Notes under the pieces: generated by a model | What the model was told of the DNA's origin: nothing | The model's database searches: none | Seen by the model: only the letters and a program-made list of their open reading frames with translations | Source: Nitrospira sp. | GTDB lineage: Bacteria > Nitrospirota > Nitrospiria > Nitrospirales > Nitrospiraceae | DNA: 64,000 nucleotides | Direction of reading: 5' to 3' | Assembly: GCA_018242725.1 (NCBI GenBank) | Contig: JAFEBI010000015.1 | Span: forward strand, 1 to 64,000 | Position numbers and translations under genes: made by a program | Part shown: positions 1-64,000 of the stretch, in pieces | Layout of the letters: each line of letters starts with the position of its first letter | Numbering within the stretch: the first letter of the stretch is position 1

Positions 1-115
1 CCCATGCTAAACCCGGAAGCGCCTTTTTTTCAAATGGATCTCCCACTCATTCCATCCTTGAACTCCCGGGCATGAGCTGAGTAGGATACAACTCAGAGGG
101 TTCACTGCATCAACG

Positions 116-727
116 ATGTCAGGACAGTCCCACCATCACAGGAGCTCTTTATCGATCAGTCTGTTGCTTCCTCTGATCGGTCTACTCACACTGTGTGGAT
201 TGTCAGCAAGTTGTACGTTTCCTCCCCAACCTCCCTTTCAACCACTCCCGAATGGTCCAGCCGTGAGTGAGCTACTTACACGCGCGCAAAGGGGCGAGGC
301 AGACGCCCAAAACCAGCTGGGCATCCATTATAGTGAAAGCCAAGGGCTTTCACAAAACTATCAGGAAGCAAAGTATTGGTTTAAAAAAGCGGCAGACCAA
401 GGCCATGCCGGCGCACAGGTCAATCTTGGCACACTCTACTCCTTAGGACAGGGAGCTCCGTTCAGCGACCCAATGGCGTTATTTTGGTTTCAGAAAGCGG
501 CGGAACAACGCAACGCGTTGGCCTTTGCTAAACTGGGCATGATGTACGAACGAGGACGCGGTGTCTCGCAAAATCTGGTTGAAGCCCACATGTGGTACAA
601 CCTCTCGGCTGCCTACGGTGAGAAAAGAGCCGCTGAGTCCCGCAATGCCGTGGCCAAACTCATGACAGCCGAACAAGTAGCGGAAGCTGAAGCACGAGCC
701 AAGAAGTGGACGCCAGCTCGGCGATAG
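116..727 (+). CDS. Sel1-repeat lipoprotein
   Basis: This 203-residue protein has a hydrophobic N-terminal segment (about residues 12-30) ending in LSASC, a lipobox with the lipidated Cys at 33. It is followed by Sel1-like repeats from about residue 50 to 180, with motifs such as AQNQLGIHYSESQG, AGAQVNLGTLYSLGQG and ALAFAKLGMMYERGRG. Sel1 repeats are alpha/alpha solenoids that scaffold protein complexes, so a periplasmic or envelope-bound adaptor role is inferred. It converges on the cytochrome c gene at 774. The partner is unknown. Confidence 0.85.
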   Translation: MSGQSHHHRSSLSISLLLPLIGLLTLCGLSASCTFPPQPPFQPLPNGPAVSELLTRAQRGEADAQNQLGIHYSESQGLSQNYQEAKYWFKKAADQGHAGAQVNLGTLYSLGQGAPFSDPMALFWFQKAAEQRNALAFAKLGMMYERGRGVSQNLVEAHMWYNLSAAYGEKRAAESRNAVAKLMTAEQVAEAEARAKKWTPARR

Positions 728-741
728 CCCCTTCATAGCTG

Positions 742-760
742 GCACATCGCGCCGATGTGC
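742..760. terminator. Hairpin between convergent genes
   Basis: GCACATCG (742-749) and CGATGTGC (753-760) form an 8-bp perfect inverted repeat in the gap between the Sel1 and cytochrome c stop codons. No T-run follows on either strand, so it may be a weak or Rho-assisted terminator. Confidence 0.35.
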
Positions 761-773
761 AGAACTCGACTGA

Positions 774-1169
774 TTAAAAAATTCCGGCTTGTTTCTGCAG
801 CCAACGGACGTATTTTACGATCTCCTCCACCTCCTCTGGCTTGACGGCGTCGATCTTTGGCATGTCGCCGAATTGCCAATGATGAGCCTTGACCCCGTTC
901 GCTGCCGCCCGCTGGAAAGCCACGTCCCCGTGATGGTTAGGCTCGTACACTTTGTGAAGAAACGTTGGGCCTTGGTTTGTTCCGACCCCGCCAACTCCGT
1001 GACATCGAGAACAATGTGTCGTGAACTTCTGCTCGCCCTCCCGAACTTCGGCCGGAGCGACAGAGCCGGTTCCCGATGTCTGTGGCTCCACACCACTCTG
1101 ACTGCACGCCGGGGCAACTCCGAGCATCAAGATGATGGAACTGAGTAAGGCAACTTGTGACGACCTCAT
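774..1169 (-). CDS. Monohaem c-type cytochrome lipoprotein
   Basis: This 131-residue class I cytochrome c has an N-terminal hydrophobic stretch ending in GVAPAC (Cys22), which reads as a lipobox. The haem-binding CSRCH lies at about 53-57 and a likely axial Met in GDMPKI near 103. The C-terminal helix, ending in EEIVKYVRWLQ, is typical of the family. The ATG at 1169 is preferred over one nine codons upstream because a GGTGGAG Shine-Dalgarno sequence precedes it. A periplasmic, membrane-tethered electron carrier is inferred; its redox partner is not in the window. Confidence 0.88.
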   Translation of the reverse strand: MRSSQVALLSSIILMLGVAPACSQSGVEPQTSGTGSVAPAEVREGEQKFTTHCSRCHGVGGVGTNQGPTFLHKVYEPNHHGDVAFQRAAANGVKAHHWQFGDMPKIDAVKPEEVEEIVKYVRWLQKQAGIF

Positions 1170-1204
1170 AGAGATTCTCCACCTGTTTTGACACAATTAT
1201 TCGT

Positions 1205-1903
1205 TTAAGATACCGCATAGGGAATTGGATCCACAACTCCCGCCTCAGCAAACCCTCGCCGTCGAATGAGACAGCTGTCACACCGTCCGCAGGCCACTGC
1301 GTCCGTGGGATCATAGCAACTGTGCGTGAGATGAAGTGGAGCATGGAGGTCCAGACCAAGCCGTATGATCTCGGCCTTGGTCATTTGCAACAGAGGTGCT
1401 CGAATTTCAAAGCGCCCTCCCATCATACCCAGCTTGGTTCCGAGCTGTAACGTTGTTTCCACGGCCTTGATGAACTCCGGACGGCAGTCAGGGTAACCAG
1501 AGTAGTCCATTACATTCGCCCCGAAATAGATTACTGAAGCGCCCACCACCTCTGCCTGTGCGGCTGCGATGGAGAGGAAAATTAAATTTCGGCATGGCAC
1601 ATAAGTCACCGGCACATCGCGGCCACGGTCAGAGTCACGCCGATCTTTGGGAACCGGGAAATCCCCAGTGAGAGCGGATCCGCCGATTGACTGCAAATCA
1701 ACAGGCACCACCAGGTGATGTTCTGCCTTCAGCGCACAAGCCACCTGCTTCGCACGCTCAATCTCCACGGCATGACGCTGTTGGTAGGCAAGAGTCAACA
1801 GATACAACTCATAGCCAGCTTGTCGGGCAACAGCGGCCGTGACGGTGGAATCCAGACCACCACTGGCAAGGACAACAGCTCGTTTCAGAAGCTGCCTAGT
1901 CAT
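1205..1903 (-). CDS. queC: 7-cyano-7-deazaguanine synthase QueC
   Basis: QueC converts 7-carboxy-7-deazaguanine, ammonia and ATP to preQ0, the precursor of queuosine in tRNA. The 232-residue protein has the ATP-pyrophosphatase P-loop SGGLDST near residue 14 and the C-terminal zinc site made by HSCYDP plus CGRCDSC. Its length is normal for the family. It sits between a cytochrome gene and a DksA-like gene on the same strand, and no other queuosine gene is adjacent. Confidence 0.95.
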   Translation of the reverse strand: MTRQLLKRAVVLASGGLDSTVTAAVARQAGYELYLLTLAYQQRHAVEIERAKQVACALKAEHHLVVPVDLQSIGGSALTGDFPVPKDRRDSDRGRDVPVTYVPCRNLIFLSIAAAQAEVVGASVIYFGANVMDYSGYPDCRPEFIKAVETTLQLGTKLGMMGGRFEIRAPLLQMTKAEIIRLGLDLHAPLHLTHSCYDPTDAVACGRCDSCLIRRRGFAEAGVVDPIPYAVS

Positions 1904-1951
1904 AGGCAGAACATGTTGCGGTAGGATGCTGTAGGAATCAGAACTGGAAAC

Positions 1952-2512
1952 CTAATCGCGATCTTCTTCTCGTTCGATTTTCTCCAGCAACTCGGCGCGT
2001 GATTGGCACTCAACACACAGTTTGGCAAAGGGCACCGCTTGGAGCCGCCTCTCGCTGATCTCGATGCCACACTCCGCGCAAATTCCATAGGTTCCCTCGT
2101 GCAGACGCGTGAGGGCTTCATCAATCGACTGCCGACGGCGATTGCGCATCTCCATCAAGGAAATACCCAGCTCACGCTCAAGATCCATCAGAGCCTGGTC
2201 TCCGACATCACGTGCCGACTCCAGGCGTCGCTGCTGATCTTCAGTCAACGATTGCCCCAGGCTCCCTTCGATCTCCTTGATAATTTCTTGGCGCTTCCCA
2301 AGCAGCATTTTGTGAAGCACTTCCTGTCGCTGTTCCCGAGCTTCTCGCTCTTTTGCGGTTTCTTTCGGTCGCACAGGTCCCTCTTCGCCCTCGACCGATG
2401 GTTTTGCTGTAGCCGCCATACTCACCGCCGTCGGTTGAAGTTTCTTGGTGATCGGCTCAACCGACTTCGGATTCAGCTCGCCTTTTTTCTTCACCTGCCC
2501 CTTCGTCACCAT
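1952..2512 (-). CDS. DksA/TraR-family zinc-finger protein
   Basis: The 186-residue protein ends in a DksA/TraR C4 zinc finger (C145-x2-C148 and C166-x2-C169, in CAECG and CVECQ). A helical coiled-coil region spans about 55-135 and the first 50 residues are a charged low-complexity extension. DksA proteins enter the RNA polymerase secondary channel and modulate transcription with ppGpp. Whether this one does so, or is a general TraR-type C4 protein, cannot be told from sequence. It lies 48 bp upstream of queC. Confidence 0.85.
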   Translation of the reverse strand: MVTKGQVKKKGELNPKSVEPITKKLQPTAVSMAATAKPSVEGEEGPVRPKETAKEREAREQRQEVLHKMLLGKRQEIIKEIEGSLGQSLTEDQQRRLESARDVGDQALMDLERELGISLMEMRNRRRQSIDEALTRLHEGTYGICAECGIEISERRLQAVPFAKLCVECQSRAELLEKIEREEDRD

Positions 2513-2632
2513 AGTGCTGCATGCTCCGCAATTAGATCGTTTGGAAGGCTAAAATCTGGCTTCTCGTTCATGGCCCACGGTCCCGCTACAAACAGCGATC
2601 GAAAGAAACTTCCCGTTCCATCTCATCCTTCT

Positions 2633-3157
2633 TCACGGATAGATGATGGTTGAATGAACGTCGTACCCACTGAGTTTCTCACGTCCATTCAAGCTCTTTA
2701 GCTCAATCAAGAAATCAAGCCCGACAATAGTTCCTCCCAGCTGCCGGACAAGATTCACCGTCGCTTCCGCTGTCCCTCCAGTCGCCAGGAGATCGTCGAC
2801 GATCAACACATGTTCTCCGAGCTCGACCGCGTCACGGTGTACGGCTAGACTGCTGTTGCCATACTCAAGATTATACTTGACCTCATAACAATCAGCCGGA
2901 AGTTTGCCAGGTTTACGAACAGGAACGAATCCGGCTCCAAGCCTTGCCGCAAGAATACCGCCAAAGATAAACCCCCGAGACTCAATACCGACGACCTTCC
3001 GGATCCCTCGGTCTTGATACCGCGCCGTCAATTGATCGGACAGACTTCGAATAGCTGCGGGATGCTTCAACAAGGTCGTGATGTCATAGAAGAGGATACC
3101 GGGCTTTGGAAAGTCCGGCACTTCGCGGATAAGCGCTTGATAGTTGACAGTGGTCAC
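2633..3157 (-). CDS. apt: Adenine phosphoribosyltransferase
   Basis: Apt salvages adenine to AMP using PRPP. The 174-residue protein begins with the family's [14 protein letters not shown] segment, and the PRPP-binding loop [13 protein letters not shown] is near residue 120. The stop codon of the sigma factor gene upstream is only about 5 bp from the start, so the two are probably co-transcribed. Confidence 0.95.
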
Positions 3158-3162
3158 GGAGT

Positions 3163-4116
3163 CTAGAGCAGATCTGCCTGTGTCATGGTTTTTCGCTCAA
3201 TGGTGTGACGAAGACGAGCAAGCGCGGCCATCTCGATCTGACGAACACGCTCTCGAGTCAACGACATGGTCCGTCCGATCTCTTCCAACGTCTTCGCTTC
3301 CCCTCCATCAAGCCCGAACCTCGACACAATAACAGTTTGCTCTTTTTCTGGCAACTCCCTCACCCAGGCCATCAGTTCCGCTCGGCGCCGAACCCCATCG
3401 GCGGTTTCGTCTGGGGACAACCCCGTCGGATCCTCGATCACATCACGGAGAAACGTATCCGTGCGATCATTGAGCGGGCTATCGAGTGAACAGGTCGTGC
3501 GGACCAGCTGCTTCAGATCCAAGACTTCTTCTTCCGATGTTTTCATCTTGAGCGCAACTTCCGCGGCTCTCGGCTCACGCCCGAGGGCCTGTACCAATTG
3601 CTCGGTGCGATTCAAATAACGATTCAGCCGTTCCACCACATGGACAGGGAGTCGAACCAGTTTCCCTTGATTGATAATCGCACGTTCAATGTACTGCCTG
3701 ATCCACCAAGACGCATAGGTGCTGAATCGAAACCCCCGCTTATAATTGAATTTTTCGACTGCTTTAATCAGGCCGAGATTTCCTTCTTCGACGATATCGG
3801 AAAAGGGAAATCCACGATGCATATACCGCTTTCCGATGCTGATCACCAGGCGCAGATTTGATTCGATCATGTGTTGGCGAGCGCGCTCATCGCCGGCCAT
3901 GACGCGTTTCCCAAGTTGCTGCTCTTCTTTGAATGTCAGCAATGTCGATCGACGGACTTCGCGCAAATAGCTCTTGAGCGTATCAAGGCCTTCGGCTCGA
4001 CCTGTTTCACGCTCACTCTCCTCGGGAAAGTTTCCTGGCTCGGACGCACCCGCCTCATCCTCCAGATGTCTTCGCGCCTCACTCGCCTCGGATTCCTCGT
4101 TATGTTGCCGACTCAT
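3163..4116 (-). CDS. Group 2 sigma-70 factor (RpoS/RpoD-like)
   Basis: This 317-residue sigma factor lacks the long region 1.1 of a primary RpoD and has an acidic N-terminus instead. Region 1.2 (SYLREVRRS), region 2 ([42 protein letters not shown]), region 3 and region 4 ([28 protein letters not shown]) are all present. The ATG at 4116 has GAGGAA just upstream; an in-frame start 25 codons earlier would overlap acyP. The protein fits an alternative sigma factor for stress or stationary phase. It is co-directional with acyP upstream and apt downstream. Confidence 0.9.
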
Positions 4117-4132
4117 AATTCCTCGGTAAGTC

Positions 4133-4429
4133 CTAGTGCCAAATTTCAAATACGGAATACCGCCCGGTCGCTGCCCCCCACTCCGTCTCAACTTTTATAA
4201 CCCGAGCTGCAGAAGGACCGATCCGCAGTCGATGCTCAAGCGCTTCGATCACAGCCCTTTGGCCCTCAACTTCGAGTTCGACTCGACCATCGGGGAGATT
4301 ACGCACGCCCCCAAGCAATCTAAGATCCAAGGCGACGTGTGCTGCAAAGGCACGAAACCCCACCCCTTGCACGCGACCGTGCACAAGAATACGGGCCCGC
4401 ACCGACAACTCATCGGCGGGTTGAGTCAT
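4133..4429 (-). CDS. acyP: Acylphosphatase
   Basis: This 98-residue protein has the acylphosphatase signature [13 protein letters not shown], with the catalytic Arg in the phosphate-binding loop, and a [17 protein letters not shown] strand carrying the catalytic Asn. The enzyme hydrolyses acyl phosphates such as acetyl phosphate and carbamoyl phosphate. It is first in a tight minus-strand set, ending 16 bp before the sigma factor start. Confidence 0.93.
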
Positions 4430-4868
<439 letters not shown>

Positions 4869-4903
4869 ACAAGACCAAGCAGCCAACCGAAGGTGTGATT
4901 GTC

Positions 4904-6007
4904 TTACAAGAGAGGGGTAAAAGGCAACCCATGCGATTCCGCCACACCAGCATGCGTCACTTTCCCCTCTTTCAAGTTGACTCCTTTAGCCAAACCAGGG
5001 TCGGAGCGAATCGCTCGCTCTATCCCCTCGGAGGCAAGGTGCATCAGATACGGCATGGTCGCATTGGTCAGAGCATAGGTGGATGTGCGGGGAACAATTC
5101 CGGGCATGTTGGCCACACAATAGTGGATCACCCCCTCTACCAGATACACCGGATCAGAATGGGTCGTTGGTCGAGTTGTCTCAACACACCCCCCCTGATC
5201 GACTGAGACATCGACGATTACGGAACCTGGTTTCATCTGTGAGACCAGTGCGCGAGACACCAATTTGGGTGCCTTAGCACCTGGAACAAGCACCGCGCCA
5301 ATCACCAGATCCGCCACGCAGACGGCTTCTTCGATGGCGGCGGCACTCGCCGCACGGGTGACAATGCGCCCGTGATACTGATCATCAAGGACACGCAACC
5401 GTTCAATATCGAGATTGATCACCGTGACCTGTGCTCCTAACCCCACCGCCATACGAACGGCAGATGCTCCGACCACTCCGGCTCCTAACACCACTACCCG
5501 ACCAGGCTCCACACCTGGAACTCCTCCCAATAGTACTCCGCGTCCTCCATGTGTTTTCTCAAGATACTGAGCGCCGATCTGAATCGACATTCGACCCGCG
5601 ATCTCACTCATCGGCCGGAGCATGGGAAGACTCCCATCTTTAGCCTCGGTCGTTTCATAAGCAATAGCCGTGATCTTGCGATTGAGAAGCTCTTTGGCGA
5701 CATCCGGGACGGCAGCAAGATGCAAATACGTAAACAAACCCTGACCGGGACGGAATAGTGCACATTCTGGAAGCGTCGGCTCCTTGACCTTCAGAATCAG
5801 CTCCGACTTTTCGAACACCTCAACCTTTGAGCCAACAATCGTAGCGCCGGCCTTGCGGTATTCCTCATCAGGAAACCCACTACCCACACCGGCTGACGCT
5901 TCGACCCAAACGTCGTGTCCTTTCCGGCGTAAACTCTCAGCACCATCTGGTGTGAGACTGACCCGATACTCATGATCTTTGATTTCCTTTGGAATGCCGA
6001 TCACCAT
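4904..6007 (-). CDS. ald: Alanine dehydrogenase
   Basis: Ald interconverts alanine with pyruvate and ammonia using NAD. The 367-residue protein starts with [20 protein letters not shown], typical of the family. It has the substrate-site segment LFTYLHLA and an NAD-binding Rossmann loop [17 protein letters not shown] in the middle. The ATG at 6007 is chosen over a start 14 codons upstream because it matches the family N-terminus and is preceded by a purine-rich GGGGAAGGGAAG. It is a single gene, divergent from the ferredoxin operon. Confidence 0.95.
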
Positions 6008-6191
6008 ACTGACTTCCCTTCCCCTCCCCTCGGCTAGGCCCCGCGACATCTATTTCAAGCATTATACCTCAGACCGCTACATCTCGGTCGGAACTCAGGT
6101 GCTGTTTTTGAAATCCTCCCGACCCATGGACCATGGACAGTCCGGAAAGTCATGTTGTAAGATGCGCCGTCGACGTAGTCAGGAGGTAGAA

Positions 6192-6575
6192 ATGAATGCC
6201 TGGAATCACTCGTGTCAGGCCTGTGGCTTCCCTAGTAGTCCGCTGACCAAATTGTCGCTGGGAAAAGATTTTTTTGGCCGCCCCTATGATCGTTTATCGC
6301 CGTCGTCGGATCAAAACCCACGGTGGTACTGCACATCCTGTTCCTTGCATAAACACTTCCAGCGGGATTTTCGTGACATTCTTGCCGAATTCGATAAATT
6401 GCGATCTGGGTTCGCTTCTGAACTGTCCAAGGCTGACGAATTTCGACGAGCCTCGTTGCGATTACATGAAATCATGACGATTCTGAACACGCCCCAGCAG
6501 ACATCTACGCTCCTCAACAACCGCGACGTCACGGTCCTGATGGAGCGACTCAACACTTTGACGATGCCCGTGTAG
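6192..6575 (+). CDS. Unknown protein with two CxxC pairs
   Basis: I do not recognise this 127-residue protein. It has C8-x2-C11 (CQAC) and C47-x2-C50 (CTSC), a spacing suited to a zinc ribbon or metal site, followed by a helical C-terminal half. A strong AGGAGGT sequence ends five bases before the ATG at 6192, which rules out the longer upstream reading that overlaps ald. It is the first gene of the ferredoxin operon, with the next start 12 bp on. Confidence 0.75.
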   Translation: MNAWNHSCQACGFPSSPLTKLSLGKDFFGRPYDRLSPSSDQNPRWYCTSCSLHKHFQRDFRDILAEFDKLRSGFASELSKADEFRRASLRLHEIMTILNTPQQTSTLLNNRDVTVLMERLNTLTMPV

Positions 6576-6586
6576 CGATCACGTCT

Positions 6587-6940
6587 ATGCCACCATTTCA
6601 GCGACATATTTTCGTGTGTACCAACCAGCGTCCTAAGGATGATCCTCGAGGTTGTTGCGCCAATTTAGGCTCTGAGAAGCTTCACGCCCACTTCAAGAAC
6701 GAAGCCAAGCGACTTAATCTGAAAGGTGTCGTCCGGGCCAACAAAGCAGGCTGCCTGGATCATTGTGAACTCGGTCCGAGTGTGGTGATCTACCCTGAAG
6801 GCGTCTGGTATTGGATCGGATCAGAAGCTGATGTGACTGAGATCATGGAACGCCATGTTTTAGGAGGGGAGATCGTGACTCGTTTGCTCATGCCCGACCA
6901 TCCGGTTCCTGATCGGCTCATTCCGCTCACACAACCGTAG
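6587..6940 (+). CDS. Thioredoxin-like [2Fe-2S] ferredoxin
   Basis: This 117-residue protein matches the thioredoxin-fold [2Fe-2S] ferredoxins found as NuoE-like domains and stand-alone carriers. The cluster ligands are C11 (FVCTNQRP), C23 or C24 (RGCC), C56 and C60 (GCLDHC), followed by the family's ELGPSVVIYPEGVWY. It is a soluble one-electron carrier. It is second in a four-gene operon that also encodes a bacterial-type ferredoxin. The electron donor is not known. Confidence 0.88.
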   Translation: MPPFQRHIFVCTNQRPKDDPRGCCANLGSEKLHAHFKNEAKRLNLKGVVRANKAGCLDHCELGPSVVIYPEGVWYWIGSEADVTEIMERHVLGGEIVTRLLMPDHPVPDRLIPLTQP

Positions 6941-6958
6941 ACGGTCCCCTTCATCTCT

Positions 6959-7372
6959 ATGCCCACTGAAGACAAATGGAAGGCCAACATGGAAAAAGTG
7001 GCCTTCGCTCAACAGTTTCCTGGATTGCTCCGGAACTGGAGTGACTGCGCGGGGAAGACGATCCGATCCGTCGTTCCCTTGACTGGCAAGCCAGGCGCCG
7101 CCGTCGTCGTCTTTACTGACGAGTCCTTCACAATCGTTCCACCGCTTGCCCCTGAACCCTGGGCCATCGGACAAGCCCTCGTCGACGCACGCACACAACT
7201 GGAACCGGCACACCAAGCAGCCTATACGGAGTATGATCGTTTGGCAAAGAAGGACAAGGACGCATTGCGAAGCGCCAGACTCGAAAAAATCATCGGTGCG
7301 ATTCACAACAATATGGAGCAGATTCCTGAGCTGAAAGATCGCCTGAGGGCGCTCGTCAAGGAATGGACGTGA
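6959..7372 (+). CDS. Conserved unknown protein in ferredoxin operon
   Basis: I do not recognise this 137-residue soluble protein. It has one Cys (about 30, in WSDCAG), a beta-rich first half with KPGAAVVVFTDESFTIVPP, and a charged helical second half. It starts 18 bp after the [2Fe-2S] ferredoxin gene and overlaps the next ferredoxin gene by 10 bp, so all are probably translated from one transcript. Confidence 0.75.
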   Translation: MPTEDKWKANMEKVAFAQQFPGLLRNWSDCAGKTIRSVVPLTGKPGAAVVVFTDESFTIVPPLAPEPWAIGQALVDARTQLEPAHQAAYTEYDRLAKKDKDALRSARLEKIIGAIHNNMEQIPELKDRLRALVKEWT

Positions 7373-7671
7373 GCAGTCTACCCAACAAGAATATGTTCGA
7401 GATCTTCTCGCAAGGTCTCTTTGAAGGAGTGAAACCCATGTTGGTCATCCGTGATCATCTCGTCCGCCATCCGGACCGCTGTACCCACCAAGCCGTGTGT
7501 GTTCCTATCTGTCCAACCAGCGCCTGGCTCTCCACCCCTCCCTACAAGTTCGACCCCTCACGCTGCCTTGAAAGCTGTCGGCTCTGCTTGGACGCCTGTC
7601 CCTCTCAGGCGATTTATGCCGTCTTTAGAAAAGGCGACAAATTGTTGGAGCCGCAGAAGAAGACAGGGTAA
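7363..7671 (+). CDS. Bacterial-type ferredoxin with seven cysteines
   Basis: This 102-residue protein has two cluster motifs: C40-x5-C46-x3-C50-P and C68-x3-C72-x2-C75-x3-C79-P. A standard 2[4Fe-4S] ferredoxin has eight Cys; here the second Cys of the first motif is Gln43. That pattern is compatible with a [3Fe-4S] site plus a [4Fe-4S] site, or with only one cluster. It overlaps the preceding gene by 10 bp and closes the operon. A low-potential electron carrier role is inferred. Confidence 0.82.
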   Translation: MDVSSLPNKNMFEIFSQGLFEGVKPMLVIRDHLVRHPDRCTHQAVCVPICPTSAWLSTPPYKFDPSRCLESCRLCLDACPSQAIYAVFRKGDKLLEPQKKTG

Positions 7672-7829
7672 AGCAGATTCGGCTCGGGCTTGCATCGCGA
7701 TCATCCGGAACGAGACCCAGGAGGTAGGAAGGAACCGCCAGTATACCGGTTACCAAAACCATTCCGGTCGTTCCGCTGACAGCAGAACAACGCACCAAGG
7801 TCGTGCAACGTCTGGCTGCACTTGAGCAC

Positions 7830-8900
7830 TCACATAATCTGTTTACGCAGATGCCCCCAATACGCGGTCCCAGCGTATCCGCAGGCACCAGTACCAGTGG
7901 TCATGGCCATAATTTGATAGACCTTGCTGCGAGGGATTTTTATCTTCACGGTGTGGTTCAAAAGGTCCGGAGAATTCATGACGAGTTTAAGCGATTCTCC
8001 GGCGGAAAGGATCGGCCACATACAGGCTAACCGTAACCGTGTTTCATGGCGCGGTATCGCCATCGTATAGGCCCAGCCCTGATCGAGATGCTCTACCGCC
8101 ATGCGAATCAACTTGTTGAGGACAGGCCGCAATCGAGGCAAACACTTCTGAGCGAGTAAGTCCTGCGGCGTGATTCCAACTTCGGTCAGCATCGTTTCAG
8201 GAATATAGCATCGACCCTTCTGAAGATCATGGGCGATATCTTTGACGATGTTCGTCAACTGCAGCCCCTTCCCAAATCGCACCCCTTGCTCAGACATCTG
8301 TTGCACATCCCAGTCGGCAAGGGCCTTGCGATGGGCGCACATCAACACCGTCCAAAATTCACCGACACAACCGGCCACTGAGTAGGTGTAGCGGTCGAGG
8401 TCATCAATGGTCTTGAGCGCCGTCAGTTCGCCGGGATCGGCACCTGGAAAGGCATTCAGGTCCATTTCCATTCCCTGCGTCAGCGTGACCATCACACGCC
8501 GAATCCGATGTTGATCGTCCGATGAACAGACCTGAAATATTTGAAAACACTCATCCAACCGTTCCAGCAGAATCCGTTCCGCTGAATCTTGTTGCACCGA
8601 CCCAACGGCCTGTTGAATAGACCGGATCTGTCCCCAGTCGAGCTGCTCGCCGACAAACTGCTCCCTGAGGCGGTGAAGAAACCCGAGCCGACGCGGTCGA
8701 TCGATAAGTTCGGTATCGGCAATCGTATCGGCCGCCCGAGCAAAGAGGTATGCCAATCCCACTTGATCACGCACGTTGGCGGGCACCACTACCAGAGTGG
8801 TGTAAAACAGACGGGAAACCTGCTTGAGAAGGTCTCGGAGCAAAGTGACTTTGTCAGATGATTTGATGGATGAGATATGGCCTAAAGCAAACGGCATCAC
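7830..8900 (-). CDS. Squalene/phytoene synthase family protein
   Basis: This 356-residue prenyl transferase has both Asp-rich motifs of the family, DTIAD at 58-62 and DIAHD at 221-225 (in TNIVKDIAHDLQKGRCYIP). Such enzymes join two prenyl diphosphates head to head; in hopanoid makers they are HpnC or HpnD. No hopanoid cyclase or second synthase is in the window, so the exact product is open. Two ATG codons are adjacent at the start. Confidence 0.88.
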   Translation of the reverse strand: MMPFALGHISSIKSSDKVTLLRDLLKQVSRLFYTTLVVVPANVRDQVGLAYLFARAADTIADTELIDRPRRLGFLHRLREQFVGEQLDWGQIRSIQQAVGSVQQDSAERILLERLDECFQIFQVCSSDDQHRIRRVMVTLTQGMEMDLNAFPGADPGELTALKTIDDLDRYTYSVAGCVGEFWTVLMCAHRKALADWDVQQMSEQGVRFGKGLQLTNIVKDIAHDLQKGRCYIPETMLTEVGITPQDLLAQKCLPRLRPVLNKLIRMAVEHLDQGWAYTMAIPRHETRLRLACMWPILSAGESLKLVMNSPDLLNHTVKIKIPRSKVYQIMAMTTGTGACGYAGTAYWGHLRKQIM

Positions 8901-9124
8901 GCAACTTCGATCATCGTTTTCGTGCCTTCATCTCGTTCCCCCTCATAGACCGACGAAACGCCTTCCAGAGGGACGGCATGAGAACTTTCTAACAGGAACG
9001 AGAGGAGGCGGTCAACTTTACTCAGTACTTTCAGCGACTTCGAACACCTTGACTTTCCAGAACGCGTTCTTATTTGTTGAAGGTAACAGCTTCTGAATGC
9101 TGCAACTCTATCAAGGAGTTTGTG

Positions 9125-9130
9125 TATAAT
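9125..9130 (+). promoter_or_regulatory. -10 box TATAAT upstream of htpX
   Basis: A perfect TATAAT lies in the context TGTGTATAATG, about 70 bp before the htpX start. The -35 region near 9101-9106 (TGCAAC) is poor. The remaining sequence between 8901 and 9199 holds no other gene I can support. Confidence 0.5.
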
Positions 9131-9199
9131 GTCGGCTGTTCCATCTTCGGTCTTTGAGATGAATGCGTAGGCGAAAGCTTATCGCGAAGGAGGATGTTT

Positions 9200-10114
9200 A
9201 TGAAGTGGCTCAAAGGTATTGGCCTGTTCCTGATTGCAAACTTTCTTATCTTCATCACACTGTCATTCACGGCCAATCTATTGATCAACTCCGTACTACC
9301 GGCATTTGGAATTGACGTCCGTGGAGTGTTCAACCAGCAACTGTTGGTATTCTCATTGGTCATTGGGTTCGGCGGAGCATTCATCAGCTTGGCGTTCTCC
9401 AAGCAAATGGCCCGTGCCATGCTGGATTGTCAGCAGATCACCCAACCCCGATCACACGCTGAGCACGTCATCTATGGGTCGGTGCAAGAGATTGCCCAGC
9501 GGCTTCATATTACGATGCCGGAAGTCTGGGTCTATGACTCGCCTGACCCCAATGCGTTTGCGACCGGACCAAGCAAGAACAATTCAATGGTTGCGGTATC
9601 CACTGGCCTCCTGCAAAACCTGAAGGAAGAGGAAGTCAAAGCCGTGCTCGCCCACGAAATGGGGCATGTCTATAACGGCGATATGTTTGCGACAACGGTT
9701 CTCGCCGGCCTGATGAATACCTTCGTGTATTACATCAGTAACTTTGTCTCTCACCTGATTGCGCAACCGAGTCAAGATCGTGAGGAAGGATCTGCAGGCA
9801 ATCCGTTCTTAGCGATGATCGTGTATTTCTTCCTCCAGGTGGTGCTGACGATTCTTGCATCAATTGTCATCGGTTGGCACTCTCGTCGTCGCGAGTTTGC
9901 CGCGGATGCCTTCTCAGCGAAGGTCTATGGGAAAAATGCGATGATCAATGCCCTCCGTGGCATCGATCGTTGGGTCAACCGTACGCAATTCGAATACTCG
10001 AATCAAGACGCCTTGGCCACCATGAAGATCGCAGGAAGCTCTTCAGGCTTCATGCACCTATTCGCGACGCATCCACCCATCGATGCGCGTATTGCGGCAC
10101 TTGAGCAGTTGTAG
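9200..10114 (+). CDS. htpX: Membrane zinc metalloprotease HtpX
   Basis: HtpX is an M48 protease that degrades misfolded membrane proteins. The 304-residue protein has two N-terminal membrane segments, the zinc motif HEMGH near residue 152, two further membrane spans around 160-220, and the third-ligand helix RREFAADAFSAK. The ATG at 9200 sits 6 bp after AAGGAGG; the ATG at 9194 is too close to it. It appears to be transcribed alone. Confidence 0.94.
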   Translation: MKWLKGIGLFLIANFLIFITLSFTANLLINSVLPAFGIDVRGVFNQQLLVFSLVIGFGGAFISLAFSKQMARAMLDCQQITQPRSHAEHVIYGSVQEIAQRLHITMPEVWVYDSPDPNAFATGPSKNNSMVAVSTGLLQNLKEEEVKAVLAHEMGHVYNGDMFATTVLAGLMNTFVYYISNFVSHLIAQPSQDREEGSAGNPFLAMIVYFFLQVVLTILASIVIGWHSRRREFAADAFSAKVYGKNAMINALRGIDRWVNRTQFEYSNQDALATMKIAGSSSGFMHLFATHPPIDARIAALEQL

Positions 10115-10151
10115 TTGTAAAGGGAACAGTGATCTAGCCATGGTTCGCCCC

Positions 10152-10179
10152 TGACGCCCGCCGAACCCGGCGGGCGTCA
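10152..10179. terminator. Strong hairpin between htpX and convergent gene
   Basis: TGACGCCCGCCG (10152-10163) and CGGCGGGCGTCA (10168-10179) form a perfect 12-bp stem with an AACC loop. It overlaps the stop codon of the minus-strand gene at 10177. It has no T-run on either side, but its position suggests two-way termination. Confidence 0.6.
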
Positions 10180-10461
10180 CAGATTCCGATAGAACATGAT
10201 GTGTTCACGGTACTCTTGGATCGCCGCCCCCAAGGCAACCGATCCCAGCACGATATTGTCATCAAGCGCGGCTTCAATCTGAGGTTCATCAATCTCAACC
10301 TCATAACGATCTTGGATATTCGTACGAACCGGCCCCTGGGATATGTCTCGAGGCATAAAGATTTCCTTCCAGACTTCTTTTTCAACCAAACAGACCTCTC
10401 GAAACCGCTCATACAGTAAGCTCAACTTTTCAGAATCCGTAATCTTGACACGATCCCCCAT
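10177..10461 (-). CDS. Unknown small soluble protein
   Basis: I do not recognise this 94-residue acidic protein (begins MGDRVKITDSEKLSLLYERF). It has no Cys pairs, signal or membrane segment. AAGGAGA precedes the ATG at good spacing, which supports a real gene. It follows the secreted protein at 10483 by 21 bp on the same strand and is likely co-transcribed with it. Confidence 0.7.
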   Translation of the reverse strand: MGDRVKITDSEKLSLLYERFREVCLVEKEVWKEIFMPRDISQGPVRTNIQDRYEVEIDEPQIEAALDDNIVLGSVALGAAIQEYREHIMFYRNL

Positions 10462-10482
10462 GAGTCTCCTTTCTTCCTGAAG

Positions 10483-11088
10483 TTACCTCACCGATTTCTC
10501 ATCCGTCGACAGGGCGGACGTACTATCCTTGATCGTAAAGCGCATTGTACCGACCTGATTCACAGCATGAAACGGTTGTTGCCCAATCGGCGCGATATAA
10601 ATCTTGGCAAGGTAGTTGCCCACCATCCACCGATCGCCTGATCGTGTGACCTCCAGATATCCATACCGTTCATGGCCAGGCACTTCCAAGACATCCTGAC
10701 CCAACGGCTTCTCACCCACTTGACTGTTTGGTTCCTCTCGATACCATTGCACTCCAAATTGGGTGGGGTCTTCCAGCGGAGCCACTTCAAAAACAATATA
10801 AATGGCAGGGATCTCCGGCGTGAAGACAGATCGAGGTTCGATTGGCTTGATTCGTGGATCTTGCGTATACCATCCTTTCCTCCCAAATGTATCCCATTCA
10901 GCATCAAATGCTCTGGCCATTTTAATCCAAGTAAAAAGCGACTGCGGGATCCCGGTCTCCTGATAATCAAATGACGGACTCTGAGTCGATCCAACCTCGG
11001 TTGACTCCTGTTCCTTCAGTGGTAAGAGATCCTTCGCCTCGCCTACCTGGGCACAGCAAAGCGTGATGGACAGAATAACTGTCGTCAT
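10483..11088 (-). CDS. Unknown secreted protein
   Basis: I do not recognise this protein of about 201 residues. Starting at 11088 gives an N-terminal hydrophobic segment (VILSITLCCAQVGEA) that reads as a signal peptide. A start 14 codons upstream at 11130 is also open. The mature part is beta-rich with many aromatic residues (YLEVTRSGDRWMVGNYLAKIYI), consistent with a periplasmic domain. It is the first gene of a pair with the one at 10177. Confidence 0.65.
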   Translation of the reverse strand: MTTVILSITLCCAQVGEAKDLLPLKEQESTEVGSTQSPSFDYQETGIPQSLFTWIKMARAFDAEWDTFGRKGWYTQDPRIKPIEPRSVFTPEIPAIYIVFEVAPLEDPTQFGVQWYREEPNSQVGEKPLGQDVLEVPGHERYGYLEVTRSGDRWMVGNYLAKIYIAPIGQQPFHAVNQVGTMRFTIKDSTSALSTDEKSVR

Positions 11089-11239
11089 ATCGCCCTTCGG
11101 CAATCGCCATGCAGCGGAATCAGAGATCATAGATGATTATCGTACTGACCTCGGTCCTAGGGGTCAATTCCATGCGGCAATCCTCGATGAAACCTTGTAC
11201 CAGGTCCGGGGTATGGTAGAGTGACTCCAGCAGTATCGC

Positions 11240-12640
11240 ATGACTGAACAGCCCGTACCCTCTTCTCATTCTCCCGAACGACCACATCCTGCAGCGTTGG
11301 CCCCACATGAGTCTGGTCGGCGCTTCGGCATTCGTGATGGGATGTTCCAAGCCGTCGCTCAAGGAGGCGGTGAACACTATCTATCGGCCTTCGCCCTTCT
11401 CCTCTCCGCAACAGCGTTCCAATTAAGTATCCTCTCGGCCATCCCCCAGCTTCTCGGCACCTGGGCGCAGCTGATTTCCGTTAAAGTCTCGCACTGGTTT
11501 CCAAGCCAGGCCTCCCAAGTCTACTGGGGTATTATCGGCCAATCCCTGTCCTGGATTCCTATCCTGGTATTGCCCTTCCTCTGGCCGGAATATGGGCCCT
11601 GGCTTCTCATTGCAGGTGTTGCAGTGTATTTTACCTGCACCCATTTCACCTCCCCTGCCTGGAACAGTCTCATCACCGACTTACTGGACCCCAATGAGCG
11701 GGGAGCGTACTTCGCCAAACGATCTCGAGTGGTTGCCATCATCAGCCTGCTGATGCTCTGTTCAGCAGGGGCCCTGCTGAGTTTCTTTGAAAAACACGAC
11801 CTGCTATGGGTAGGCTTCACGATCATCTTTCTGACGGCAGGGCTCTGTCGGAGCGCCTCGGCCCTGCTGATCCGAACAATCACCGTATTCCCTCAACACA
11901 ATCCCAGCAGTACTCCAACAGGTTTTCTGAGTTTTCTTCGCACCGGTGTCTCCAGTAATTTTCTCCACTTCTTACTCTTTTCAGGGTTCATGCACGCGGC
12001 GGTCCTGATCGCCGGTCCGTTCTTCGTCCTCTACCTCATTCAGGATCTTCACCTAGCCCATTGGCAATATGGGGCTTGGCTCGCGGCAGGCATTTTAGGT
12101 CAATTTCTGACCTTGCCAGGTTGGGGACAGTTCGGTGATCGTTTTGGCAACAAAGCGTTGCTCACGTTTACCGGACTCCTCGTTGCATTCCTCCCAATGC
12201 TCTATCTATTCAGCAGTGCCTGGCTCTTTCTTGTCACCGTCAATTTCTTCGGAGGAGTGGTCTGGGCAGGATTGGGACTTGGATTGAACAATTACGTCTA
12301 TGATGCGGTACACCCAGCAGATCGTGCGAAAGCAGTCGCCGTCTCAAGTATCGTCAACGCCATCGGGTGGACCATAGGAACCGTAGGAGGGAGCCTCTTA
12401 ATCATTACCGTACCGAACAGGCTTTATTTGGGAACCTTCATACTAGCACCGGTCTCCAATATTCCGTTTATCTTCTTTCTCTCCGGTCTGCTCCGCCTGA
12501 TCGTTTCAGCAACACTCCTCCGGACGTTTCACGAGCCTCGCCAAGTAGAACAACGTGCCCATAGCCGGCTGCTGTGGGAACTACCGTTTCTGAAACCTTT
12601 CCGACAATTCTCGCGGCGTCCGCCCAGTCTCAATCAGTAA
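11240..12640 (+). CDS. MFS-family transporter
   Basis: This 466-residue integral membrane protein has about 12 hydrophobic helices and the glycine-rich, charged loops of major facilitator transporters, for example GWGQFGDRFGNKALL between helices. The N-terminal 40 residues and the C-terminal tail are hydrophilic. The substrate cannot be told from sequence. Its last 7 bases overlap the convergent lipoprotein gene at 12634. Confidence 0.85.
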   Translation: MTEQPVPSSHSPERPHPAALAPHESGRRFGIRDGMFQAVAQGGGEHYLSAFALLLSATAFQLSILSAIPQLLGTWAQLISVKVSHWFPSQASQVYWGIIGQSLSWIPILVLPFLWPEYGPWLLIAGVAVYFTCTHFTSPAWNSLITDLLDPNERGAYFAKRSRVVAIISLLMLCSAGALLSFFEKHDLLWVGFTIIFLTAGLCRSASALLIRTITVFPQHNPSSTPTGFLSFLRTGVSSNFLHFLLFSGFMHAAVLIAGPFFVLYLIQDLHLAHWQYGAWLAAGILGQFLTLPGWGQFGDRFGNKALLTFTGLLVAFLPMLYLFSSAWLFLVTVNFFGGVVWAGLGLGLNNYVYDAVHPADRAKAVAVSSIVNAIGWTIGTVGGSLLIITVPNRLYLGTFILAPVSNIPFIFFLSGLLRLIVSATLLRTFHEPRQVEQRAHSRLLWELPFLKPFRQFSRRPPSLNQ

Positions 12641-12849
12641 GAAGCAGCCCCGGAATCAACTGCGCGATTTTTCTCTTCTTGTTTGAGTCGCTCAAACGAT
12701 TTATCGGCATTACTTTTGACCTGTTCCTGCGTCATTGTCGGTACCGGTTTTGGTGACTCCGTCGCACAGCCGGTTGTGCTTGCGACTCCAACCGCAACTG
12801 CCACTACCCAATACCTGCCTCCTACCCTCTCCATGATTGTTGGGAGCAT
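12634..12849 (-). CDS. Small lipoprotein
   Basis: This 71-residue protein has a signal peptide ending in STTGC, a lipobox, and a short charged mature part (EQVKSNADKSFERLKQEE) likely to be helical. AAGGAGG sits 6 bp before the ATG at 12849, which favours this start over an internal ATG. It resembles the very small envelope lipoproteins common in Gram-negative bacteria; the role is unknown. Confidence 0.72.
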   Translation of the reverse strand: MLPTIMERVGGRYWVVAVAVGVASTTGCATESPKPVPTMTQEQVKSNADKSFERLKQEEKNRAVDSGAASY

Positions 12850-13001
12850 CCTCGTCCTCCTTGGTCATGATCTGCGATCCACCACATGCATCATACCACC
12901 TCCTTTCAATGAATACCGTTGAGAATCTGGCTCGTTGACTCACTCAACCAAGGCAGGTATGCTCCGCAGCAACAGACGACTTCACCACAAAGAGGCTCCT
13001 C

Positions 13002-13448
13002 ATGTCGCTCTATGACCGCCTAACCGAAGATCTGAAATTCGCCATGAAATCACGCGATCAACTCCGCATGGATGTGATCCGGATGATCAAAGCTGCGGTG
13101 TTGAATAAGGAGGTAGAACTGAAGCGCGATCTTGATGACGCAGAGATGAGTCGAGTGATGACCACGCTCGTCAAGCAACGAAGAGAATCAATTGAACAGT
13201 TTGAGAAGGCCCAACGTCTGGAATTGGCTGCCAAGGAGCGCCAAGAAATCGAGATCATTGAAGCCTATCTCCCGAAACCGCTTTCACCGGAAGAGCTTGA
13301 GACCCTCGTCACGTCCGTCATGACCGACACAGGATCTCGGTCGATGAAAGATATGGGAGCGGTGATGAAGTCGGTCATGGCACGTCTTGGGGGACAGACC
13401 GTCGACGGCAAACTTGTCAGCGAGCTCGTGAAGCGCAAACTCTCCTGA
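13002..13448 (+). CDS. yqeY: GatB/YqeY domain protein
   Basis: This 148-residue protein begins MSLYDRLTEDLKFAMKSRD and has the EIEIIEAYLPKPLSPEEL segment typical of YqeY. The domain is related to the tail of GatB and may bind tRNA, but the cellular role of stand-alone YqeY is not settled. The length is normal. It lies upstream of the signalling block, probably in its own unit. Confidence 0.92.
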   Translation: MSLYDRLTEDLKFAMKSRDQLRMDVIRMIKAAVLNKEVELKRDLDDAEMSRVMTTLVKQRRESIEQFEKAQRLELAAKERQEIEIIEAYLPKPLSPEELETLVTSVMTDTGSRSMKDMGAVMKSVMARLGGQTVDGKLVSELVKRKLS

Positions 13449-13531
13449 CCTCTCCCGCAAGTGGATTGGTATACTGATCACATCCTATCTCGACTTTAGT
13501 TTCATCAGGTTTCAGCCGTAGAGTAAGAGCT

Positions 13532-14170
13532 ATGGCCATTCTCATCGTCGATGATTCAACGGATCACTCTGCGCTCCTCCGATCCATCCTGACCAAAGCA
13601 GGCCACGATCAAATCCTCGAGGCAGAGTCCGCTCAGGCAGCCTTTTCAAGGTTGAATCTGGATGGAACAGAGTCGGTAACCGACATCGACTTGATCTTGA
13701 TGGATGTGCTCATGCCGGAAATCGACGGTGTGCAGGCTTGCCGACGAATCAAACAGCAGCCCCATCTTCGCGACGTTCCGATCATCATGGTCACGGCCAA
13801 GAACGACATCGAGAACCTGCATGAAGCCTTTGCTGCAGGAGCCATGGACTATATCAACAAGCCCGTCAAAAGCGTCGAGCTCCTCGCACGAGTCGCCTCT
13901 GCCATCACTCTGAAGAAGGAAATGGACTGTCGCAAGTTGCGCGAATTGGAACTCCGCCGCACGAACGAAGAGTTACAGCAGGCGCTACGGGAAGTCAAAG
14001 TGCTCCGCGGCTTGATTCCCATCTGTGCCTCATGCAAAAAAATCCGTAACGATGGAGGGTTCTGGCAGCAAATCGAAGAGTATATCGGTGAACACTCAGA
14101 AGCCGAGTTCAGCCATGGCATCTGTCAACCTTGCCTCAAAAAGCTTTATCCTGGTGTTTACCAAGACTAG
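13532..14170 (+). CDS. Response regulator with C-terminal Cys motif
   Basis: A receiver domain (residues 1-125; phospho-acceptor Asp58 in LILMDVLMP, Lys110 in YINKPV) is followed by a short coiled coil (about 135-157) and a C-terminal [14 protein letters not shown] ... HGICQPC segment. Cys165, 168, 198 and 201 could bind a metal. This tail is seen on many phosphorelay receivers, often after a coiled coil, but its role is not known to me. Its receiver resembles that of the next gene, suggesting duplication. Confidence 0.9.
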
Positions 14171-14217
14171 CTGTTAGGATTCTTTCAGTTCGCATCTTTC
14201 TCAACACCAGTGCACCT

Positions 14218-15222
14218 ATGAGCATCCTCCTCATTGATGATTCGCCGGATGATCGTCTCCTGCTCCAGGCCATCTTATCTGCGGCGGGCTATGAACACAT
14301 CATTGCAACTGACTGTGCTGCTGCCGCCTTCAAACAGCTCGGACTGGATGGGGGAAAGCAAGGCCTCGCACGTGTTGATCTCATTCTCATGGATATGCTG
14401 ATGCCGCAAATGAGTGGCATTGAAGCCTGCCGCCAGATCAAGGCGGTCGACCGTTTCCGCGACACCCCGGTCATCATGGTAACCATGAGGACGGACCCGG
14501 TCGATCTTCAACTCGCATTCGCCGCAGGGGCGATAGACTATGTCGCCAAACCGATCAATAAGATCGAACTCCTCACGCGAGTCCGATCGGTGCTCCGACT
14601 CGTTCATGAGATTGACCGCCGCCGCGCACGAGAACACGAGCTCCTTGAGGTCATGCGTCAGCTTCAGGAAGCGAATCAAATGTTGCTTCGGCTCTCCTGC
14701 TTAGACGGTTTGACCGGCATCACCAACCGACGCCAATTCGATGATTTCCTGGATCAAGAATGGCGAAGAGCCTTGCGTGAATCGACCCCATTGTCGCTGA
14801 TCATGTTCGATATCGATCGATTCAAAACCTACAACGATTCCAAAGGACATACCGCAGGTGACGAATGTCTGAAGCAAGTCTGCGCGGCAATTTCCAGTGC
14901 CGTGAATCGTCCCGGCGACTTGGTCGCTCGCTACGGCGGAGATGAGTTCGTCACGGTACTCCCCGGTACCGGGATTGACGGTGCGGCACAGGTTGCGGAG
15001 AGCCTTCGCCGCCGGGTTGAGGCCCTCGGCATTCAACAAGCCGATGGGGAACCCGTGACCATCAGCGTCGGATACGCCTGTGCCGTCCCGAGCAGACACT
15101 CTTCTCCTACCGATCTTGTAAAGGCTGCAGACCACGCGCTCTATCAAGCCAAACAGGAAGGACGAAATAGAGCCAGATCAGCCAGTATTTTGTCGTTGGT
15201 CCAAGATTCACCGAACGCATAG
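14218..15222 (+). CDS. Diguanylate cyclase response regulator (REC-GGDEF)
   Basis: The 334-residue protein has a receiver domain (Asp59 in LILMDMLMP) joined by a helix to a GGDEF domain. The active-site GGDEF is intact at about 240-244 (ARYGGDEF), and RPGD at 231-234 is a product-inhibition I-site at the right spacing. It should make cyclic di-GMP under phosphorylation control. The ATG at 14218 is chosen because the receiver starts there; it is 47 bp after the preceding receiver gene. Confidence 0.93.
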
Positions 15223-15361
15223 CGAACTATTGGCTCACAATGTGTCGCCCCACTGCCATCGGGATCGTTCGAACGTGGCGGACCGAACCGACAGTGTCTG
15301 TCGACTAGACAAACACGACGACCAGCGGGTCCTCTCTATTCTCTGAAGCATTCATGGGCTC

Positions 15362-17650
15362 ATGCCACGACATCAACGGGTAGCATCTTCCAAGCGGGCT
15401 TTGAGATCCACCAAGCATCCTCGCCCTACTCAGACTACTCCCAAACGCGTGATCACCGCACGGAGGTCCGCAAACACCAGCTCGCCGCAGCCGATACAGA
15501 AACGCCACACAACCGCCGTGCTGAAACAGTACCAGGACACGTTCCAGCAACTGGCGCAAAGCGAGGCCTTGAGCAGTGGTGACCTGCTCCAAGCGTTCCG
15601 AGCAATCACTCACACGTGTTCCAAGCTCCTTCGAGTCAAACGCACAAGTACCTGGCTGCTTTCTGAAGACCAGAGTGAACTCATATTTCTTGACCTGTCT
15701 GACCCGAAGCAAAGGCAGGCCAATCCAAGACTAATCCTCAAATACACCGACTGTCCCCTGTATCTTCGCTCACTACGCCGTGAACGTCGCGCCATCGCAA
15801 TCGAGCTGGCCTCGCAAGATCCACGAACCCGCGACCTGGCACAAGTCTACTTCGCTCGCTTTAAGATTCACTCCACACTCAGTGCGCCAATCAGACGGAA
15901 GGGGAAGCTGGTCGGAATACTCTGCGCTGAATCTGTAGGAAAACCTCGACAGTGGAGTCAACAAGACGTGTACCTTTGCTGCATGCTCGCGACTCTGGCA
16001 ACGCTCGCACTGGAAGCAACCGAACGACACCACGCGGAGCAGGTGCTTCGTGTCGCCAAAGAAGTCGCTGAGGTGGCCAATCGCGCCAAGAGCGAATTTC
16101 TCGCCAGCATGAGCCATGAAATTCGAACTCCGATGAATGCGATCATCGGGATGGCCGACCTCCTCTGGGAGACGCCTCTCACCCCTGATCAGCGAAAGTA
16201 TCTGCGTATTTTTAGACGTGCAGGGGGGACGCTACTCAACCTGATCAACGATATCCTCGATCTCTCGAAAGTTGAGGCGGGGCATCTCGAATTGGAGACC
16301 ATTGACTTCGACCTCAATGAGGCCCTTGATAAAGCCATCGACATATTGGCTCTGCGAGCCAATGAAAAGGGACTCGAGCTGACCGCACATATCGACCGAC
16401 AGGTTCCGTGCTACTTAATCGGCGACCCAACACGTCTGACACAAATCGTGATGAACCTTATCGGCAATGCCATTAAATTTACCGATACAGGGAACGTTGA
16501 AGTTCGCATCATCAACGACCCAGACCGGACTACCGCCGGTGCGATACGAATTTCGGTCAGTGACACAGGCATTGGAATCCCTGCCGATAAAATCACCGCC
16601 ATTTTTGAAAGTTTCACACAAGCCCATACGTCAACGACCAGGCAGTATGGAGGGACAGGGCTTGGCCTTGCAATTACCAAACGTCTCGTGGAACAGATGC
16701 AGGGTCGGATCTGGGCGGAGAGCACCCCTGGAAAAGGGAGCACCTTTCACTGCTCCCTCTGTCTTCAGGTTCAACCGGAACCCCTCATTCAGAAAACTTC
16801 TCCGTCAATCGATCTTGCCGGAGTGAATATCTTAGTCGTAGATGACCATCCTACAAATCGCCTAATCCTTCGTGAAACATTACGGACCTGGGGAGCTCAT
16901 GTGACGGATGCGTCAAGCGGGAAGGCGGCCTTAGACCTACTCCTCGGTACAGGAGAGCATCGTCAGGACTACGACATGATGCTGCTTGATTGCCGCATGC
17001 CTGAGATGGACGGGTTTCAGGTCGTAGAACAACTCAACCAATCGCCTGATAGAAAAGACATCACTGTGGTCATGATGACCTCAAACCACTGGGCTGACGA
17101 TATCGCCCGCACCTACGATCTTGGCCTTGGCGGCTATCTTATCAAACCGATTCGACGTACAGACCTGCTCCAATCACTCAGCGTTGCTCTTGGTCGGAGA
17201 AAGGGAATCTCCCCGCCAACGACGCCCCCTGAAACCAAGAAAACATCGTCGAGTGCTTCGACCAGACCTTTTCAAGTCCTCCTGGTCGAGGATTCACCCG
17301 ATAACCAGCTCTTGATTCGGTCTTATCTAAAGAAGACCGACTATCTCCTTGATGTCGCAGACCACGGCGGCATCGCCGTCGAGAAATTCAAGATTACCCA
17401 TTACGATCTGATCTTGATGGATATCCAGATGCCCGTGATGGATGGCTATACGGCCACTACGGCGATCCGAGCATGGGAACGAGATCACGACCTCCCCGCA
17501 ACACCGATTATTGCTCTGACAGCACTGGCTTTACGAGAAGAAGGAATTCGCATTCTGGAGGCCGGGTGCAACACCCACGTCACCAAACCTGTGAAGAAAT
17601 CGACGTTGCTAGAGATCCTTCAGGTCTATAAGGAGCACGCCATCTCATGA
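15362..17650 (+). CDS. Soluble GAF hybrid histidine kinase with two receivers
   Basis: This 762-residue protein has a basic, disordered N-terminus, a GAF domain (about 70-220), HisKA with His252 in [14 protein letters not shown], HATPase (about 350-470, with GGTGLGLAI), and two receivers: Asp543 ([11 protein letters not shown]) and Asp687 ([11 protein letters not shown]). No membrane segment is seen, so it senses a cytoplasmic signal through GAF. It overlaps the Hpt gene by 4 bp, which gives the parts of a multi-step phosphorelay. Its output is probably the receiver proteins just upstream. Confidence 0.92.
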
Positions 17651-17973
17651 CACCTTCTGGATCACCGGACACTCACACGCCAATACATGTGGAAATCAGT
17701 CGTGACCTTGAAGATATTGCGCCGACCTTCCTCGAAAATAGAAAAAAAGATCTGCAGACACTTCGCGTCGCGGTGGGTGCCCAAGACTTTGCCACACTTC
17801 AAACACTGGGCCATCGCATGAAAGGCGATGGCGGAGGCTATGGGTTTGATGCAATTTCACAAACCGGAGCAAGGTTGGAGAGCGCGGCAAAACAGTACGA
17901 TCTACCCACCATCGAACACTGTATCGTTGAGCTAGAAGATTTTCTCAATCGGGTCACCGTATTCTATCGATGA
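17647..17973 (+). CDS. Histidine phosphotransfer (Hpt) protein
   Basis: This 108-residue helical protein has the Hpt signature [15 protein letters not shown] with the phospho-acceptor His near 57. It should relay phosphate between receivers. Its ATG overlaps the stop of the hybrid kinase gene (ATGA), so the two are translationally coupled. Confidence 0.9.
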
Positions 17974-18150
17974 CAGACGGATCCTGTCCCTGCTGACCAT
18001 CAGTGCAAATCTCACCCCTCGCAGATCACCATGCTCCATGCACTGCTATCTCGAGTGTGGTCACAGGTGTGACAAAAATGCTTAGCTCGAAACAGGCAGT
18101 CCCTCAAAAAACTCTGAAAGGTACTGCTAGAGTCTCGGCCACAGGTTGTG

Positions 18151-18156
18151 TATAAT
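18151..18156 (+). promoter_or_regulatory. -10 box TATAAT upstream of tRNA-Ala
   Basis: TATAAT in the context TTGTGTATAATG lies about 125 bp before the tRNA-Ala gene. The -35 (near 18128) is poor. The same extended context occurs before htpX. The rest of the 306-base gap (17974-18279) has no gene I can support. Confidence 0.5.
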
Positions 18157-18279
18157 GCCGCTCACGGGAAGCGCAACTCACTATTCCTCCCCGTTCTTCA
18201 ACCGCAGCAATAAGCCTGTACGATCATGTGCGGCAAACCCTGCGGGATCCACGAGTTGCGAACCCAACATCCCAAGCGT

Positions 18280-18355
18280 GGGGGGCTAGCTCAGTTGGGA
18301 GAGCACTACGTTCGCAACGTAGGGGTCGGGGGTTCAACTCCCCTGCCCTCCACCA
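18280..18355 (+). tRNA. tRNA-Ala (anticodon CGC)
   Basis: This 76-base cloverleaf has the acceptor stem GGGGGGC/GCCCTCC, with the G3-U70 wobble pair that identifies alanine tRNAs. The D arm is GCTCAGTTGGGAGAGC, the anticodon stem is CTACG/CGTAG with loop TTCGCAA, and the T arm is GGGGG TTCAACT CCCCT. CCA is encoded. The anticodon CGC reads GCG. Confidence 0.97.
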
Positions 18356-18497
18356 AATCAGCCGGTCGGTCCATTGACCACCGCTAAGCAGACCAAAGCC
18401 GTCCGTATTCCTGATCAACAAATTCCTTCCTCGAGAAATTTCCACGAGGTGGTTGTAGCTTCCACAACCATGATTCCCCAACCAGAAGGCTCACATC

Positions 18498-18815
18498 CTA
18501 CAGAGCTTTGAGGCGGGCTTGGATATAGTCGTTGAGTCTCGCTTGAGATCTGGCATCCATCATCAGAGTTTCAATACCACATTCTTCCCCACTCACCCAT
18601 CGAACCTTCCCCTGAGCCACCAATATCCACAGTTTTGTCGGAAGTTTGATCGTAAGCGTGCACGTATCACCCAGCTCTACCGGCAAAGACCCTGAGATAC
18701 GCCACCCAAGGGAGGACAAATTGGTGACAGACCCGTAGCCGACCCCGTTCTCTCGTTCATACTTCACAAGGCTAAAGACAGGAAAACGGTAGTGGTAACG
18801 AAGAGCAAAGGGCAT
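18498..18815 (-). CDS. PilZ-domain protein
   Basis: The 105-residue protein starting at 18815 has the cyclic di-GMP binding features of PilZ: an RxxxR motif (RYHYR) near the start and NLSSLG (the D/N-x-S-x-x-G motif) about 25 residues on. Beta strands then continue to about residue 85. A single-domain PilZ protein acts as a cyclic di-GMP receptor. The diguanylate cyclase 3.3 kb away is a plausible source of signal. An upstream start at 18935 is open but adds no family sequence. Confidence 0.78.
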   Translation of the reverse strand: MPFALRYHYRFPVFSLVKYERENGVGYGSVTNLSSLGWRISGSLPVELGDTCTLTIKLPTKLWILVAQGKVRWVSGEECGIETLMMDARSQARLNDYIQARLKAL

Positions 18816-18980
18816 GGGGAAGACTCTCAACAATGGTAGCGATCTATTGTAGAGCGGCACCTGTTCAAGGCGCAAGACATGGAAACAGGCCCCCGTCCGA
18901 GGGTGCTCTTGTGCTGACTGCACACCGACAATCACTAAACTCCAAGTGACAATGAGATGTGTTGCCGTTCCTTGGAAGCA

Positions 18981-19655
18981 CTATCGTGCGCTGATGATCG
19001 CCTCGCCGTCTGGCTTGGATGCATCGATGAACACTCGACGGCCATCGACTCGAAGGCGACCTTCGGCGAAGAGTTGCACGGCACGTGGATAGATTTTGTG
19101 TTCCTGTAGGAGAATTCTGGCGGATAGAGTTTCGGGGGTATCAGCGTCAAGGATCGGTACCGCTGCTTGGATAATAATCGGCCCTTCGTCCACCCCTTCT
19201 GTGACGAAATGCACCGTACAACCTGCCAACTTACAACCCCAATCGATGGCCTTCTTCTGCACATCCAATCCAGGGAAGGACGGCAGTAACGAAGGATGAA
19301 TGTTCATCATCCGGTTCGCATAGGCATTGACCAGAACTGCGGTGACAATCTTCATGTAACCTGCGAGCAGAACCAGCTCAACCTCATGCTGTTGCAGCAC
19401 CTCCAACAACGATCGGTCATAGGCCTCGCGACTCTCGGAACGTCCGGCAAAGGGCTTGGGATCGATAAAGAGATCGTTGAGTCCGTGCTTCCGAGCCCGC
19501 TCCAGTGCACCAGCCTCTTTTTTATTGCTGAGGACGGCAACAATTTGAGCCTGAACCTGTCCCGCCTCAATTGCATCGATAATGGCTTGCAGATTGGAGC
19601 CCCGACCGGATGCCAGAACCGCCACTCGCAATGGGGTCGTTCGGCTATTCGACAT
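18981..19655 (-). CDS. purN: Phosphoribosylglycinamide formyltransferase
   Basis: PurN transfers a formyl group from 10-formyl-THF to GAR in purine synthesis. The 224-residue protein has the N-terminal [18 protein letters not shown] loop, the active-site region [12 protein letters not shown] and the downstream [15 protein letters not shown]. The ATG at 19655 overlaps the purM stop by 11 bp, so purM and purN are coupled. Confidence 0.95.
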
Positions 19656-20682
19656 ACTCGACCTCCGGTTCCTCCCCGGTGGAAGACAGGATTTCGCCGA
19701 TCTGCCAACCTCGATCTCCCAGTACTGCCGCACGAGCCAGCACGCCGGATACTGCCTCAGGTGGAACCACGAGAATCAACCCGATGCCCATGTTGAACAC
19801 CCGGTACATCTCCTCACGTTCAATTCGTCCCAAGCGGCTCATCACGTCAAAAATCGGTGGCACCGACCAGGCCGTGCGCGTAATCCTCGCCCGTACACCC
19901 TTCGGAAACACACGTGGAAGATTCTCGGTAATCCCTCCTCCGGTAACATGTGCGATCCCTTTGACCGGAAAGTCTTGGATGAGAGTCAGAATCTGCTTCG
20001 CATAGATTCTCGTCGGCGCAAGCAGCACGTCGCCCAGAGGGCGATCAAGTTCAGGCACTCGATCTGCCATCGACAATTTCGCCTGATCGAACAACACTCG
20101 GCGCGCCAACGAATAGCCGTTGCTATGTAACCCCGAAGATGCCAATCCAATAACAATATCCCCTGGCCTGATTGTTTTGCCATCGACGATTTTTGACTTT
20201 TCGACGACACCTACGGCGAATCCGGCCAGGTCGTACTCCCCATCGGGGTAAAAGGACGGCATCTCGGCGGTTTCTCCCCCGATCAATGCACAACCGGCCT
20301 GACGGCAGCCTTCGGCGATACCAGCGACCACTTCTTGAGCCTTCGAGACGGATAACTTCCCGGTCGCAAAATAGTCCAAAAAGAACAGCGGTTCCGCCCC
20401 ACTCACCGCGATATCGTTCGCACACATCGCAACCAAATCGATGCCCACGGTATCGTGTTTGTCCATCATGAAAGCGATCTTGAGTTTGGTCCCAACTCCA
20501 TCCGTTCCGGAGACAAGGACAGGCTCTTTGTATTTGCTTGCTTGAAGGCCAAAGAGCCCACCGAAACCCCCTAAATCGGTCAGTACTTCTGGGCGAAACG
20601 TCGAACGAACAAGCGGCTTGATACGATCGACGAATTCATCACCCGCATCGATATCCACACCAGCATCCCGATAGGTTGTCAT
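19645..20682 (-). CDS. purM: Phosphoribosylformylglycinamidine cyclo-ligase
   Basis: PurM closes the imidazole ring to give AIR. The protein starts [18 protein letters not shown] and has [25 protein letters not shown] and [14 protein letters not shown], all typical. It is 345 residues from 20682, the family's usual length; a TTG 11 codons upstream is less likely. It is followed by purN with an 11-bp overlap. Confidence 0.95.
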
Positions 20683-20858
20683 AATGGAGCCATTACATCG
20701 TTTATGGGAATTCAAATGGTATCAGCGACTAGGAGCCGCATCTTATCGGAGGGTACGCGAGAGGTCAACGCATGCAAACGAGATGACCGTCTAGTATTTC
20801 TCTACGATGTCGATCGTAAATCAGACATGGCATTCGTGAGAGATGTGTAATGAGCTTC

Positions 20859-22250
20859 CTACCCTTCCGGCCTCATCTCCACATCCAAAAGCTTGATCTT
20901 TCGGTGGAGATGGCTCCGCTCGATCTTGAGATCATCAGCCGTCCGTGAAATATTCCAATGGTGTTCTCGCAGCTTTCGACTGATGTACTCTTTTTCAAAG
21001 GCGTTCCTGGCATCGCGGAGCGAGTCATAGGACTTGCTCAAGAGCGGACTTGCTGGAGAGGTATTCGCCGAAATAACTCCGGTGGTTCGCCCTTGCAGGG
21101 AAAGCGTGGCCTGTGCGCCTTCAATGACGAATCCCGGCACCATGATCATGAGCCGCTCAATCAAATTTCGAAGCTCTCGGATATTTCCCGGCCAGTCGTA
21201 TTGCTGGAAGACGCCCATCGCCTCCGGAGAGACATCCTTCATCCGCAGACCTTGTTCTTCGGCATGCAACTTCATGAAATGTTGGACGAGCGCCGGAATA
21301 TCTTCTCGCCGCTCTCGTAATGGTGGGACCACTATGGGAACAACATTCAGGCGGTAATATAAATCTTCTCGGAACTGCCCCTTGCCGATCTCCTTTTCTA
21401 AGTCCTTATTGGATGCTGCCAACACCCGCACATCCACCTTCATCAGCTTCGTTCCACCGACACGCGTAAACTGCTGCTCTTGCAGGGCTCGCAAGACTTT
21501 GGCTTGCGTGCTGAGGCTCATGTCACCGATCTCATCGAGAAACAGCGTGCCACCGTTCGCCTGTTCAAACTGTCCCCGTTTCATGGAAATGGCACCCGTG
21601 AAGGAACCCTTCTCGTGGCCGAACAGCTCGCTCTCGATTAATGTTTCAGGAATGGCGGCGCAATTCACCGCCACAAAGGGATGATCCGATCTCGTACTAT
21701 GGAGATGGATCGCTCTGGCAACGAGCTCCTTTCCGGTTCCGTTCTCTCCCCCGATCAAGACCCGACTATTCGTGGGACCGGCTGTTTCAATAAGCTCTCG
21801 TAACCGTTGCATCACCGCAGACTGTCCGACCAGCTCAAATTTCCGCTCGACCTTACTCCGTAAGACCCGATTCTCCTGAGCCAAGCGATACTGTTCCAAC
21901 GCCTGTTTCACGCGAAACGTCACATTTTCCAGCGACAGCGGCTTCTCAATGTAGTCGTAGGCCCCCAGCTTGATCGCCTTCACCGCCGTTTCAATGGAGC
22001 CATGACCAGAAATCATCATCACCTGGGTGGTCGGCACAAACTCCTTCACCCGCCGGAGGGTTTCCAGACCATCCATCTCCGGCATCCAAATATCCAGGAT
22101 CGTAAGGTCCGGTGGATCTGTTCCATAGATCTTCAGCGCCTCAAGTCCATTGGCTGCGACAGCAACCTCATATCCTTCATCTTCAAGAATACTTCGCAGA
22201 GACGTCCGAATGGCCTCCTCATCATCTACGATCAGAATCGATGCTGACAT
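20859..22250 (-). CDS. ntrX: Sigma-54-dependent response regulator NtrX
   Basis: The 463-residue protein has a receiver domain (Asp53 in TILDIWMPEMDG), an AAA+ domain (Walker A GGENGTGKE near 168; the sigma-54 contact loop reads GSFTGA rather than GAFTGA), and a C-terminal Fis-type HTH ending in ISRTADDLKIERSHLHRKIK. It activates sigma-54 promoters when phosphorylated. It lies 80 bp downstream of the matching kinase gene. NtrX is favoured over NtrC by the paired NtrY-like kinase. Confidence 0.9.
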   Translation of the reverse strand: MSASILIVDDEEAIRTSLRSILEDEGYEVAVAANGLEALKIYGTDPPDLTILDIWMPEMDGLETLRRVKEFVPTTQVMMISGHGSIETAVKAIKLGAYDYIEKPLSLENVTFRVKQALEQYRLAQENRVLRSKVERKFELVGQSAVMQRLRELIETAGPTNSRVLIGGENGTGKELVARAIHLHSTRSDHPFVAVNCAAIPETLIESELFGHEKGSFTGAISMKRGQFEQANGGTLFLDEIGDMSLSTQAKVLRALQEQQFTRVGGTKLMKVDVRVLAASNKDLEKEIGKGQFREDLYYRLNVVPIVVPPLRERREDIPALVQHFMKLHAEEQGLRMKDVSPEAMGVFQQYDWPGNIRELRNLIERLMIMVPGFVIEGAQATLSLQGRTTGVISANTSPASPLLSKSYDSLRDARNAFEKEYISRKLREHHWNISRTADDLKIERSHLHRKIKLLDVEMRPEG

Positions 22251-22330
22251 CTACCCCCTCCAAGAAACATCGACAATCGGTCGGCGACCGCTCCCCATTT
22301 CAGCTGTCGGATGACCCCTTACCCATCGTG

Positions 22331-24664
22331 CTACACCGGGAGATCGAACTTAAACACGGCGCCTCTCGGCTGATTGTTACCGACCTGGATCTGCCCTTCG
22401 TGATCGGTGATGATTCGTCGAACGATCGCCAATCCCAATCCCGTTCCCGTTTTCTTGCGAGTAAAATAGGGCACAAACAGCTTGTCATGATCTTCCGGCG
22501 CAATACCGGGGCCTTCGTCGGCAACAGCTACCACCACGCGTCTGCGCTTGGTGTCGTATCGCGTGCCGACCCACAGTCTCCCTCGCTGGTTCATGGCCTG
22601 AACGGCATTGTCGAACAGATTGACGAACACCCGCCGCAGCTGCTCGCGATCAAAGTTTATGGGCGGCAACGCGTCATCCAACTCGATGACGAACTGGATA
22701 TCTTTTTGCGCCTCACGATACAACGTCACAACATCGCGAAGCACGTCGTGCAGCGACTGCCGAGTCATTTGTGGCGCGGGAAGACGGGCGAACTTTGAAA
22801 ACTCGTCCAACATCTGTTTGAGACTGCCGACTTCGTTGATGATGACGTTCGTGGCGTCATCAAAGACTCGGTCGAGATCGGGAGATTTCTCGAAGAACTT
22901 CTTACGCAACCGCTGGGCCGACAATTGAATCGGCGTAAGCGGATTCTTAATTTCATGCGCGACCCGCTTGGCCACCTCCTGCCAGGCCGCAACTTTCTGC
23001 GCCTTGATCAACTCCGTCAGATCTTCGAACACCAGCACAAATCCTAGATCTTTGCTGGCCTCGTCCCGCATCCGAGAACCTTTCAAGCCGATCGTGAGTA
23101 ACTTGCCCTGGATATCCAGTTGGCCTTCCAAATCAAAGTCATCGCGCTCATCACTCAACATACGGACATAGGCCGTCTGAAACAAGTCCAGCCCGAATTC
23201 CTTGAAGACATTGTTGGCCGGTCGCCCTCTCAACTGATCCCCGGCAAGGCCCAAGATGCGCTCAGCCGAAGGATTGAAGGTGGTGATCACCCCATTCCGA
23301 TCGATCGACAACAGACCGGCGGCAATCGTATCGACTACCGTTTCAATGTAGGCACGGCGGCGATCCAGCTCGACATTGGTATGACGCAGCGTCAGGTTGG
23401 TCTCCTCCAACTTGGACTTGCTCCCCTGGAGATCCTGGGTCATGCGATTGAACGACGCAATCAAGGTCCCGATTTCATCAGTGGCTTTGGCATCAATTTG
23501 CACGGTCAGATCCCCATGGGCCACTGCCTCGGTGGCTTCCGCCAAGCGTTGAATCGGCACGGTGATGCCACGGGCCACATAAAACCCGAACCACGTGGCG
23601 CTGAAGAGAATCAAGACCGTCACCACCGCCACAAACAGATAGGCCCCGGCCTTGATCGGATTTTTCATCGCCTTAATCTGTTTATACTCCGTATATTGTC
23701 GGCCGATCCCCTCCATCTTGGTCAACAACGACTCCGGGACGTACGTCTCCACGACCACGACGCCTTCAATTTCGCCACGCCGGCTCGCGGACACCACCGG
23801 AATCGCGGCACGAACCAACCTCCCGGTTTTCGCCTCCTGAACCGAGGTAAACTCCTGCTTGCCGTTAATGACTTGTAAGACCAACTGACTGATCGGCAAA
23901 TCCAAGACTCCGGGTGGAACCTCGGCATCCAAGGCTTTAGTCAAGGTCTCCATCCTATTTGAAAACACCTCGATCCCGGCCACCCCGTATTCCATACGCT
24001 TTCTCGCCATGGCCGCAATCAAGAGGTCTCGCTGGACCGGCGTCAGCAAATCCTCCCGAAACAATTCCTGGGAGATCGCCCGAGCACTGTTCACCGCCAG
24101 CGCGACGTGCCCCGCATGCTGCATCCGAGCCACTTCATAGGAGTCTTTCATCACCTTTTCGATCTGTTCGCTGAACCAGACTTCGACGGCTTTGTTCACC
24201 AATCCGCTCGCCACGATGGCCAACAAGACGGTTGGAATCAACGAAAACCCGATAAACGCCGCGATCAGTTTTGTGCGGAACCCCGCGCCAACCAGTCGAT
24301 GCCGGCGCTCGAAATAAGCTTTGATCAAATTCCGGGACAGCAGGAGAACTAGGACCACGAAGCCGATCAGGTCCAAATTGACCAAGAGCAGCACCAGAGC
24401 GTAGCTGGTCGTTGGAAGGAACGAGCCTGTCTCTTCGCTCCCTGGAGCCACCACTTGCGAGTAATACAGCGTCAGGGCGACGCAAGGGATCAAGAGGATG
24501 AGCACGATCCAGACAGGGCGGAGATGGCGTGGTTTCGTGTCAAATTTCCGTGAATGGTCAGGCAAGGACCGATGCATGCTCCGACTGAACACGATGGGTT
24601 GAACTTCCTCGACTTCTCCCGACGCTCGTCGAAATGTCCCGCTCGGATGATTCGGCTCAGGCAT
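22331..24664 (-). CDS. ntrY: NtrY-type sensor histidine kinase
   Basis: This protein of about 777 residues has several N-terminal membrane helices, a periplasmic or exoplasmic segment, a further helix, a HAMP domain (ITVPIQRLAEATEAV), a PAS domain (DTIAAGLLSIDRNGVITTFN), HisKA with AKRVAHEIKNPLTPIQ, and an HATPase with [12 protein letters not shown]. This order matches NtrY. It should phosphorylate the downstream NtrX. The start at 24664 is chosen over one eight codons upstream; neither has a strong ribosome site. Confidence 0.9.
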   Translation of the reverse strand: MPEPNHPSGTFRRASGEVEEVQPIVFSRSMHRSLPDHSRKFDTKPRHLRPVWIVLILLIPCVALTLYYSQVVAPGSEETGSFLPTTSYALVLLLVNLDLIGFVVLVLLLSRNLIKAYFERRHRLVGAGFRTKLIAAFIGFSLIPTVLLAIVASGLVNKAVEVWFSEQIEKVMKDSYEVARMQHAGHVALAVNSARAISQELFREDLLTPVQRDLLIAAMARKRMEYGVAGIEVFSNRMETLTKALDAEVPPGVLDLPISQLVLQVINGKQEFTSVQEAKTGRLVRAAIPVVSASRRGEIEGVVVVETYVPESLLTKMEGIGRQYTEYKQIKAMKNPIKAGAYLFVAVVTVLILFSATWFGFYVARGITVPIQRLAEATEAVAHGDLTVQIDAKATDEIGTLIASFNRMTQDLQGSKSKLEETNLTLRHTNVELDRRRAYIETVVDTIAAGLLSIDRNGVITTFNPSAERILGLAGDQLRGRPANNVFKEFGLDLFQTAYVRMLSDERDDFDLEGQLDIQGKLLTIGLKGSRMRDEASKDLGFVLVFEDLTELIKAQKVAAWQEVAKRVAHEIKNPLTPIQLSAQRLRKKFFEKSPDLDRVFDDATNVIINEVGSLKQMLDEFSKFARLPAPQMTRQSLHDVLRDVVTLYREAQKDIQFVIELDDALPPINFDREQLRRVFVNLFDNAVQAMNQRGRLWVGTRYDTKRRRVVVAVADEGPGIAPEDHDKLFVPYFTRKKTGTGLGLAIVRRIITDHEGQIQVGNNQPRGAVFKFDLPV

Positions 24665-24804
24665 GCACGTGTCCTCTGACGCCCTCAAGACGGAGTAATA
24701 GGCATGGCTGTCACTATAGCCGACATACCGAGCAGTCTCAAAACCTACCGCACAAATAGCAGTGTCCGGAAACCGAGTCAGACAGCAAACCGTAAGATGG
24801 GAGA

Positions 24805-25197
24805 CTACTTAGGCGAAGCAAGCGTGACATACTTCATACGAAGGGCATAGAGCATGTCGCGCAGAACCGTCTGTTCGTCAAGGGTCAGATTACCTTTGGT
24901 CTTCTCTTCCAAGACGGACAAGAGATCGATGATTTCCTTGGCTTGCGGTAAGTTCACAGGCATCGCTGGCTGCTGAGGATCGAGCTGTTCCCCCATCAAC
25001 ATCAGGGACGATGAGCCCAGCGAGATCACGAAGGATGAAAATGTGACAGGCGGTATTGGAGCCGCTTGGGAAGGTTCAGGCGTGACGGCAGCAGCTGATT
25101 GAGATTCGTGAGTAGTTGGAGCCGCCGCAGGAGCAGCCTCCGCGCCTCCGCTCGCCCGTCGATCGCGAATCACAAACCCTTGTTCCTGTTCCGCCAT
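24805..25197 (-). CDS. DUF1844 protein
   Basis: This 130-residue protein has an Ala/Pro-rich N-terminal half (about 15-50) and a conserved C-terminal domain with TFSSFVISLGSSSLMLMGE and NLPQAKEIIDLLSVLEEKTKGNLT, which is the DUF1844 signature. Its function is unknown. It is upstream of ntrY on the same strand with a gap of about 140 bp. Confidence 0.85.
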   Translation of the reverse strand: MAEQEQGFVIRDRRASGGAEAAPAAAPTTHESQSAAAVTPEPSQAAPIPPVTFSSFVISLGSSSLMLMGEQLDPQQPAMPVNLPQAKEIIDLLSVLEEKTKGNLTLDEQTVLRDMLYALRMKYVTLASPK

Positions 25198-25233
25198 GGG
25201 ACTCTACCTCCACCGACATGAATAGTGCGGATA

Positions 25234-25246
25234 CCCTATCATAGGG
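25234..25246. promoter_or_regulatory. Short perfect palindrome upstream of DUF1844 gene
   Basis: CCCTAT-C-ATAGGG is a 13-bp inverted repeat 37 bp upstream of the DUF1844 start, in the region shared with the divergent mazG gene. It could be an operator. I know of no regulator for it. Confidence 0.3.
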
Positions 25247-25454
25247 GCTCATTGGTCGCAAGCCGTCGCATTGTTGCCGTAAAAACCCCACTGTCCAGGA
25301 TAGGCTCTGGACATGGATATATGAAATCGTATCATCACGAATCAATAAACAAACAATGCATATTCTCCTCCCAGGTGCATCCACCATCAAGTAACCAAAG
25401 TTACTCACCGACGCCATTGAAGCAATGGCCGTGCTCGGTATAGAGTGGCGAGCT

Positions 25455-26348
25455 ATGTCCGAACGATTTACCAAAGTGGTGGAAGTCATGGCGGCACTGC
25501 GCGCCGTGAACGGCTGTCCGTGGGATCGGAAACAGACTCACGAGTCGTTGAAGCCCTACCTACTCGAAGAAACGTACGAAGTCCTGGAAACGATCGATCA
25601 GCGTGATGCGCAGAAGCTCAAGGAAGAGTTGGGCGACGTGCTGCTACAGGTACTCTTCCACAGTCAGATCGCGGCAGAGGCCAAGTCCTTTACGGTCGAG
25701 GATGTCTTGGACACCCTGGCCACCAAACTCATCCGTCGGCACCCCCACGTCTTTGGCACAAGCGATCAAACGTCCGGCGTGACGAGCAGCGAACAGGTAT
25801 TGAGCCAATGGGAACAGATTAAGCAAGCCGAGCGTGAGGCGGCGGGAGCCAAGCAATCGGCGCTCGACGGGGTACCGAAGACCTTACCAGCGCTGTTGCG
25901 AGCTTATCAGGTTCAGGCGCGAGCAGCACGGGTGGGGTTTGATTGGCCCCACAACAGCACGGGGCTCCAGCAGGTCTTCGGCAAGATCACCGAAGAGGTT
26001 GACGAACTACGGGAAGCGCTCGCTCACGCGCAGCACCAGACCGAACCAGACACGGCACATCCACAATCAGGGGGACAGGACCAGATTGAAGCAGAACTAG
26101 GCGATATTCTCTTCTCGCTGGTCAACCTGGCTCGCTTCATCAAGGTCAATCCTGAAGAGGCCTTGCGCCGTGCGACAAATCGATTTATCGACCGCTTTCA
26201 ACTGGTGGAAGCAGGCGCCGCACAACAAGGCCGAGCATTAACCGAAATGACACTCGCAGAAATGGATGAGCTCTGGGAGGAGGCTAAGCGACGATTGCAT
26301 GATGCACAACTGAGCTCGCCCCAACAGCAGGGAGATCACACACCATGA
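25455..26348 (+). CDS. mazG: Nucleoside triphosphate pyrophosphohydrolase MazG
   Basis: MazG hydrolyses (d)NTPs to monophosphates and cleans the nucleotide pool. The 297-residue protein is a two-repeat MazG: first repeat with NGCPWDRKQTHESLKPYLLEE and EELGDVLLQVLFH, second with TEEVDELREAL and AELGDILFSLVNLARF. The EExxD-type metal ligands are present in both repeats. It overlaps the next gene by 4 bp. Confidence 0.94.
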   Translation: MSERFTKVVEVMAALRAVNGCPWDRKQTHESLKPYLLEETYEVLETIDQRDAQKLKEELGDVLLQVLFHSQIAAEAKSFTVEDVLDTLATKLIRRHPHVFGTSDQTSGVTSSEQVLSQWEQIKQAEREAAGAKQSALDGVPKTLPALLRAYQVQARAARVGFDWPHNSTGLQQVFGKITEEVDELREALAHAQHQTEPDTAHPQSGGQDQIEAELGDILFSLVNLARFIKVNPEEALRRATNRFIDRFQLVEAGAAQQGRALTEMTLAEMDELWEEAKRRLHDAQLSSPQQQGDHTP

Positions 26349-26962
26349 CCAATGATCAAGGACCGTACGAAGAAGGAAAACGGGCCGGAGCCCATCCACT
26401 CCTTGTTGTACTGGGTATTTTGCTCGGCCTGTGGTTGTTCGTCGCTTTGATCGTCCCCAGTTCGAAAAATAAGCAAGCTGCCGGTACCGAAGGTCCTACA
26501 GTTTCAGCGATTGAAGACCCGGAAGCGGCCCCAGTCATGTTCAAAGTCCAGACGACCATCGTAGATATGAACACGATCAGCCTGGTCGTCCCGCAACAGA
26601 CTACAGATAGCCAGATCGTCGCGCTTCTGAAACGCTTAAAGGAAGCACGTCTAGAGGGTTCCCTCGGCACACAGCTCCCGGCCACGACACCAGGCCATAA
26701 GCTGGGCGACCATGCCATTGCCGACATCTACATCTTTTCGGATAAGCAACTTGCGGAGCCTGATACCATCCGCACATTGGCACGGGGGGCGCACGCGCCA
26801 GGCACACTCTACCCGAACGCGATCCCGTTTGAGGTCGCGATGGAACAGGTCCGCGGTTACTACCGTATCGACCTGAACGATACTGCCAGCCCCGACAAAG
26901 GATCGCTGGGGTTCGCGGACGAATCCGGAGTGCACTCCAAACAGTACCGCAGAGTTTTTTGA
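26345..26962 (+). CDS. Unknown membrane-anchored protein
   Basis: I do not recognise this 205-residue protein. A single N-terminal membrane helix (about 18-37, LLVVLGILLGLWLFVALIV) would anchor a soluble domain outside the cytoplasm. The ATG overlaps the mazG stop (ATGA), so translation is coupled. No catalytic motif is evident. Confidence 0.75.
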   Translation: MTNDQGPYEEGKRAGAHPLLVVLGILLGLWLFVALIVPSSKNKQAAGTEGPTVSAIEDPEAAPVMFKVQTTIVDMNTISLVVPQQTTDSQIVALLKRLKEARLEGSLGTQLPATTPGHKLGDHAIADIYIFSDKQLAEPDTIRTLARGAHAPGTLYPNAIPFEVAMEQVRGYYRIDLNDTASPDKGSLGFADESGVHSKQYRRVF

Positions 26963-26999
26963 CCGAGAAGTGACGGACTCGCTAAGGCAATAAGACGGA

Positions 27000-27416
27000 T
27001 TACAGGCCGACGCGTTGCTTCACCTCTTCGCGAATCACGGCCTGTTCAGCTTGAAACCGTTCTTCAAGTTTTGCAAACAAATGAGCCAACGGCCCGACAA
27101 ACGGAGCCAGCATCACGTCGCGTCGTTCAAGAAAAAACCCTTCCGTCTCAGCAATTTGAATCTTCCACTCGGCAAGTTTTTTTGCCAAGAGGTTCTTCGT
27201 CATCAATTGCTGACCAGGTGAGCCGGTCACCACCCCAAGGAGCCTGCCCGTGAACACCTCCAGCTCATGCGGCAGAGAAATCTTCACCCGCACCCCATGC
27301 GGCGTCGGCCACGTCGACCGCTGAACAGCGTAATCGTACGAAAACACCTGCTCCCTCGGCTCACGAAATGGGCCGCTCACACTGATAATGGTGAGGCTAC
27401 TCTCGCTGGACGGCAT
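27000..27416 (-). CDS. Unknown protein
   Basis: I do not recognise this protein of about 138 residues (from an ATG at 27416, with AGGAG 10 bp upstream). It is soluble, beta-rich in the first half and with a charged helical tail (HLFAKLEERFQAEQAVIREE). A longer frame begins at 27494, but that N-terminus is Ser-rich and unlikely. It converges with the gene at 26345. Confidence 0.65.
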   Translation of the reverse strand: MPSSESSLTIISVSGPFREPREQVFSYDYAVQRSTWPTPHGVRVKISLPHELEVFTGRLLGVVTGSPGQQLMTKNLLAKKLAEWKIQIAETEGFFLERRDVMLAPFVGPLAHLFAKLEERFQAEQAVIREEVKQRVGL

Positions 27417-27614
27417 CGGCACAGCACTCCTGGGACATGAAGGGTCTGGAAAGGCAAACAGGCTACTATAAGAGCTTGCACTTCGCCTGGACAAGAGGCT
27501 ATTTTATTATTTTATAGAAGTAATTGAATCTCCCACTTCGTGGTGTTGCTGCGTGAGCAGGCCTTCCAAGGGTGGGTGCTCGCCACGATCAGCAGGGGCA
27601 TGGAGATCGAAGGC

Positions 27615-28520
27615 ATGTTTCAGCTTTCTGATCAGCAAAACGACGGCGAAAAAACCCCTCCATCGATTTCGAGCGTAGTCAGTAAAGCCTACCCCGGACT
27701 GGTCCTGGTCCCACCCAGTGATCGAACGATTTTACGACGCCGGATCGTGCGGGGCGCACTCGTTCTCATCGCCGTCATCTGGACGGTCTGGACATTTACA
27801 GCTCAACCTCCGGCCTCCGACACACCCTGCCACTCCGAAACCGGTCAATCAGGCACGGAGAATTCCCAACCAGCATGTGACACACCGCCATCCACCGCAG
27901 AAGTCGAGACACATTCAAGCGAGTTCAACCTGGCACAGGCCTCATCGGTTGCGACTCCGGTCGAAGCGTCACCTCTGCCGACCATCTCTCAGCCGGATCG
28001 GGAACAGCCTCAGCCTCCGTCCATGGTAGAACACCCGTCACCGCCACATACTGAACCGATCGAACCTCGCACAGAGCCACAGGTCCGACATTCAGACCAG
28101 GAGAAATCAGCAGTCGCCAGGCTACAGGAAAAGCCCGTCGTGAATCAGGAGAGTGACGCATACCTCGCAAGCCAAGGGGATCCCTTTGCCCAGTATCGCC
28201 TCGGACGCCGTTTTGCGCAGCAGGAAGGCCGACAAGCCCCTGAAGCCGTCAGTTGGTACAAGAAAGCCTTTCCCGGATTACATCGTCTCGCGGAGGCCGG
28301 AAACGGCCAAGCCATGTATGTGCTCGGCGTCATGTACGCCTATGGACGCGGGGTTGAACGAGATATCAGCCAAGCCCGGCGCTGGTTGGCTCGCGCCGTT
28401 GATCAGAAAATTACAGCCGCTCAACCGGTCCTCGCAAACCTGCCCCTCCCGGCTCGCCCTACCTCTAATCTACAGATTCACGCCGCTGAATCGGCCAAAC
28501 AGCGCAAACAACAGAATTAA
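27615..28520 (+). CDS. Membrane protein with Sel1 repeats
   Basis: This protein of about 301 residues has one membrane helix (about residues 45-62), a long Pro/Ser-rich linker, and C-terminal Sel1 repeats (FAQYRLGRRFAQQEG, QAMYVLGVMYAYGRGV). The Sel1 part likely faces the periplasm and binds partners. The start is uncertain: 27615 has GGAG about 9 bp upstream; 27600 and a GTG at 27540 are in frame. Confidence 0.7.
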   Translation: MFQLSDQQNDGEKTPPSISSVVSKAYPGLVLVPPSDRTILRRRIVRGALVLIAVIWTVWTFTAQPPASDTPCHSETGQSGTENSQPACDTPPSTAEVETHSSEFNLAQASSVATPVEASPLPTISQPDREQPQPPSMVEHPSPPHTEPIEPRTEPQVRHSDQEKSAVARLQEKPVVNQESDAYLASQGDPFAQYRLGRRFAQQEGRQAPEAVSWYKKAFPGLHRLAEAGNGQAMYVLGVMYAYGRGVERDISQARRWLARAVDQKITAAQPVLANLPLPARPTSNLQIHAAESAKQRKQQN

Positions 28521-28611
28521 AATATTGGGGCCGCACGAGCCGTGAGCTACATGATTCATCTCGCTGACAGACACTGCTGGCTTTGCTAACCACACTCTTC
28601 GTCTCGCTCGA

Positions 28612-28629
28612 AGCCGTTGTAACGGCTTT
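28612..28629. repeat. Inverted repeat downstream of Sel1 gene
   Basis: AAGCCGTT (28612-28619) and AACGGCTT (28622-28629) form an inverted repeat in the gap between the convergent genes at 27615 and 28689. It could be a weak terminator hairpin; no T-run of useful length follows. Confidence 0.35.
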
Positions 28630-28688
28630 GTCACTCACAGGGGCAAAAGTAGATAGGAAATCTCCTGTCCTTGGTATGTATCCGTCGG

Positions 28689-29753
28689 TTATTTTGTTTC
28701 ACTGAATTTCTTTTTATTGACAGTGAGCAAGTTCGGCGGTGGCCCAATCGGGTCAAAATTCTTTAACAACGGGACATTGTCTTTCTGAACCCACACCACA
28801 TCGTGATTGTACGAATCACGCAGGCCCCAACTACCTGTGAACGTCTTGCCGTCCGGGGTAAAGGTCCAGCACATATCCTCGCCGGCGGTGTTGATGGTAT
28901 CGCCAAGGTTCAGCGGCTCCTGCCACTCCCCTTTGGGGTTCTGATATGAAATCCACAGATCATGGCCTCCCCGCGATCCCATGTCCGGGCGCGTACTCGT
29001 GATGATGAGGCTTTTCCCATCTTTCGATAAGCCGGTCCAGTGCATATGGTCCCGGTAGGGAGAATTAAGACGAGGTCCCAAACTCTCAGGTTTCTGCCAC
29101 ACGCCGTCCTTCTTCTCAACTTTCCAAACGTCGCTGTCTTGGGTCACTCCCGGTTGCTGGTAGTTGAAATAGATGAGGCTGTCAGAGGCAATGATCGGGC
29201 AGTGCTCCTCGCCGGTGGGTGTATTGATGTGTGGAAGTTCAGGGACATCATTCCAGTTTCTAGCCGGTTGCCAAACACCGTTGATTTTCTGGGTCACGTA
29301 GAGATCGCCCGTCGAGAGATTGCCTGGTTCATACCTCGTGAAATAAATCACGTTGCCGTCATCCGAAAAACTCGGCTCCAACTCCCAGGCGGAGGTATTG
29401 ATATTCGGTCCCACGGTGGGATCAATGCCCGGTCCCAGATGAATCGGGGCTTGCCACTTGCCGTTCACGTTGTGGGACATCCAAATATCGAAATGGTAGG
29501 GAACCCCGGGTGAGGGAATGCTTCCGTTGCGCCCGGAGACAAAGATGGCCGTCTTACCGTCGGCGCTATAGGTAATCTCGATCTCGGATTCTGAAGAATT
29601 GATGGACTCCCCCATACTCTTCGAGAGCGCGGTCGTTCCTCCCCCGTGGCCGCTATGCATGTCCATGCCCGACATCGCATACGTTCCGACCGGCGTGAGG
29701 AGAAACGCGAACACGACTAAAACACGAGCCGGCCCCATGAGCTTGATGTGCAT
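28689..29753 (-). CDS. Secreted PD40-like beta-propeller protein
   Basis: The 354-residue protein has a signal peptide ending near TYA, then MSGMDMHSGHGGG, a Met/His-rich stretch. It continues with TolB/WD40-like PD40 blades such as EIEITYSADGKTAIFVSGRNG, EPSFSDDGNVIYFTRY and GLSKDGKSLIITSTRP. AAGGAGG lies about 5 bp before the ATG at 29753, which rejects an upstream start. A periplasmic propeller is inferred; the ligand is unknown. Confidence 0.75.
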   Translation of the reverse strand: MHIKLMGPARVLVVFAFLLTPVGTYAMSGMDMHSGHGGGTTALSKSMGESINSSESEIEITYSADGKTAIFVSGRNGSIPSPGVPYHFDIWMSHNVNGKWQAPIHLGPGIDPTVGPNINTSAWELEPSFSDDGNVIYFTRYEPGNLSTGDLYVTQKINGVWQPARNWNDVPELPHINTPTGEEHCPIIASDSLIYFNYQQPGVTQDSDVWKVEKKDGVWQKPESLGPRLNSPYRDHMHWTGLSKDGKSLIITSTRPDMGSRGGHDLWISYQNPKGEWQEPLNLGDTINTAGEDMCWTFTPDGKTFTGSWGLRDSYNHDVVWVQKDNVPLLKNFDPIGPPPNLLTVNKKKFSETK

Positions 29754-29809
29754 AACCACCTCCTTATTCCGAATGTTCATGTATCAGTCTCAACGGACAT
29801 GGTGTACGG

Positions 29810-30442
29810 TCATCCACTCGCTCGTGCCGTCGCTACGATCGCTTGCATCGTCGAACGAAATGGACGGTCTCCGCCGAGCCAAGTGAAAGTGGCTGCAACG
29901 GCATCGACGATCGGTCCCGGAGATCCTCTCCGCTCTTCAATCTCGGCGAGACGGGGAACGCCTTCAATCATTCCGATTGCGAGCGATTTGGTCGAACTGC
30001 TGCGGCACTCCATTGGAACAGTTTGAACCTCAATTTTATCAAATCCGTTCGTGGTCAGCATACGGCGCAAGACGTCAACATCAGCGGAATTAAACAGCGC
30101 TTTAAAAAACTGCGGCGGAGTGTCTGGGAAGAAATTCGTAACGGTTGCATGGACAGCGGCACCCCATGGATTAGCCTCCATACGATCCCACACCACACTC
30201 ACGGCAAGCAGACTCCCTTTGATCAGAACGCGGCGCATTTCACGAAACGCGCGATGGTTATCTGGTACAAACATGAGTCCGAACTGACATGCTGCCCCAG
30301 TAAACGATGCGTCCAGAAACGGCAGGTTCGCGATGTCCGCTTCTTGCCAGTCAATTCCCTTCAGATCTTTCAGTTTCCCCTGCGCATAGTCCAACATGCC
30401 GGGATTGATATCAGTCGCCGTCAGAGCCACGGACGGCTTCAA
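29810..30442 (-). pseudogene. 5'-truncated class I methyltransferase
   Basis: The 210-residue frame, from a TTG codon at 30442, begins inside a SAM-dependent methyltransferase fold. It opens with KPSVALTATDINPGMLDYA (motif II region) and has no N-terminal motif I (GxGxG). Weak homology continues about 13 codons upstream to 30481, where a TGA appears, and no other frame supplies the missing part. The family usually has about 260-280 residues. It is probably a remnant, though translation of the fragment cannot be excluded. Confidence 0.6.
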
Positions 30443-30596
30443 GGTCCTGGAGAGGTGTGGAGTGACTCGATGAAGGAGAGGTCATCAGGTGATAAGTATG
30501 TGGCGAGATGAGGACAGAAGCAAGAGGTTGCGGCAGAAGCATCTGTAAGAGTTTTGTTGCGCCTCTCTTTGTGACCTCGTATGATGCGCCATACAT

Positions 30597-31325
30597 ATGA
30601 ATTCCATGACACGCATCAAGACCAAAACGCCGAATCCTTACAAATTGATCCACACCGAAACGGATACGCACGATACCAAAACCTTCCGGTTCGAACTCCC
30701 GACCGACTCAACGCTGGATATGCTGCCCGGTGACTTTCTTTACGTCCATGCAACGATCAACGGCAAGCCCGTCAAGCGGGCCTACACACCCTCGTCGCTC
30801 CCTGGCACAACGGGATCTTTCGACCTGACGGTCAAGCGATACGATGCTGGAACCGTCTCCAAATATCTTCATGACCAGCAGATCGGAGCACCAGTGTTGA
30901 TGAGTGGACCCAATACGGGCGGGCATTGGGTCGACGGCATGGCGAAGCGGGTGGGCTTCGTGGCAGGCGGCACCGGAATCACACCGATGATCTCCATCAT
31001 CCGGTGGATATTGACCAAGAAGCTCGACGCCGAGCTCTTCCTGATCTTTGCCAATAAGACAGAATCAGACGTAATCTTTCGACAGGAGTGGGACAGGTAC
31101 CTCCGGGACTATCCGAACTTTCATTGCCATCAGGTCTTGGAACAGCCGCCTCCAGGATGGGCAGGGAGCATAGGGCGAATCACCACTGATATGCTCCGCC
31201 ACCACCTTCCTCCTCCATATCCTGACAGCTGTGTGTTTCTCTGCGGCCCCCCGGCGATGGTGGATTCGTTGGAAACGACGCTCAAGGAGCTTGGCTATCC
31301 AGAACAGGCCATTATCCTGCCATAA
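30597..31325 (+). CDS. FAD/NAD(P)-binding oxidoreductase (FNR-like)
   Basis: This 242-residue protein has the FAD-binding motif KRAYTPSS (near 60), the NAD(P) loop GGTGITPMISI (near 124) and the C-terminal CGPPAMVDS, the pattern of the ferredoxin-NADP/cytochrome b5 reductase superfamily. It has no [2Fe-2S] domain, so it would pass electrons to a separate partner. The ATG at 30597 is used; an ATG three codons later is also possible. Confidence 0.85.
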   Translation: MNSMTRIKTKTPNPYKLIHTETDTHDTKTFRFELPTDSTLDMLPGDFLYVHATINGKPVKRAYTPSSLPGTTGSFDLTVKRYDAGTVSKYLHDQQIGAPVLMSGPNTGGHWVDGMAKRVGFVAGGTGITPMISIIRWILTKKLDAELFLIFANKTESDVIFRQEWDRYLRDYPNFHCHQVLEQPPPGWAGSIGRITTDMLRHHLPPPYPDSCVFLCGPPAMVDSLETTLKELGYPEQAIILP

Positions 31326-31475
31326 GAACTTCCTATCACGAAAGCCCCCCAACACTCGTTTAGGGATCGACTATAAGCGAGATATTACAGAGCTACCAAA
31401 CTGCCAGAAGACGGATGGCGCCACTACGCGAGCAGGATGCTGTCGATAAATCACAGGCCGCCACGCTAAACTTAT

Positions 31476-32948
31476 TCAGTGCACACGATCTGGATGGGTC
31501 TTGCCTGAGAGAGACCGTATGACTTGCTCAGCTGCCAACGCGCCGTCACGGATACAGTCGGGAATTCCAACTCCGCGATAAGCAGCCCCGGTCAGAATGA
31601 GTCCAGGATAGCGGCTCACGACGGCATCAAGTTGCTCCAATCGACCCAGATGGCCGATCGCATATTGCGGCATGGCCTTCCACCATCGATTCACCTCGGT
31701 ATACGTCGGCTCCGCTGTGATCCCGCATAGACTGGCCAGCTCTGCTCTAATGGTAGCGACCAGTTCCTGGTCCTCGCGTTGGAGAATGTCTTCTCGCCCG
31801 ACACCACCCACATAGCAGCGCGCCAGTAACTGATCCGATGGAGCGCGATGAGGCCATTTGAGCGAGGTCCACGTGGCGGCAATGAGATGCCGTTGCTCGG
31901 TTCTCGGGATGATAAATCCAAATCCTCCGATGGCACTCGTAAGAGTTCGTGGGAATGCCATTGCGATGGTGGCAGTGGACGCATAGGGAATCAGATCCAG
32001 CAAGCCACCGGCGATGGGCGTTAACGGACGCAACAAGTCCGCCGACACATAGGCTGGTGTGGCTAAGACCACGCTTTCAGCGGACAGCGCGGATCCATCG
32101 TGCAGAATGAGGTCATACATCCAGCGACCCAGTTCGTGCGATCTCACTCTGAGCGCGTCGACTCGAGCGCCCACACGGAGCTCAACACCCTGCTGTATCA
32201 ATCGCGTTGTGAGCGTCGCTACCAGCTCACTGAGGCCGTTCTTGAGGCTGACGAACATCGTCCGCCGTGGCCGAGAAGATGCCGTCGATGAGACTGATTG
32301 CTTGGCAGCCATCATGCCGCGAACAATGCTGCCATGCTGCTGCTCGAGTTCAAAGAACCGTGGGAACGTCGCCCGCAGACTCATCTGCTCGGCATCTCCG
32401 GCATAGATACCGGCCATCAATGGCTCCAACACTCGCTCATAGGCCTGAACTCCGAATCGACGAGAGAGGAACGCGGCCAAGGATTCATCGTCTCTTGGAG
32501 AGCCGGGAGGCACGGCGAATTCAAGTCCCATCCTCGCCAACCCCGACCAGCTGAGTAGTCCACTGTGCAAGAACGGCCCCAGTTGTTTCGGCACAAACGA
32601 GAGAAGTCCCTCGGGTAAATCGTGCAACTTCCCGCGGTGAAGGACACAGGCCTTCTTCCCTGTTTCGTTGGTATTGATCAGCTGGTCGGCAAGCCCGAGT
32701 TTCAGACACAGATCGAGACCAGCCTGCTTTTGCGAAAGGAATGAATCGGGACCGGCTTCGGTCACGAGATCTCCGATCCGATGGGTAACGATCTTCCCTC
32801 CCCAGGATGAATCGGATTCAAGAATGGTACAACGGATGGGGAGGCCTGCTTGGGTGGCTTTTTCTTGCAATGAAAAAGCGGTGGCGAGACCGGAAATCCC
32901 ACCTCCAACAATGACGACTGTACGCGGTCGAGTCACGACGGAAGACAC
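31476..32948 (-). CDS. hemY: Protoporphyrinogen/coproporphyrinogen oxidase (HemY type)
   Basis: The 490-residue FAD enzyme begins with the dinucleotide-binding VVIVGGGISGLATAFSL and has the EAGPDSFLSQK and RGVGIPDCIRDG segments of HemY-type oxidases. It makes protoporphyrin IX (or coproporphyrin III) near the end of haem synthesis. It overlaps the hemH stop by 16 bp, last in hemE-hemH-hemY. Confidence 0.92.
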   Translation of the reverse strand: MSSVVTRPRTVVIVGGGISGLATAFSLQEKATQAGLPIRCTILESDSSWGGKIVTHRIGDLVTEAGPDSFLSQKQAGLDLCLKLGLADQLINTNETGKKACVLHRGKLHDLPEGLLSFVPKQLGPFLHSGLLSWSGLARMGLEFAVPPGSPRDDESLAAFLSRRFGVQAYERVLEPLMAGIYAGDAEQMSLRATFPRFFELEQQHGSIVRGMMAAKQSVSSTASSRPRRTMFVSLKNGLSELVATLTTRLIQQGVELRVGARVDALRVRSHELGRWMYDLILHDGSALSAESVVLATPAYVSADLLRPLTPIAGGLLDLIPYASTATIAMAFPRTLTSAIGGFGFIIPRTEQRHLIAATWTSLKWPHRAPSDQLLARCYVGGVGREDILQREDQELVATIRAELASLCGITAEPTYTEVNRWWKAMPQYAIGHLGRLEQLDAVVSRYPGLILTGAAYRGVGIPDCIRDGALAAEQVIRSLSGKTHPDRVH

Positions 32949-33883
32949 GAGGTGGATTCGTGTGTGGTTAAGACGTCGCGTAAGGTCTCAAGGATCGCGG
33001 ATGAATCGTTCAACATCGCCATACGCTCCAGATGCAGCCCCTTGCTCATGGCCAACTGTTTAAGTTCAATGTCGATATCGAACAGCGTTTCCACGTGGTC
33101 GCAGATAAAGCCGATGGGCGCCACCAGCACATGACGATGCCCCGCCTCTAGAATGGTCTCCAGCATGGCTTCGACCGTCGGTCCAAGCCATGGCTCACTG
33201 GAGCGTCCCTGACTTTGATAGGCAAAGTACGTCGGTTGGTTCCCCAGTAGTCCGGTGACAGCCTCAACGGTCCCCTTCACTTCATCCGGATAGGGATCCT
33301 TCATCGCCACAATCCGTTCCGGCAAGCTATGCGCGGTGAACAACACCGGTACCGTTGCACGCACTTCGGCAGGAAATTTCTGAAGCCCAAGCCGAATATT
33401 CTCCACAATCGCAGCAATCAGCCGGGGATGCCGGTTCCAACTCCCGACGTAGGTCACCGTTGTGTGGTCCTCTAGCCCGGTCCGCGCTTCCTCAACCTTT
33501 TTCCGGTACGCCCCCGTACTCAGCGACGATTGTTGCGGAGCCATGCAGACCCCGATAACCTGCTCCGGCGAGTCTTGCAGCAACTCGGCATAGGTTTCTT
33601 GAATGAAAGGATGCCAATGCCGCAGCCCCACATACACTCGATATCGGCCCGCTCTCGATTCATTCAGCTGTTGTTCGAGTTTTTTCGCCACTGCCTGGGT
33701 GATCCCGACAGCCGGAGATTTTCCCCCTGTTGCTCGGTACCGTTCGCGAATCTCCTCAACCAGCTCCGGAGGCGTTTGTCGGCCTCCACGCACATCACGC
33801 AAAAACGGCTCGACATTTTCTAGACAATCGGGTCCACCCATCGCCATCAACAGAACAGCCGTGTGTCGTCGTGCGTCGTTCAT
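32933..33883 (-). CDS. hemH: Ferrochelatase
   Basis: HemH inserts Fe2+ into the porphyrin. The protein (about 316 residues from an ATG at 33883, with AAGGA upstream) has LLMAMGGPDCLENVEPFL, the catalytic-site segments FTAHSLPERI and the late FICDHVETLFDIDIE. It shares a 16-bp overlap with hemY downstream and lies about 130 bp after hemE. Confidence 0.93.
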   Translation of the reverse strand: MNDARRHTAVLLMAMGGPDCLENVEPFLRDVRGGRQTPPELVEEIRERYRATGGKSPAVGITQAVAKKLEQQLNESRAGRYRVYVGLRHWHPFIQETYAELLQDSPEQVIGVCMAPQQSSLSTGAYRKKVEEARTGLEDHTTVTYVGSWNRHPRLIAAIVENIRLGLQKFPAEVRATVPVLFTAHSLPERIVAMKDPYPDEVKGTVEAVTGLLGNQPTYFAYQSQGRSSEPWLGPTVEAMLETILEAGHRHVLVAPIGFICDHVETLFDIDIELKQLAMSKGLHLERMAMLNDSSAILETLRDVLTTHESTSCLPS

Positions 33884-34015
33884 CGTCCTTCGCATACAGA
33901 GGTCTTCACGCAATGGCGCGGGGGTCGGGTTTCACGTTGCGGGAAAGGATCTTGCGGTGAGCGGTGAGCACGAAACTCGAAACCAGAAACGCATTACCCG
34001 ACCCTTTCACCTTAC

Positions 34016-35041
34016 CTACCGTTGGCTGAGTTTGTGGACCATGTCGATCGTCGCGGCCACGTGATCGACCGGTGTCGTCGGAAGGATACCGTGGCCAAGA
34101 TTGAAGATATGGCCGAGACGCCCTCCGGCCCTACGCAAGATATCCTCCACCCGGCGTTCAATTTCGTGGAGTGGCGCAAAGAGAGCAAGCGGATCAAGAT
34201 TGCCTTGTACGGCACGATCATGTCCTACCATGGTCCAGGCTTCATCCAAATGAACCCGCCAATCGACTCCGATGACGTCGCCTCCCGCCTCACGCATCTG
34301 ACGCAAGATCGCGGTCGTGCCGGTACCGAAATGAATCATCGGCACCCCTTCGTGCTTCAGCCCGTCGAAAATCAGCTGGACGTGGGGCATCACATATTCG
34401 ACATAGTCTCCGGCAGAAAGACACCCGACCCAACTATCGAACAGCTGAATCGCTTGCGCCCCCGCCTTGATCTGTCGACGGAGATACCCGGTGAGCACAC
34501 GGGCGAATTTATCCATCAGCCGATGCCAGGCCGTGGGATCGCCATACATCATTTGTTTGGTGTTCAAGTAATTACGCGACCCGCCACCTTCGATAGCATA
34601 ACTCGCCAACGTGAACGGCGCACCGGCAAATCCGATCAACGGCACCCGTCCATTAAGGGCGCGTCGCGTTTGCCTGATAGCCTCCGCCACATAGTCCAGC
34701 TCGCCGCCGTCGATGATTTTCAGCTGATCCACCCCCGCCCGGTCGCGTACCGGATTGTGGATCACCGGCCCCTCGCCTGCCGCGAACTCGAGATTGAGGC
34801 CCATCGGTTCCAACGGGAGTAAGATATCAGCAAAGATAATGGCCGCATCCAGCGGGAATCGATCGATTGGCTGCAGTGTGACCTGGGCCGCCAACTCGGG
34901 CGTCTTGCACATTTCCAAGATCGAATGTTTCGCGCGCAAGGTCCGATACTCGGACATATACCGCCCCGCCTGGCGCATGAACCACACAGGGGTACAATCA
35001 ACCGGCTCACGACGGCAGGCTTTCAGGAATCGATCATTCAT
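34016..35041 (-). CDS. hemE: Uroporphyrinogen decarboxylase
   Basis: HemE converts uroporphyrinogen III to coproporphyrinogen III. The 341-residue protein has the signature VWFMRQAGRYMSEYR near 19-33, the ALNGRVPLIGFAGAPFTLA segment, and the C-terminal IFNLGHGILPTTPVDHV. It is the first gene of hemE-hemH-hemY. Confidence 0.96.
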   Translation of the reverse strand: MNDRFLKACRREPVDCTPVWFMRQAGRYMSEYRTLRAKHSILEMCKTPELAAQVTLQPIDRFPLDAAIIFADILLPLEPMGLNLEFAAGEGPVIHNPVRDRAGVDQLKIIDGGELDYVAEAIRQTRRALNGRVPLIGFAGAPFTLASYAIEGGGSRNYLNTKQMMYGDPTAWHRLMDKFARVLTGYLRRQIKAGAQAIQLFDSWVGCLSAGDYVEYVMPHVQLIFDGLKHEGVPMIHFGTGTTAILRQMREAGGDVIGVDWRVHLDEAWTMVGHDRAVQGNLDPLALFAPLHEIERRVEDILRRAGGRLGHIFNLGHGILPTTPVDHVAATIDMVHKLSQR

Positions 35042-35375
35042 CGTGGCGGCATTCTAGTGACGAAGAAGGAGTCCTGTCAAACAGGCATCGCCCGCATTAT
35101 TCATGAACATTTCTGCTGCAATCGCCGATCCGCTATACCAACGAGCTGGCGGAATCACCCCTCGGGCTCTCGCCGTACCGCACGAGTACGACTCAGATCC
35201 TCGGGCTCCGCGCACCGGTCTCACAACGCGGCTTGGCGATTTCGCCACGAACCGTCATGAATAATTCGGGCTAGAAGCCTCTGCTCTCCTGTTTTGGAAA
35301 CACCCGCCACTGGGGCAGCCGACAGACACTCGTGCGAGACGCGACAACCCGGTACAGCTCAGGAAAAAAATCAGG
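35042..35375. other. Non-coding region upstream of desaturase promoter
   Basis: These 334 bases lie between the divergent hemE and desaturase genes and hold no gene I can support; open frames here have no family sequence. The hemE promoter should be here but is not evident. Confidence 0.4.
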
Positions 35376-35404
35376 TTTTACTTTCCTCCGATTCTCTGTA
35401 TAAT
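35376..35404 (+). promoter_or_regulatory. Sigma-70-type promoter of desaturase gene
   Basis: TTTTAC (35376-35381) and TATAAT (35399-35404) are 17 bp apart, in the context TGTATAATG. It lies about 110 bp upstream of the desaturase start and directs transcription into it. Confidence 0.6.
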
Positions 35405-35427
35405 GAAGCACCAACCTAACCGGGACG

Positions 35428-35446
35428 CTCAATTAGCTTAATTGGG
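35428..35446. promoter_or_regulatory. Inverted repeat after desaturase promoter, candidate operator
   Basis: CAATTA-GCT-TAATTG (35430-35444) is a perfect inverted repeat, extended by C-G and a T-G pair. It starts about 23 bp past the -10 box, in the predicted 5' leader. An operator for a lipid-sensing repressor is a natural guess, but this is inferred from position only. Confidence 0.4.
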
Positions 35447-35510
35447 ACCACGGCTCCCTGTCTCCCACCACAGTGGCTTTGCCGATCCCCCGACCTATGA
35501 GGAGAATTGT

Positions 35511-36566
35511 ATGTCCGACGTGCAAGCATATCCACCAACCAAGGCTCAGCAGATCTGGTATTCCTTTCTGCGCTGGTTCGACTCTTGGGCTGGCCTTGAA
35601 CTGACGAAATCCGACGGGCCGCCGAGGGTCGACTGGATTCGTAGTGTGCCATTTATTTTCATGCACTTAATGTGCTTTTGCGCCATCTTAGTCGGATGGA
35701 GCTTCACGGCAGTCGCAGTGGCCATCGCCTTTTATTATATTCGCATGTTTGCGATTACCGGGTGGTACCATCGCTACTTTTCACATCGCACATTCAAAAC
35801 GTCTCGTACCGTCCAGTTTCTCTTTGCGCTGTTAGGTAGCACCTGCACCCAGCGTGGTCCCCTGTGGTGGGCCGGCCATCATCGCCATCATCATATCGCC
35901 TCTGATACACCGGAGGATGTGCACTCCCCACGTCAGGGTGGATTCTGGTGGTCGCACATGGGCTGGATTATGTCGCAAACGTTTTATGCGCCGCGCTTGA
36001 AGAGCATTGCTGATTTCGCTAAGTTTCCGGAGCTGCGGTTTCTTGATCGATATGATGTCCTCATACCCGTCTTGACCGGCTTCGGCATGTTCGGATTCGG
36101 CAGACTGTTGGAAATCTATGCACCTGAGCTTGGCACCAACGGCATCCAGATGCTGATCTGGGGGTATTTCATCTCGACCGTCGCACTGTTTCATGGAACC
36201 TGCACGATCAATTCGTTGTCGCATGTCTATGGCTCACAACGATACGAGACCGGTGACGATAGCCGAAACAACTTCTTCCTGGCTTTAATTACCATGGGAG
36301 AAGGCTGGCACAACAACCACCATTATTATCCGGCTTCGACCAGGCAAGGGTTCTACTGGTGGGAAATCGACATGACCTATTATTGCTTGAAGGGGCTCGA
36401 ATGGCTGGGGTTGATCTGGGACATTCGTGACGTTCCAGAGTATGTCCGCGAGGGAAAGACCCGACAAGATTCAGACCGTAGCGTACTCAAGAAGAAAATT
36501 GAAGCTGCCGTCAAATCGGCGGAACTTCCGGCACCGCAACCACAATTGGAACTCACGCCTCCCTAG
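35511..36566 (+). CDS. Fatty acid desaturase (acyl-CoA delta-9 type)
   Basis: This 351-residue membrane di-iron enzyme has the three His boxes: HRYFSH, HRHHH (in WWAGHHRHHH) and HNNHH (in EGWHNNHHYYP). Several membrane helices surround them. It introduces double bonds into acyl chains and so tunes membrane fluidity. AGGAGA lies just before the ATG at 35511. It ends 4 bp inside the convergent gene at 36563. Confidence 0.92.
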   Translation: MSDVQAYPPTKAQQIWYSFLRWFDSWAGLELTKSDGPPRVDWIRSVPFIFMHLMCFCAILVGWSFTAVAVAIAFYYIRMFAITGWYHRYFSHRTFKTSRTVQFLFALLGSTCTQRGPLWWAGHHRHHHIASDTPEDVHSPRQGGFWWSHMGWIMSQTFYAPRLKSIADFAKFPELRFLDRYDVLIPVLTGFGMFGFGRLLEIYAPELGTNGIQMLIWGYFISTVALFHGTCTINSLSHVYGSQRYETGDDSRNNFFLALITMGEGWHNNHHYYPASTRQGFYWWEIDMTYYCLKGLEWLGLIWDIRDVPEYVREGKTRQDSDRSVLKKKIEAAVKSAELPAPQPQLELTPP

Positions 36567-37033
36567 ACCCAATCGGATTCAGCCTTTGACCTTGGTCGAT
36601 CCGCAACCTGATCGGCCAAGGTCTCTCGAATACGCCGGCTTTCCCCCTCGATTCCCTTTCGTTCCTCATCGGACAATACCCACGCATCCCCGGCACTCAA
36701 TTGAAACCGATAGTGCTCTTCGTGAAGCGTAAACCACTCGACGTACGGATGCGGCTCCAAGTTCGGATGCGGGTCGAGCGAGATCAGATTCACGGTACCG
36801 ATCTGAGGATTTGCCATATCGCCGATGACTTGCCCCGCCACCTCGTCATCTTCAAAACGGCTGTTTCGGAATCGAATCACTTCACCGGCGATATCAGGCT
36901 TAAAATTGCCGCGCAAATAAAAATCCACCGGCCCAATGACCGCAAACACAACCTGTCCAACAACCGTCCCCTCCACACGATTATCAAGAAACCCTTCGCG
37001 CACCCACCGTCCATTGCCGAATTTTTGAGCCAT
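36563..37033 (-). CDS. Unknown protein
   Basis: I do not recognise this 156-residue soluble protein. It begins MAQKFGNGRWVREGFLDN, is beta-rich for most of its length, and has a charged tail after about residue 120 (SDEERKGIEGESRRI). There is no signal or membrane segment. It lies 27 bp after the EamA gene on the same strand and converges with the desaturase gene. Confidence 0.7.
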   Translation of the reverse strand: MAQKFGNGRWVREGFLDNRVEGTVVGQVVFAVIGPVDFYLRGNFKPDIAGEVIRFRNSRFEDDEVAGQVIGDMANPQIGTVNLISLDPHPNLEPHPYVEWFTLHEEHYRFQLSAGDAWVLSDEERKGIEGESRRIRETLADQVADRPRSKAESDWV

Positions 37034-37060
37034 ATGCCTCTCTCCTCCATGCGGCCATGA

Positions 37061-37885
37061 TCAACCGCCGAACGCTCCAATGATAACCGCCAAGATGATC
37101 AGCGCGCTGCCGATCCAGCCTTGTCCATCTAACGTCTCTCCAAGAAAGTACCATGAAAGCCAAGCCGCGTAGACCGGCTCGGATGCAAACAGTAGCGCCA
37201 CCTGTTGAGCCGGAACCAGTTGCTGAGCCCACATCTGCACGGCGAATGCGAGCGTCGCCAGCACGCCAGTCACGACAAGACCGGTGAGGAGAACGGATGT
37301 AGGCGAAAACGCGCTCACTGGAACATCTTCCCACCATGGAGCAGGGAGAAACAACATCGTCATCGCCGCCATCTGCCACACAAGGAGCGACGGAGCATCG
37401 ACCTGGCGGGTAAATCGCTCAAGACAAATGATGTGCCCCGCAAACGCCACGGCACACCCCAGCGTCATGAGATCGCCTCGATTCATAGAAGCATTAGGTT
37501 TGACGAGGAGCCACAACCCCACCATCGCGATCACTGTCGCCAAGACCACACGCCGGTCAACCCGCAGAAGAATCAACGGCACGAAGATCACATAGAGGGC
37601 TGTGAGAAAGGCTGAATTGGACGCCGTGGTATGCCCAAGCCCAACGGTTTGGAGCAGATACCCAAGAAAGAGAAACAGAGTCGAAAGCGCGGCTGCGACT
37701 AACACCGCGCGATCATGATGCAATCGACGGCGACCGACGACAAGCCACACAAGGACGAGCAGGGTGCCGATGAAAAACCTGAGAAATAAGAACGAGAGCG
37801 GGGGAATCTGCTCCAATGCCGCTTTCGTGGCCGGAAAAGTCGCACCCCAGATGAGGGTGGTCAGTAGAAGGGCGAGTCGCGGCAT
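37061..37885 (-). CDS. EamA/DMT-family transporter
   Basis: The 274-residue protein is made of about ten hydrophobic helices in two similar halves, each with the EamA pattern (TLIWGATFPATKAAL near the start; ALLFASEPVYAAWLSWYFLGETL in the second half). Such proteins export small metabolites. The substrate is unknown. It is followed by the unknown gene at 36563. Confidence 0.88.
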   Translation of the reverse strand: MPRLALLLTTLIWGATFPATKAALEQIPPLSFLFLRFFIGTLLVLVWLVVGRRRLHHDRAVLVAAALSTLFLFLGYLLQTVGLGHTTASNSAFLTALYVIFVPLILLRVDRRVVLATVIAMVGLWLLVKPNASMNRGDLMTLGCAVAFAGHIICLERFTRQVDAPSLLVWQMAAMTMLFLPAPWWEDVPVSAFSPTSVLLTGLVVTGVLATLAFAVQMWAQQLVPAQQVALLFASEPVYAAWLSWYFLGETLDGQGWIGSALIILAVIIGAFGG

Positions 37886-37895
37886 GAATGAGGAC

Positions 37896-37952
37896 GTGCT
37901 GAGTGCTGAGCCTATGTGCTCACTCGAAACTCAGCACCCAGCACTTCTTTTT
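37896..37952. repeat. Long inverted repeat with T-run
   Basis: GTGCTGAGTGCTGAG (37896-37910) pairs with CTCAGCACCCAGCAC (37930-37944) with one mismatch and a 19-nt loop. TTCTTTTT follows on the plus strand. It looks like a plus-strand terminator, yet the nearest plus-strand gene ends 1.3 kb before it. It lies 10 bp upstream of the EamA start. Confidence 0.5.
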
Positions 37953-38156
37953 CTAGGGTTTACAGAGAGGACACAGCCGTTGCCGGCTCACTCCAGCCTG
38001 TTCCATCGCCCGGATCGCCCGTTCCTTATCAGGATAATCGAACCACCCGCCCTCCCAGAAGTCGCTGGAAGTGGCAGTCGATGGCACCTCCGAACACCGA
38101 TCTCGGTGGAGCGTCACACGGTCAATGGCGCGGGCAATATGCAACCAGTAGATCAT
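37953..38156 (-). CDS. Unknown small protein
   Basis: From an ATG at 38156 the frame gives about 67 residues, including SSDFWEGGWFDYPDKERAI and a C-terminal CPLC. I do not recognise it. The start is uncertain because no ribosome site is clear; the frame is open further up to 38255. It follows a 58-residue gene on the same strand. Confidence 0.5.
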   Translation of the reverse strand: MIYWLHIARAIDRVTLHRDRCSEVPSTATSSDFWEGGWFDYPDKERAIRAMEQAGVSRQRLCPLCKP

Positions 38157-38232
38157 GCTGGCCGGTGAGGGTAAAAGGGTGAGTGGTACGGAGCATTCAC
38201 CATCGCGCCATACCCCTGCCCCCTGGACCGGT

Positions 38233-38409
38233 TCACGGGAGGAGCTGCCATTCATCCTTCTCGATGAAGCACTTCACGCCGGTCTGCAGTTTTTTGACAT
38301 CGTCCTTTTCGAAGAGCCTCATATAGCGCTCGATTCGATCATCTTCATCGATTCGTTCTTCCTGCATCACACCGTTGTTCCCCTTGTACCGTCGAATCAG
38401 CACTGGCAT
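38233..38409 (-). CDS. Unknown 58-residue protein
   Basis: This short frame (MPVLIRRYKGNNGVMQEERI ...) is preceded by GGAGGAGG at 6 bp, a near-ideal ribosome site. It ends in TGA at 38233. It is charged, with one Cys (47) and no membrane segment. It is upstream of the 67-residue gene on the same strand. The 291 bases before the FmdB gene (38410-38700) hold no other gene I can support. Confidence 0.6.
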   Translation of the reverse strand: MPVLIRRYKGNNGVMQEERIDEDDRIERYMRLFEKDDVKKLQTGVKCFIEKDEWQLLP

Positions 38410-38700
38410 CGAAATCCTCCTCCGGAGCTGGCAGTTGAGCCGCGTAAGTTGTTAGAATGAGCAGTATGTCGTAATCTCTTCAGCATCGCTTGCATAAGGG
38501 CAGTTTGTCAAGATCTGAACGGCTCCATTCGATTGGACAGGGAGCCCTCAGCGAGTTGTACAATGATCATGCATGAGAGGCCTCAGCGAACTCGGTACCA
38601 TGATGATGCTCTCACAAACGCTTCGTATCGGATACATGTCCTTGACAAATGGACGCGGAAGGGAACGTGCGCGAGCCAACAAGAGAAAGGATAAGGTCCC

Positions 38701-39021
38701 GTGCCACTCTATGAATACCGTTGTGGACAATGCGAGAAGCAGTTTGAAACCTCCCAGTCCGTCTATGCCAGGGTAGAAGACACTGAGTGTCCCTACTGCC
38801 ATGCAAGGGAGGCGACGCGCCTACTCTCTGCGTTTTCATCCAACGTGATCGGCACCCGCAAACCTGGATTTGCCGAGATCAAAGCCAAGGCCATGAACCA
38901 GGAACGGATGGAGCGGTTCGTCAAATTGCCGCCGTTGAACGCACAACGCAATGTCCCATCACCGAACATGTTTTCCGAATCCGAGTCCTCTTCGGCAGAC
39001 CGAAGCACGTCCGAGTCGTAA
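38701..39021 (+). CDS. FmdB-family zinc ribbon protein
   Basis: This 106-residue protein starts MPLYEYRCGQCEKQFE and has CPYC at about 31, giving the two Cys pairs of the FmdB/CxxC zinc ribbon. The C-terminal half is low complexity. The start codon is GTG at 38701 with AAGG upstream. The biochemical role of the family is unknown. Confidence 0.85.
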   Translation: MPLYEYRCGQCEKQFETSQSVYARVEDTECPYCHAREATRLLSAFSSNVIGTRKPGFAEIKAKAMNQERMERFVKLPPLNAQRNVPSPNMFSESESSSADRSTSES

Positions 39022-39094
39022 TGATGGCACACCGTCTTCCTTCGGCTTGGTTACGCCGCAGGAGTCATCGGGTTTCTAGTCGTATGGAACGTCC

Positions 39095-39916
39095 ATGACA
39101 GGACGATCGATCATCACTCAGCTGTGCGTGGGCCTGACTCTTTTTGTCTCCCCACTCCAGACATTTGCACAAGTCGGGGGGAATCTGATCATCGCCGGTA
39201 ACGGTCCTGAACAAGCGACCATCGAAGCGCTGGCACGCGCCTTTGAAAAATCCAATCCCCGTGCCTATCTTGATATTCTATGGGACGAAGACTCGGCGCC
39301 GGCCCAATTAGTCAGATCCGGCCAGGCGCAGATTGCCGTCACTGACGTGGAAGACGCAACACTGACGGCTTCACAAATCGGCTGGGACGGTATTGGGATT
39401 CTCGTGCATCTCTCGAACTTCACCAAGGAAGTGACGACGCAACAGGTCGCCGATGTATTTTCGGGAAAGATCCGAGATTGGTCTGAGTTGGGTGGCCCCG
39501 AGACGAGAATCCTGCTGATTGACCGCTCCCCCACTCAAAACATCCGTGAGACATTTGCGTCCCGCCTTGGGATTACCGGAAAAATTCCTGGAACCGCAAA
39601 GGTCATTGGACCGGACGACACGGTCATCAAGACCGTCGTGGGCACCCTTCCGCCGCTCTCTGCCGTGGCCTACGTGTCACTCAGCACCAGCCTTTCCGCC
39701 GTCTCTCATGGGGTGGCCGTCCGTCTGTTGCCGGTCGACAAGATTGAACCGGAGATTCCAACAGTCCGAGACGGGCGATACAGCCTGCGGCGCCCACTAC
39801 TCCTCCTTTCGAAACAAGAGACGGATCCTCTTATTGAAACCTTTATCACATTTGCGCTATCTCCTCCTGGTCAAGCCATTGTTGGAGAACTCTATGTGGC
39901 TATATCGAGCAAGTAA
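39095..39916 (+). CDS. PstS-like periplasmic binding protein
   Basis: The 273-residue protein has a signal peptide ending near TFAQ and a domain like phosphate ABC transporter binding proteins: GNLIIAGNGPEQATIEALARAF, QVADVFSGKIRDWSELGG, and a C-terminal TFITFALSPPGQAIV. No permease or ATPase gene is near, so it may be a stand-alone sensor or carrier for an anion. The true ligand is not known. Confidence 0.82.
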   Translation: MTGRSIITQLCVGLTLFVSPLQTFAQVGGNLIIAGNGPEQATIEALARAFEKSNPRAYLDILWDEDSAPAQLVRSGQAQIAVTDVEDATLTASQIGWDGIGILVHLSNFTKEVTTQQVADVFSGKIRDWSELGGPETRILLIDRSPTQNIRETFASRLGITGKIPGTAKVIGPDDTVIKTVVGTLPPLSAVAYVSLSTSLSAVSHGVAVRLLPVDKIEPEIPTVRDGRYSLRRPLLLLSKQETDPLIETFITFALSPPGQAIVGELYVAISSK

Positions 39917-39946
39917 TTCCATCACTCCGCACAAAAGGAGGTTCTG

Positions 39947-40399
39947 ATGGCAACCCCGTTTCGCTTCTTTCTGCTTCTCTCGTGGCTGGTGTTGATCCAT
40001 CTTGGATCACAGGTTGGCCTCGCCGAAGAGGGAGTCATCGTCGACGGCGCTGGGTATACGCTGCACGATACGGAATCGATCAAAGGGCACGACGAACAAC
40101 AGCTGGAAAAAGACCCCGTCTGCGATAGCAGCCGAAAGCCTAAAATCCTGCGCGTGGAACCGGACGAGGCCAAGCCTGGGCAAACTATTCACATCAAAGG
40201 TGAGAACTTTGGCACAAGAGCGTGTTTCCGCGGCGTGGCATTCAGCGCCGAAGGCTCTACTAAAATCGATTATACATTCGTGGACGATACGACGTTGGAA
40301 GTGATCGTGCCGGATGTCCAACCCGGCATGTCATTTATCGACGTCGTTGCAGGCGGCGGCAATGCTCGTTCCAAAGCGTTTTTGGTACAATCCAAGTAG
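39947..40399 (+). CDS. Secreted IPT/TIG-domain protein
   Basis: This 150-residue protein has a signal peptide (to about 26) and a single IPT/TIG immunoglobulin-like domain from about 64 (PKILRVEPDEAKPGQTIHIKG ENFG; strands continuing to the end). Two Cys (about 59 and 93) could form a disulfide. AAAAGGAGG is upstream of the ATG. It begins 30 bp after the PstS-like gene and is probably co-transcribed. Confidence 0.8.
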   Translation: MATPFRFFLLLSWLVLIHLGSQVGLAEEGVIVDGAGYTLHDTESIKGHDEQQLEKDPVCDSSRKPKILRVEPDEAKPGQTIHIKGENFGTRACFRGVAFSAEGSTKIDYTFVDDTTLEVIVPDVQPGMSFIDVVAGGGNARSKAFLVQSK

Positions 40400-40459
40400 G
40401 ACAATTGCTCCTCGACGATTGCAGAATGTCTCAGAATCGGCGAAGGGGAGGGAACCTGA

Positions 40460-41374
40460 TCACTCAGCAGCCTGCTGTCGGACGGCTTTGACAAGATTGT
40501 CTGGTGTCCCAATGTCCAGATAGCGATCATGCGGAAACTTCACACTCTGTATCCGAAGACCTGCCTTGAGAGCCTCCCGAAACACTACCCCGACGGCTAA
40601 ATCTCCTCCAGGATCATTGGAGGTGTTTGCCAGGACACCCATGCGCTGCTTCGTTTCATCCGCACGAAGAAACCGATGGAGGAACTCGGAGAAGGCTGGC
40701 GTCCACACGGCAAAACACCAACCGAACGTGAGGGTCGTAGAAGCCGGCTTCATGACGATCTCGCGAACCCACCCCTCGTTATCACAATCCACCATGTCCC
40801 AGATACGAGGATCCTCAATCCGATGCAGACCAAGCACGACATCCGCACCCGTTCGTTCCTGCTGATCGATAAGGTACCGGTAGGCATCCGGCGGCCCGAA
40901 CAAAATATCGGGAAACCCGAAGGCAATCCGGTACGGGGACACAAAGGAATAGGCGCGATCAAGCGTGTCAGGAGGCCCCAGCGAGCCGGGAATCACGAGG
41001 TAGGCAAGCGACATCCCTACCCCTACGCCCTCCTGAAAATAATTTGGAATGTCCCATTTTCCTTCACGGATCACGATGAACGTCTTGGACACTCCCGCCG
41101 TTTTGAATTTTTCCAGCAGATATTGCGAGGCCACCTTCGGCCGCGGCATCCCCGTCTTCTGGTCCTTCGTGAAGCCGATCGGAAACAATTCCTTACTACA
41201 AGGAAACGGTTGGAGGCGCTTGGCCTGTCCGGCAGCGGGAATGAGTCCAACGACTTCCGGCCAGGAATGACGCGGCGGATCGGCAAGAGGAGCAATCATG
41301 AGAGGGGTATTATCGCTGGATTCACGCGATGAGTCCAGACATGTTGGTACGTCACGAAAGGATTTCACCTCCAT
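40460..41374 (-). CDS. Nucleotidyltransferase family protein
   Basis: This protein of about 304 residues has the nucleotide-binding loop VVGLIPAAGQAKRLQPFPCSK of sugar-1-phosphate nucleotidyltransferases, a downstream FGFPDILFG (metal site) and a C-terminal YLDIGTPDNLVKAV. It probably activates a sugar for envelope polymers; the sugar is unknown. The start could also be a TTG at 41383 or an ATG at 41299. It is not in a cluster of glycan genes. Confidence 0.8.
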   Translation of the reverse strand: MEVKSFRDVPTCLDSSRESSDNTPLMIAPLADPPRHSWPEVVGLIPAAGQAKRLQPFPCSKELFPIGFTKDQKTGMPRPKVASQYLLEKFKTAGVSKTFIVIREGKWDIPNYFQEGVGVGMSLAYLVIPGSLGPPDTLDRAYSFVSPYRIAFGFPDILFGPPDAYRYLIDQQERTGADVVLGLHRIEDPRIWDMVDCDNEGWVREIVMKPASTTLTFGWCFAVWTPAFSEFLHRFLRADETKQRMGVLANTSNDPGGDLAVGVVFREALKAGLRIQSVKFPHDRYLDIGTPDNLVKAVRQQAAE

Positions 41375-41537
41375 GCCAAGCAACGCCCGCAGGTAGATAG
41401 ATGTGAGGAATCATCTTGGTGAGGCCAGAACCTATCCGTTTCGAGATGTCTCGACAGAAGAAGGACGTATCGTGTAGCTTATAGTCATACTCATGGGTGC
41501 CGGTTCTCCATTAAACCCTTCACAAAAGAGAGTTCAC

Positions 41538-41915
41538 GTGACCCCACGCTTCTGGTTTCAACAGGTTCTCTCCACCGCGTTTCTTGTTGTCGGACTATTC
41601 ATCTCTCTCCCGGCCTCGGCTACGCCACCGATCAAAGAACGCCTTCCGTTGACAATGAGCGGCACCGGTTGTAGCGAGAAGGAAGCTGAGATCAATAAGC
41701 TTTTGCAAGCCATTCCTGGTGTCCTCAGTGTCGATTTCAACCGTATCCCCGACCATGTGCTTGTCGACATTACGCCAAGCAGCGTGAAGCCGGAAGACGT
41801 GTTGAATCGGGTCAACGATGCTGCATCCTCCTGGCACTGCAAGGTTGAGATCATCGAAGGATGTATTTCGGCCAAGATGCCGACAGCCCCAGCTGCTCCA
41901 CACCAGCACGAGTAA
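41538..41915 (+). CDS. Secreted HMA-like protein
   Basis: Starting at the GTG at 41538 (AGAGAG upstream) gives 125 residues with a signal peptide (FLVVGLFISLPASA) and an HMA-type ferredoxin-like fold: LTMSGTGCSEKEAEINKLL, VLSVDFNRIPDHVLVDITP, VLNRVNDA. The usual CxxC of metal-binding HMA domains is reduced to one Cys. An ATG at 41493 is also open. A periplasmic metal-related role is only a guess. Confidence 0.65.
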   Translation: MTPRFWFQQVLSTAFLVVGLFISLPASATPPIKERLPLTMSGTGCSEKEAEINKLLQAIPGVLSVDFNRIPDHVLVDITPSSVKPEDVLNRVNDAASSWHCKVEIIEGCISAKMPTAPAAPHQHE

Positions 41916-42080
41916 GTATCCGCGCTCCCGCCTCCCGACAACCTACTGGCACATTCCTCCTCGCCCCTCTGTACCTCTTATCGGGTAGTGAGGTGTGACA
42001 GAATATCTGCTCGTGCTACTATGTTCGTGAATGGGGTTCTGAGGTCTTTGATGCCAATCGCCTAAACCTGGAACACCTCT

Positions 42081-43127
42081 CTATAACGACGCCGACTGGC
42101 TCGTAGTCGGCGTCGTTCGGAACTCTTGGATGATGCTCCACGCTCGCAGGACATCGACGGTCAGCGCGGCGCCGTAGGTGGGACCATAGTCACGCTCAGA
42201 GAGATGTCCCATACTGTCATTCCAGGTTTCGAAGCGCACCGGCCCAGCGGAGGCTGCCAGCGACCAGGCAAACTGCTTTTGGCTCTGCCCCGTGGTGTTC
42301 ACGAAAATTCCGGAATCCCACATCAGTGCCAATTCGATTTCCCAGGTTGGAATCGTTTCACCGGTGGCCGTTGTCCGATACTGGCCGATGGCAATTGCCG
42401 GCTGAACCAACCCTGCGGTGTTTCTCACGGCATGGAAGGTGGAGCCATTATCCTGATAGCTGATCCGCCCCATCGCTGAGGCCCGGACGTTGATATCACC
42501 CCACTTATCCGAATGCCACACGGACGGGCTAATTTGCAGTCGACGGATACCGGCTCGCAAAAAGCCTTGCTGATAGAGTGTCCCAACGGAAAACCCTCCG
42601 CCTACAAATATGACTTTGGGGCCAAATAAGGGAAACCATCTTGTCGCAGACCCATCAATCATGACATCCGTTTCCTTGCGGGTGTTCACCGGTGGGACCG
42701 GTGGGAGGTGACGAAGTTGATGGACCACCTTGTTCTGGAAAAACTGGGTCGGTTCATCACTCGTAGGACTGATCCCCGCTGTGAGATTGGTGCTCCAGTT
42801 TTTCCACAGCCAACTCGTTCCCGAATAGTCCCAATGTTTCGTCCAACTGAGTGTCATGAGATTAAATCCGAGCGTATTGCCCACCGTGGAGTCATATTTA
42901 TTGCCTAAGCCATCTACCGGCGTGAATCGATTGAGCGTCAGTCCGGAGGTGACGGTCGTATATTGATCAGGGAATGCCGTGCTCCCCCAATGGACCGACG
43001 GGGCAGGGTTTTCACTCCAGGCCGGAGTGGATATCACTCCGACGAATAGAAGAAGAGACCCACCCATCAGGGCCGCTCTTCGTCGCGTCGTCCTTGATGC
43101 CCTACCGATAACAATCTTCTGCTTCAT
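42081..43127 (-). CDS. Outer-membrane-like protein of unknown function
   Basis: The 348-residue protein has a signal peptide (to about 38, ending TPAWS) and a mature part rich in aromatic, alternating beta strands, such as LGFNLMTLSWTKHWDYSG and IPTWEIELALMWDSGIF. It looks like an outer-membrane barrel or secreted beta protein. I do not recognise the family. An internal ATG at codon 21 is an alternative start. Confidence 0.65.
   Translation of the reverse strand: MKQKIVIGRASRTTRRRAALMGGSLLLFVGVISTPAWSENPAPSVHWGSTAFPDQYTTVTSGLTLNRFTPVDGLGNKYDSTVGNTLGFNLMTLSWTKHWDYSGTSWLWKNWSTNLTAGISPTSDEPTQFFQNKVVHQLRHLPPVPPVNTRKETDVMIDGSATRWFPLFGPKVIFVGGGFSVGTLYQQGFLRAGIRRLQISPSVWHSDKWGDINVRASAMGRISYQDNGSTFHAVRNTAGLVQPAIAIGQYRTTATGETIPTWEIELALMWDSGIFVNTTGQSQKQFAWSLAASAGPVRFETWNDSMGHLSERDYGPTYGAALTVDVLRAWSIIQEFRTTPTTSQSASL
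42085..42117. terminator. Hairpin overlapping the 3' end of the outer-membrane gene
   Basis: AACGACGCCGACT (42085-42097) and AGTCGGCGTCGTT (42105-42117) form a perfect 13-bp stem with a 7-base loop. It lies inside the last codons of the minus-strand gene that stops at 42081. No T-run is present. Confidence 0.5.
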
Positions 43128-43425
43128 TTATTGACAACTGCCTCCCATGGAAACATCGGGTCTGATTATAGCGCACATATCAAGACGCGCTCTCAGGACG
43201 AAGGAATATCCAAGACTACACGAATTCTACATAACTCACACAGTAGTCGCGACTAAATTTGACGAAGCTTATTCACAACCAACACCAATCAATCCCTTCC
43301 CTGTGCAACTCATACTGACCGCTGTATTCCCGCGTCTCTCGACAGGCCTCTCGATCCTATGCTAGCTTACGCGCTTGTTTTTCTATACTCATTCCTTATC
43401 GGCGTGAGGGCCCACAGGCGCGGAT

Positions 43426-44844
43426 ATGTTCAAGAAGATCTTAGTCGCTAATCGCGGTGAAATCGCCATGCGAATCATCCGCGCCTGCCGCGAATTGAAC
43501 ATTGCTACCGCCGCCATCTACTCCGAAGCGGATTCAACCGGCATCTACGTAAAGAAGGCCGACGAATCCTATCTGGTTGGACCGGGTCCGGTGAAGGGCT
43601 TCCTTGATAGTCAACAGATCGTCGACCTCGCGACACGAATCGGCGCGGATGCGGTCCACCCGGGTTACGGGTTTCTCTCTGAGAACGCCGAGTTTGCCGA
43701 ACTTTGCCAGGCTTCCAATATTACATTCATCGGCCCGTCCACCCATGCCATTACGCTGATGGGCAGCAAGGTCAAGGCGCGCGAACTTGCCGAATCAGCA
43801 GGCGTGCCGATCGTACCTGGTACAGACGGCGCCATTACCAACGTCAAAGACGCTCTCGCCTTCGTCCACAAAGCCGGCTATCCGGTAATGATCAAGGCGA
43901 GTGCTGGAGGCGGTGGTCGCGGACTACGCGTGGTGCGGTCCGATGAGGAACTCCGTGAAAATATGGAAGTCGCGGCGCGCGAGGCCCAGGCATCCTTCGG
44001 GGACGGCAGCGTATTTATCGAAAAATATATCGAACGGCCGCATCATATTGAATTCCAGATCCTGGGAGACCGGCACGGCAACATCATTCATCTCGGAGAA
44101 CGGGACTGCTCGATCCAACGACGACATCAGAAGTTGATCGAGATCGCTCCATCGTTGATCTTGACGCAGGAGCTCCGGGAAGAAATGGGCAACGCCGCCA
44201 TTGCCATCGCCCGCGCGGTGAACTATGACAACGCGGGAACCGTGGAGTTTCTCCTCGACCAAGAGGGTAAGTTCTATTTTATCGAAATGAATCCGCGGCT
44301 CCAAGTCGAACACACCGTGACCGAGCAGATCACGGCCATTGACATCGTGCGGAATCAAATTAAGATCGCAGCGGGCCTCCCGCTCAGCATTCAACAGAAA
44401 GACGTGATCTTGCAAGGCCACGCCATTCAATGTCGGATCAATGCGGAAGACCCCAAGAACAATTTTCTGCCTTGTACAGGAACGGTCACAGCCTATCTCT
44501 CTCCCGGTGGGATCGGTGTCCGCATCGACGGAGCGGTCTATAAGGATTACACCGTCCCGCCCTATTATGACGCCCTGTTGGCCAAGCTGACCGTCCGAGG
44601 TCGTACGTGGGAAGAAGCCGTCAGCCGCATGAGACGCTCCCTCGAAGAGTACGTCATTCGAGGGCTCAAGACGACGATTCCCTTTATGGAAGCGATCATG
44701 CAGGAACCAGACTTTATCGAAGGGCGGTTCGACACCTCCTATCTGGATACCCACCAGGAGCTGTATGCGTACCACGAATTTGAACCACCGGAAGATTTAG
44801 TGCTGGCGCTGTCGGCAGCGATCGCCGCCTACGAAGGACTCTGA
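43426..44844 (+). CDS. pycA: Pyruvate carboxylase subunit A (biotin carboxylase)
   Basis: This 472-residue biotin carboxylase has MFKKILVANRGEIAMRIIRA, the ATP-grasp loop MIKASAGGGGRGLRVV, and EMNPRLQVEHTVTE near 290. It carboxylates biotin using ATP and bicarbonate. It is followed at 43 bp by a carboxyltransferase/BCCP subunit gene, so the pair is a two-subunit pyruvate carboxylase rather than part of acetyl-CoA carboxylase. The 298-base gap upstream (43128-43425) holds no gene I can support and likely the promoter. Confidence 0.92.
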   Translation: MFKKILVANRGEIAMRIIRACRELNIATAAIYSEADSTGIYVKKADESYLVGPGPVKGFLDSQQIVDLATRIGADAVHPGYGFLSENAEFAELCQASNITFIGPSTHAITLMGSKVKARELAESAGVPIVPGTDGAITNVKDALAFVHKAGYPVMIKASAGGGGRGLRVVRSDEELRENMEVAAREAQASFGDGSVFIEKYIERPHHIEFQILGDRHGNIIHLGERDCSIQRRHQKLIEIAPSLILTQELREEMGNAAIAIARAVNYDNAGTVEFLLDQEGKFYFIEMNPRLQVEHTVTEQITAIDIVRNQIKIAAGLPLSIQQKDVILQGHAIQCRINAEDPKNNFLPCTGTVTAYLSPGGIGVRIDGAVYKDYTVPPYYDALLAKLTVRGRTWEEAVSRMRRSLEEYVIRGLKTTIPFMEAIMQEPDFIEGRFDTSYLDTHQELYAYHEFEPPEDLVLALSAAIAAYEGL

Positions 44845-44886
44845 TTCGAACAAACCCTCTGTTCCTAAAGAGACGCATTAACCACC

Positions 44887-46842
44887 ATGGCAAAAAGACG
44901 ACCCCCGACAAAGAAACCGCATAAAAAGACCAGACCATCGACCTCAGCGAGCAAGACGTCAAAGAGGCTCAGCTCTCGACCCGGTGAATTAAGCATCACA
45001 CCGGCCATCGGTAAGCCGGTCTTCATCACCGACGTGGGATTGCGGGATGGGCACCAATCCCTGCTCGCCACGCGAATGCGAACCGAGGATATGTTGCCGA
45101 TTGCCCAAAAGCTGGACGCGGTCGGCTATTGGTCCTTGGAGGTCTGGGGGGGGGCAACCTTCGATACCTGCCTCCGTTTTTTGAAGGAAGATCCCTGGGA
45201 GCGCCTCCGGGCGTTACGGGCCGCCATGCCCAATACCAAGCTCCAGATGTTGTTACGGGGCCAGAATCTCGTCGGCTATCGTCATTACGCCGACGATGTC
45301 GTGGAACGGTTCATCGAACGGTCGGCAACGAACGGCATTGATGTCTTCCGCATTTTTGATGCGCTCAATGACGTACGGAACCTTGACCGGGCCGTGAGCG
45401 AAGTAAAAGCCTGCGGCAAACACGCAGAAGCCTCGATCTGCTATACCGTCAGCCCGGTCCATAGCATCGATCGGTTTGTGGATTTGGCCAAGAAATTGGA
45501 AGATCTCGGAACGGACACGATTTGCATCAAAGACATGGCAGGATTGCTGGCTCCGCTTGATGCCTATCATCTGGTGCGCCGACTAAAATCCGCCGTCAAG
45601 GTTCCCCTTCATCTCCATTCGCATTACACCTCTGGAATGGCCTCCATGGCCTCCTTGATGGCCATTCTCGGAGGTCTCGACATGCTCGACACCTCCATCT
45701 CCCCATTGGCAGGTGGAACATCCCATCCGGCAACGGAAACGTTGGTCGCCTCACTCCAAAATACCCCCTACGACACAGGGCTTGATCTCACCAGTTTCCA
45801 GCCGATCACCGAGCATTTCCGAACGGTTCGCCGAAAGTATCGCCAGTTCGAGAGCGACTTTACCGGTGTCGACGCGGAAATTCTCACATCGCAGATTCCC
45901 GGCGGCATGCTGTCGAACTTAGCCGCTCAGCTGACCGAGCAAAATGCCCTCGACCGGATGAAGGAGGTGCTCGACGAGGTTCCGCGCGTGCGAAAAGAAA
46001 TGGGGTACCCTCCACTGGTCACCCCGACCAGCCAAATCGTCGGCACGCAGGCGACCCTCAATGTGCTGACCGGCGAGCGGTACAAAGTCATCACCACTGA
46101 GACCAAGAACTATTTCTTGGGCCTCTACGGCCGTGCGCCGGGACAGGTCGATCTCGATATCATGGCACGCGCAACCGGTGACGAAACTCCGATCAAGACC
46201 AGGCCGGCTGATCGGCTGGAGCCGGAACTGGATGAGGCCAAGAAAGAACTGCCGGCTTCGGCTCAGAGTATTGAGGACCAGCTGTCGTTCGTGCTGTTCC
46301 CCGCCATCGCATCCGATTTTTTTGAGGCGCGTGAGAAAGGTGACTTGACCCCCGAACCGTTGGATGTCGGATCAGCCAAAGGCCCTTCGACCGCGCATGA
46401 GTTACATTTGGCTCCGGTAGAATTTAACGTGACGGTCCATGGTGAAACTTATCATGTCATGGTCTCAGGTTCCGGCCGGAAAGTCGATGGCCGAAAGCCC
46501 TACTACATCCGCGTCAACGATAAGCTGGAAGAAGTCTCGCTTGAGCCGATTCAGGAAGTGCTCGCCGGTGTTCCGGAGTCCCAAGAGATCGAGACGGGAG
46601 GAAAACCCAAGCGTCCCAGACCTGCGAAACCAGGCGATGTGGCTCCCCCCATGCCCGGTCGTGTGGTGAAGGTGCTTGTGGCTGTGAATGATTGCGTAAA
46701 GGCCGGTGATCCTCTCTTGATCATCGAAGCGATGAAGATGGAAAGCCGAGTACCGGCACCGATTGACGGGAAAGTCTCAGCGATCTTGGTCAACGACGGC
46801 GACAACGTCAAAACGGATGAGACGGTCATTCAACTGGAGTAA
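44887..46842 (+). CDS. pycB: Pyruvate carboxylase subunit B (carboxyltransferase + biotin carrier)
   Basis: The 651-residue protein has a basic N-terminal extension, a carboxyltransferase domain (VFITDVGLRDGHQSLLATRM, ICIKDMAGLLAPLDAYHLV, HLHSHYTSGMASM) and a C-terminal biotin carrier with the biotinylation site EAMKMES. It moves CO2 from biotin to pyruvate, giving oxaloacetate. An oxaloacetate decarboxylase alpha subunit looks similar, but no beta subunit is near and pycA is adjacent. Confidence 0.9.
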   Translation: MAKRRPPTKKPHKKTRPSTSASKTSKRLSSRPGELSITPAIGKPVFITDVGLRDGHQSLLATRMRTEDMLPIAQKLDAVGYWSLEVWGGATFDTCLRFLKEDPWERLRALRAAMPNTKLQMLLRGQNLVGYRHYADDVVERFIERSATNGIDVFRIFDALNDVRNLDRAVSEVKACGKHAEASICYTVSPVHSIDRFVDLAKKLEDLGTDTICIKDMAGLLAPLDAYHLVRRLKSAVKVPLHLHSHYTSGMASMASLMAILGGLDMLDTSISPLAGGTSHPATETLVASLQNTPYDTGLDLTSFQPITEHFRTVRRKYRQFESDFTGVDAEILTSQIPGGMLSNLAAQLTEQNALDRMKEVLDEVPRVRKEMGYPPLVTPTSQIVGTQATLNVLTGERYKVITTETKNYFLGLYGRAPGQVDLDIMARATGDETPIKTRPADRLEPELDEAKKELPASAQSIEDQLSFVLFPAIASDFFEAREKGDLTPEPLDVGSAKGPSTAHELHLAPVEFNVTVHGETYHVMVSGSGRKVDGRKPYYIRVNDKLEEVSLEPIQEVLAGVPESQEIETGGKPKRPRPAKPGDVAPPMPGRVVKVLVAVNDCVKAGDPLLIIEAMKMESRVPAPIDGKVSAILVNDGDNVKTDETVIQLE

Positions 46843-47827
46843 TCCCACCGGCGGCCCGATCCCACCCCCAGGCAAACTCCAGCAGCTTGCGTGGCTCGCC
46901 ACGTGCCTTGTATTGCCGCTCATGACGGCCTGTGCTCCTCCCACACACATTCCGCCCTATTTCCAGCCACTCGCACGCACTCCGGTCAAACCGCTCCCAA
47001 TCAAGACGGTTCTCGTCCATGGTCAACGGATTGCCTATCTTGATGTCGGGGCCGGTCCACCGGTTATCTTGATTCATGGATTCGGCGGATCCATGTGGCA
47101 ATGGGAATATCAGCAACAGGCCTTGTCCCAACATTTCCGCGTACTGACGCTTGACCTCCCCGGTTCCGGATTATCCGATAAACCGGACATTGACTACCTA
47201 CCGGATCAGATGTTGGACTTCTGTATCGGATTCATGGATGCGCTCCAGATCCCGGGCGCCACACTGGTCGGTAATTCGATGGGCGCAGGGCTCATAATGG
47301 GAATGACACTGACCCATCCAACCCGCGTCGATAAGCTTGTACTCATCGACGGGTTACCGTCGGATGTGATGGCTAAGCTGACCAGCCGATCATTCCGACA
47401 AGCATTGGAAACGCGGGTACCCTGGTGGTTGATCTCATTCGGCAATTGGCTTTTTGGTGGGTTGGTGACCGACTCCGCCCTGAAAGAAATCGTTCACGAT
47501 CACAACCTGCTTACGCCGGCCGTTCTCGAACGCTCCAATCAGAACCGCCGACGCCCCGGCATCATCAAACCCCTCATGGCCATAAAAAAGACCCTCCCTG
47601 TCTGGGAAACCGAGTTCGCCCCGCGCATCAGCGACATCTCGCACCCCACCCTGATCATCTGGGGAGAGCATGACCGAGTGTTCCCCGTGGCAGTAGGAAC
47701 AGAACTTCATCGGAGAATTCTGGGATCAACGTTCGTCACAATCCCCCGGGCTGGACACATGCCGCAATGGGAACAGCCGGAGCTGGTGAACCGCTCGCTG
47801 ATCGAGTATATTCACTCTTCACCTTGA
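46817..47827 (+). CDS. Alpha/beta-hydrolase lipoprotein
   Basis: The protein (about 336 residues from an ATG at 46817) has a signal segment ending LPLMTAC, a lipobox, then an alpha/beta-hydrolase core: oxyanion HGFGGSMWQWE, nucleophile GNSMGAG, acid GEHDRVFP and His in GHMPQWE. Its start overlaps the pycB 3' end by 26 bp in another frame. The substrate is unknown; a periplasmic esterase is likely. The start is uncertain. Confidence 0.82.
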   Translation: MRRSFNWSNPTGGPIPPPGKLQQLAWLATCLVLPLMTACAPPTHIPPYFQPLARTPVKPLPIKTVLVHGQRIAYLDVGAGPPVILIHGFGGSMWQWEYQQQALSQHFRVLTLDLPGSGLSDKPDIDYLPDQMLDFCIGFMDALQIPGATLVGNSMGAGLIMGMTLTHPTRVDKLVLIDGLPSDVMAKLTSRSFRQALETRVPWWLISFGNWLFGGLVTDSALKEIVHDHNLLTPAVLERSNQNRRRPGIIKPLMAIKKTLPVWETEFAPRISDISHPTLIIWGEHDRVFPVAVGTELHRRILGSTFVTIPRAGHMPQWEQPELVNRSLIEYIHSSP

Positions 47828-47881
47828 ACACAGTCCTATAAGTGGGATCTCCCCACTTGCAACATCGGAAAGGAGTTTGCT

Positions 47882-48538
47882 ATGCGCACGGGATTTTCGG
47901 CTGTCATGGTTACGGTCATCTGTTTCTCTCTTGGACTCGTCGGTTGTCAGACGACCGCACGCAACACGTTCTTGTACAAAAGCATGCCTGTATCCAACGG
48001 TACGGCCGTCGCGGGTGAAGGCAATCAGGTCCTCTTTAAGGGCACCCCGCTGACACTCACCGGCAGCGGGGTCAAAATCGGCGACGTGCTCCGTGATGTC
48101 AAGGTGACCCAGAATGACTTGTCCCTCATGAACATTGCAGCGACCAAGGGCTCGGGCAAAGTCCGTATCATCAGCGTGGTGCCGTCGCTCGATACCCCGG
48201 TCTGCGAACAGCAGACCCATATTCTGAGCGAGCGTAATAAAGGCCTCGATAAGATGGTGGAGCTGATCACCGTCAGCGTCGATACGCCCTTCGCTCAGAA
48301 GCGATTCGCTGGAGAAGCCAAGATTGCCAACGTGACGTTCCTGTCCGACTATCGTGGAGGTGAGTTTGGGAAAACCCATGGCCTCTTTTTGGAAGGCCCG
48401 CATATCTTGACGCGAGCGGTCATGGTCGTCGACAAGACAAACACAATCCGCTATCTTCAAATCACCCCGGAGATTGCTCAACTACCGGATATGGAAGAAG
48501 CATTCCAGTTCGCCCGTCGCTTGGTGACGGAGAGCTAA
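47882..48538 (+). CDS. tpx: Lipoprotein thiol peroxidase lacking the resolving cysteine
   Basis: The 218-residue protein is Tpx-like, with the peroxidatic Cys108 in PSLDTPVC and FAQKRFAGEAK where the usual RFC resolving Cys is Ala143. It is unusual in having a lipobox (GLVGC, Cys22). It should reduce peroxides at the membrane using an external thiol. AAAGGAG lies before the ATG. Confidence 0.85.
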   Translation: MRTGFSAVMVTVICFSLGLVGCQTTARNTFLYKSMPVSNGTAVAGEGNQVLFKGTPLTLTGSGVKIGDVLRDVKVTQNDLSLMNIAATKGSGKVRIISVVPSLDTPVCEQQTHILSERNKGLDKMVELITVSVDTPFAQKRFAGEAKIANVTFLSDYRGGEFGKTHGLFLEGPHILTRAVMVVDKTNTIRYLQITPEIAQLPDMEEAFQFARRLVTES

Positions 48539-48607
48539 GATAAAGAGCAAGGTGGGGTGAAGGCCAACCATGTCTATTCTCCGCCGCCTCAACCTTTTCT
48601 GAAATCC

Positions 48608-50011
48608 ATGGCTCACTACGATTTACTCGTCATCGGTACGGGACCGGCAGGACAGAAGGCTGCCGTTCAGGCGGCCAAGCTCGGGAAAAAGGTCGGCGCC
48701 ATCGAGCGCAAGGAAGTCGTCGGAGGCGTCTGCATCAACACCGGTACAATACCGAGTAAAGCCCTGCGCGAAGCCGCGATCTTTTTTTCAGGAATTCCGC
48801 AACGCAGCGTTTACGGCACCCCTCACCGACCCAAGAAAACAATTACGATCGAGGAACTCGCCGTCCACACCAAATACGTCATGAAGAACGGGGTTCAGAT
48901 CGTGCAAAGCCAGATGTCCCGAAATCAGGTCGATCTGTTTTTCGGTTCAGCCAGCTTTGTCGATCCCCATCGCCTCCGCATACAAACGAACCGCGGCACA
49001 CTCGAACTGACGGCGGACTTCATTGTCATTGCAGTCGGAACAGAACCGGCTAGGCCATCGAATGTTCCTTTCGATGACCACAGTGTCATTGATACGGATG
49101 GGCTCTTGAGTCTGAAGCGCATTCCCGACTCAATGGTCATCGTCGGAGGCGGAGTCATCGGCACAGAGTACGCCTCGATCCTCGCCGCACTGGGAATTCC
49201 CACTATCCTTATCGACAAAAGCCCTCGTCTGTTAGAGTTTGCCGATGCCGAGATCATTGATTTGCTCCAGCGACAGATGAAGGAAATCGGCGTCACCCTG
49301 TATCACAACGAAGAGGTCCTTGCGATCAAGAAAGTACGGGGCAATTCCATCCATGTCACCTTGCGCCACAATCCGCCGATTCAGGCCTCCACACTGATGT
49401 ATGCCATCGGCCGGCAGGGTGCGACAAAGGGGCTCAACCTGGAAGCGGCAGGATTGCAATCGGACCATCGCGGTCGCCTGAGTGTGAACGAACATTTCCA
49501 GACTGCGGTTCCGCACATTTATGCGGCAGGCGACGTCATCGGCTTTCCGGCTCTTGCCTCGACATCGATGCAGCAAGGCCGCCACGCCTCTTGCCATGCG
49601 TTCGGCCAGACGGACCGCATCGACAATTCATTATTGCCATATGGTATCTATGCGATTCCACAAATCTCCTTTGTGGGCCAGAACGAGGAAGAGCTCAAGC
49701 AGGCAGACGTCCCCTATGGAGTCGGTATCGCTCGCTATAAGGAAATCGCCCGCGGGCTGCTGATGGGCGACGAAACCGGCATGCTGAAGCTCCTGTTTCA
49801 CCGGCATACTCGACATCTGTTGGGTGTGCATGCCATCGGAGAAGGCGCCACGGAACTGATCCACATTGGTCAAGCCGTGATCGCCTTTCATGGGAAGATC
49901 GATTACTTTATCGATACGGTCTTCAATTATCCTACCTTGGCGGAATGTTACAAAGTCGCGGCATTGGATGGAATGAATCGACTCTCCAGACCTTGGATTC
50001 TGTATCCGTAA
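48608..50011 (+). CDS. sthA: Soluble NAD(P) transhydrogenase
   Basis: SthA equilibrates NADH and NADPH. The 467-residue flavoprotein has the FAD motif LLVIGTGPAGQKAA, the segment GGVCINTGTIPSKALREA, which keeps one Cys and has Thr in place of the second Cys of disulfide reductases, and the NAD motif VGGGVIGTEYASI. The ATG at 48608 matches family length; a start 17 codons earlier is unlikely. Confidence 0.9.
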   Translation: MAHYDLLVIGTGPAGQKAAVQAAKLGKKVGAIERKEVVGGVCINTGTIPSKALREAAIFFSGIPQRSVYGTPHRPKKTITIEELAVHTKYVMKNGVQIVQSQMSRNQVDLFFGSASFVDPHRLRIQTNRGTLELTADFIVIAVGTEPARPSNVPFDDHSVIDTDGLLSLKRIPDSMVIVGGGVIGTEYASILAALGIPTILIDKSPRLLEFADAEIIDLLQRQMKEIGVTLYHNEEVLAIKKVRGNSIHVTLRHNPPIQASTLMYAIGRQGATKGLNLEAAGLQSDHRGRLSVNEHFQTAVPHIYAAGDVIGFPALASTSMQQGRHASCHAFGQTDRIDNSLLPYGIYAIPQISFVGQNEEELKQADVPYGVGIARYKEIARGLLMGDETGMLKLLFHRHTRHLLGVHAIGEGATELIHIGQAVIAFHGKIDYFIDTVFNYPTLAECYKVAALDGMNRLSRPWILYP

Positions 50012-50115
50012 TGTGGAGACACAGCATGGCCCGCACTTGGTTGTAACTTGGGAATTGTAAGTTCCAACTTCACACGAACTGCTCAAACCTAACGACGTCT
50101 CGAACTGGAGCACAC

Positions 50116-50784
50116 ATGTCATTCTCAAACCACCTCCGCAAACTCGCCAGCTCGATCTGGGATTCCCAATTAACCCATCCCTTCGTCGTCGCGCTCGGCG
50201 ATGGAACGTTGCCTGAACAGAAGTTCAAATACTACATCCTGCAGGACGCACGGTTTCTCGGCGATCTTGCTCGTGTGTTGTCCGCGGGAGCCGTCAAAGC
50301 GCCGGACTCAGAAAGTGCCCTCCGCTTCAACAAGCTGGCAGAGGAGACGATCGTCGTTGAGCGCAGCCTGCATGAGAATTACGGCAAACGCTGGAATATG
50401 ACCGCAAAACAGATGACGTCCGTTACAATGGCACCAACGAATTATGCGTACACTCGGCACATGCTCGCGGTAGCCGCGGCGGGAACCGCCACAGAGATCA
50501 CCGTCGTCACTCTCCCCTGCGCCTGGGTCTATTGTGTGGTGGGGCAACATTTATTGCAGAAAGGCCAGCCGGCCAAGCACCATCCCTACCGTGATTGGCT
50601 CATGCTCTATGCGTCTCCTGAGTTTGCCGGAGTTCAAATCTGGATGCGGAAGAAAGTGGATCAGTGGGCCAAGACAGCCGGAAAAGACGAATTGCGGCGA
50701 ATGGAAGACTCCTTCATCATTAGTTCACGATACGAATGGATGTTCTGGGACATGGCCTGGCGCGAAGAAAAGTGGCCGGTGTAG
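50116..50784 (+). CDS. tenA: Thiaminase II / aminopyrimidine aminohydrolase TenA
   Basis: The 222-residue all-helical protein has the TenA active-site residues: Asp44 (LQDARF), Tyr112, nucleophile Cys135 in LPCAWVYC, Tyr139, and Glu207. It releases HMP from thiamine or salvages aminomethyl-pyrimidine. It is followed 3 bp on by a SemiSWEET gene, so they are likely coupled. Confidence 0.93.
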   Translation: MSFSNHLRKLASSIWDSQLTHPFVVALGDGTLPEQKFKYYILQDARFLGDLARVLSAGAVKAPDSESALRFNKLAEETIVVERSLHENYGKRWNMTAKQMTSVTMAPTNYAYTRHMLAVAAAGTATEITVVTLPCAWVYCVVGQHLLQKGQPAKHHPYRDWLMLYASPEFAGVQIWMRKKVDQWAKTAGKDELRRMEDSFIISSRYEWMFWDMAWREEKWPV

Positions 50785-50787
50785 GAA

Positions 50788-51042
50788 GTGGACGGAGTCA
50801 CGACGCTGGGGTTGATAGCCGGAACACTGACCACCATTGCCTTTATTCCCCAGATTGCGAAAGCCTGGCAATCAAAATCAACCGGCGATCTGTCATGGGG
50901 CATGGTCACGACATTCAGCACGGGAGTGCTGCTATGGCTCATCTACGGCATCTGGATTGATTCGTTGCCGGTCATTCTCGCGAATGCCGTCACGCTGCTT
51001 CTCCAATGTGGGATCATTGGGCTGAAAATCAAGTACGGGTAG
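50788..51042 (+). CDS. SemiSWEET transporter
   Basis: This 84-residue protein has three membrane helices and the PQ motif of SemiSWEET (FIPQIAKAWQSKSTGDLS). Such proteins form dimers that carry sugars. The GTG start is only 3 bp after the tenA stop, which suggests coupled translation and a possible role in importing a pyrimidine or sugar linked to thiamine salvage. Confidence 0.87.
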   Translation: MDGVTTLGLIAGTLTTIAFIPQIAKAWQSKSTGDLSWGMVTTFSTGVLLWLIYGIWIDSLPVILANAVTLLLQCGIIGLKIKYG

Positions 51043-51087
51043 TGATCAGCCTGAATAGAGGCCATCCGCACCAGTAGTCCATCCAAT

Positions 51088-51425
51088 ATGAGACGAAAAG
51101 ACTGTGCAGGGGGAAATATATCGATCGGTGACCTGGTTCGGGTTATCAGTGTTCCCGATCTTTCACGACTGTCTACTAGAATACGCAAAGATTCTGAACC
51201 GGTATTTCGTCATCTCAAGGGCAAGTACAAAAAATACGTTCCTTCAATAACATCGGCTGGGCAGAGATCGAATTCAGAATTCGACAGGGAAAACTTGCCG
51301 GCCACCACACAGTCTGGATAGAACCCATTCTCCTTAGGCGTAAGGCTAAAAGCAGAAGCATAAATAGACGCTATGCCTTCTGCTTCGCCTTGGCTAACGC
51401 CAGCGCCATGGCGCTGAGCGGCTGA
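51088..51425 (+). pseudogene. Frameshifted small protein gene
   Basis: The frame from 51088 (ISIGDLVRVISVPDLSRL ... FRHLKGKYKK) breaks off at a run of six A residues (51229-51234). A -1 shift restores a credible protein with RSFNNIGWAEIEFRIRQGKL and HHTVWIEPILLRRK, open to a TGA at 51425. The original stop was probably before 51371, since the end overlaps tex. A one-base deletion, a sequencing error or programmed slippage would each fit. Confidence 0.6.
51348..51385 (-). terminator. Terminator-like hairpin at the end of tex
   Basis: Around the tex stop, 51350-51362 and 51372-51385 form a stem of about 13 bp with one bulge and a 9-base loop. On the minus strand the stem is followed by TTTT. 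It would end tex transcription. Confidence 0.5.
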
Positions 51426-53779
51426 GGCGGTTGTGTTGCCTGGTTCGCTCCAGATGGTCTTCGCACAGGCTGAGTACGGGCTGTACCGCTGCCGGACGGT
51501 GTCACTACGCTCGGACGGCTTGCCGCCTCATCAAGACGCATGGTCAGCGCGATGCGCTGGCGTTTCAAATCGACGTCGATTACCTTCACCTTGACCACCT
51601 GCCCCGGTTTGACCACTTCGTGTGGATCCTTGATGAATCGATTGGCCAGTGCGGAGACATGCACCAACCCATCCTGATGCACTCCGATGTCGACGAATGC
51701 TCCAAAGGCGGCGACGTTGGTCACTACCCCCTCGAGCACCATGCCCGGCTGCAGATCGCCGACAGACTCGACTCCCTCACGAAACGTCGCCGTCTTAAAT
51801 TCTGGACGAGGATCGCGACCAGGCTTTTCCAGCTCGGTAAAAATATCTTGCACCGTCGGCAGCCCAAACTTCTCATCGATAAAATCAGCAGCCGACACCC
51901 CCTTCAGAACGGCGGGCCTACCCATCACCTCGGCAATCCCCGTTCCTAACCGAGTCAGAATCCGTTCCACGACCGGATACGCCTCAGGGTGCACGGCGGA
52001 ACAATCCAAGGGATTGTCGCCGTCGGGAATACGCAGAAAACCAGCCGCTTGCTCAAACGTCTTGTCACCGAGGCGGGGCACATTACGGATCGCGGTCCGG
52101 TTGGGGAACGGTCCGTTCGCGTTGCGATAGTCCACAATGTTTCGAGCCAGCGTTTTATTCAGACCCGACACCCGTTCCAGTAATGGGATCGACGCCGTAT
52201 TCACATTGACTCCGACGGCATTGACACAGTCTTCGACCGTGGCATCAAGCGATCTTGCCAAGGCCTTCTGATCCACGTCATGCTGATATTGACCGACTCC
52301 GATCGCCTTCGGCTCGATCTTCACCAGCTCGGCGAGCGGATCCTGGAGCCGTCGTGCAATGGACACGGCTCCTCGCACGCTGACATCCAGCTCGGGAAAC
52401 TCCGCTGCGGCAAAAGCCGACGCCGAGTAGACCGATGCTCCTGCTTCACTCACCACGATCTTCGCCAACTTGTGTTCGGGTGATTTGACTGCGACGAGTT
52501 TGATCACCTCGCTCGCCAACTTGTCCGTCTCCCGGCTCGCCGTGCCGTTACCGATGGCCACTAACTCCACGCCATGACGAACAATCAGACTCACCAGGGT
52601 CTCTAATGCCCCGTTCCAATCATTACGCGGTTGATGGGGATAGATCGTCTCTGTGTCCAACAATTTTCCTGTCGCGTCCACGACGGCCACTTTACACCCC
52701 GTGCGAATACCAGGGTCGAGACCGAGAATCGCCTTGGGCCCAGCCGGCGCCGCCAACAATAGCTCATGGAGGTTCTTCGCAAAAATTCTGATCGCCTGGG
52801 CCTCAGCCGCTTCCCGCAATTGCACAAGCAGCTCTGAACTGATGGTCAGATGCATTTTTACACGCCACGTCCAGTCACAGACACCGGCCAACCACTTATC
52901 TGCCGGTCTCCCTCGATCAGCAATGCCGACATGAGCGGCAATCATGGCGACACAAGGATGTGGAACCACGGTGTCGAGCCCCTCTCCCAAGCCTAGCTCC
53001 AGCTTTAAGACTCCGAGCGTGCGACCTCGAAACAGCGCCAACGCTCGATGCGAGGGGATAACCTTGATCGGTTCCGAATAGGCATAGTAGTCGCGAAACT
53101 TTTCTTCCTCAGCCGTTTCCTTGTCCTTCATCACCGTCGACGTCAAGATACCCTCGTTCCACAAGCGTGTTCGGATCGCGGCCAGCAGATCAGCCATTTC
53201 CGCAAACCGTTCCATCAGAATGTCCCGTGCCCCTTCGAGCGCGGCTTTGACATCCGGCACATTGACGGCCTCCACGCCTTCAGCAGCCTCCACGACCCGC
53301 ACGTACTTGAGTGCTTCCTGTTCGGGATTCAACAAGGGATCGGCCAAGAGCCCATCCGCCAATGGCTCCAGCCCTGCTTCCCGCGCGATCTGCGCCCGCG
53401 TGCGGCGCTTCGGTTTGAAGGGAAGATACAGATCTTCGACGGCCTGTTTGGTCGTGGCCGCTTCAATCGTCGCGCGCAATGCGTCCGTGAGCTTCCCTTG
53501 CTCCTCAATGGAAGCCAGCACGACGGCACGCCGCTCCTCCAGTTCACGCAGATAGCGCAGGCGGTCTTCCAAGGTCCGTAGTTGCGTATCGTCAAGATTT
53601 CCCGTCGCCTCTTTCCGATACCGCGCGATAAAAGGAACCGTCGCTCCTTCATCGAGTAATGCCACCGCAGCGGCTACTTGCGCCCCTCCAACACCAAGCT
53701 CTTTGGCAATGATGGGAACGATTGTGTGCTGCCGCGCATCGGCTTTGATTTGAGTTGTGTCGGTCGTCTCGGTTGTCAT
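51371..53779 (-). CDS. tex: RNA-binding transcriptional accessory protein Tex
   Basis: The 802-residue protein has an N-terminal helical Tex core, the YqgF-like RNase H segment [18 protein letters not shown], helix-hairpin-helix motifs ([23 protein letters not shown]) and a C-terminal S1 domain ([26 protein letters not shown]). Tex binds nucleic acids and affects transcription. The ATG at 53779 is preferred over a TTG three codons earlier. Confidence 0.94.
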
Positions 53780-53896
53780 CGGTATCAAAGGCCTATCCTT
53801 CCGAACGCGGGAGCCGTCCGCGCTCTCTAAGAGTTGGAGAAAGAAGAGTCATATGGCGAACAAGCTTGATCCAGCTAGGAGGACTTCGCAGGAGAA

Positions 53897-54607
53897 TTAA
53901 TGAGCAAGTGTTCCAAACGCAGCAAACAACTGCCCAGCCAGATACTGGGTCCCCGTACCATCCCCTCCCCCCCTACGACGAAGGAAGTCGTTGAAGACTC
54001 GGCCATCCGCCGTCTTGTGGATATCGGGATGCCGAAGATTCATCCGATAGCGTTGAATCCCGCGTGACAGTGAACTGACGAAGAGCACGGTGCCGTCGGA
54101 CTCGACTTTCTCGACCACTCCGATATGGGTGAGAGGATCGTTAGGTAACCCATCTCCGTTGAAATCCCAGGTGTTATGAAAAAATACCAGATCTCCAGGA
54201 TGAACGGTCGGGCCATAATGAATCCGCCCATGTTCAACCACATGGGTGTAAATGCGTCCCACTCCGTTTCCTCCATCCAGTTTTCCCAATCCACTATAGA
54301 GATCGACGCGCTGCGAGGCATACACGCCTCGCACAAAACCAGAACAATCCGGATTGAAACTTCGGTCGCCGATCTGGATTCGAGATTGCCCGACAAATCG
54401 CACGGCGGTTTTGGCCAGTGCCGTCTGCCGTGGCATCCCCTTCGCCATGGCACAGCACGACATTCCTCGCGTCCCCATCGTGGGAACCATCATCCGATTA
54501 GGAGAGGGTGACTGACGCGCGCTGGTGGCACAACCGGAAAGTGTCACAGCGAGCCCAAAGGTAAGAAGCCCTACGGTGCAACCAAAACGGAACGAGGCTT
54601 GACTCAT
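53897..54607 (-). CDS. C40-like (NlpC/P60-type) peptidase lipoprotein
   Basis: The 236-residue protein has a lipobox (LSGC, about 26) and a Cys/His peptidase fold: FNPDCSGFVRGVY supplies the Cys and PLTHIGVVEKVES the His. A GDLVFFHNTWDFNGDGLPNDP loop lies between. It would cleave peptidoglycan in the envelope. GAAGGATA precedes the ATG. Assignment to NlpC/P60 rather than CHAP or a related family is moderate. Confidence 0.75.
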   Translation of the reverse strand: MSQASFRFGCTVGLLTFGLAVTLSGCATSARQSPSPNRMMVPTMGTRGMSCCAMAKGMPRQTALAKTAVRFVGQSRIQIGDRSFNPDCSGFVRGVYASQRVDLYSGLGKLDGGNGVGRIYTHVVEHGRIHYGPTVHPGDLVFFHNTWDFNGDGLPNDPLTHIGVVEKVESDGTVLFVSSLSRGIQRYRMNLRHPDIHKTADGRVFNDFLRRRGGGDGTGTQYLAGQLFAAFGTLAH

Positions 54608-54732
54608 TATCCTTCAGTATACAGATCCGCTGCTGGAAGACAACACCTGTTCACTCCTTCCACTCTCCTCCAGCGCCTCTCATCAGCCTACCTCTTCGGT
54701 CATGCACCATGAATCGTGGAGTTCCGCAACCA

Positions 54733-56163
54733 CTACCCTCCCGCACTTCCTACCGGCCCACCCGATTCGGTCATGCGCCATGGATCGAGGAGTTCCGCTA
54801 GACGTTTCTCGGAGAGGACCTTCTCTTCTTTTGCCACCTGCCGCACGGTCTTCCCGGACTTGTACGCGTCTTTCGCCAATTTTGCCGCCGCTTCGTATCC
54901 GATCTCCGGCGCCAACGCCGTACACATGGCCAGACTCTCCTCGATCAGGCTCTTACAACGTTCTTCATTGGCTTTGATGCCTTCGATACATTTCACGGAA
55001 AAGTTGTTCGACGCTGTGGCAAGCAGTTCGATAGACTGGAGCAAGTTATAGGCCATCACCGGCATCATCACGATCAGTTCAAAATTTGCCGCCTGCCCAC
55101 CGACCGTCACCGTGACATCATTGCCGATGACCTGGGCGCAGACCATGGTCACAGATTCGGCAATGACGGGATTGACCTTCCCCGGCATGATGGACGATCC
55201 CGGCTGTGTTTCCGGCAAATTGATTTCACCAAGGCCACAACGAGGACCGGACCCAAGCCAGCGAATATCGTTGGCGATCTTCATGAGACTCACAGCGACA
55301 ATCCGTAGCTGCCCACTCGCCTCAACCAACGAATCTTGAGCCGACTGCGCTTCAAAATGATTCTTGGCTTCCTTGAATGAACAGCCCGTCTCTTTCGAAA
55401 TAATCGACATCACCTTCGCGGAAAACTTCGGATGGCAGTTCAGCCCGGTCCCCACGGCAGTTCCTCCCAACGCCACTTCACCCAAGGCTGCCTGAGCTTG
55501 TTTGACTCGCTGAATACCGAGCTCGATCTGACGAGCATAGCCACCGAATTCTTGTCCCAGTCGAACGGGCGTGGCATCCTGGAGGTGCGTTCGCCCGATC
55601 TTGACGATGGTATCGAACTCCTTTGCTTTGTTCTTCAACGCCCTGTGTAATCGACTCAATGCAGGAAGCAGCTGGTGCTGCATCATCTCCGACGCGGCAA
55701 TGTGAATGGCCGTGGGAATCACATCATTGCTCGATTGGCCGAGGTTGACATGGTCATTCGGGTGCACCAGCTTGCTGCCACGCGCACCACCGAGCAATTC
55801 CGTAGCACGATTGGAGATGACTTCGTTCGCATTCATATTCGTGGAGGTGCCGGACCCGGTTTGGAAAATATCCACGGGGAACTCGCCATCGAGCCGGCCA
55901 TCAACAACTTCGGTCGCCGCCCGTTTAATTGCCTCGGCCGGTTTCTTGTCCAACAAACCCAAGGAGTGGTTCACCGTCGCAGCCGCCCGCTTGATCATTC
56001 CCATCGCTCGGATGACGGATCGCGGCATCCGGAGTGAACTGATCGGAAAGTTTTCAATCGCCCTGGCCGTCTGCACTCCATAGTAGGCCTCGGTCGGCAC
56101 GGCGAGTTCACCCATGGTATCTCGTTCAATTCTGGTTGGTACGGATGATTGCCCCTGTTTCAT
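54733..56163 (-). CDS. fumC: Fumarate hydratase class II
   Basis: FumC interconverts fumarate and malate without an iron-sulfur cluster. The 476-residue protein from ATG 56163 has TGSGTSTNMNANEVISNRA, the fumarase/aspartase signature GSSIMPGKVNP, and the C-terminal helices. An aspartate ammonia-lyase has a similar fold, but the overall sequence fits fumarase. It fits the TCA-type genes of this window. Confidence 0.9.
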   Translation of the reverse strand: MKQGQSSVPTRIERDTMGELAVPTEAYYGVQTARAIENFPISSLRMPRSVIRAMGMIKRAAATVNHSLGLLDKKPAEAIKRAATEVVDGRLDGEFPVDIFQTGSGTSTNMNANEVISNRATELLGGARGSKLVHPNDHVNLGQSSNDVIPTAIHIAASEMMQHQLLPALSRLHRALKNKAKEFDTIVKIGRTHLQDATPVRLGQEFGGYARQIELGIQRVKQAQAALGEVALGGTAVGTGLNCHPKFSAKVMSIISKETGCSFKEAKNHFEAQSAQDSLVEASGQLRIVAVSLMKIANDIRWLGSGPRCGLGEINLPETQPGSSIMPGKVNPVIAESVTMVCAQVIGNDVTVTVGGQAANFELIVMMPVMAYNLLQSIELLATASNNFSVKCIEGIKANEERCKSLIEESLAMCTALAPEIGYEAAAKLAKDAYKSGKTVRQVAKEEKVLSEKRLAELLDPWRMTESGGPVGSAGG

Positions 56164-56581
56164 GCGTCGCGCTCCATCGTTAAGTGGTTCCACCCCGTGG
56201 CAGGCGTCATAATAAACGTTGCCCGCCAATTTTCACAAGAGCATGGGCAGCACACTGACCGATGACGCATCACCAGGCGTTTCCTGTCCATTCCCCGGAA
56301 CTTGCGCCTATCACAGTCAGACCATTGACTGAGTAATCACAATAGCCGATCGTTGAAGGGAAATAACCTCAGTATGATTATCCTAATCCAAACCGACAAT
56401 CGGAATGCCTTACGAGCTGAGATAGCACATGGAGGGAAACATCTAAAGAGTGCGCATGGCAAGAGGGGAAGGCATTACGCACGGAGATGCCGGATTCATA
56501 GCCCAAGATCTTGTGATACCTTTTGAAACGAGCACTCTGTTGTAAGACCTTGTACTGCGTGTAGATTCTGCTCTGTGATCC
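56164..56581. other. Non-coding region
   Basis: I see no supported gene in these 418 bases between fumC and the small membrane protein gene at 56582. The fumC promoter probably lies here. Confidence 0.4.
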
Positions 56582-56845
56582 TCACACCCGAGTGACTTCC
56601 TGCTCAGCTCCGTTCCCGCCCTCAACCTCTTGCTGGAACGTACATGCGGCCTTCGGTGTCACGACCTGGAATAAATGCAAGATGTCGATACCTATTCCGA
56701 TGAGGACCAAAGACCATCCGCTGATGATCATCCACCAAACCCATGAAAACATGTCCGCTGGCTGGTCGAAAGTGAAGACCGCCACAACCCCTCCAATCGC
56801 CAGCACCATGCCACCCGTCATCAGCCCGTAGCAGAAAGTTTTCAT
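56582..56845 (-). CDS. Small two-helix membrane protein
   Basis: This 87-residue protein has two hydrophobic helices (about 7-25 and 34-58) separated by a short polar loop with a WVWW cluster, and a polar tail. GAGGAAG is about 5 bp before the ATG. Its function is unknown. Confidence 0.7.
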   Translation of the reverse strand: MKTFCYGLMTGGMVLAIGGVVAVFTFDQPADMFSWVWWMIISGWSLVLIGIGIDILHLFQVVTPKAACTFQQEVEGGNGAEQEVTRV

Positions 56846-57269
56846 CCTTGCTTCCTCAAACCGGTCAGGTGTATGAACCAGCTCAACGGTCGAACGGAGG
56901 ACCTACCTCTCCTCCCATTGCCACTCTACTCGATTTCACCACCAGCGCAATCCAGCAGAATGTCTCTGGCATGTAGATCTGAATGGACCAGTACGACCTC
57001 TGCGCCGAATGGCCTCGCACGCCTCAACACGTACGATATCGGCTACGATCACATGCGACGTTCATAAACTTTGAAGCGTCATCATTCACGAACAACGTTT
57101 CCCCTTTCACAGCGTCACAAGGGACGCTGTCCCGACGGTTGTCTCTTCAGCTTCGCTTGAAGTCAAACCTGAGCGGGTTCGAAGGCTCAAACGGACTCGG
57201 GACTCTACGCTCTTTGGCACAATCAGAACCGACTTACCGAAGGGGGCGAATCGCCATGAATACCATGAG
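56846..57269. other. Non-coding region with one hairpin
   Basis: I support no gene here. ACAGCGTC (57109-57116) and GACGCTGT (57123-57130) form an 8-bp stem with a 6-base loop, with no T-run. The frames that are open have no family sequence. Confidence 0.4.
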
Positions 57270-58211
57270 TTAGTGACAGCGGCCCGTTCCTCTATCCGTG
57301 AACATTTTTCCCGTCTCAGGCACGAACTCCCATTCGTAACCGGTCGGATGGAGGATCAGCTTGAGGATGCCGAATGTATCGTTGTTTCGCACATTGCTCC
57401 CGGTCTGGATGGTGCCGAATTCAGCATGGTGTGCACCACCCGTCCCCACAATGAACGAGCGGATCCCACGGGTCTCGTCGAGTCGACCATCGGCATCCAG
57501 CGGTGCAAACCGCTCATAGTCATGATCATGGCCGGACAGCACAACATCGACTCCCGAGGCATATAGCTCTTCCCAGATCGCGTTCATCACTTTGTTGTTC
57601 TGGTGCCGACCGGACGAGAATCGTGGATGATGCCAGTAGGCCAGCGTACAGCGTGAGTGATGCGCGGCCAAATCTTCACGAAGCCAGGCGAACTGGGCTG
57701 ATGTCGAATCACAGGCCACGATCCGACATCCGCTGTTACTGTTCAAGGCAACCACGTGCCATGCTCCGATATCTAAGCTGTAATACCCTAGCTCCCGAGG
57801 TCCTGCCGCAGTGCCAAAGTACGTGTAATAGCCCTCTCCAAGTCCTTCGTGGTTACCAAGGCTTGGGTGAGTGATCGACTTCAGTCGACCCCACGAACGA
57901 TCAAACGAGCGTTGAAAATCTGAAAGGGCACCAGTGGGATATTGATTATCTCCTAATGTGAGGACCGCCGCTAAACCCTGGATCTGCAGCGCCAAATCAG
58001 AAGTCTCCATCTGTCGGCAGACCTCGACCAGAGTGGGCTCACGCTTGTCCCCGGTGCCCGACGCCGGACAGGCAATATCACCAACCGCCACAACAACGGG
58101 ATCAGAGACAGCCAAGGCCTTGGCGTTTTCCCACAGAGGCATGACACCTAGGGCGCACAAGCAAAAAAGCATCCGCTGAGCGAAACGAACGATCATCGGA
58201 TTGTGTCGCAT
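57270..58211 (-). CDS. Secreted metallophosphoesterase
   Basis: This protein of about 313 residues has a signal peptide and the calcineurin-like motifs in order: VGDIAC, LGDNQY, LGNHEG, WHHPRFSSG and SGHDHDYERF, which bind two metals. It is close to purple acid phosphatase-like enzymes. The start could also be ATG 58196; a GTG at 58250 lies at the hsp20 terminator and is unlikely. Confidence 0.85.
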   Translation of the reverse strand: MRHNPMIVRFAQRMLFCLCALGVMPLWENAKALAVSDPVVVAVGDIACPASGTGDKREPTLVEVCRQMETSDLALQIQGLAAVLTLGDNQYPTGALSDFQRSFDRSWGRLKSITHPSLGNHEGLGEGYYTYFGTAAGPRELGYYSLDIGAWHVVALNSNSGCRIVACDSTSAQFAWLREDLAAHHSRCTLAYWHHPRFSSGRHQNNKVMNAIWEELYASGVDVVLSGHDHDYERFAPLDADGRLDETRGIRSFIVGTGGAHHAEFGTIQTGSNVRNNDTFGILKLILHPTGYEWEFVPETGKMFTDRGTGRCH

Positions 58212-58252
58212 GAAAGGATTGAAACAGAACGAGGTGGGAGATGCAAACACAG

Positions 58253-58276
58253 CGGCCCGTCTTCCCAGACGGGCCG
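58253..58276 (-). terminator. Terminator of hsp20
   Basis: CGGCCCGTCT (58253-58262) and AGACGGGCCG (58267-58276) form a perfect 10-bp stem with a TCCC loop, just past the hsp20 stop. No strong T-run follows on the minus strand. Confidence 0.65.
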
Positions 58277-58303
58277 TTGGTTCAAGAGACCTCTTCGAAC
58301 CAG

Positions 58304-58753
58304 TTACGCCACCTTCACCTCGATGGCTTTCGGTTTCGCCTTCTCCGACTTCGGCAGATGGAGATTCAGCACCCCATCCTTGAACTCGGCCTTCACCTTC
58401 TCCTCGTCGATCACATCAGGCAGCGAGAAAGTTCGCACAAAACTCCCATAGGAACGTTCAATCCGATGATACTTCTTCGCCTTCTCTTCCTTCTCATGCT
58501 TCCGCTCGCCTTGGATCGTGAGCACGCCGTCTTCCAGCGTCACCTTGACATCCTCTTTCTTCACATCCGGAATTTCGGCCTTGATCTGATACTCCCCTTC
58601 CGTCTCGCTGATGTCGACCGACGGCGTCCAATCGGCCACGATCATCGTTTCCTTGCCGTTAGTCCGCGGCGCGGCCGGACGAGCAAACATGCGATTCAAC
58701 CGATCCGACACTTCTTCTAATTCTCGAAATGGATCCCATCGTACGAGCGTCAT
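58304..58753 (-). CDS. Hsp20/alpha-crystallin small heat shock protein
   Basis: The 149-residue protein has the N-terminal MTLVRWDPFRELEEVSDRLN, the alpha-crystallin domain (about 40-140) with EYQIKAEIPDVKKEDVKV and the FKDGVLNLHLPK motif, and a short C-terminal tail. It forms oligomers that hold unfolding proteins. AAGGAGG precedes the ATG; the gene is followed by a strong hairpin. Confidence 0.95.
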   Translation of the reverse strand: MTLVRWDPFRELEEVSDRLNRMFARPAAPRTNGKETMIVADWTPSVDISETEGEYQIKAEIPDVKKEDVKVTLEDGVLTIQGERKHEKEEKAKKYHRIERSYGSFVRTFSLPDVIDEEKVKAEFKDGVLNLHLPKSEKAKPKAIEVKVA

Positions 58754-58880
58754 AGCCCCCTCCTTTTATATAAGACCGCTTGTTATTCGCGCTGGCGCTG
58801 CGCCGATTCACCTGCTTGTTCAACAGATAAATCGATCCGGCGGGAAGTCAAGAGGCTGGAGATCCTTGAAAATACGGGGA

Positions 58881-60014
58881 TTACCGCTGGCTCAAGGGGA
58901 TGTAGGGTCGATTATGCTCGCCGGCATAGATTTGGTCAGGCCGAAAGAGTTTATTTTCGCGCAACTGCTCCAACCAATGGGCGAGCCAGCCCGATACCCG
59001 TGCCATGGCAAAAAGTGGGGTAAAGAGATCGACGTCGATCCCCATCTTGTCGTAGATAATGCCGGAGTAGAAATCGACGTTCGGATAGATGCCCTTACTG
59101 TTCAATAATTCCCCCGCCGTCTGTTCGACCGCGAGCGCTATCTCATACAGAGGAGAGCTTCCACATTCTTGAAACAATCGTCGGCAGAGGGCCTGCAGCA
59201 CTGTGGCCCGTGGATCTTTGACCTTATAGACACGGTGGCCGAACCCCATCAGTTTTTTCTTGTTCTGCAGCGCTCCCTCAACATAGTCCCGCGCCTTCTC
59301 GGCGACGCCGATCTCCTTCAGCATCACCACCACTTCTTCGTTCGCCCCACCGTGCAGGGGCCCTTTCAAAGCGCCGATCGACGAGGCCACGACGGTATAG
59401 GGATCGGCAAGCGTGGACGCCGTGACAAGCCCTGTAAACGTGGAGGCATTCATCGTGTGTTCGGCATGGAGGATCAGGCAGTCGTCGAACACTTCCGCCC
59501 ACACCGGTGGCGTGACCGACTCCGTCAGCATGTACAAGAAGTTTTCGCTGAACCCGAGATCATCGCGAGGAGAAATCGGATCGTCACCATGACGCAGTCT
59601 CGCCCAGGCCGCCACAATCGTCGGCACCTTCGCGACAAGCCGGACGGCACTCCAATAGTTATTCTCGATGTCCTTGACGTTGCGACCTGGGTAGAACATC
59701 CCGAGCGCCGCCACCGCTGCCTGCAGCGCGTCCATAGGATGTCCCGACTCCGGCAGGCATTTCAGCAGATCGATGATACGGAACTTGATGCGTCGATGAT
59801 GGGTGACGTCCGTCGTCCATTGGTGAAGTTCGCGCGTCGAGGGCAGATGGCCGAAGAGAAGGAGGTACGCTGTTTCCAGATATGATGAATCTGAGCAGAG
59901 CGTTTCCACTCGAATCCCACGATATTCGAGAATCCCTCGCTGACCGTCCACATCGCTGATCGATGAGGTGGCAGCCGGCACTCCGGCAAGACCCGGCATG
60001 AAATCATGTGGCAT
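58881..60014 (-). CDS. gltA: Citrate synthase
   Basis: The 377-residue enzyme has the citrate synthase catalytic set: LHAEHTMNAST, GPLHGGANEEV, GFGHRVYK and NVDFYSGIIYDKMGI. It joins oxaloacetate and acetyl-CoA. The length fits the smaller bacterial type; methylcitrate synthase is less likely but possible. It is one of four central carbon enzymes in the window. Confidence 0.92.
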   Translation of the reverse strand: MPHDFMPGLAGVPAATSSISDVDGQRGILEYRGIRVETLCSDSSYLETAYLLLFGHLPSTRELHQWTTDVTHHRRIKFRIIDLLKCLPESGHPMDALQAAVAALGMFYPGRNVKDIENNYWSAVRLVAKVPTIVAAWARLRHGDDPISPRDDLGFSENFLYMLTESVTPPVWAEVFDDCLILHAEHTMNASTFTGLVTASTLADPYTVVASSIGALKGPLHGGANEEVVVMLKEIGVAEKARDYVEGALQNKKKLMGFGHRVYKVKDPRATVLQALCRRLFQECGSSPLYEIALAVEQTAGELLNSKGIYPNVDFYSGIIYDKMGIDVDLFTPLFAMARVSGWLAHWLEQLRENKLFRPDQIYAGEHNRPYIPLSQR

Positions 60015-60196
60015 GGTGCCTCTCTCGAACGTACCAAGACCGCACGCGCGTCACCTGTCTTCTCACTATCATACCCCAATCACAGCGGCGCGTCATCCTT
60101 GCAATGGCCATATTCCACTTGGCATACTGAATTTGTAAAACGAGAATCACCACTCGTTGAAACCTGGCACGACACGGTAAGGAACTGCAGACGGAG

Positions 60197-60589
60197 ATGA
60201 GACGGATCGCCATCCTCATGAGGAGCTTTCTTGTCCTCCTTGCGAGCGTTCTGTGCGCGTCACCAGTCATAAGTGAAGGTGATGTCATCGCCTTTGCCGT
60301 CGTCAGTGAAGTTCCAAAGGACAGGACACGAGTTCCGGCTAAAGTGGCCATCGAGGGAACGGTCGCCGACATGCCGCTGCTTGCTTCTGATCAAATCTTG
60401 TCGAATTTAGCCTGGAAACAGTTGGAATTCTGTCACGCATTGAAGCTGGAGGGGCACAAAACCTCCGAGGGATTTCGCGTCCACACGGTGCGCGCCATTG
60501 ATAGCGCGATGTTACCCATGGTGTTACAGGGATTCGCGGGAGACTGTCTATTGAAAAGGGCCTTGGAAGTCGCTCCCTTTGTCGACTAA
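60197..60589 (+). CDS. Unknown secreted protein
   Basis: I do not recognise this 130-residue protein. A signal peptide (FLVLLASVLCASPVIS) is followed by a small beta-rich domain with FCHALKLEGHKTSEGF and CLLKRALEVA. Two mature-part Cys (about 79 and 117) could be disulfide-linked. An ATG seven codons downstream is also possible. Confidence 0.65.
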   Translation: MRRIAILMRSFLVLLASVLCASPVISEGDVIAFAVVSEVPKDRTRVPAKVAIEGTVADMPLLASDQILSNLAWKQLEFCHALKLEGHKTSEGFRVHTVRAIDSAMLPMVLQGFAGDCLLKRALEVAPFVD

Positions 60590-60613
60590 CATCGCTATAC
60601 ACGGTAAGGAGCT

Positions 60614-60732
60614 GCGGCCTCGCGCGGTACAATGTGCATCGTGGGCTTTGGCGAGTCCGGTCGAGCCTTGTATTGGGGTGGGGGTTGAGAACGGAATGTA
60701 TTTTTGAACATCCTGCAGAACAACGTTGATTA
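60614..60732 (+). repeat. Dispersed intergenic repeat, copy A
   Basis: This copy contains GCGGCCT, GGGGTGGG, then TTTTTGAACATCCTG (from 60701) and GTTGATTA at the end. A similar copy lies 1 kb on at 61631-61724. The 3' part is best conserved. Confidence 0.6.
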
Positions 60733-61101
60733 TGAGGTACAGTCGGGGCACTGTTCCGGTTCCGGATCGGACTCGCATTCTTCAATCGTCAGAGGAAAGA
60801 GCAGATCGCAGGAGCGGCAGGAACGGATCTCAAAGTACGGAACGGCCTGCTCGTCAATTTCGGTCGGAAGGAGGAGCTCTCTCGGATCATACCCGACAAG
60901 CGCCTCATCGCTGAACTTCACCACGGCGAGTCGGTCGTTGAAGGCCTCAAAGGTCGCTTCCTGAGCTTTACGACTCAGAACATGCCCCAAAACAAAAACC
61001 GGCTGGCCCTTACGTTTGATGCGAAGATCCTTTAACGTTCGTTGAGAGGCCGTGGCACAGGCAAATTGACCGGCGGAACTGGTTCCAACCCAGGGCATCA
61101 T
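60730..61101 (-). CDS. Unknown protein with C-terminal zinc-ribbon-like motif
   Basis: I do not recognise this protein of about 123 residues. Its C-terminus has CRSCDLLFP and CPDC, a likely zinc-binding pair. The rest is beta-rich (PVFVLGHVLSRKAQ, DERLAVVKF-like). Its start region is divergent from the ArsC-like gene at 61192. The start may be at 61098 or 61101. Confidence 0.65.
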   Translation of the reverse strand: MMPWVGTSSAGQFACATASQRTLKDLRIKRKGQPVFVLGHVLSRKAQEATFEAFNDRLAVVKFSDEALVGYDPRELLLPTEIDEQAVPYFEIRSCRSCDLLFPLTIEECESDPEPEQCPDCTS

Positions 61102-61191
61102 TCGATCCAATTCTCAAGCAAGACGATTGAGTGGGAGTACCATAGACTAAAAAAACTCGTCAAGACAGGTCTTTTTCACCAAGGAGTCACA

Positions 61192-61542
61192 ATGGCACAT
61201 GTTACGATCTATCAGAAGCCAACCTGCACCACATGCCGACAAGTTGTCCAGCTGCTCAAAGACAGCGGAAAGCCGTACACAGCGATCAACTATTATGAAC
61301 ACCCTTTCACAAAAGAACAGCTACAGAACTTATTGAAGAAGGCAGGACTCTCCCCTCGGGATGTGCTTCGCACCAAGGAAGAGATCTATCAGGAGCTGGG
61401 ACTGGCGAAGAAACAGCTTTCTGATGATGAACTGCTCGACCTCATGGTTAAACACCCGGACCTGATTCAGCGACCGATCGTGGAGAAAGGCGACCAGGCC
61501 GTGCTGGCAAGACCGGCAGACTCGATCAAGAAACTTTTGTAG
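61192..61542 (+). CDS. ArsC/Spx-family thioredoxin-fold protein
   Basis: The 116-residue protein from ATG 61192 has the family CxxC (VTIYQKPTCTTCRQV), the helical insertion (LRTKEEIYQELGL) and DLIQRPIVEKGDQAVLARP, as in arsenate reductase/Spx proteins. AAGGAG precedes the ATG. No ars gene is nearby, so a general thiol role is as likely as arsenate reduction. Confidence 0.85.
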   Translation: MAHVTIYQKPTCTTCRQVVQLLKDSGKPYTAINYYEHPFTKEQLQNLLKKAGLSPRDVLRTKEEIYQELGLAKKQLSDDELLDLMVKHPDLIQRPIVEKGDQAVLARPADSIKKLL

Positions 61543-61630
61543 GATGTTGGAAACGTCCTCAGTTTCACTCTCGCATCGCTCAACGACTTAACATACAAAG
61601 CAACGTCTGTCTCGCCTCTACACTCTCTCT

Positions 61631-61724
61631 GCGGCCTTGCTCGGTGAAAGACGTACCTTGGCGCGCTGGGGTGGGCGGGTGAGGAACGATGGCCTTTTTG
61701 AACATCCTGTGGCCACGTCGATTA
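61631..61724 (+). repeat. Dispersed intergenic repeat, copy B
   Basis: This copy contains GCGGCCT, GGGGTGGG and TTTTTGAACATCCTG (61695-61709), ending GTCGATTA, in the same orientation as copy A at 60614-60732. It lies just before the rnd stop codon on the opposite strand. Confidence 0.6.
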
Positions 61725-61737
61725 CGTCCCTAACCAC

Positions 61738-62946
61738 TCAGCGGTCGGTGGTCGGCTCGGTAGGCGACCACCGGATCGCGCGTGTGGTTGGGTCGACGGT
61801 AAAAGCTAGCTTCCCATCCAACGCTTCGAGTAACAGATCTCCGACCAAGATTCGTCGCCACCCCTTGAGGAGGGGGAGATCCAATGTCGAGCGGTTGACT
61901 TTAGCATCAACCAACTCTTGAAGATCGGACGTTGTGGCCAAGAGGGTCGGCGCGATCGCTTCTTGCAGTGCTCGTGCCTTCACGATGGCCTGTAACAGCT
62001 CGACCAATCCATTGAATTCCGGTTCGGGTTTGCGCTCTTTGTTGAGCGCCGGCCAGGCTGTCGATGGAAGCGCGAGCGCGGCCTGAATCGTCGCGAGAAT
62101 CGACTCTCCATTACGGTCAATCTCGGAACCGTGAAGCCCCCTGACTTTGCGCAACTCATCCTGATGCCGTGGCGGATGCCGCGCGAGTTGGAGGAGGACT
62201 TCGTCCCGAACGACTCGGTTGCGAGGCACATTGCGCCGCTTCGCTTCCCCTTCACGCCAAGCTGCAAGCTCCCGGAGGACTGCCGCCGCCTTCGGCTTCA
62301 GTTGATCCCATCCCCGGATCCGTTGATAGCGTTCTTGCGGCTCCCGCCGAGACTCGCCGACCGCTCCTTCGAGACGCGCAAACTCTTCATGGACCCACGG
62401 CAACCGACCAAGTTTGGACAACTTGGTCTGCAGATGATCATGGATCGCCAAGAGAAACGTCACATCTTCAAGCGCATAGGCCAGTTGATCGTGAGACAAC
62501 GGGCGAGCACTCCAATTGGTAAACGTATGGGCCTTGTCCAATCGTCTCCCATGTACCCGCTGCACAAGATTGGCATAGGCAACCTGCTGGCCAAAGCCCA
62601 CCATGGCTGCCGCGATCTGGGTATCGAAGAACGGTTTTGGAATCTGGCCAGCATGAACCGCAAAAAGATCCAGATCTTGCCGCCCGGCATGCACGACCTT
62701 TTGAACCCGCTCATCGCAGACGACTTCCCAGAATTTATCGAGGCCACCCTCCGACAACACTGCCGGGAAATCGATGACGGCCGCCGTCTGTTCGGTCGCA
62801 ACTTGAATCAGCTCAAGCTTGGGAACGAAACTGTCCTCCCCGACGAATTCGGTATCCAGCGCCAAGCGGGGACTGTCACGAAGTTGCTGGCACAATTCGC
62901 CGAGCTCACTGGCACTCGTAATGTACTGTGGTGGAGTGGACATCAT
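61738..62946 (-). CDS. rnd: Ribonuclease D
   Basis: The 402-residue protein has the DEDD exonuclease motifs (LALDTEFVGEDSF, HAGRQDLDLF, AYALEDVTFLLAI) and HRDC-type helical domains in the C-terminal half (RNRVVRDEVLLQLARHPPR). It trims the 3' ends of tRNAs and other RNAs. Three in-frame start codons are adjacent at 62943-62949. It lies 10 bp after the J-domain gene stop. Confidence 0.93.
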   Translation of the reverse strand: MMSTPPQYITSASELGELCQQLRDSPRLALDTEFVGEDSFVPKLELIQVATEQTAAVIDFPAVLSEGGLDKFWEVVCDERVQKVVHAGRQDLDLFAVHAGQIPKPFFDTQIAAAMVGFGQQVAYANLVQRVHGRRLDKAHTFTNWSARPLSHDQLAYALEDVTFLLAIHDHLQTKLSKLGRLPWVHEEFARLEGAVGESRREPQERYQRIRGWDQLKPKAAAVLRELAAWREGEAKRRNVPRNRVVRDEVLLQLARHPPRHQDELRKVRGLHGSEIDRNGESILATIQAALALPSTAWPALNKERKPEPEFNGLVELLQAIVKARALQEAIAPTLLATTSDLQELVDAKVNRSTLDLPLLKGWRRILVGDLLLEALDGKLAFTVDPTTRAIRWSPTEPTTDR

Positions 62947-62956
62947 CACCGATCCA

Positions 62957-63586
62957 TCATTCCGAAGGGTTATAGGGGTGATCCGGCGGCCGCATCGGCT
63001 CTGTGTTACTCAGGCTGAGGTATTCCTTCAGGAATTGATAGGCTTCCAGCATCCGGCGCAGTTCCGGTTCAGAGCTCCGATCACCGTTATTGGCATCGGG
63101 ATGGAGTTGCTTGGCCTTCACTCGGAAAGACGCCGTCACATCCGCCAGCGAGCTCCCGAACTCGACTCCCATGATCGCATAGGCATCCACCGCGTTATTC
63201 ACCCCGCTCGGATTTTCAGACAAGGACCCCGCTCCACTGGCCGCTTTCAACATGTCGGCCAGACTGACCCGCTTACGCCGCCGCCGTGGGCGTTCCCGAA
63301 TTTCGCTGTCGAACTCATCCCATCGATCTTCGACAAATTCCAACCGAGACTCTAGCCGCATGGCGCCGCTCAAATCCCGAACCACCTCCAGCTCTTCTTC
63401 AATTTCGACCAGAGACCTGATGACTTCCTCCAGGCCATGTTCCACCTGAAAAAACCCATCCACCCGTTCTTCCATCATGGTCTCGACGGCCACATCCAGA
63501 CTTTCTTCGGTTTTTGCGCGCAATGAACCAATCCGTTTTTGCATGCCTGTTCGGAACTTCAAAAATTTGGCGGTGGAAAACGGCAT
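62957..63586 (-). CDS. J-domain protein
   Basis: The 209-residue protein has a long coiled-coil N-terminal region (about 20-95) and a C-terminal J domain with the HPD tripeptide in VKAKQLHPDANNGD. J domains activate Hsp70 ATPase, so this is a DnaK co-chaperone with a client-specific arm. It is co-directional with rnd, 10 bp upstream of it. Confidence 0.85.
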   Translation of the reverse strand: MPFSTAKFLKFRTGMQKRIGSLRAKTEESLDVAVETMMEERVDGFFQVEHGLEEVIRSLVEIEEELEVVRDLSGAMRLESRLEFVEDRWDEFDSEIRERPRRRRKRVSLADMLKAASGAGSLSENPSGVNNAVDAYAIMGVEFGSSLADVTASFRVKAKQLHPDANNGDRSSEPELRRMLEAYQFLKEYLSLSNTEPMRPPDHPYNPSE

Positions 63587-63686
63587 CGTGCTCCCCTGAT
63601 TCCCAAGGGGCGCATTCTACCACAGGGGCTACGTCGGTCTGAAGACTCAAGAAACCATGCGACACCGGGTGATAAAAGGAACAAAA

Positions 63687-64000
63687 TTACTCGGACAGAG
63701 GTGGATCGTCCTCTTTCGCCCGTCTTCTAGCCACGCCGCTCGCGCGGGCTGCGGCAGCCACGGCCCGCGACACACGAGGAACGACCTCCTTATCGAAGAC
63801 GCTGGGAATAATGTAATCCTCACTCAGCGTATTCTCCGGAATCACATGGGCAATGGCCTGTGCAGCCGCGAGCTTCATCGCCTCGTTGATCTCACTCGCT
63901 TGAGCATCAAGCGCTCCCCGGAAAATCCCCGGAAATGCCAGTGCATTGTTGATCTGATTCGGATAATCCGAGCGCCCTGTGGCGAAGATCGTACTATGGG
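63687..64000 (-). CDS. Malic enzyme (partial, C-terminal part)
   Basis: The frame runs off the end of the window; the 3' end of about 104 codons is seen. It has [28 protein letters not shown] and the C-terminal [26 protein letters not shown], typical of NAD(P)-dependent malic enzymes. It converts malate to pyruvate and CO2. The 5' part is missing. Confidence 0.85.

Follow-up and report, generated by a model that had tools for sequence, protein, structure and literature searches.

Four small genes of a Nitrospira genome, here called g1 to g4, form a genuine operon that is conserved across Nitrospira and order-level relatives and whose invariant core consists of the two ferredoxin genes, g2 and g4. 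Judging by the aligned sequences, one cluster-binding cysteine of the g4 ferredoxin has been permanently lost in Nitrospira and these relatives, and the pattern that is left points to a 7Fe protein.

Layout and conservation of the operon

The genome has a size of 4.0 Mb in 34 contigs, and the stretch of DNA analysed here (64,000 nucleotides, hereafter the window) lies on one of these contigs. The four plus-strand open reading frames described in an earlier note made from the sequence of the window are all intact, the longest version of the last one running from 7363 to 7671, and the spacers of 11 bp (g1–g2) and 18 bp (g2–g3) are as it gave them (Table 1). The 10-bp overlap that it proposed between g3 and g4 has to be revised, since a comparison of starts in relatives favours an overlap of 4 bp. 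The codon at 7363 is ATG, GTG, CTG or TTG depending on the relative; at 7369, all Nitrospira compared have GTG, and most other loci have a start codon there. Because of this conserved codon, of an AAGGA located at a good distance upstream of it and of the GTGA overlap with g3, GTG 7369 is the likely start of g4, which would give a protein of 100 residues.

Table 1. Features of the operon and of its surroundings (positions in the window)
Feature	Position	Strand	Remarks
tRNA gene	4795–4868	−	Rfam, 64.1 bits
Alanine dehydrogenase gene	4904–6049		upstream of the operon
g1	6192–6575	+	127 aa; two CxxC pairs; AGGAGGT upstream of the ATG
g2	6587–6940	+	117 aa; thioredoxin-like (Shethna-type) [2Fe-2S] ferredoxin
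g3	6959–7372	+	137 aa; unnamed family
g4	7369–7671	+	seven-cysteine dicluster ferredoxin; 100 aa from GTG 7369, the likely start (102 aa from ATG 7363)
GTGA overlap, g3 stop and likely g4 start	7369–7372	+	from sequence and comparison of starts
First cluster motif of g4, C40-x5-C46-x3-C50-P51	7480–7515	+	codon of position 43 at 7489–7491
Second cluster motif of g4, C68-x3-C72-x2-C75-x3-C79-P80	7564–7602	+	from sequence and alignment
Squalene/phytoene synthase gene	7833–8900		downstream of the operon
HtpX-like gene	9194–10114		downstream of the operon

A protein search recovered Nitrospira genomes as relatives, among them Candidatus Nitrospira defluvii and N. moscoviensis. To assess conservation, 154 loci were fetched with g4 as anchor: g2 and g4 occur together in every one of them and the complete g1-g2-g3-g4 arrangement in 137, so that the operon is not a product of chance. 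Almost every Nitrospira-family genome examined has the four genes in this order. The incomplete loci lack g1 (11 loci, family f3), g3 (5 loci, at least four of them in family f2) or both (a single locus). Counted by genome, g4 is present in 39 of 43 near-complete genomes of relatives; in family f4, g2 is present and g4 was not detected. Outside the order, no relative of g4 was found at E 1e-8 in a sample of the phylum Nitrospirota, where the only matches were generic Fe-S proteins near 1e-5, and a search of plasmids returned one weak Streptomyces match and no clear relative. Of the four proteins, g4 is also the most conserved, with a mean pairwise identity of 0.87 versus 0.75, 0.65 and 0.64 for the other three.

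In families f1, f2 and f3 the operon has the same surroundings, with the genes for alanine dehydrogenase, squalene/phytoene synthase and HtpX in unchanged order; the first two are carried by the opposite strand. This recurrence reflects old synteny rather than function. A scan for promoters and terminators came out near chance level.

The seven cysteines of g4

The g4 protein matches Fer4_7 (E 3.2e-9), and on recheck it displays the cysteine pattern reported in the earlier note, with a glutamine at position 43. Residues are numbered here from ATG 7363; counted from GTG 7369, the cysteines stand at positions 38, 44, 48, 66, 70, 73 and 77. The full spacing reads C-x5-C-x3-C-P-x16-C-x3-C-x2-C-x3-C-P, and a DNA pattern written for it matches the window copy at 7480. 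All 91 distinct g4 sequences contain exactly these seven cysteines, not the eight of a 2[4Fe-4S] ferredoxin, which bears out the proposal that g4 is a dicluster ferredoxin whose first cluster is one ligand short. Position 43 is occupied by Gln in 67 of the sequences, Asn in 19, Lys in 4 and Ser in 1, and never by the cysteine that would have argued against a special cluster. The earlier note had taken Gln43 as a cluster ligand; with such variability, position 43 is not a conserved ligand and the site simply appears to be without one, an amide ligand being disfavoured by the occurrence of Lys and Ser. Note that the AlphaFold2 model of g4 (pLDDT 38.7) is too poor for cluster geometry or for a fold search.

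In dicluster ferredoxins, ligation is usually crossed between the two motifs. Cluster I of g4 would then receive C40, C46 and C79, and cluster II C50, C68, C72 and C75; with three cysteines for the former and four for the latter, one [3Fe-4S] and one [4Fe-4S] cluster are predicted, and we consider it probable that g4 is a 7Fe ferredoxin of this kind. An alternative is that both clusters of g4 are [4Fe-4S], with cluster I binding its fourth iron through a non-Cys group such as His42 or through water or hydroxide, possibly with interconversion of the 3Fe and 4Fe forms. His42 is indeed invariant and adjoins the position of the lost cysteine, and 3Fe/4Fe interconversion has been noted in ferredoxins (PMC11430716). 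However, His42 is displaced by one residue from where the ligand usually stands, and position 43 itself offers no conserved ligand, so that we regard two [4Fe-4S] clusters as unlikely and retain the 7Fe prediction.

g2 and other ferredoxins of the genome

That the second gene codes for a thioredoxin-like [2Fe-2S] ferredoxin, as proposed earlier, is borne out by its four ligands, C11, C24, C56 and C60, which are invariant in 117 distinct sequences, and by its match to the Aquifex aeolicus [2Fe-2S] ferredoxin 1f37 (E 5.8e-21), with which it has the four-cysteine pattern and the fold family in common; by both features g2 belongs to the Shethna-type ferredoxins. The NCBIfam fdxn models match g2 with E-values of 1e-21 to 1e-22 and scores below their cut-offs (79 versus 195 bits for NF041613, 77.5 versus 150 bits for NF041612); by its sequence, g2 thus seems related to these equivalogs without being the same equivalog. 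The genome codes for one more [2Fe-2S] ferredoxin of the thioredoxin-like type, which shares about 40% identity with g2 (L181:4961-5287, G000:C21), and for another small dicluster ferredoxin (L253:1292-1639, minus strand, G000:C3), a possible alternative low-potential carrier whose homologue in family f4 adjoins lipA and Fe-S assembly genes.

The small proteins g1 and g3

The CxxC pairs of g1 (C8/C11 and C47/C50) are kept wherever they could be aligned, one sequence excepted, and a Pfam search with g1 gave no match over cut-off, so that g1, too, belongs to no named family; the protein probably has a zinc-ribbon-like site and, after it, a helical tail. In other lineages g1 is found away from the operon (L202:5429-6924, L213:3865-5654, L205:3957-5349), its neighbours there being a fructose-1,6-bisphosphatase gene in family f20 and a weak lipoate-ligase-like gene in family f12.

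The AlphaFold2 model of g3 (mean pLDDT 93.3) comprises an N-terminal helix, a small β-meander and a long helical hairpin. Fold searches with Foldseek and VIA-align found nothing significant for it (best E 0.16, best Z 3.7), and assignments as Med26-like (Pfam) or L29-like (PDB) were rejected, the matches being weak and covering the helical part. Homologues of g3 are present across the phylum. Outside the order, g3 adjoins g2 in two lineages (L171, L173), and in family f20 it lies 25–72 bp downstream of a PF02552 gene, coding for the delta subunit of a 2-oxoacid:ferredoxin oxidoreductase, whose product has 62–66% identity with the delta subunit of one oxidoreductase operon of the Nitrospira genome analysed here. 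These delta–g3 pairs occur in three genera, away from the other subunits (L207:4397-5527, L214:5176-6405, L216:372-1532, L233:2721-3861). From its gene content, family f20 may be Leptospirillum-like, and the forD genes of Leptospirillum ferriphilum also stand apart from the other subunits (Levican et al., PMC2607301). The pairs are confined to family f20 and could go back to one event in an ancestor. The other lineages mostly show g3 on its own or next to genes without Fe-S links.

Altogether, the neighbourhoods of g3 are suggestive of a link to Fe-S proteins, and g3 probably has an accessory role related to Fe-S clusters, in their maturation, docking or protection. The earlier suggestion that both unknown proteins belong to the electron path of the ferredoxins therefore holds in part: g3 has Fe-S-related neighbours in several lineages, whereas g1 sits elsewhere, for instance by fructose-bisphosphatase. 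Another possibility is that the operon serves Fe-S assembly or repair rather than carbon metabolism; the ferredoxins would then act as reductants and g3 would be a maturation factor. Consistent with this idea, two f4 genomes have g3 downstream of Rrf2, Nfu, Mrp/NUBPL and PF06155 genes (L254:2207-5214, L255:3222-6389); however, g3 is missing from the Mrp loci that were inspected in other lineages and from those of two further f4 genomes, and no assembly gene lies near the operon in Nitrospira. We regard an operon for assembly or repair as improbable.

A possible role in autotrophic electron transfer

In the scheme that we favour, the operon would provide two soluble electron carriers, g2 and g4, together with two small accessory proteins, g1 and g3. 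The g4 protein would work as a 7Fe one-electron carrier, cluster I being [3Fe-4S] and cluster II [4Fe-4S], and would hand on electrons within central autotrophic metabolism, in which ferredoxin is used mainly by the reductive TCA cycle's 2-oxoacid:ferredoxin oxidoreductases. Confidence differs from one part of this scheme to the next. The operon itself, its conservation, the pattern of cysteines and the gene neighbourhoods are directly observed; the types of cluster, the partners and what g3 does are inferred. We hold a carrier role to be highly probable, we give about even chances to the whole explanation, i.e. a two-ferredoxin electron-transfer operon with a 7Fe g4 in autotrophic metabolism, and we put forward a role in CO2 fixation only tentatively.

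A supply of electrons to pyruvate and 2-oxoglutarate oxidoreductases (POR/OGOR) would fit the organism, the neighbourhoods of g3 and the presence in the genome of two oxidoreductase operons of the five-subunit type. Both of these operons encode a delta and a ferredoxin-like epsilon subunit; the idea that g4 substitutes for a missing epsilon subunit was therefore dropped, an epsilon-like reading frame being found in each. Family f4 has 2-oxoacid oxidoreductase genes and no detected g4, which argues that g4 is not generally required for these enzymes, and this family, like the other dicluster ferredoxin of the genome, weakens the case for CO2 fixation. In Aquifex, the partners of 2-oxoacid oxidoreductases are single-cluster [4Fe-4S] ferredoxins (PMC10052474). 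No ferredoxin serving CO2 fixation in Nitrospira is named in PMC6606698 or PMC8407350, and the way in which Nitrospira, a genus of major nitrite oxidizers, reduces low-potential carriers for this purpose is described as unknown (PMC8407350).

Instead of moving freely as a carrier, the g4 protein might also be built firmly into a larger complex as a small subunit for electron transfer, in the manner of the epsilon subunits. Its strong conservation outside the cluster motifs, for example in the LFEGV, RDHL and STPP stretches, does suggest a large fixed interface. However, the operon contains no enzyme gene, its conserved outer neighbours lie on the opposite strand, and the oxidoreductase operons already have epsilon subunits of their own; we find a fixed subunit even less likely than the alternatives considered above and keep to the soluble carrier. 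At its most specific, the scheme would make the operon the dedicated reductant supply of an oxygen-tolerant reductive TCA cycle in Nitrospira, acting through a [3Fe-4S]/[4Fe-4S] and a [2Fe-2S] ferredoxin, with g3 as a new accessory family for 2-oxoacid:ferredoxin oxidoreductases or Fe-S assembly. In this full form it is a speculative proposal, which we doubt more than we believe. The operon makes the stated gap, electron supply to CO2 fixation in Nitrospira, testable: the nearly order-wide ferredoxin pair with its fixed cysteine pattern narrows the proteins worth testing in nitrite oxidizers to a short list, and g3 represents a conserved family without a name, next to which Fe-S genes recur.

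Comparison with known ferredoxins

The published consensus of 7Fe-8S ferredoxins is CX3-10CX3CPX17-40CX2CX2CX3CP, and C-x5-C-x3-CP is the first motif of several 7Fe-8S subtypes, for instance subtype 9 (CX5CX3CPX18CX2CX2CX3C); a C-x3-C-x2-C-x3-C motif occurs in 2[4Fe-4S] subtype 11 (PMC8928951). The first motif of g4 agrees with the 7Fe-8S form C-x3-10-C-x3-CP in all 91 distinct sequences. Although one motif I cysteine is gone, the invariance of the other three and of the proline would be unexpected for a decaying site, and it is very unlikely that g4 assembles only cluster II next to a degenerate first motif.

Like the 7Fe-8S subtypes with a C-x5-C-x3-CP motif, g4 thus combines a three-cysteine first motif and its proline with a four-cysteine second motif. 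It departs from the full consensus by a spacer of 16 residues, versus 17–40, and by a second motif that begins with C-x3-C (C-x3-C-x2-C-x3-CP, not C-x2-C-x2-C-x3-CP), and differs from these subtypes also by a conserved N-terminal stretch of its own, of about 37 residues. Similarity to Azotobacter vinelandii ferredoxin I and FdxA-type ferredoxins is weak and lies in the cluster region (PDB E-values of 6e-5 and 2.6e-5), and scores with the FdxA models fall far below their cut-offs (26.3 versus 135 bits for NF045490, 24.5 versus 65 bits for NF058577). In A. vinelandii ferredoxin I the motif I spacing is x7, and there is an additional free cysteine. In iron-sulfur subunits such as FrdB/SdhB, the loss of the second cysteine of CxxCxxCxxxCP goes with a [3Fe-4S] centre; unlike g4, these proteins are enzyme subunits of another architecture. 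By its cysteine pattern, g4 is probably a 7Fe-type ferredoxin, of a spacing absent from the published 7Fe-8S subtypes.
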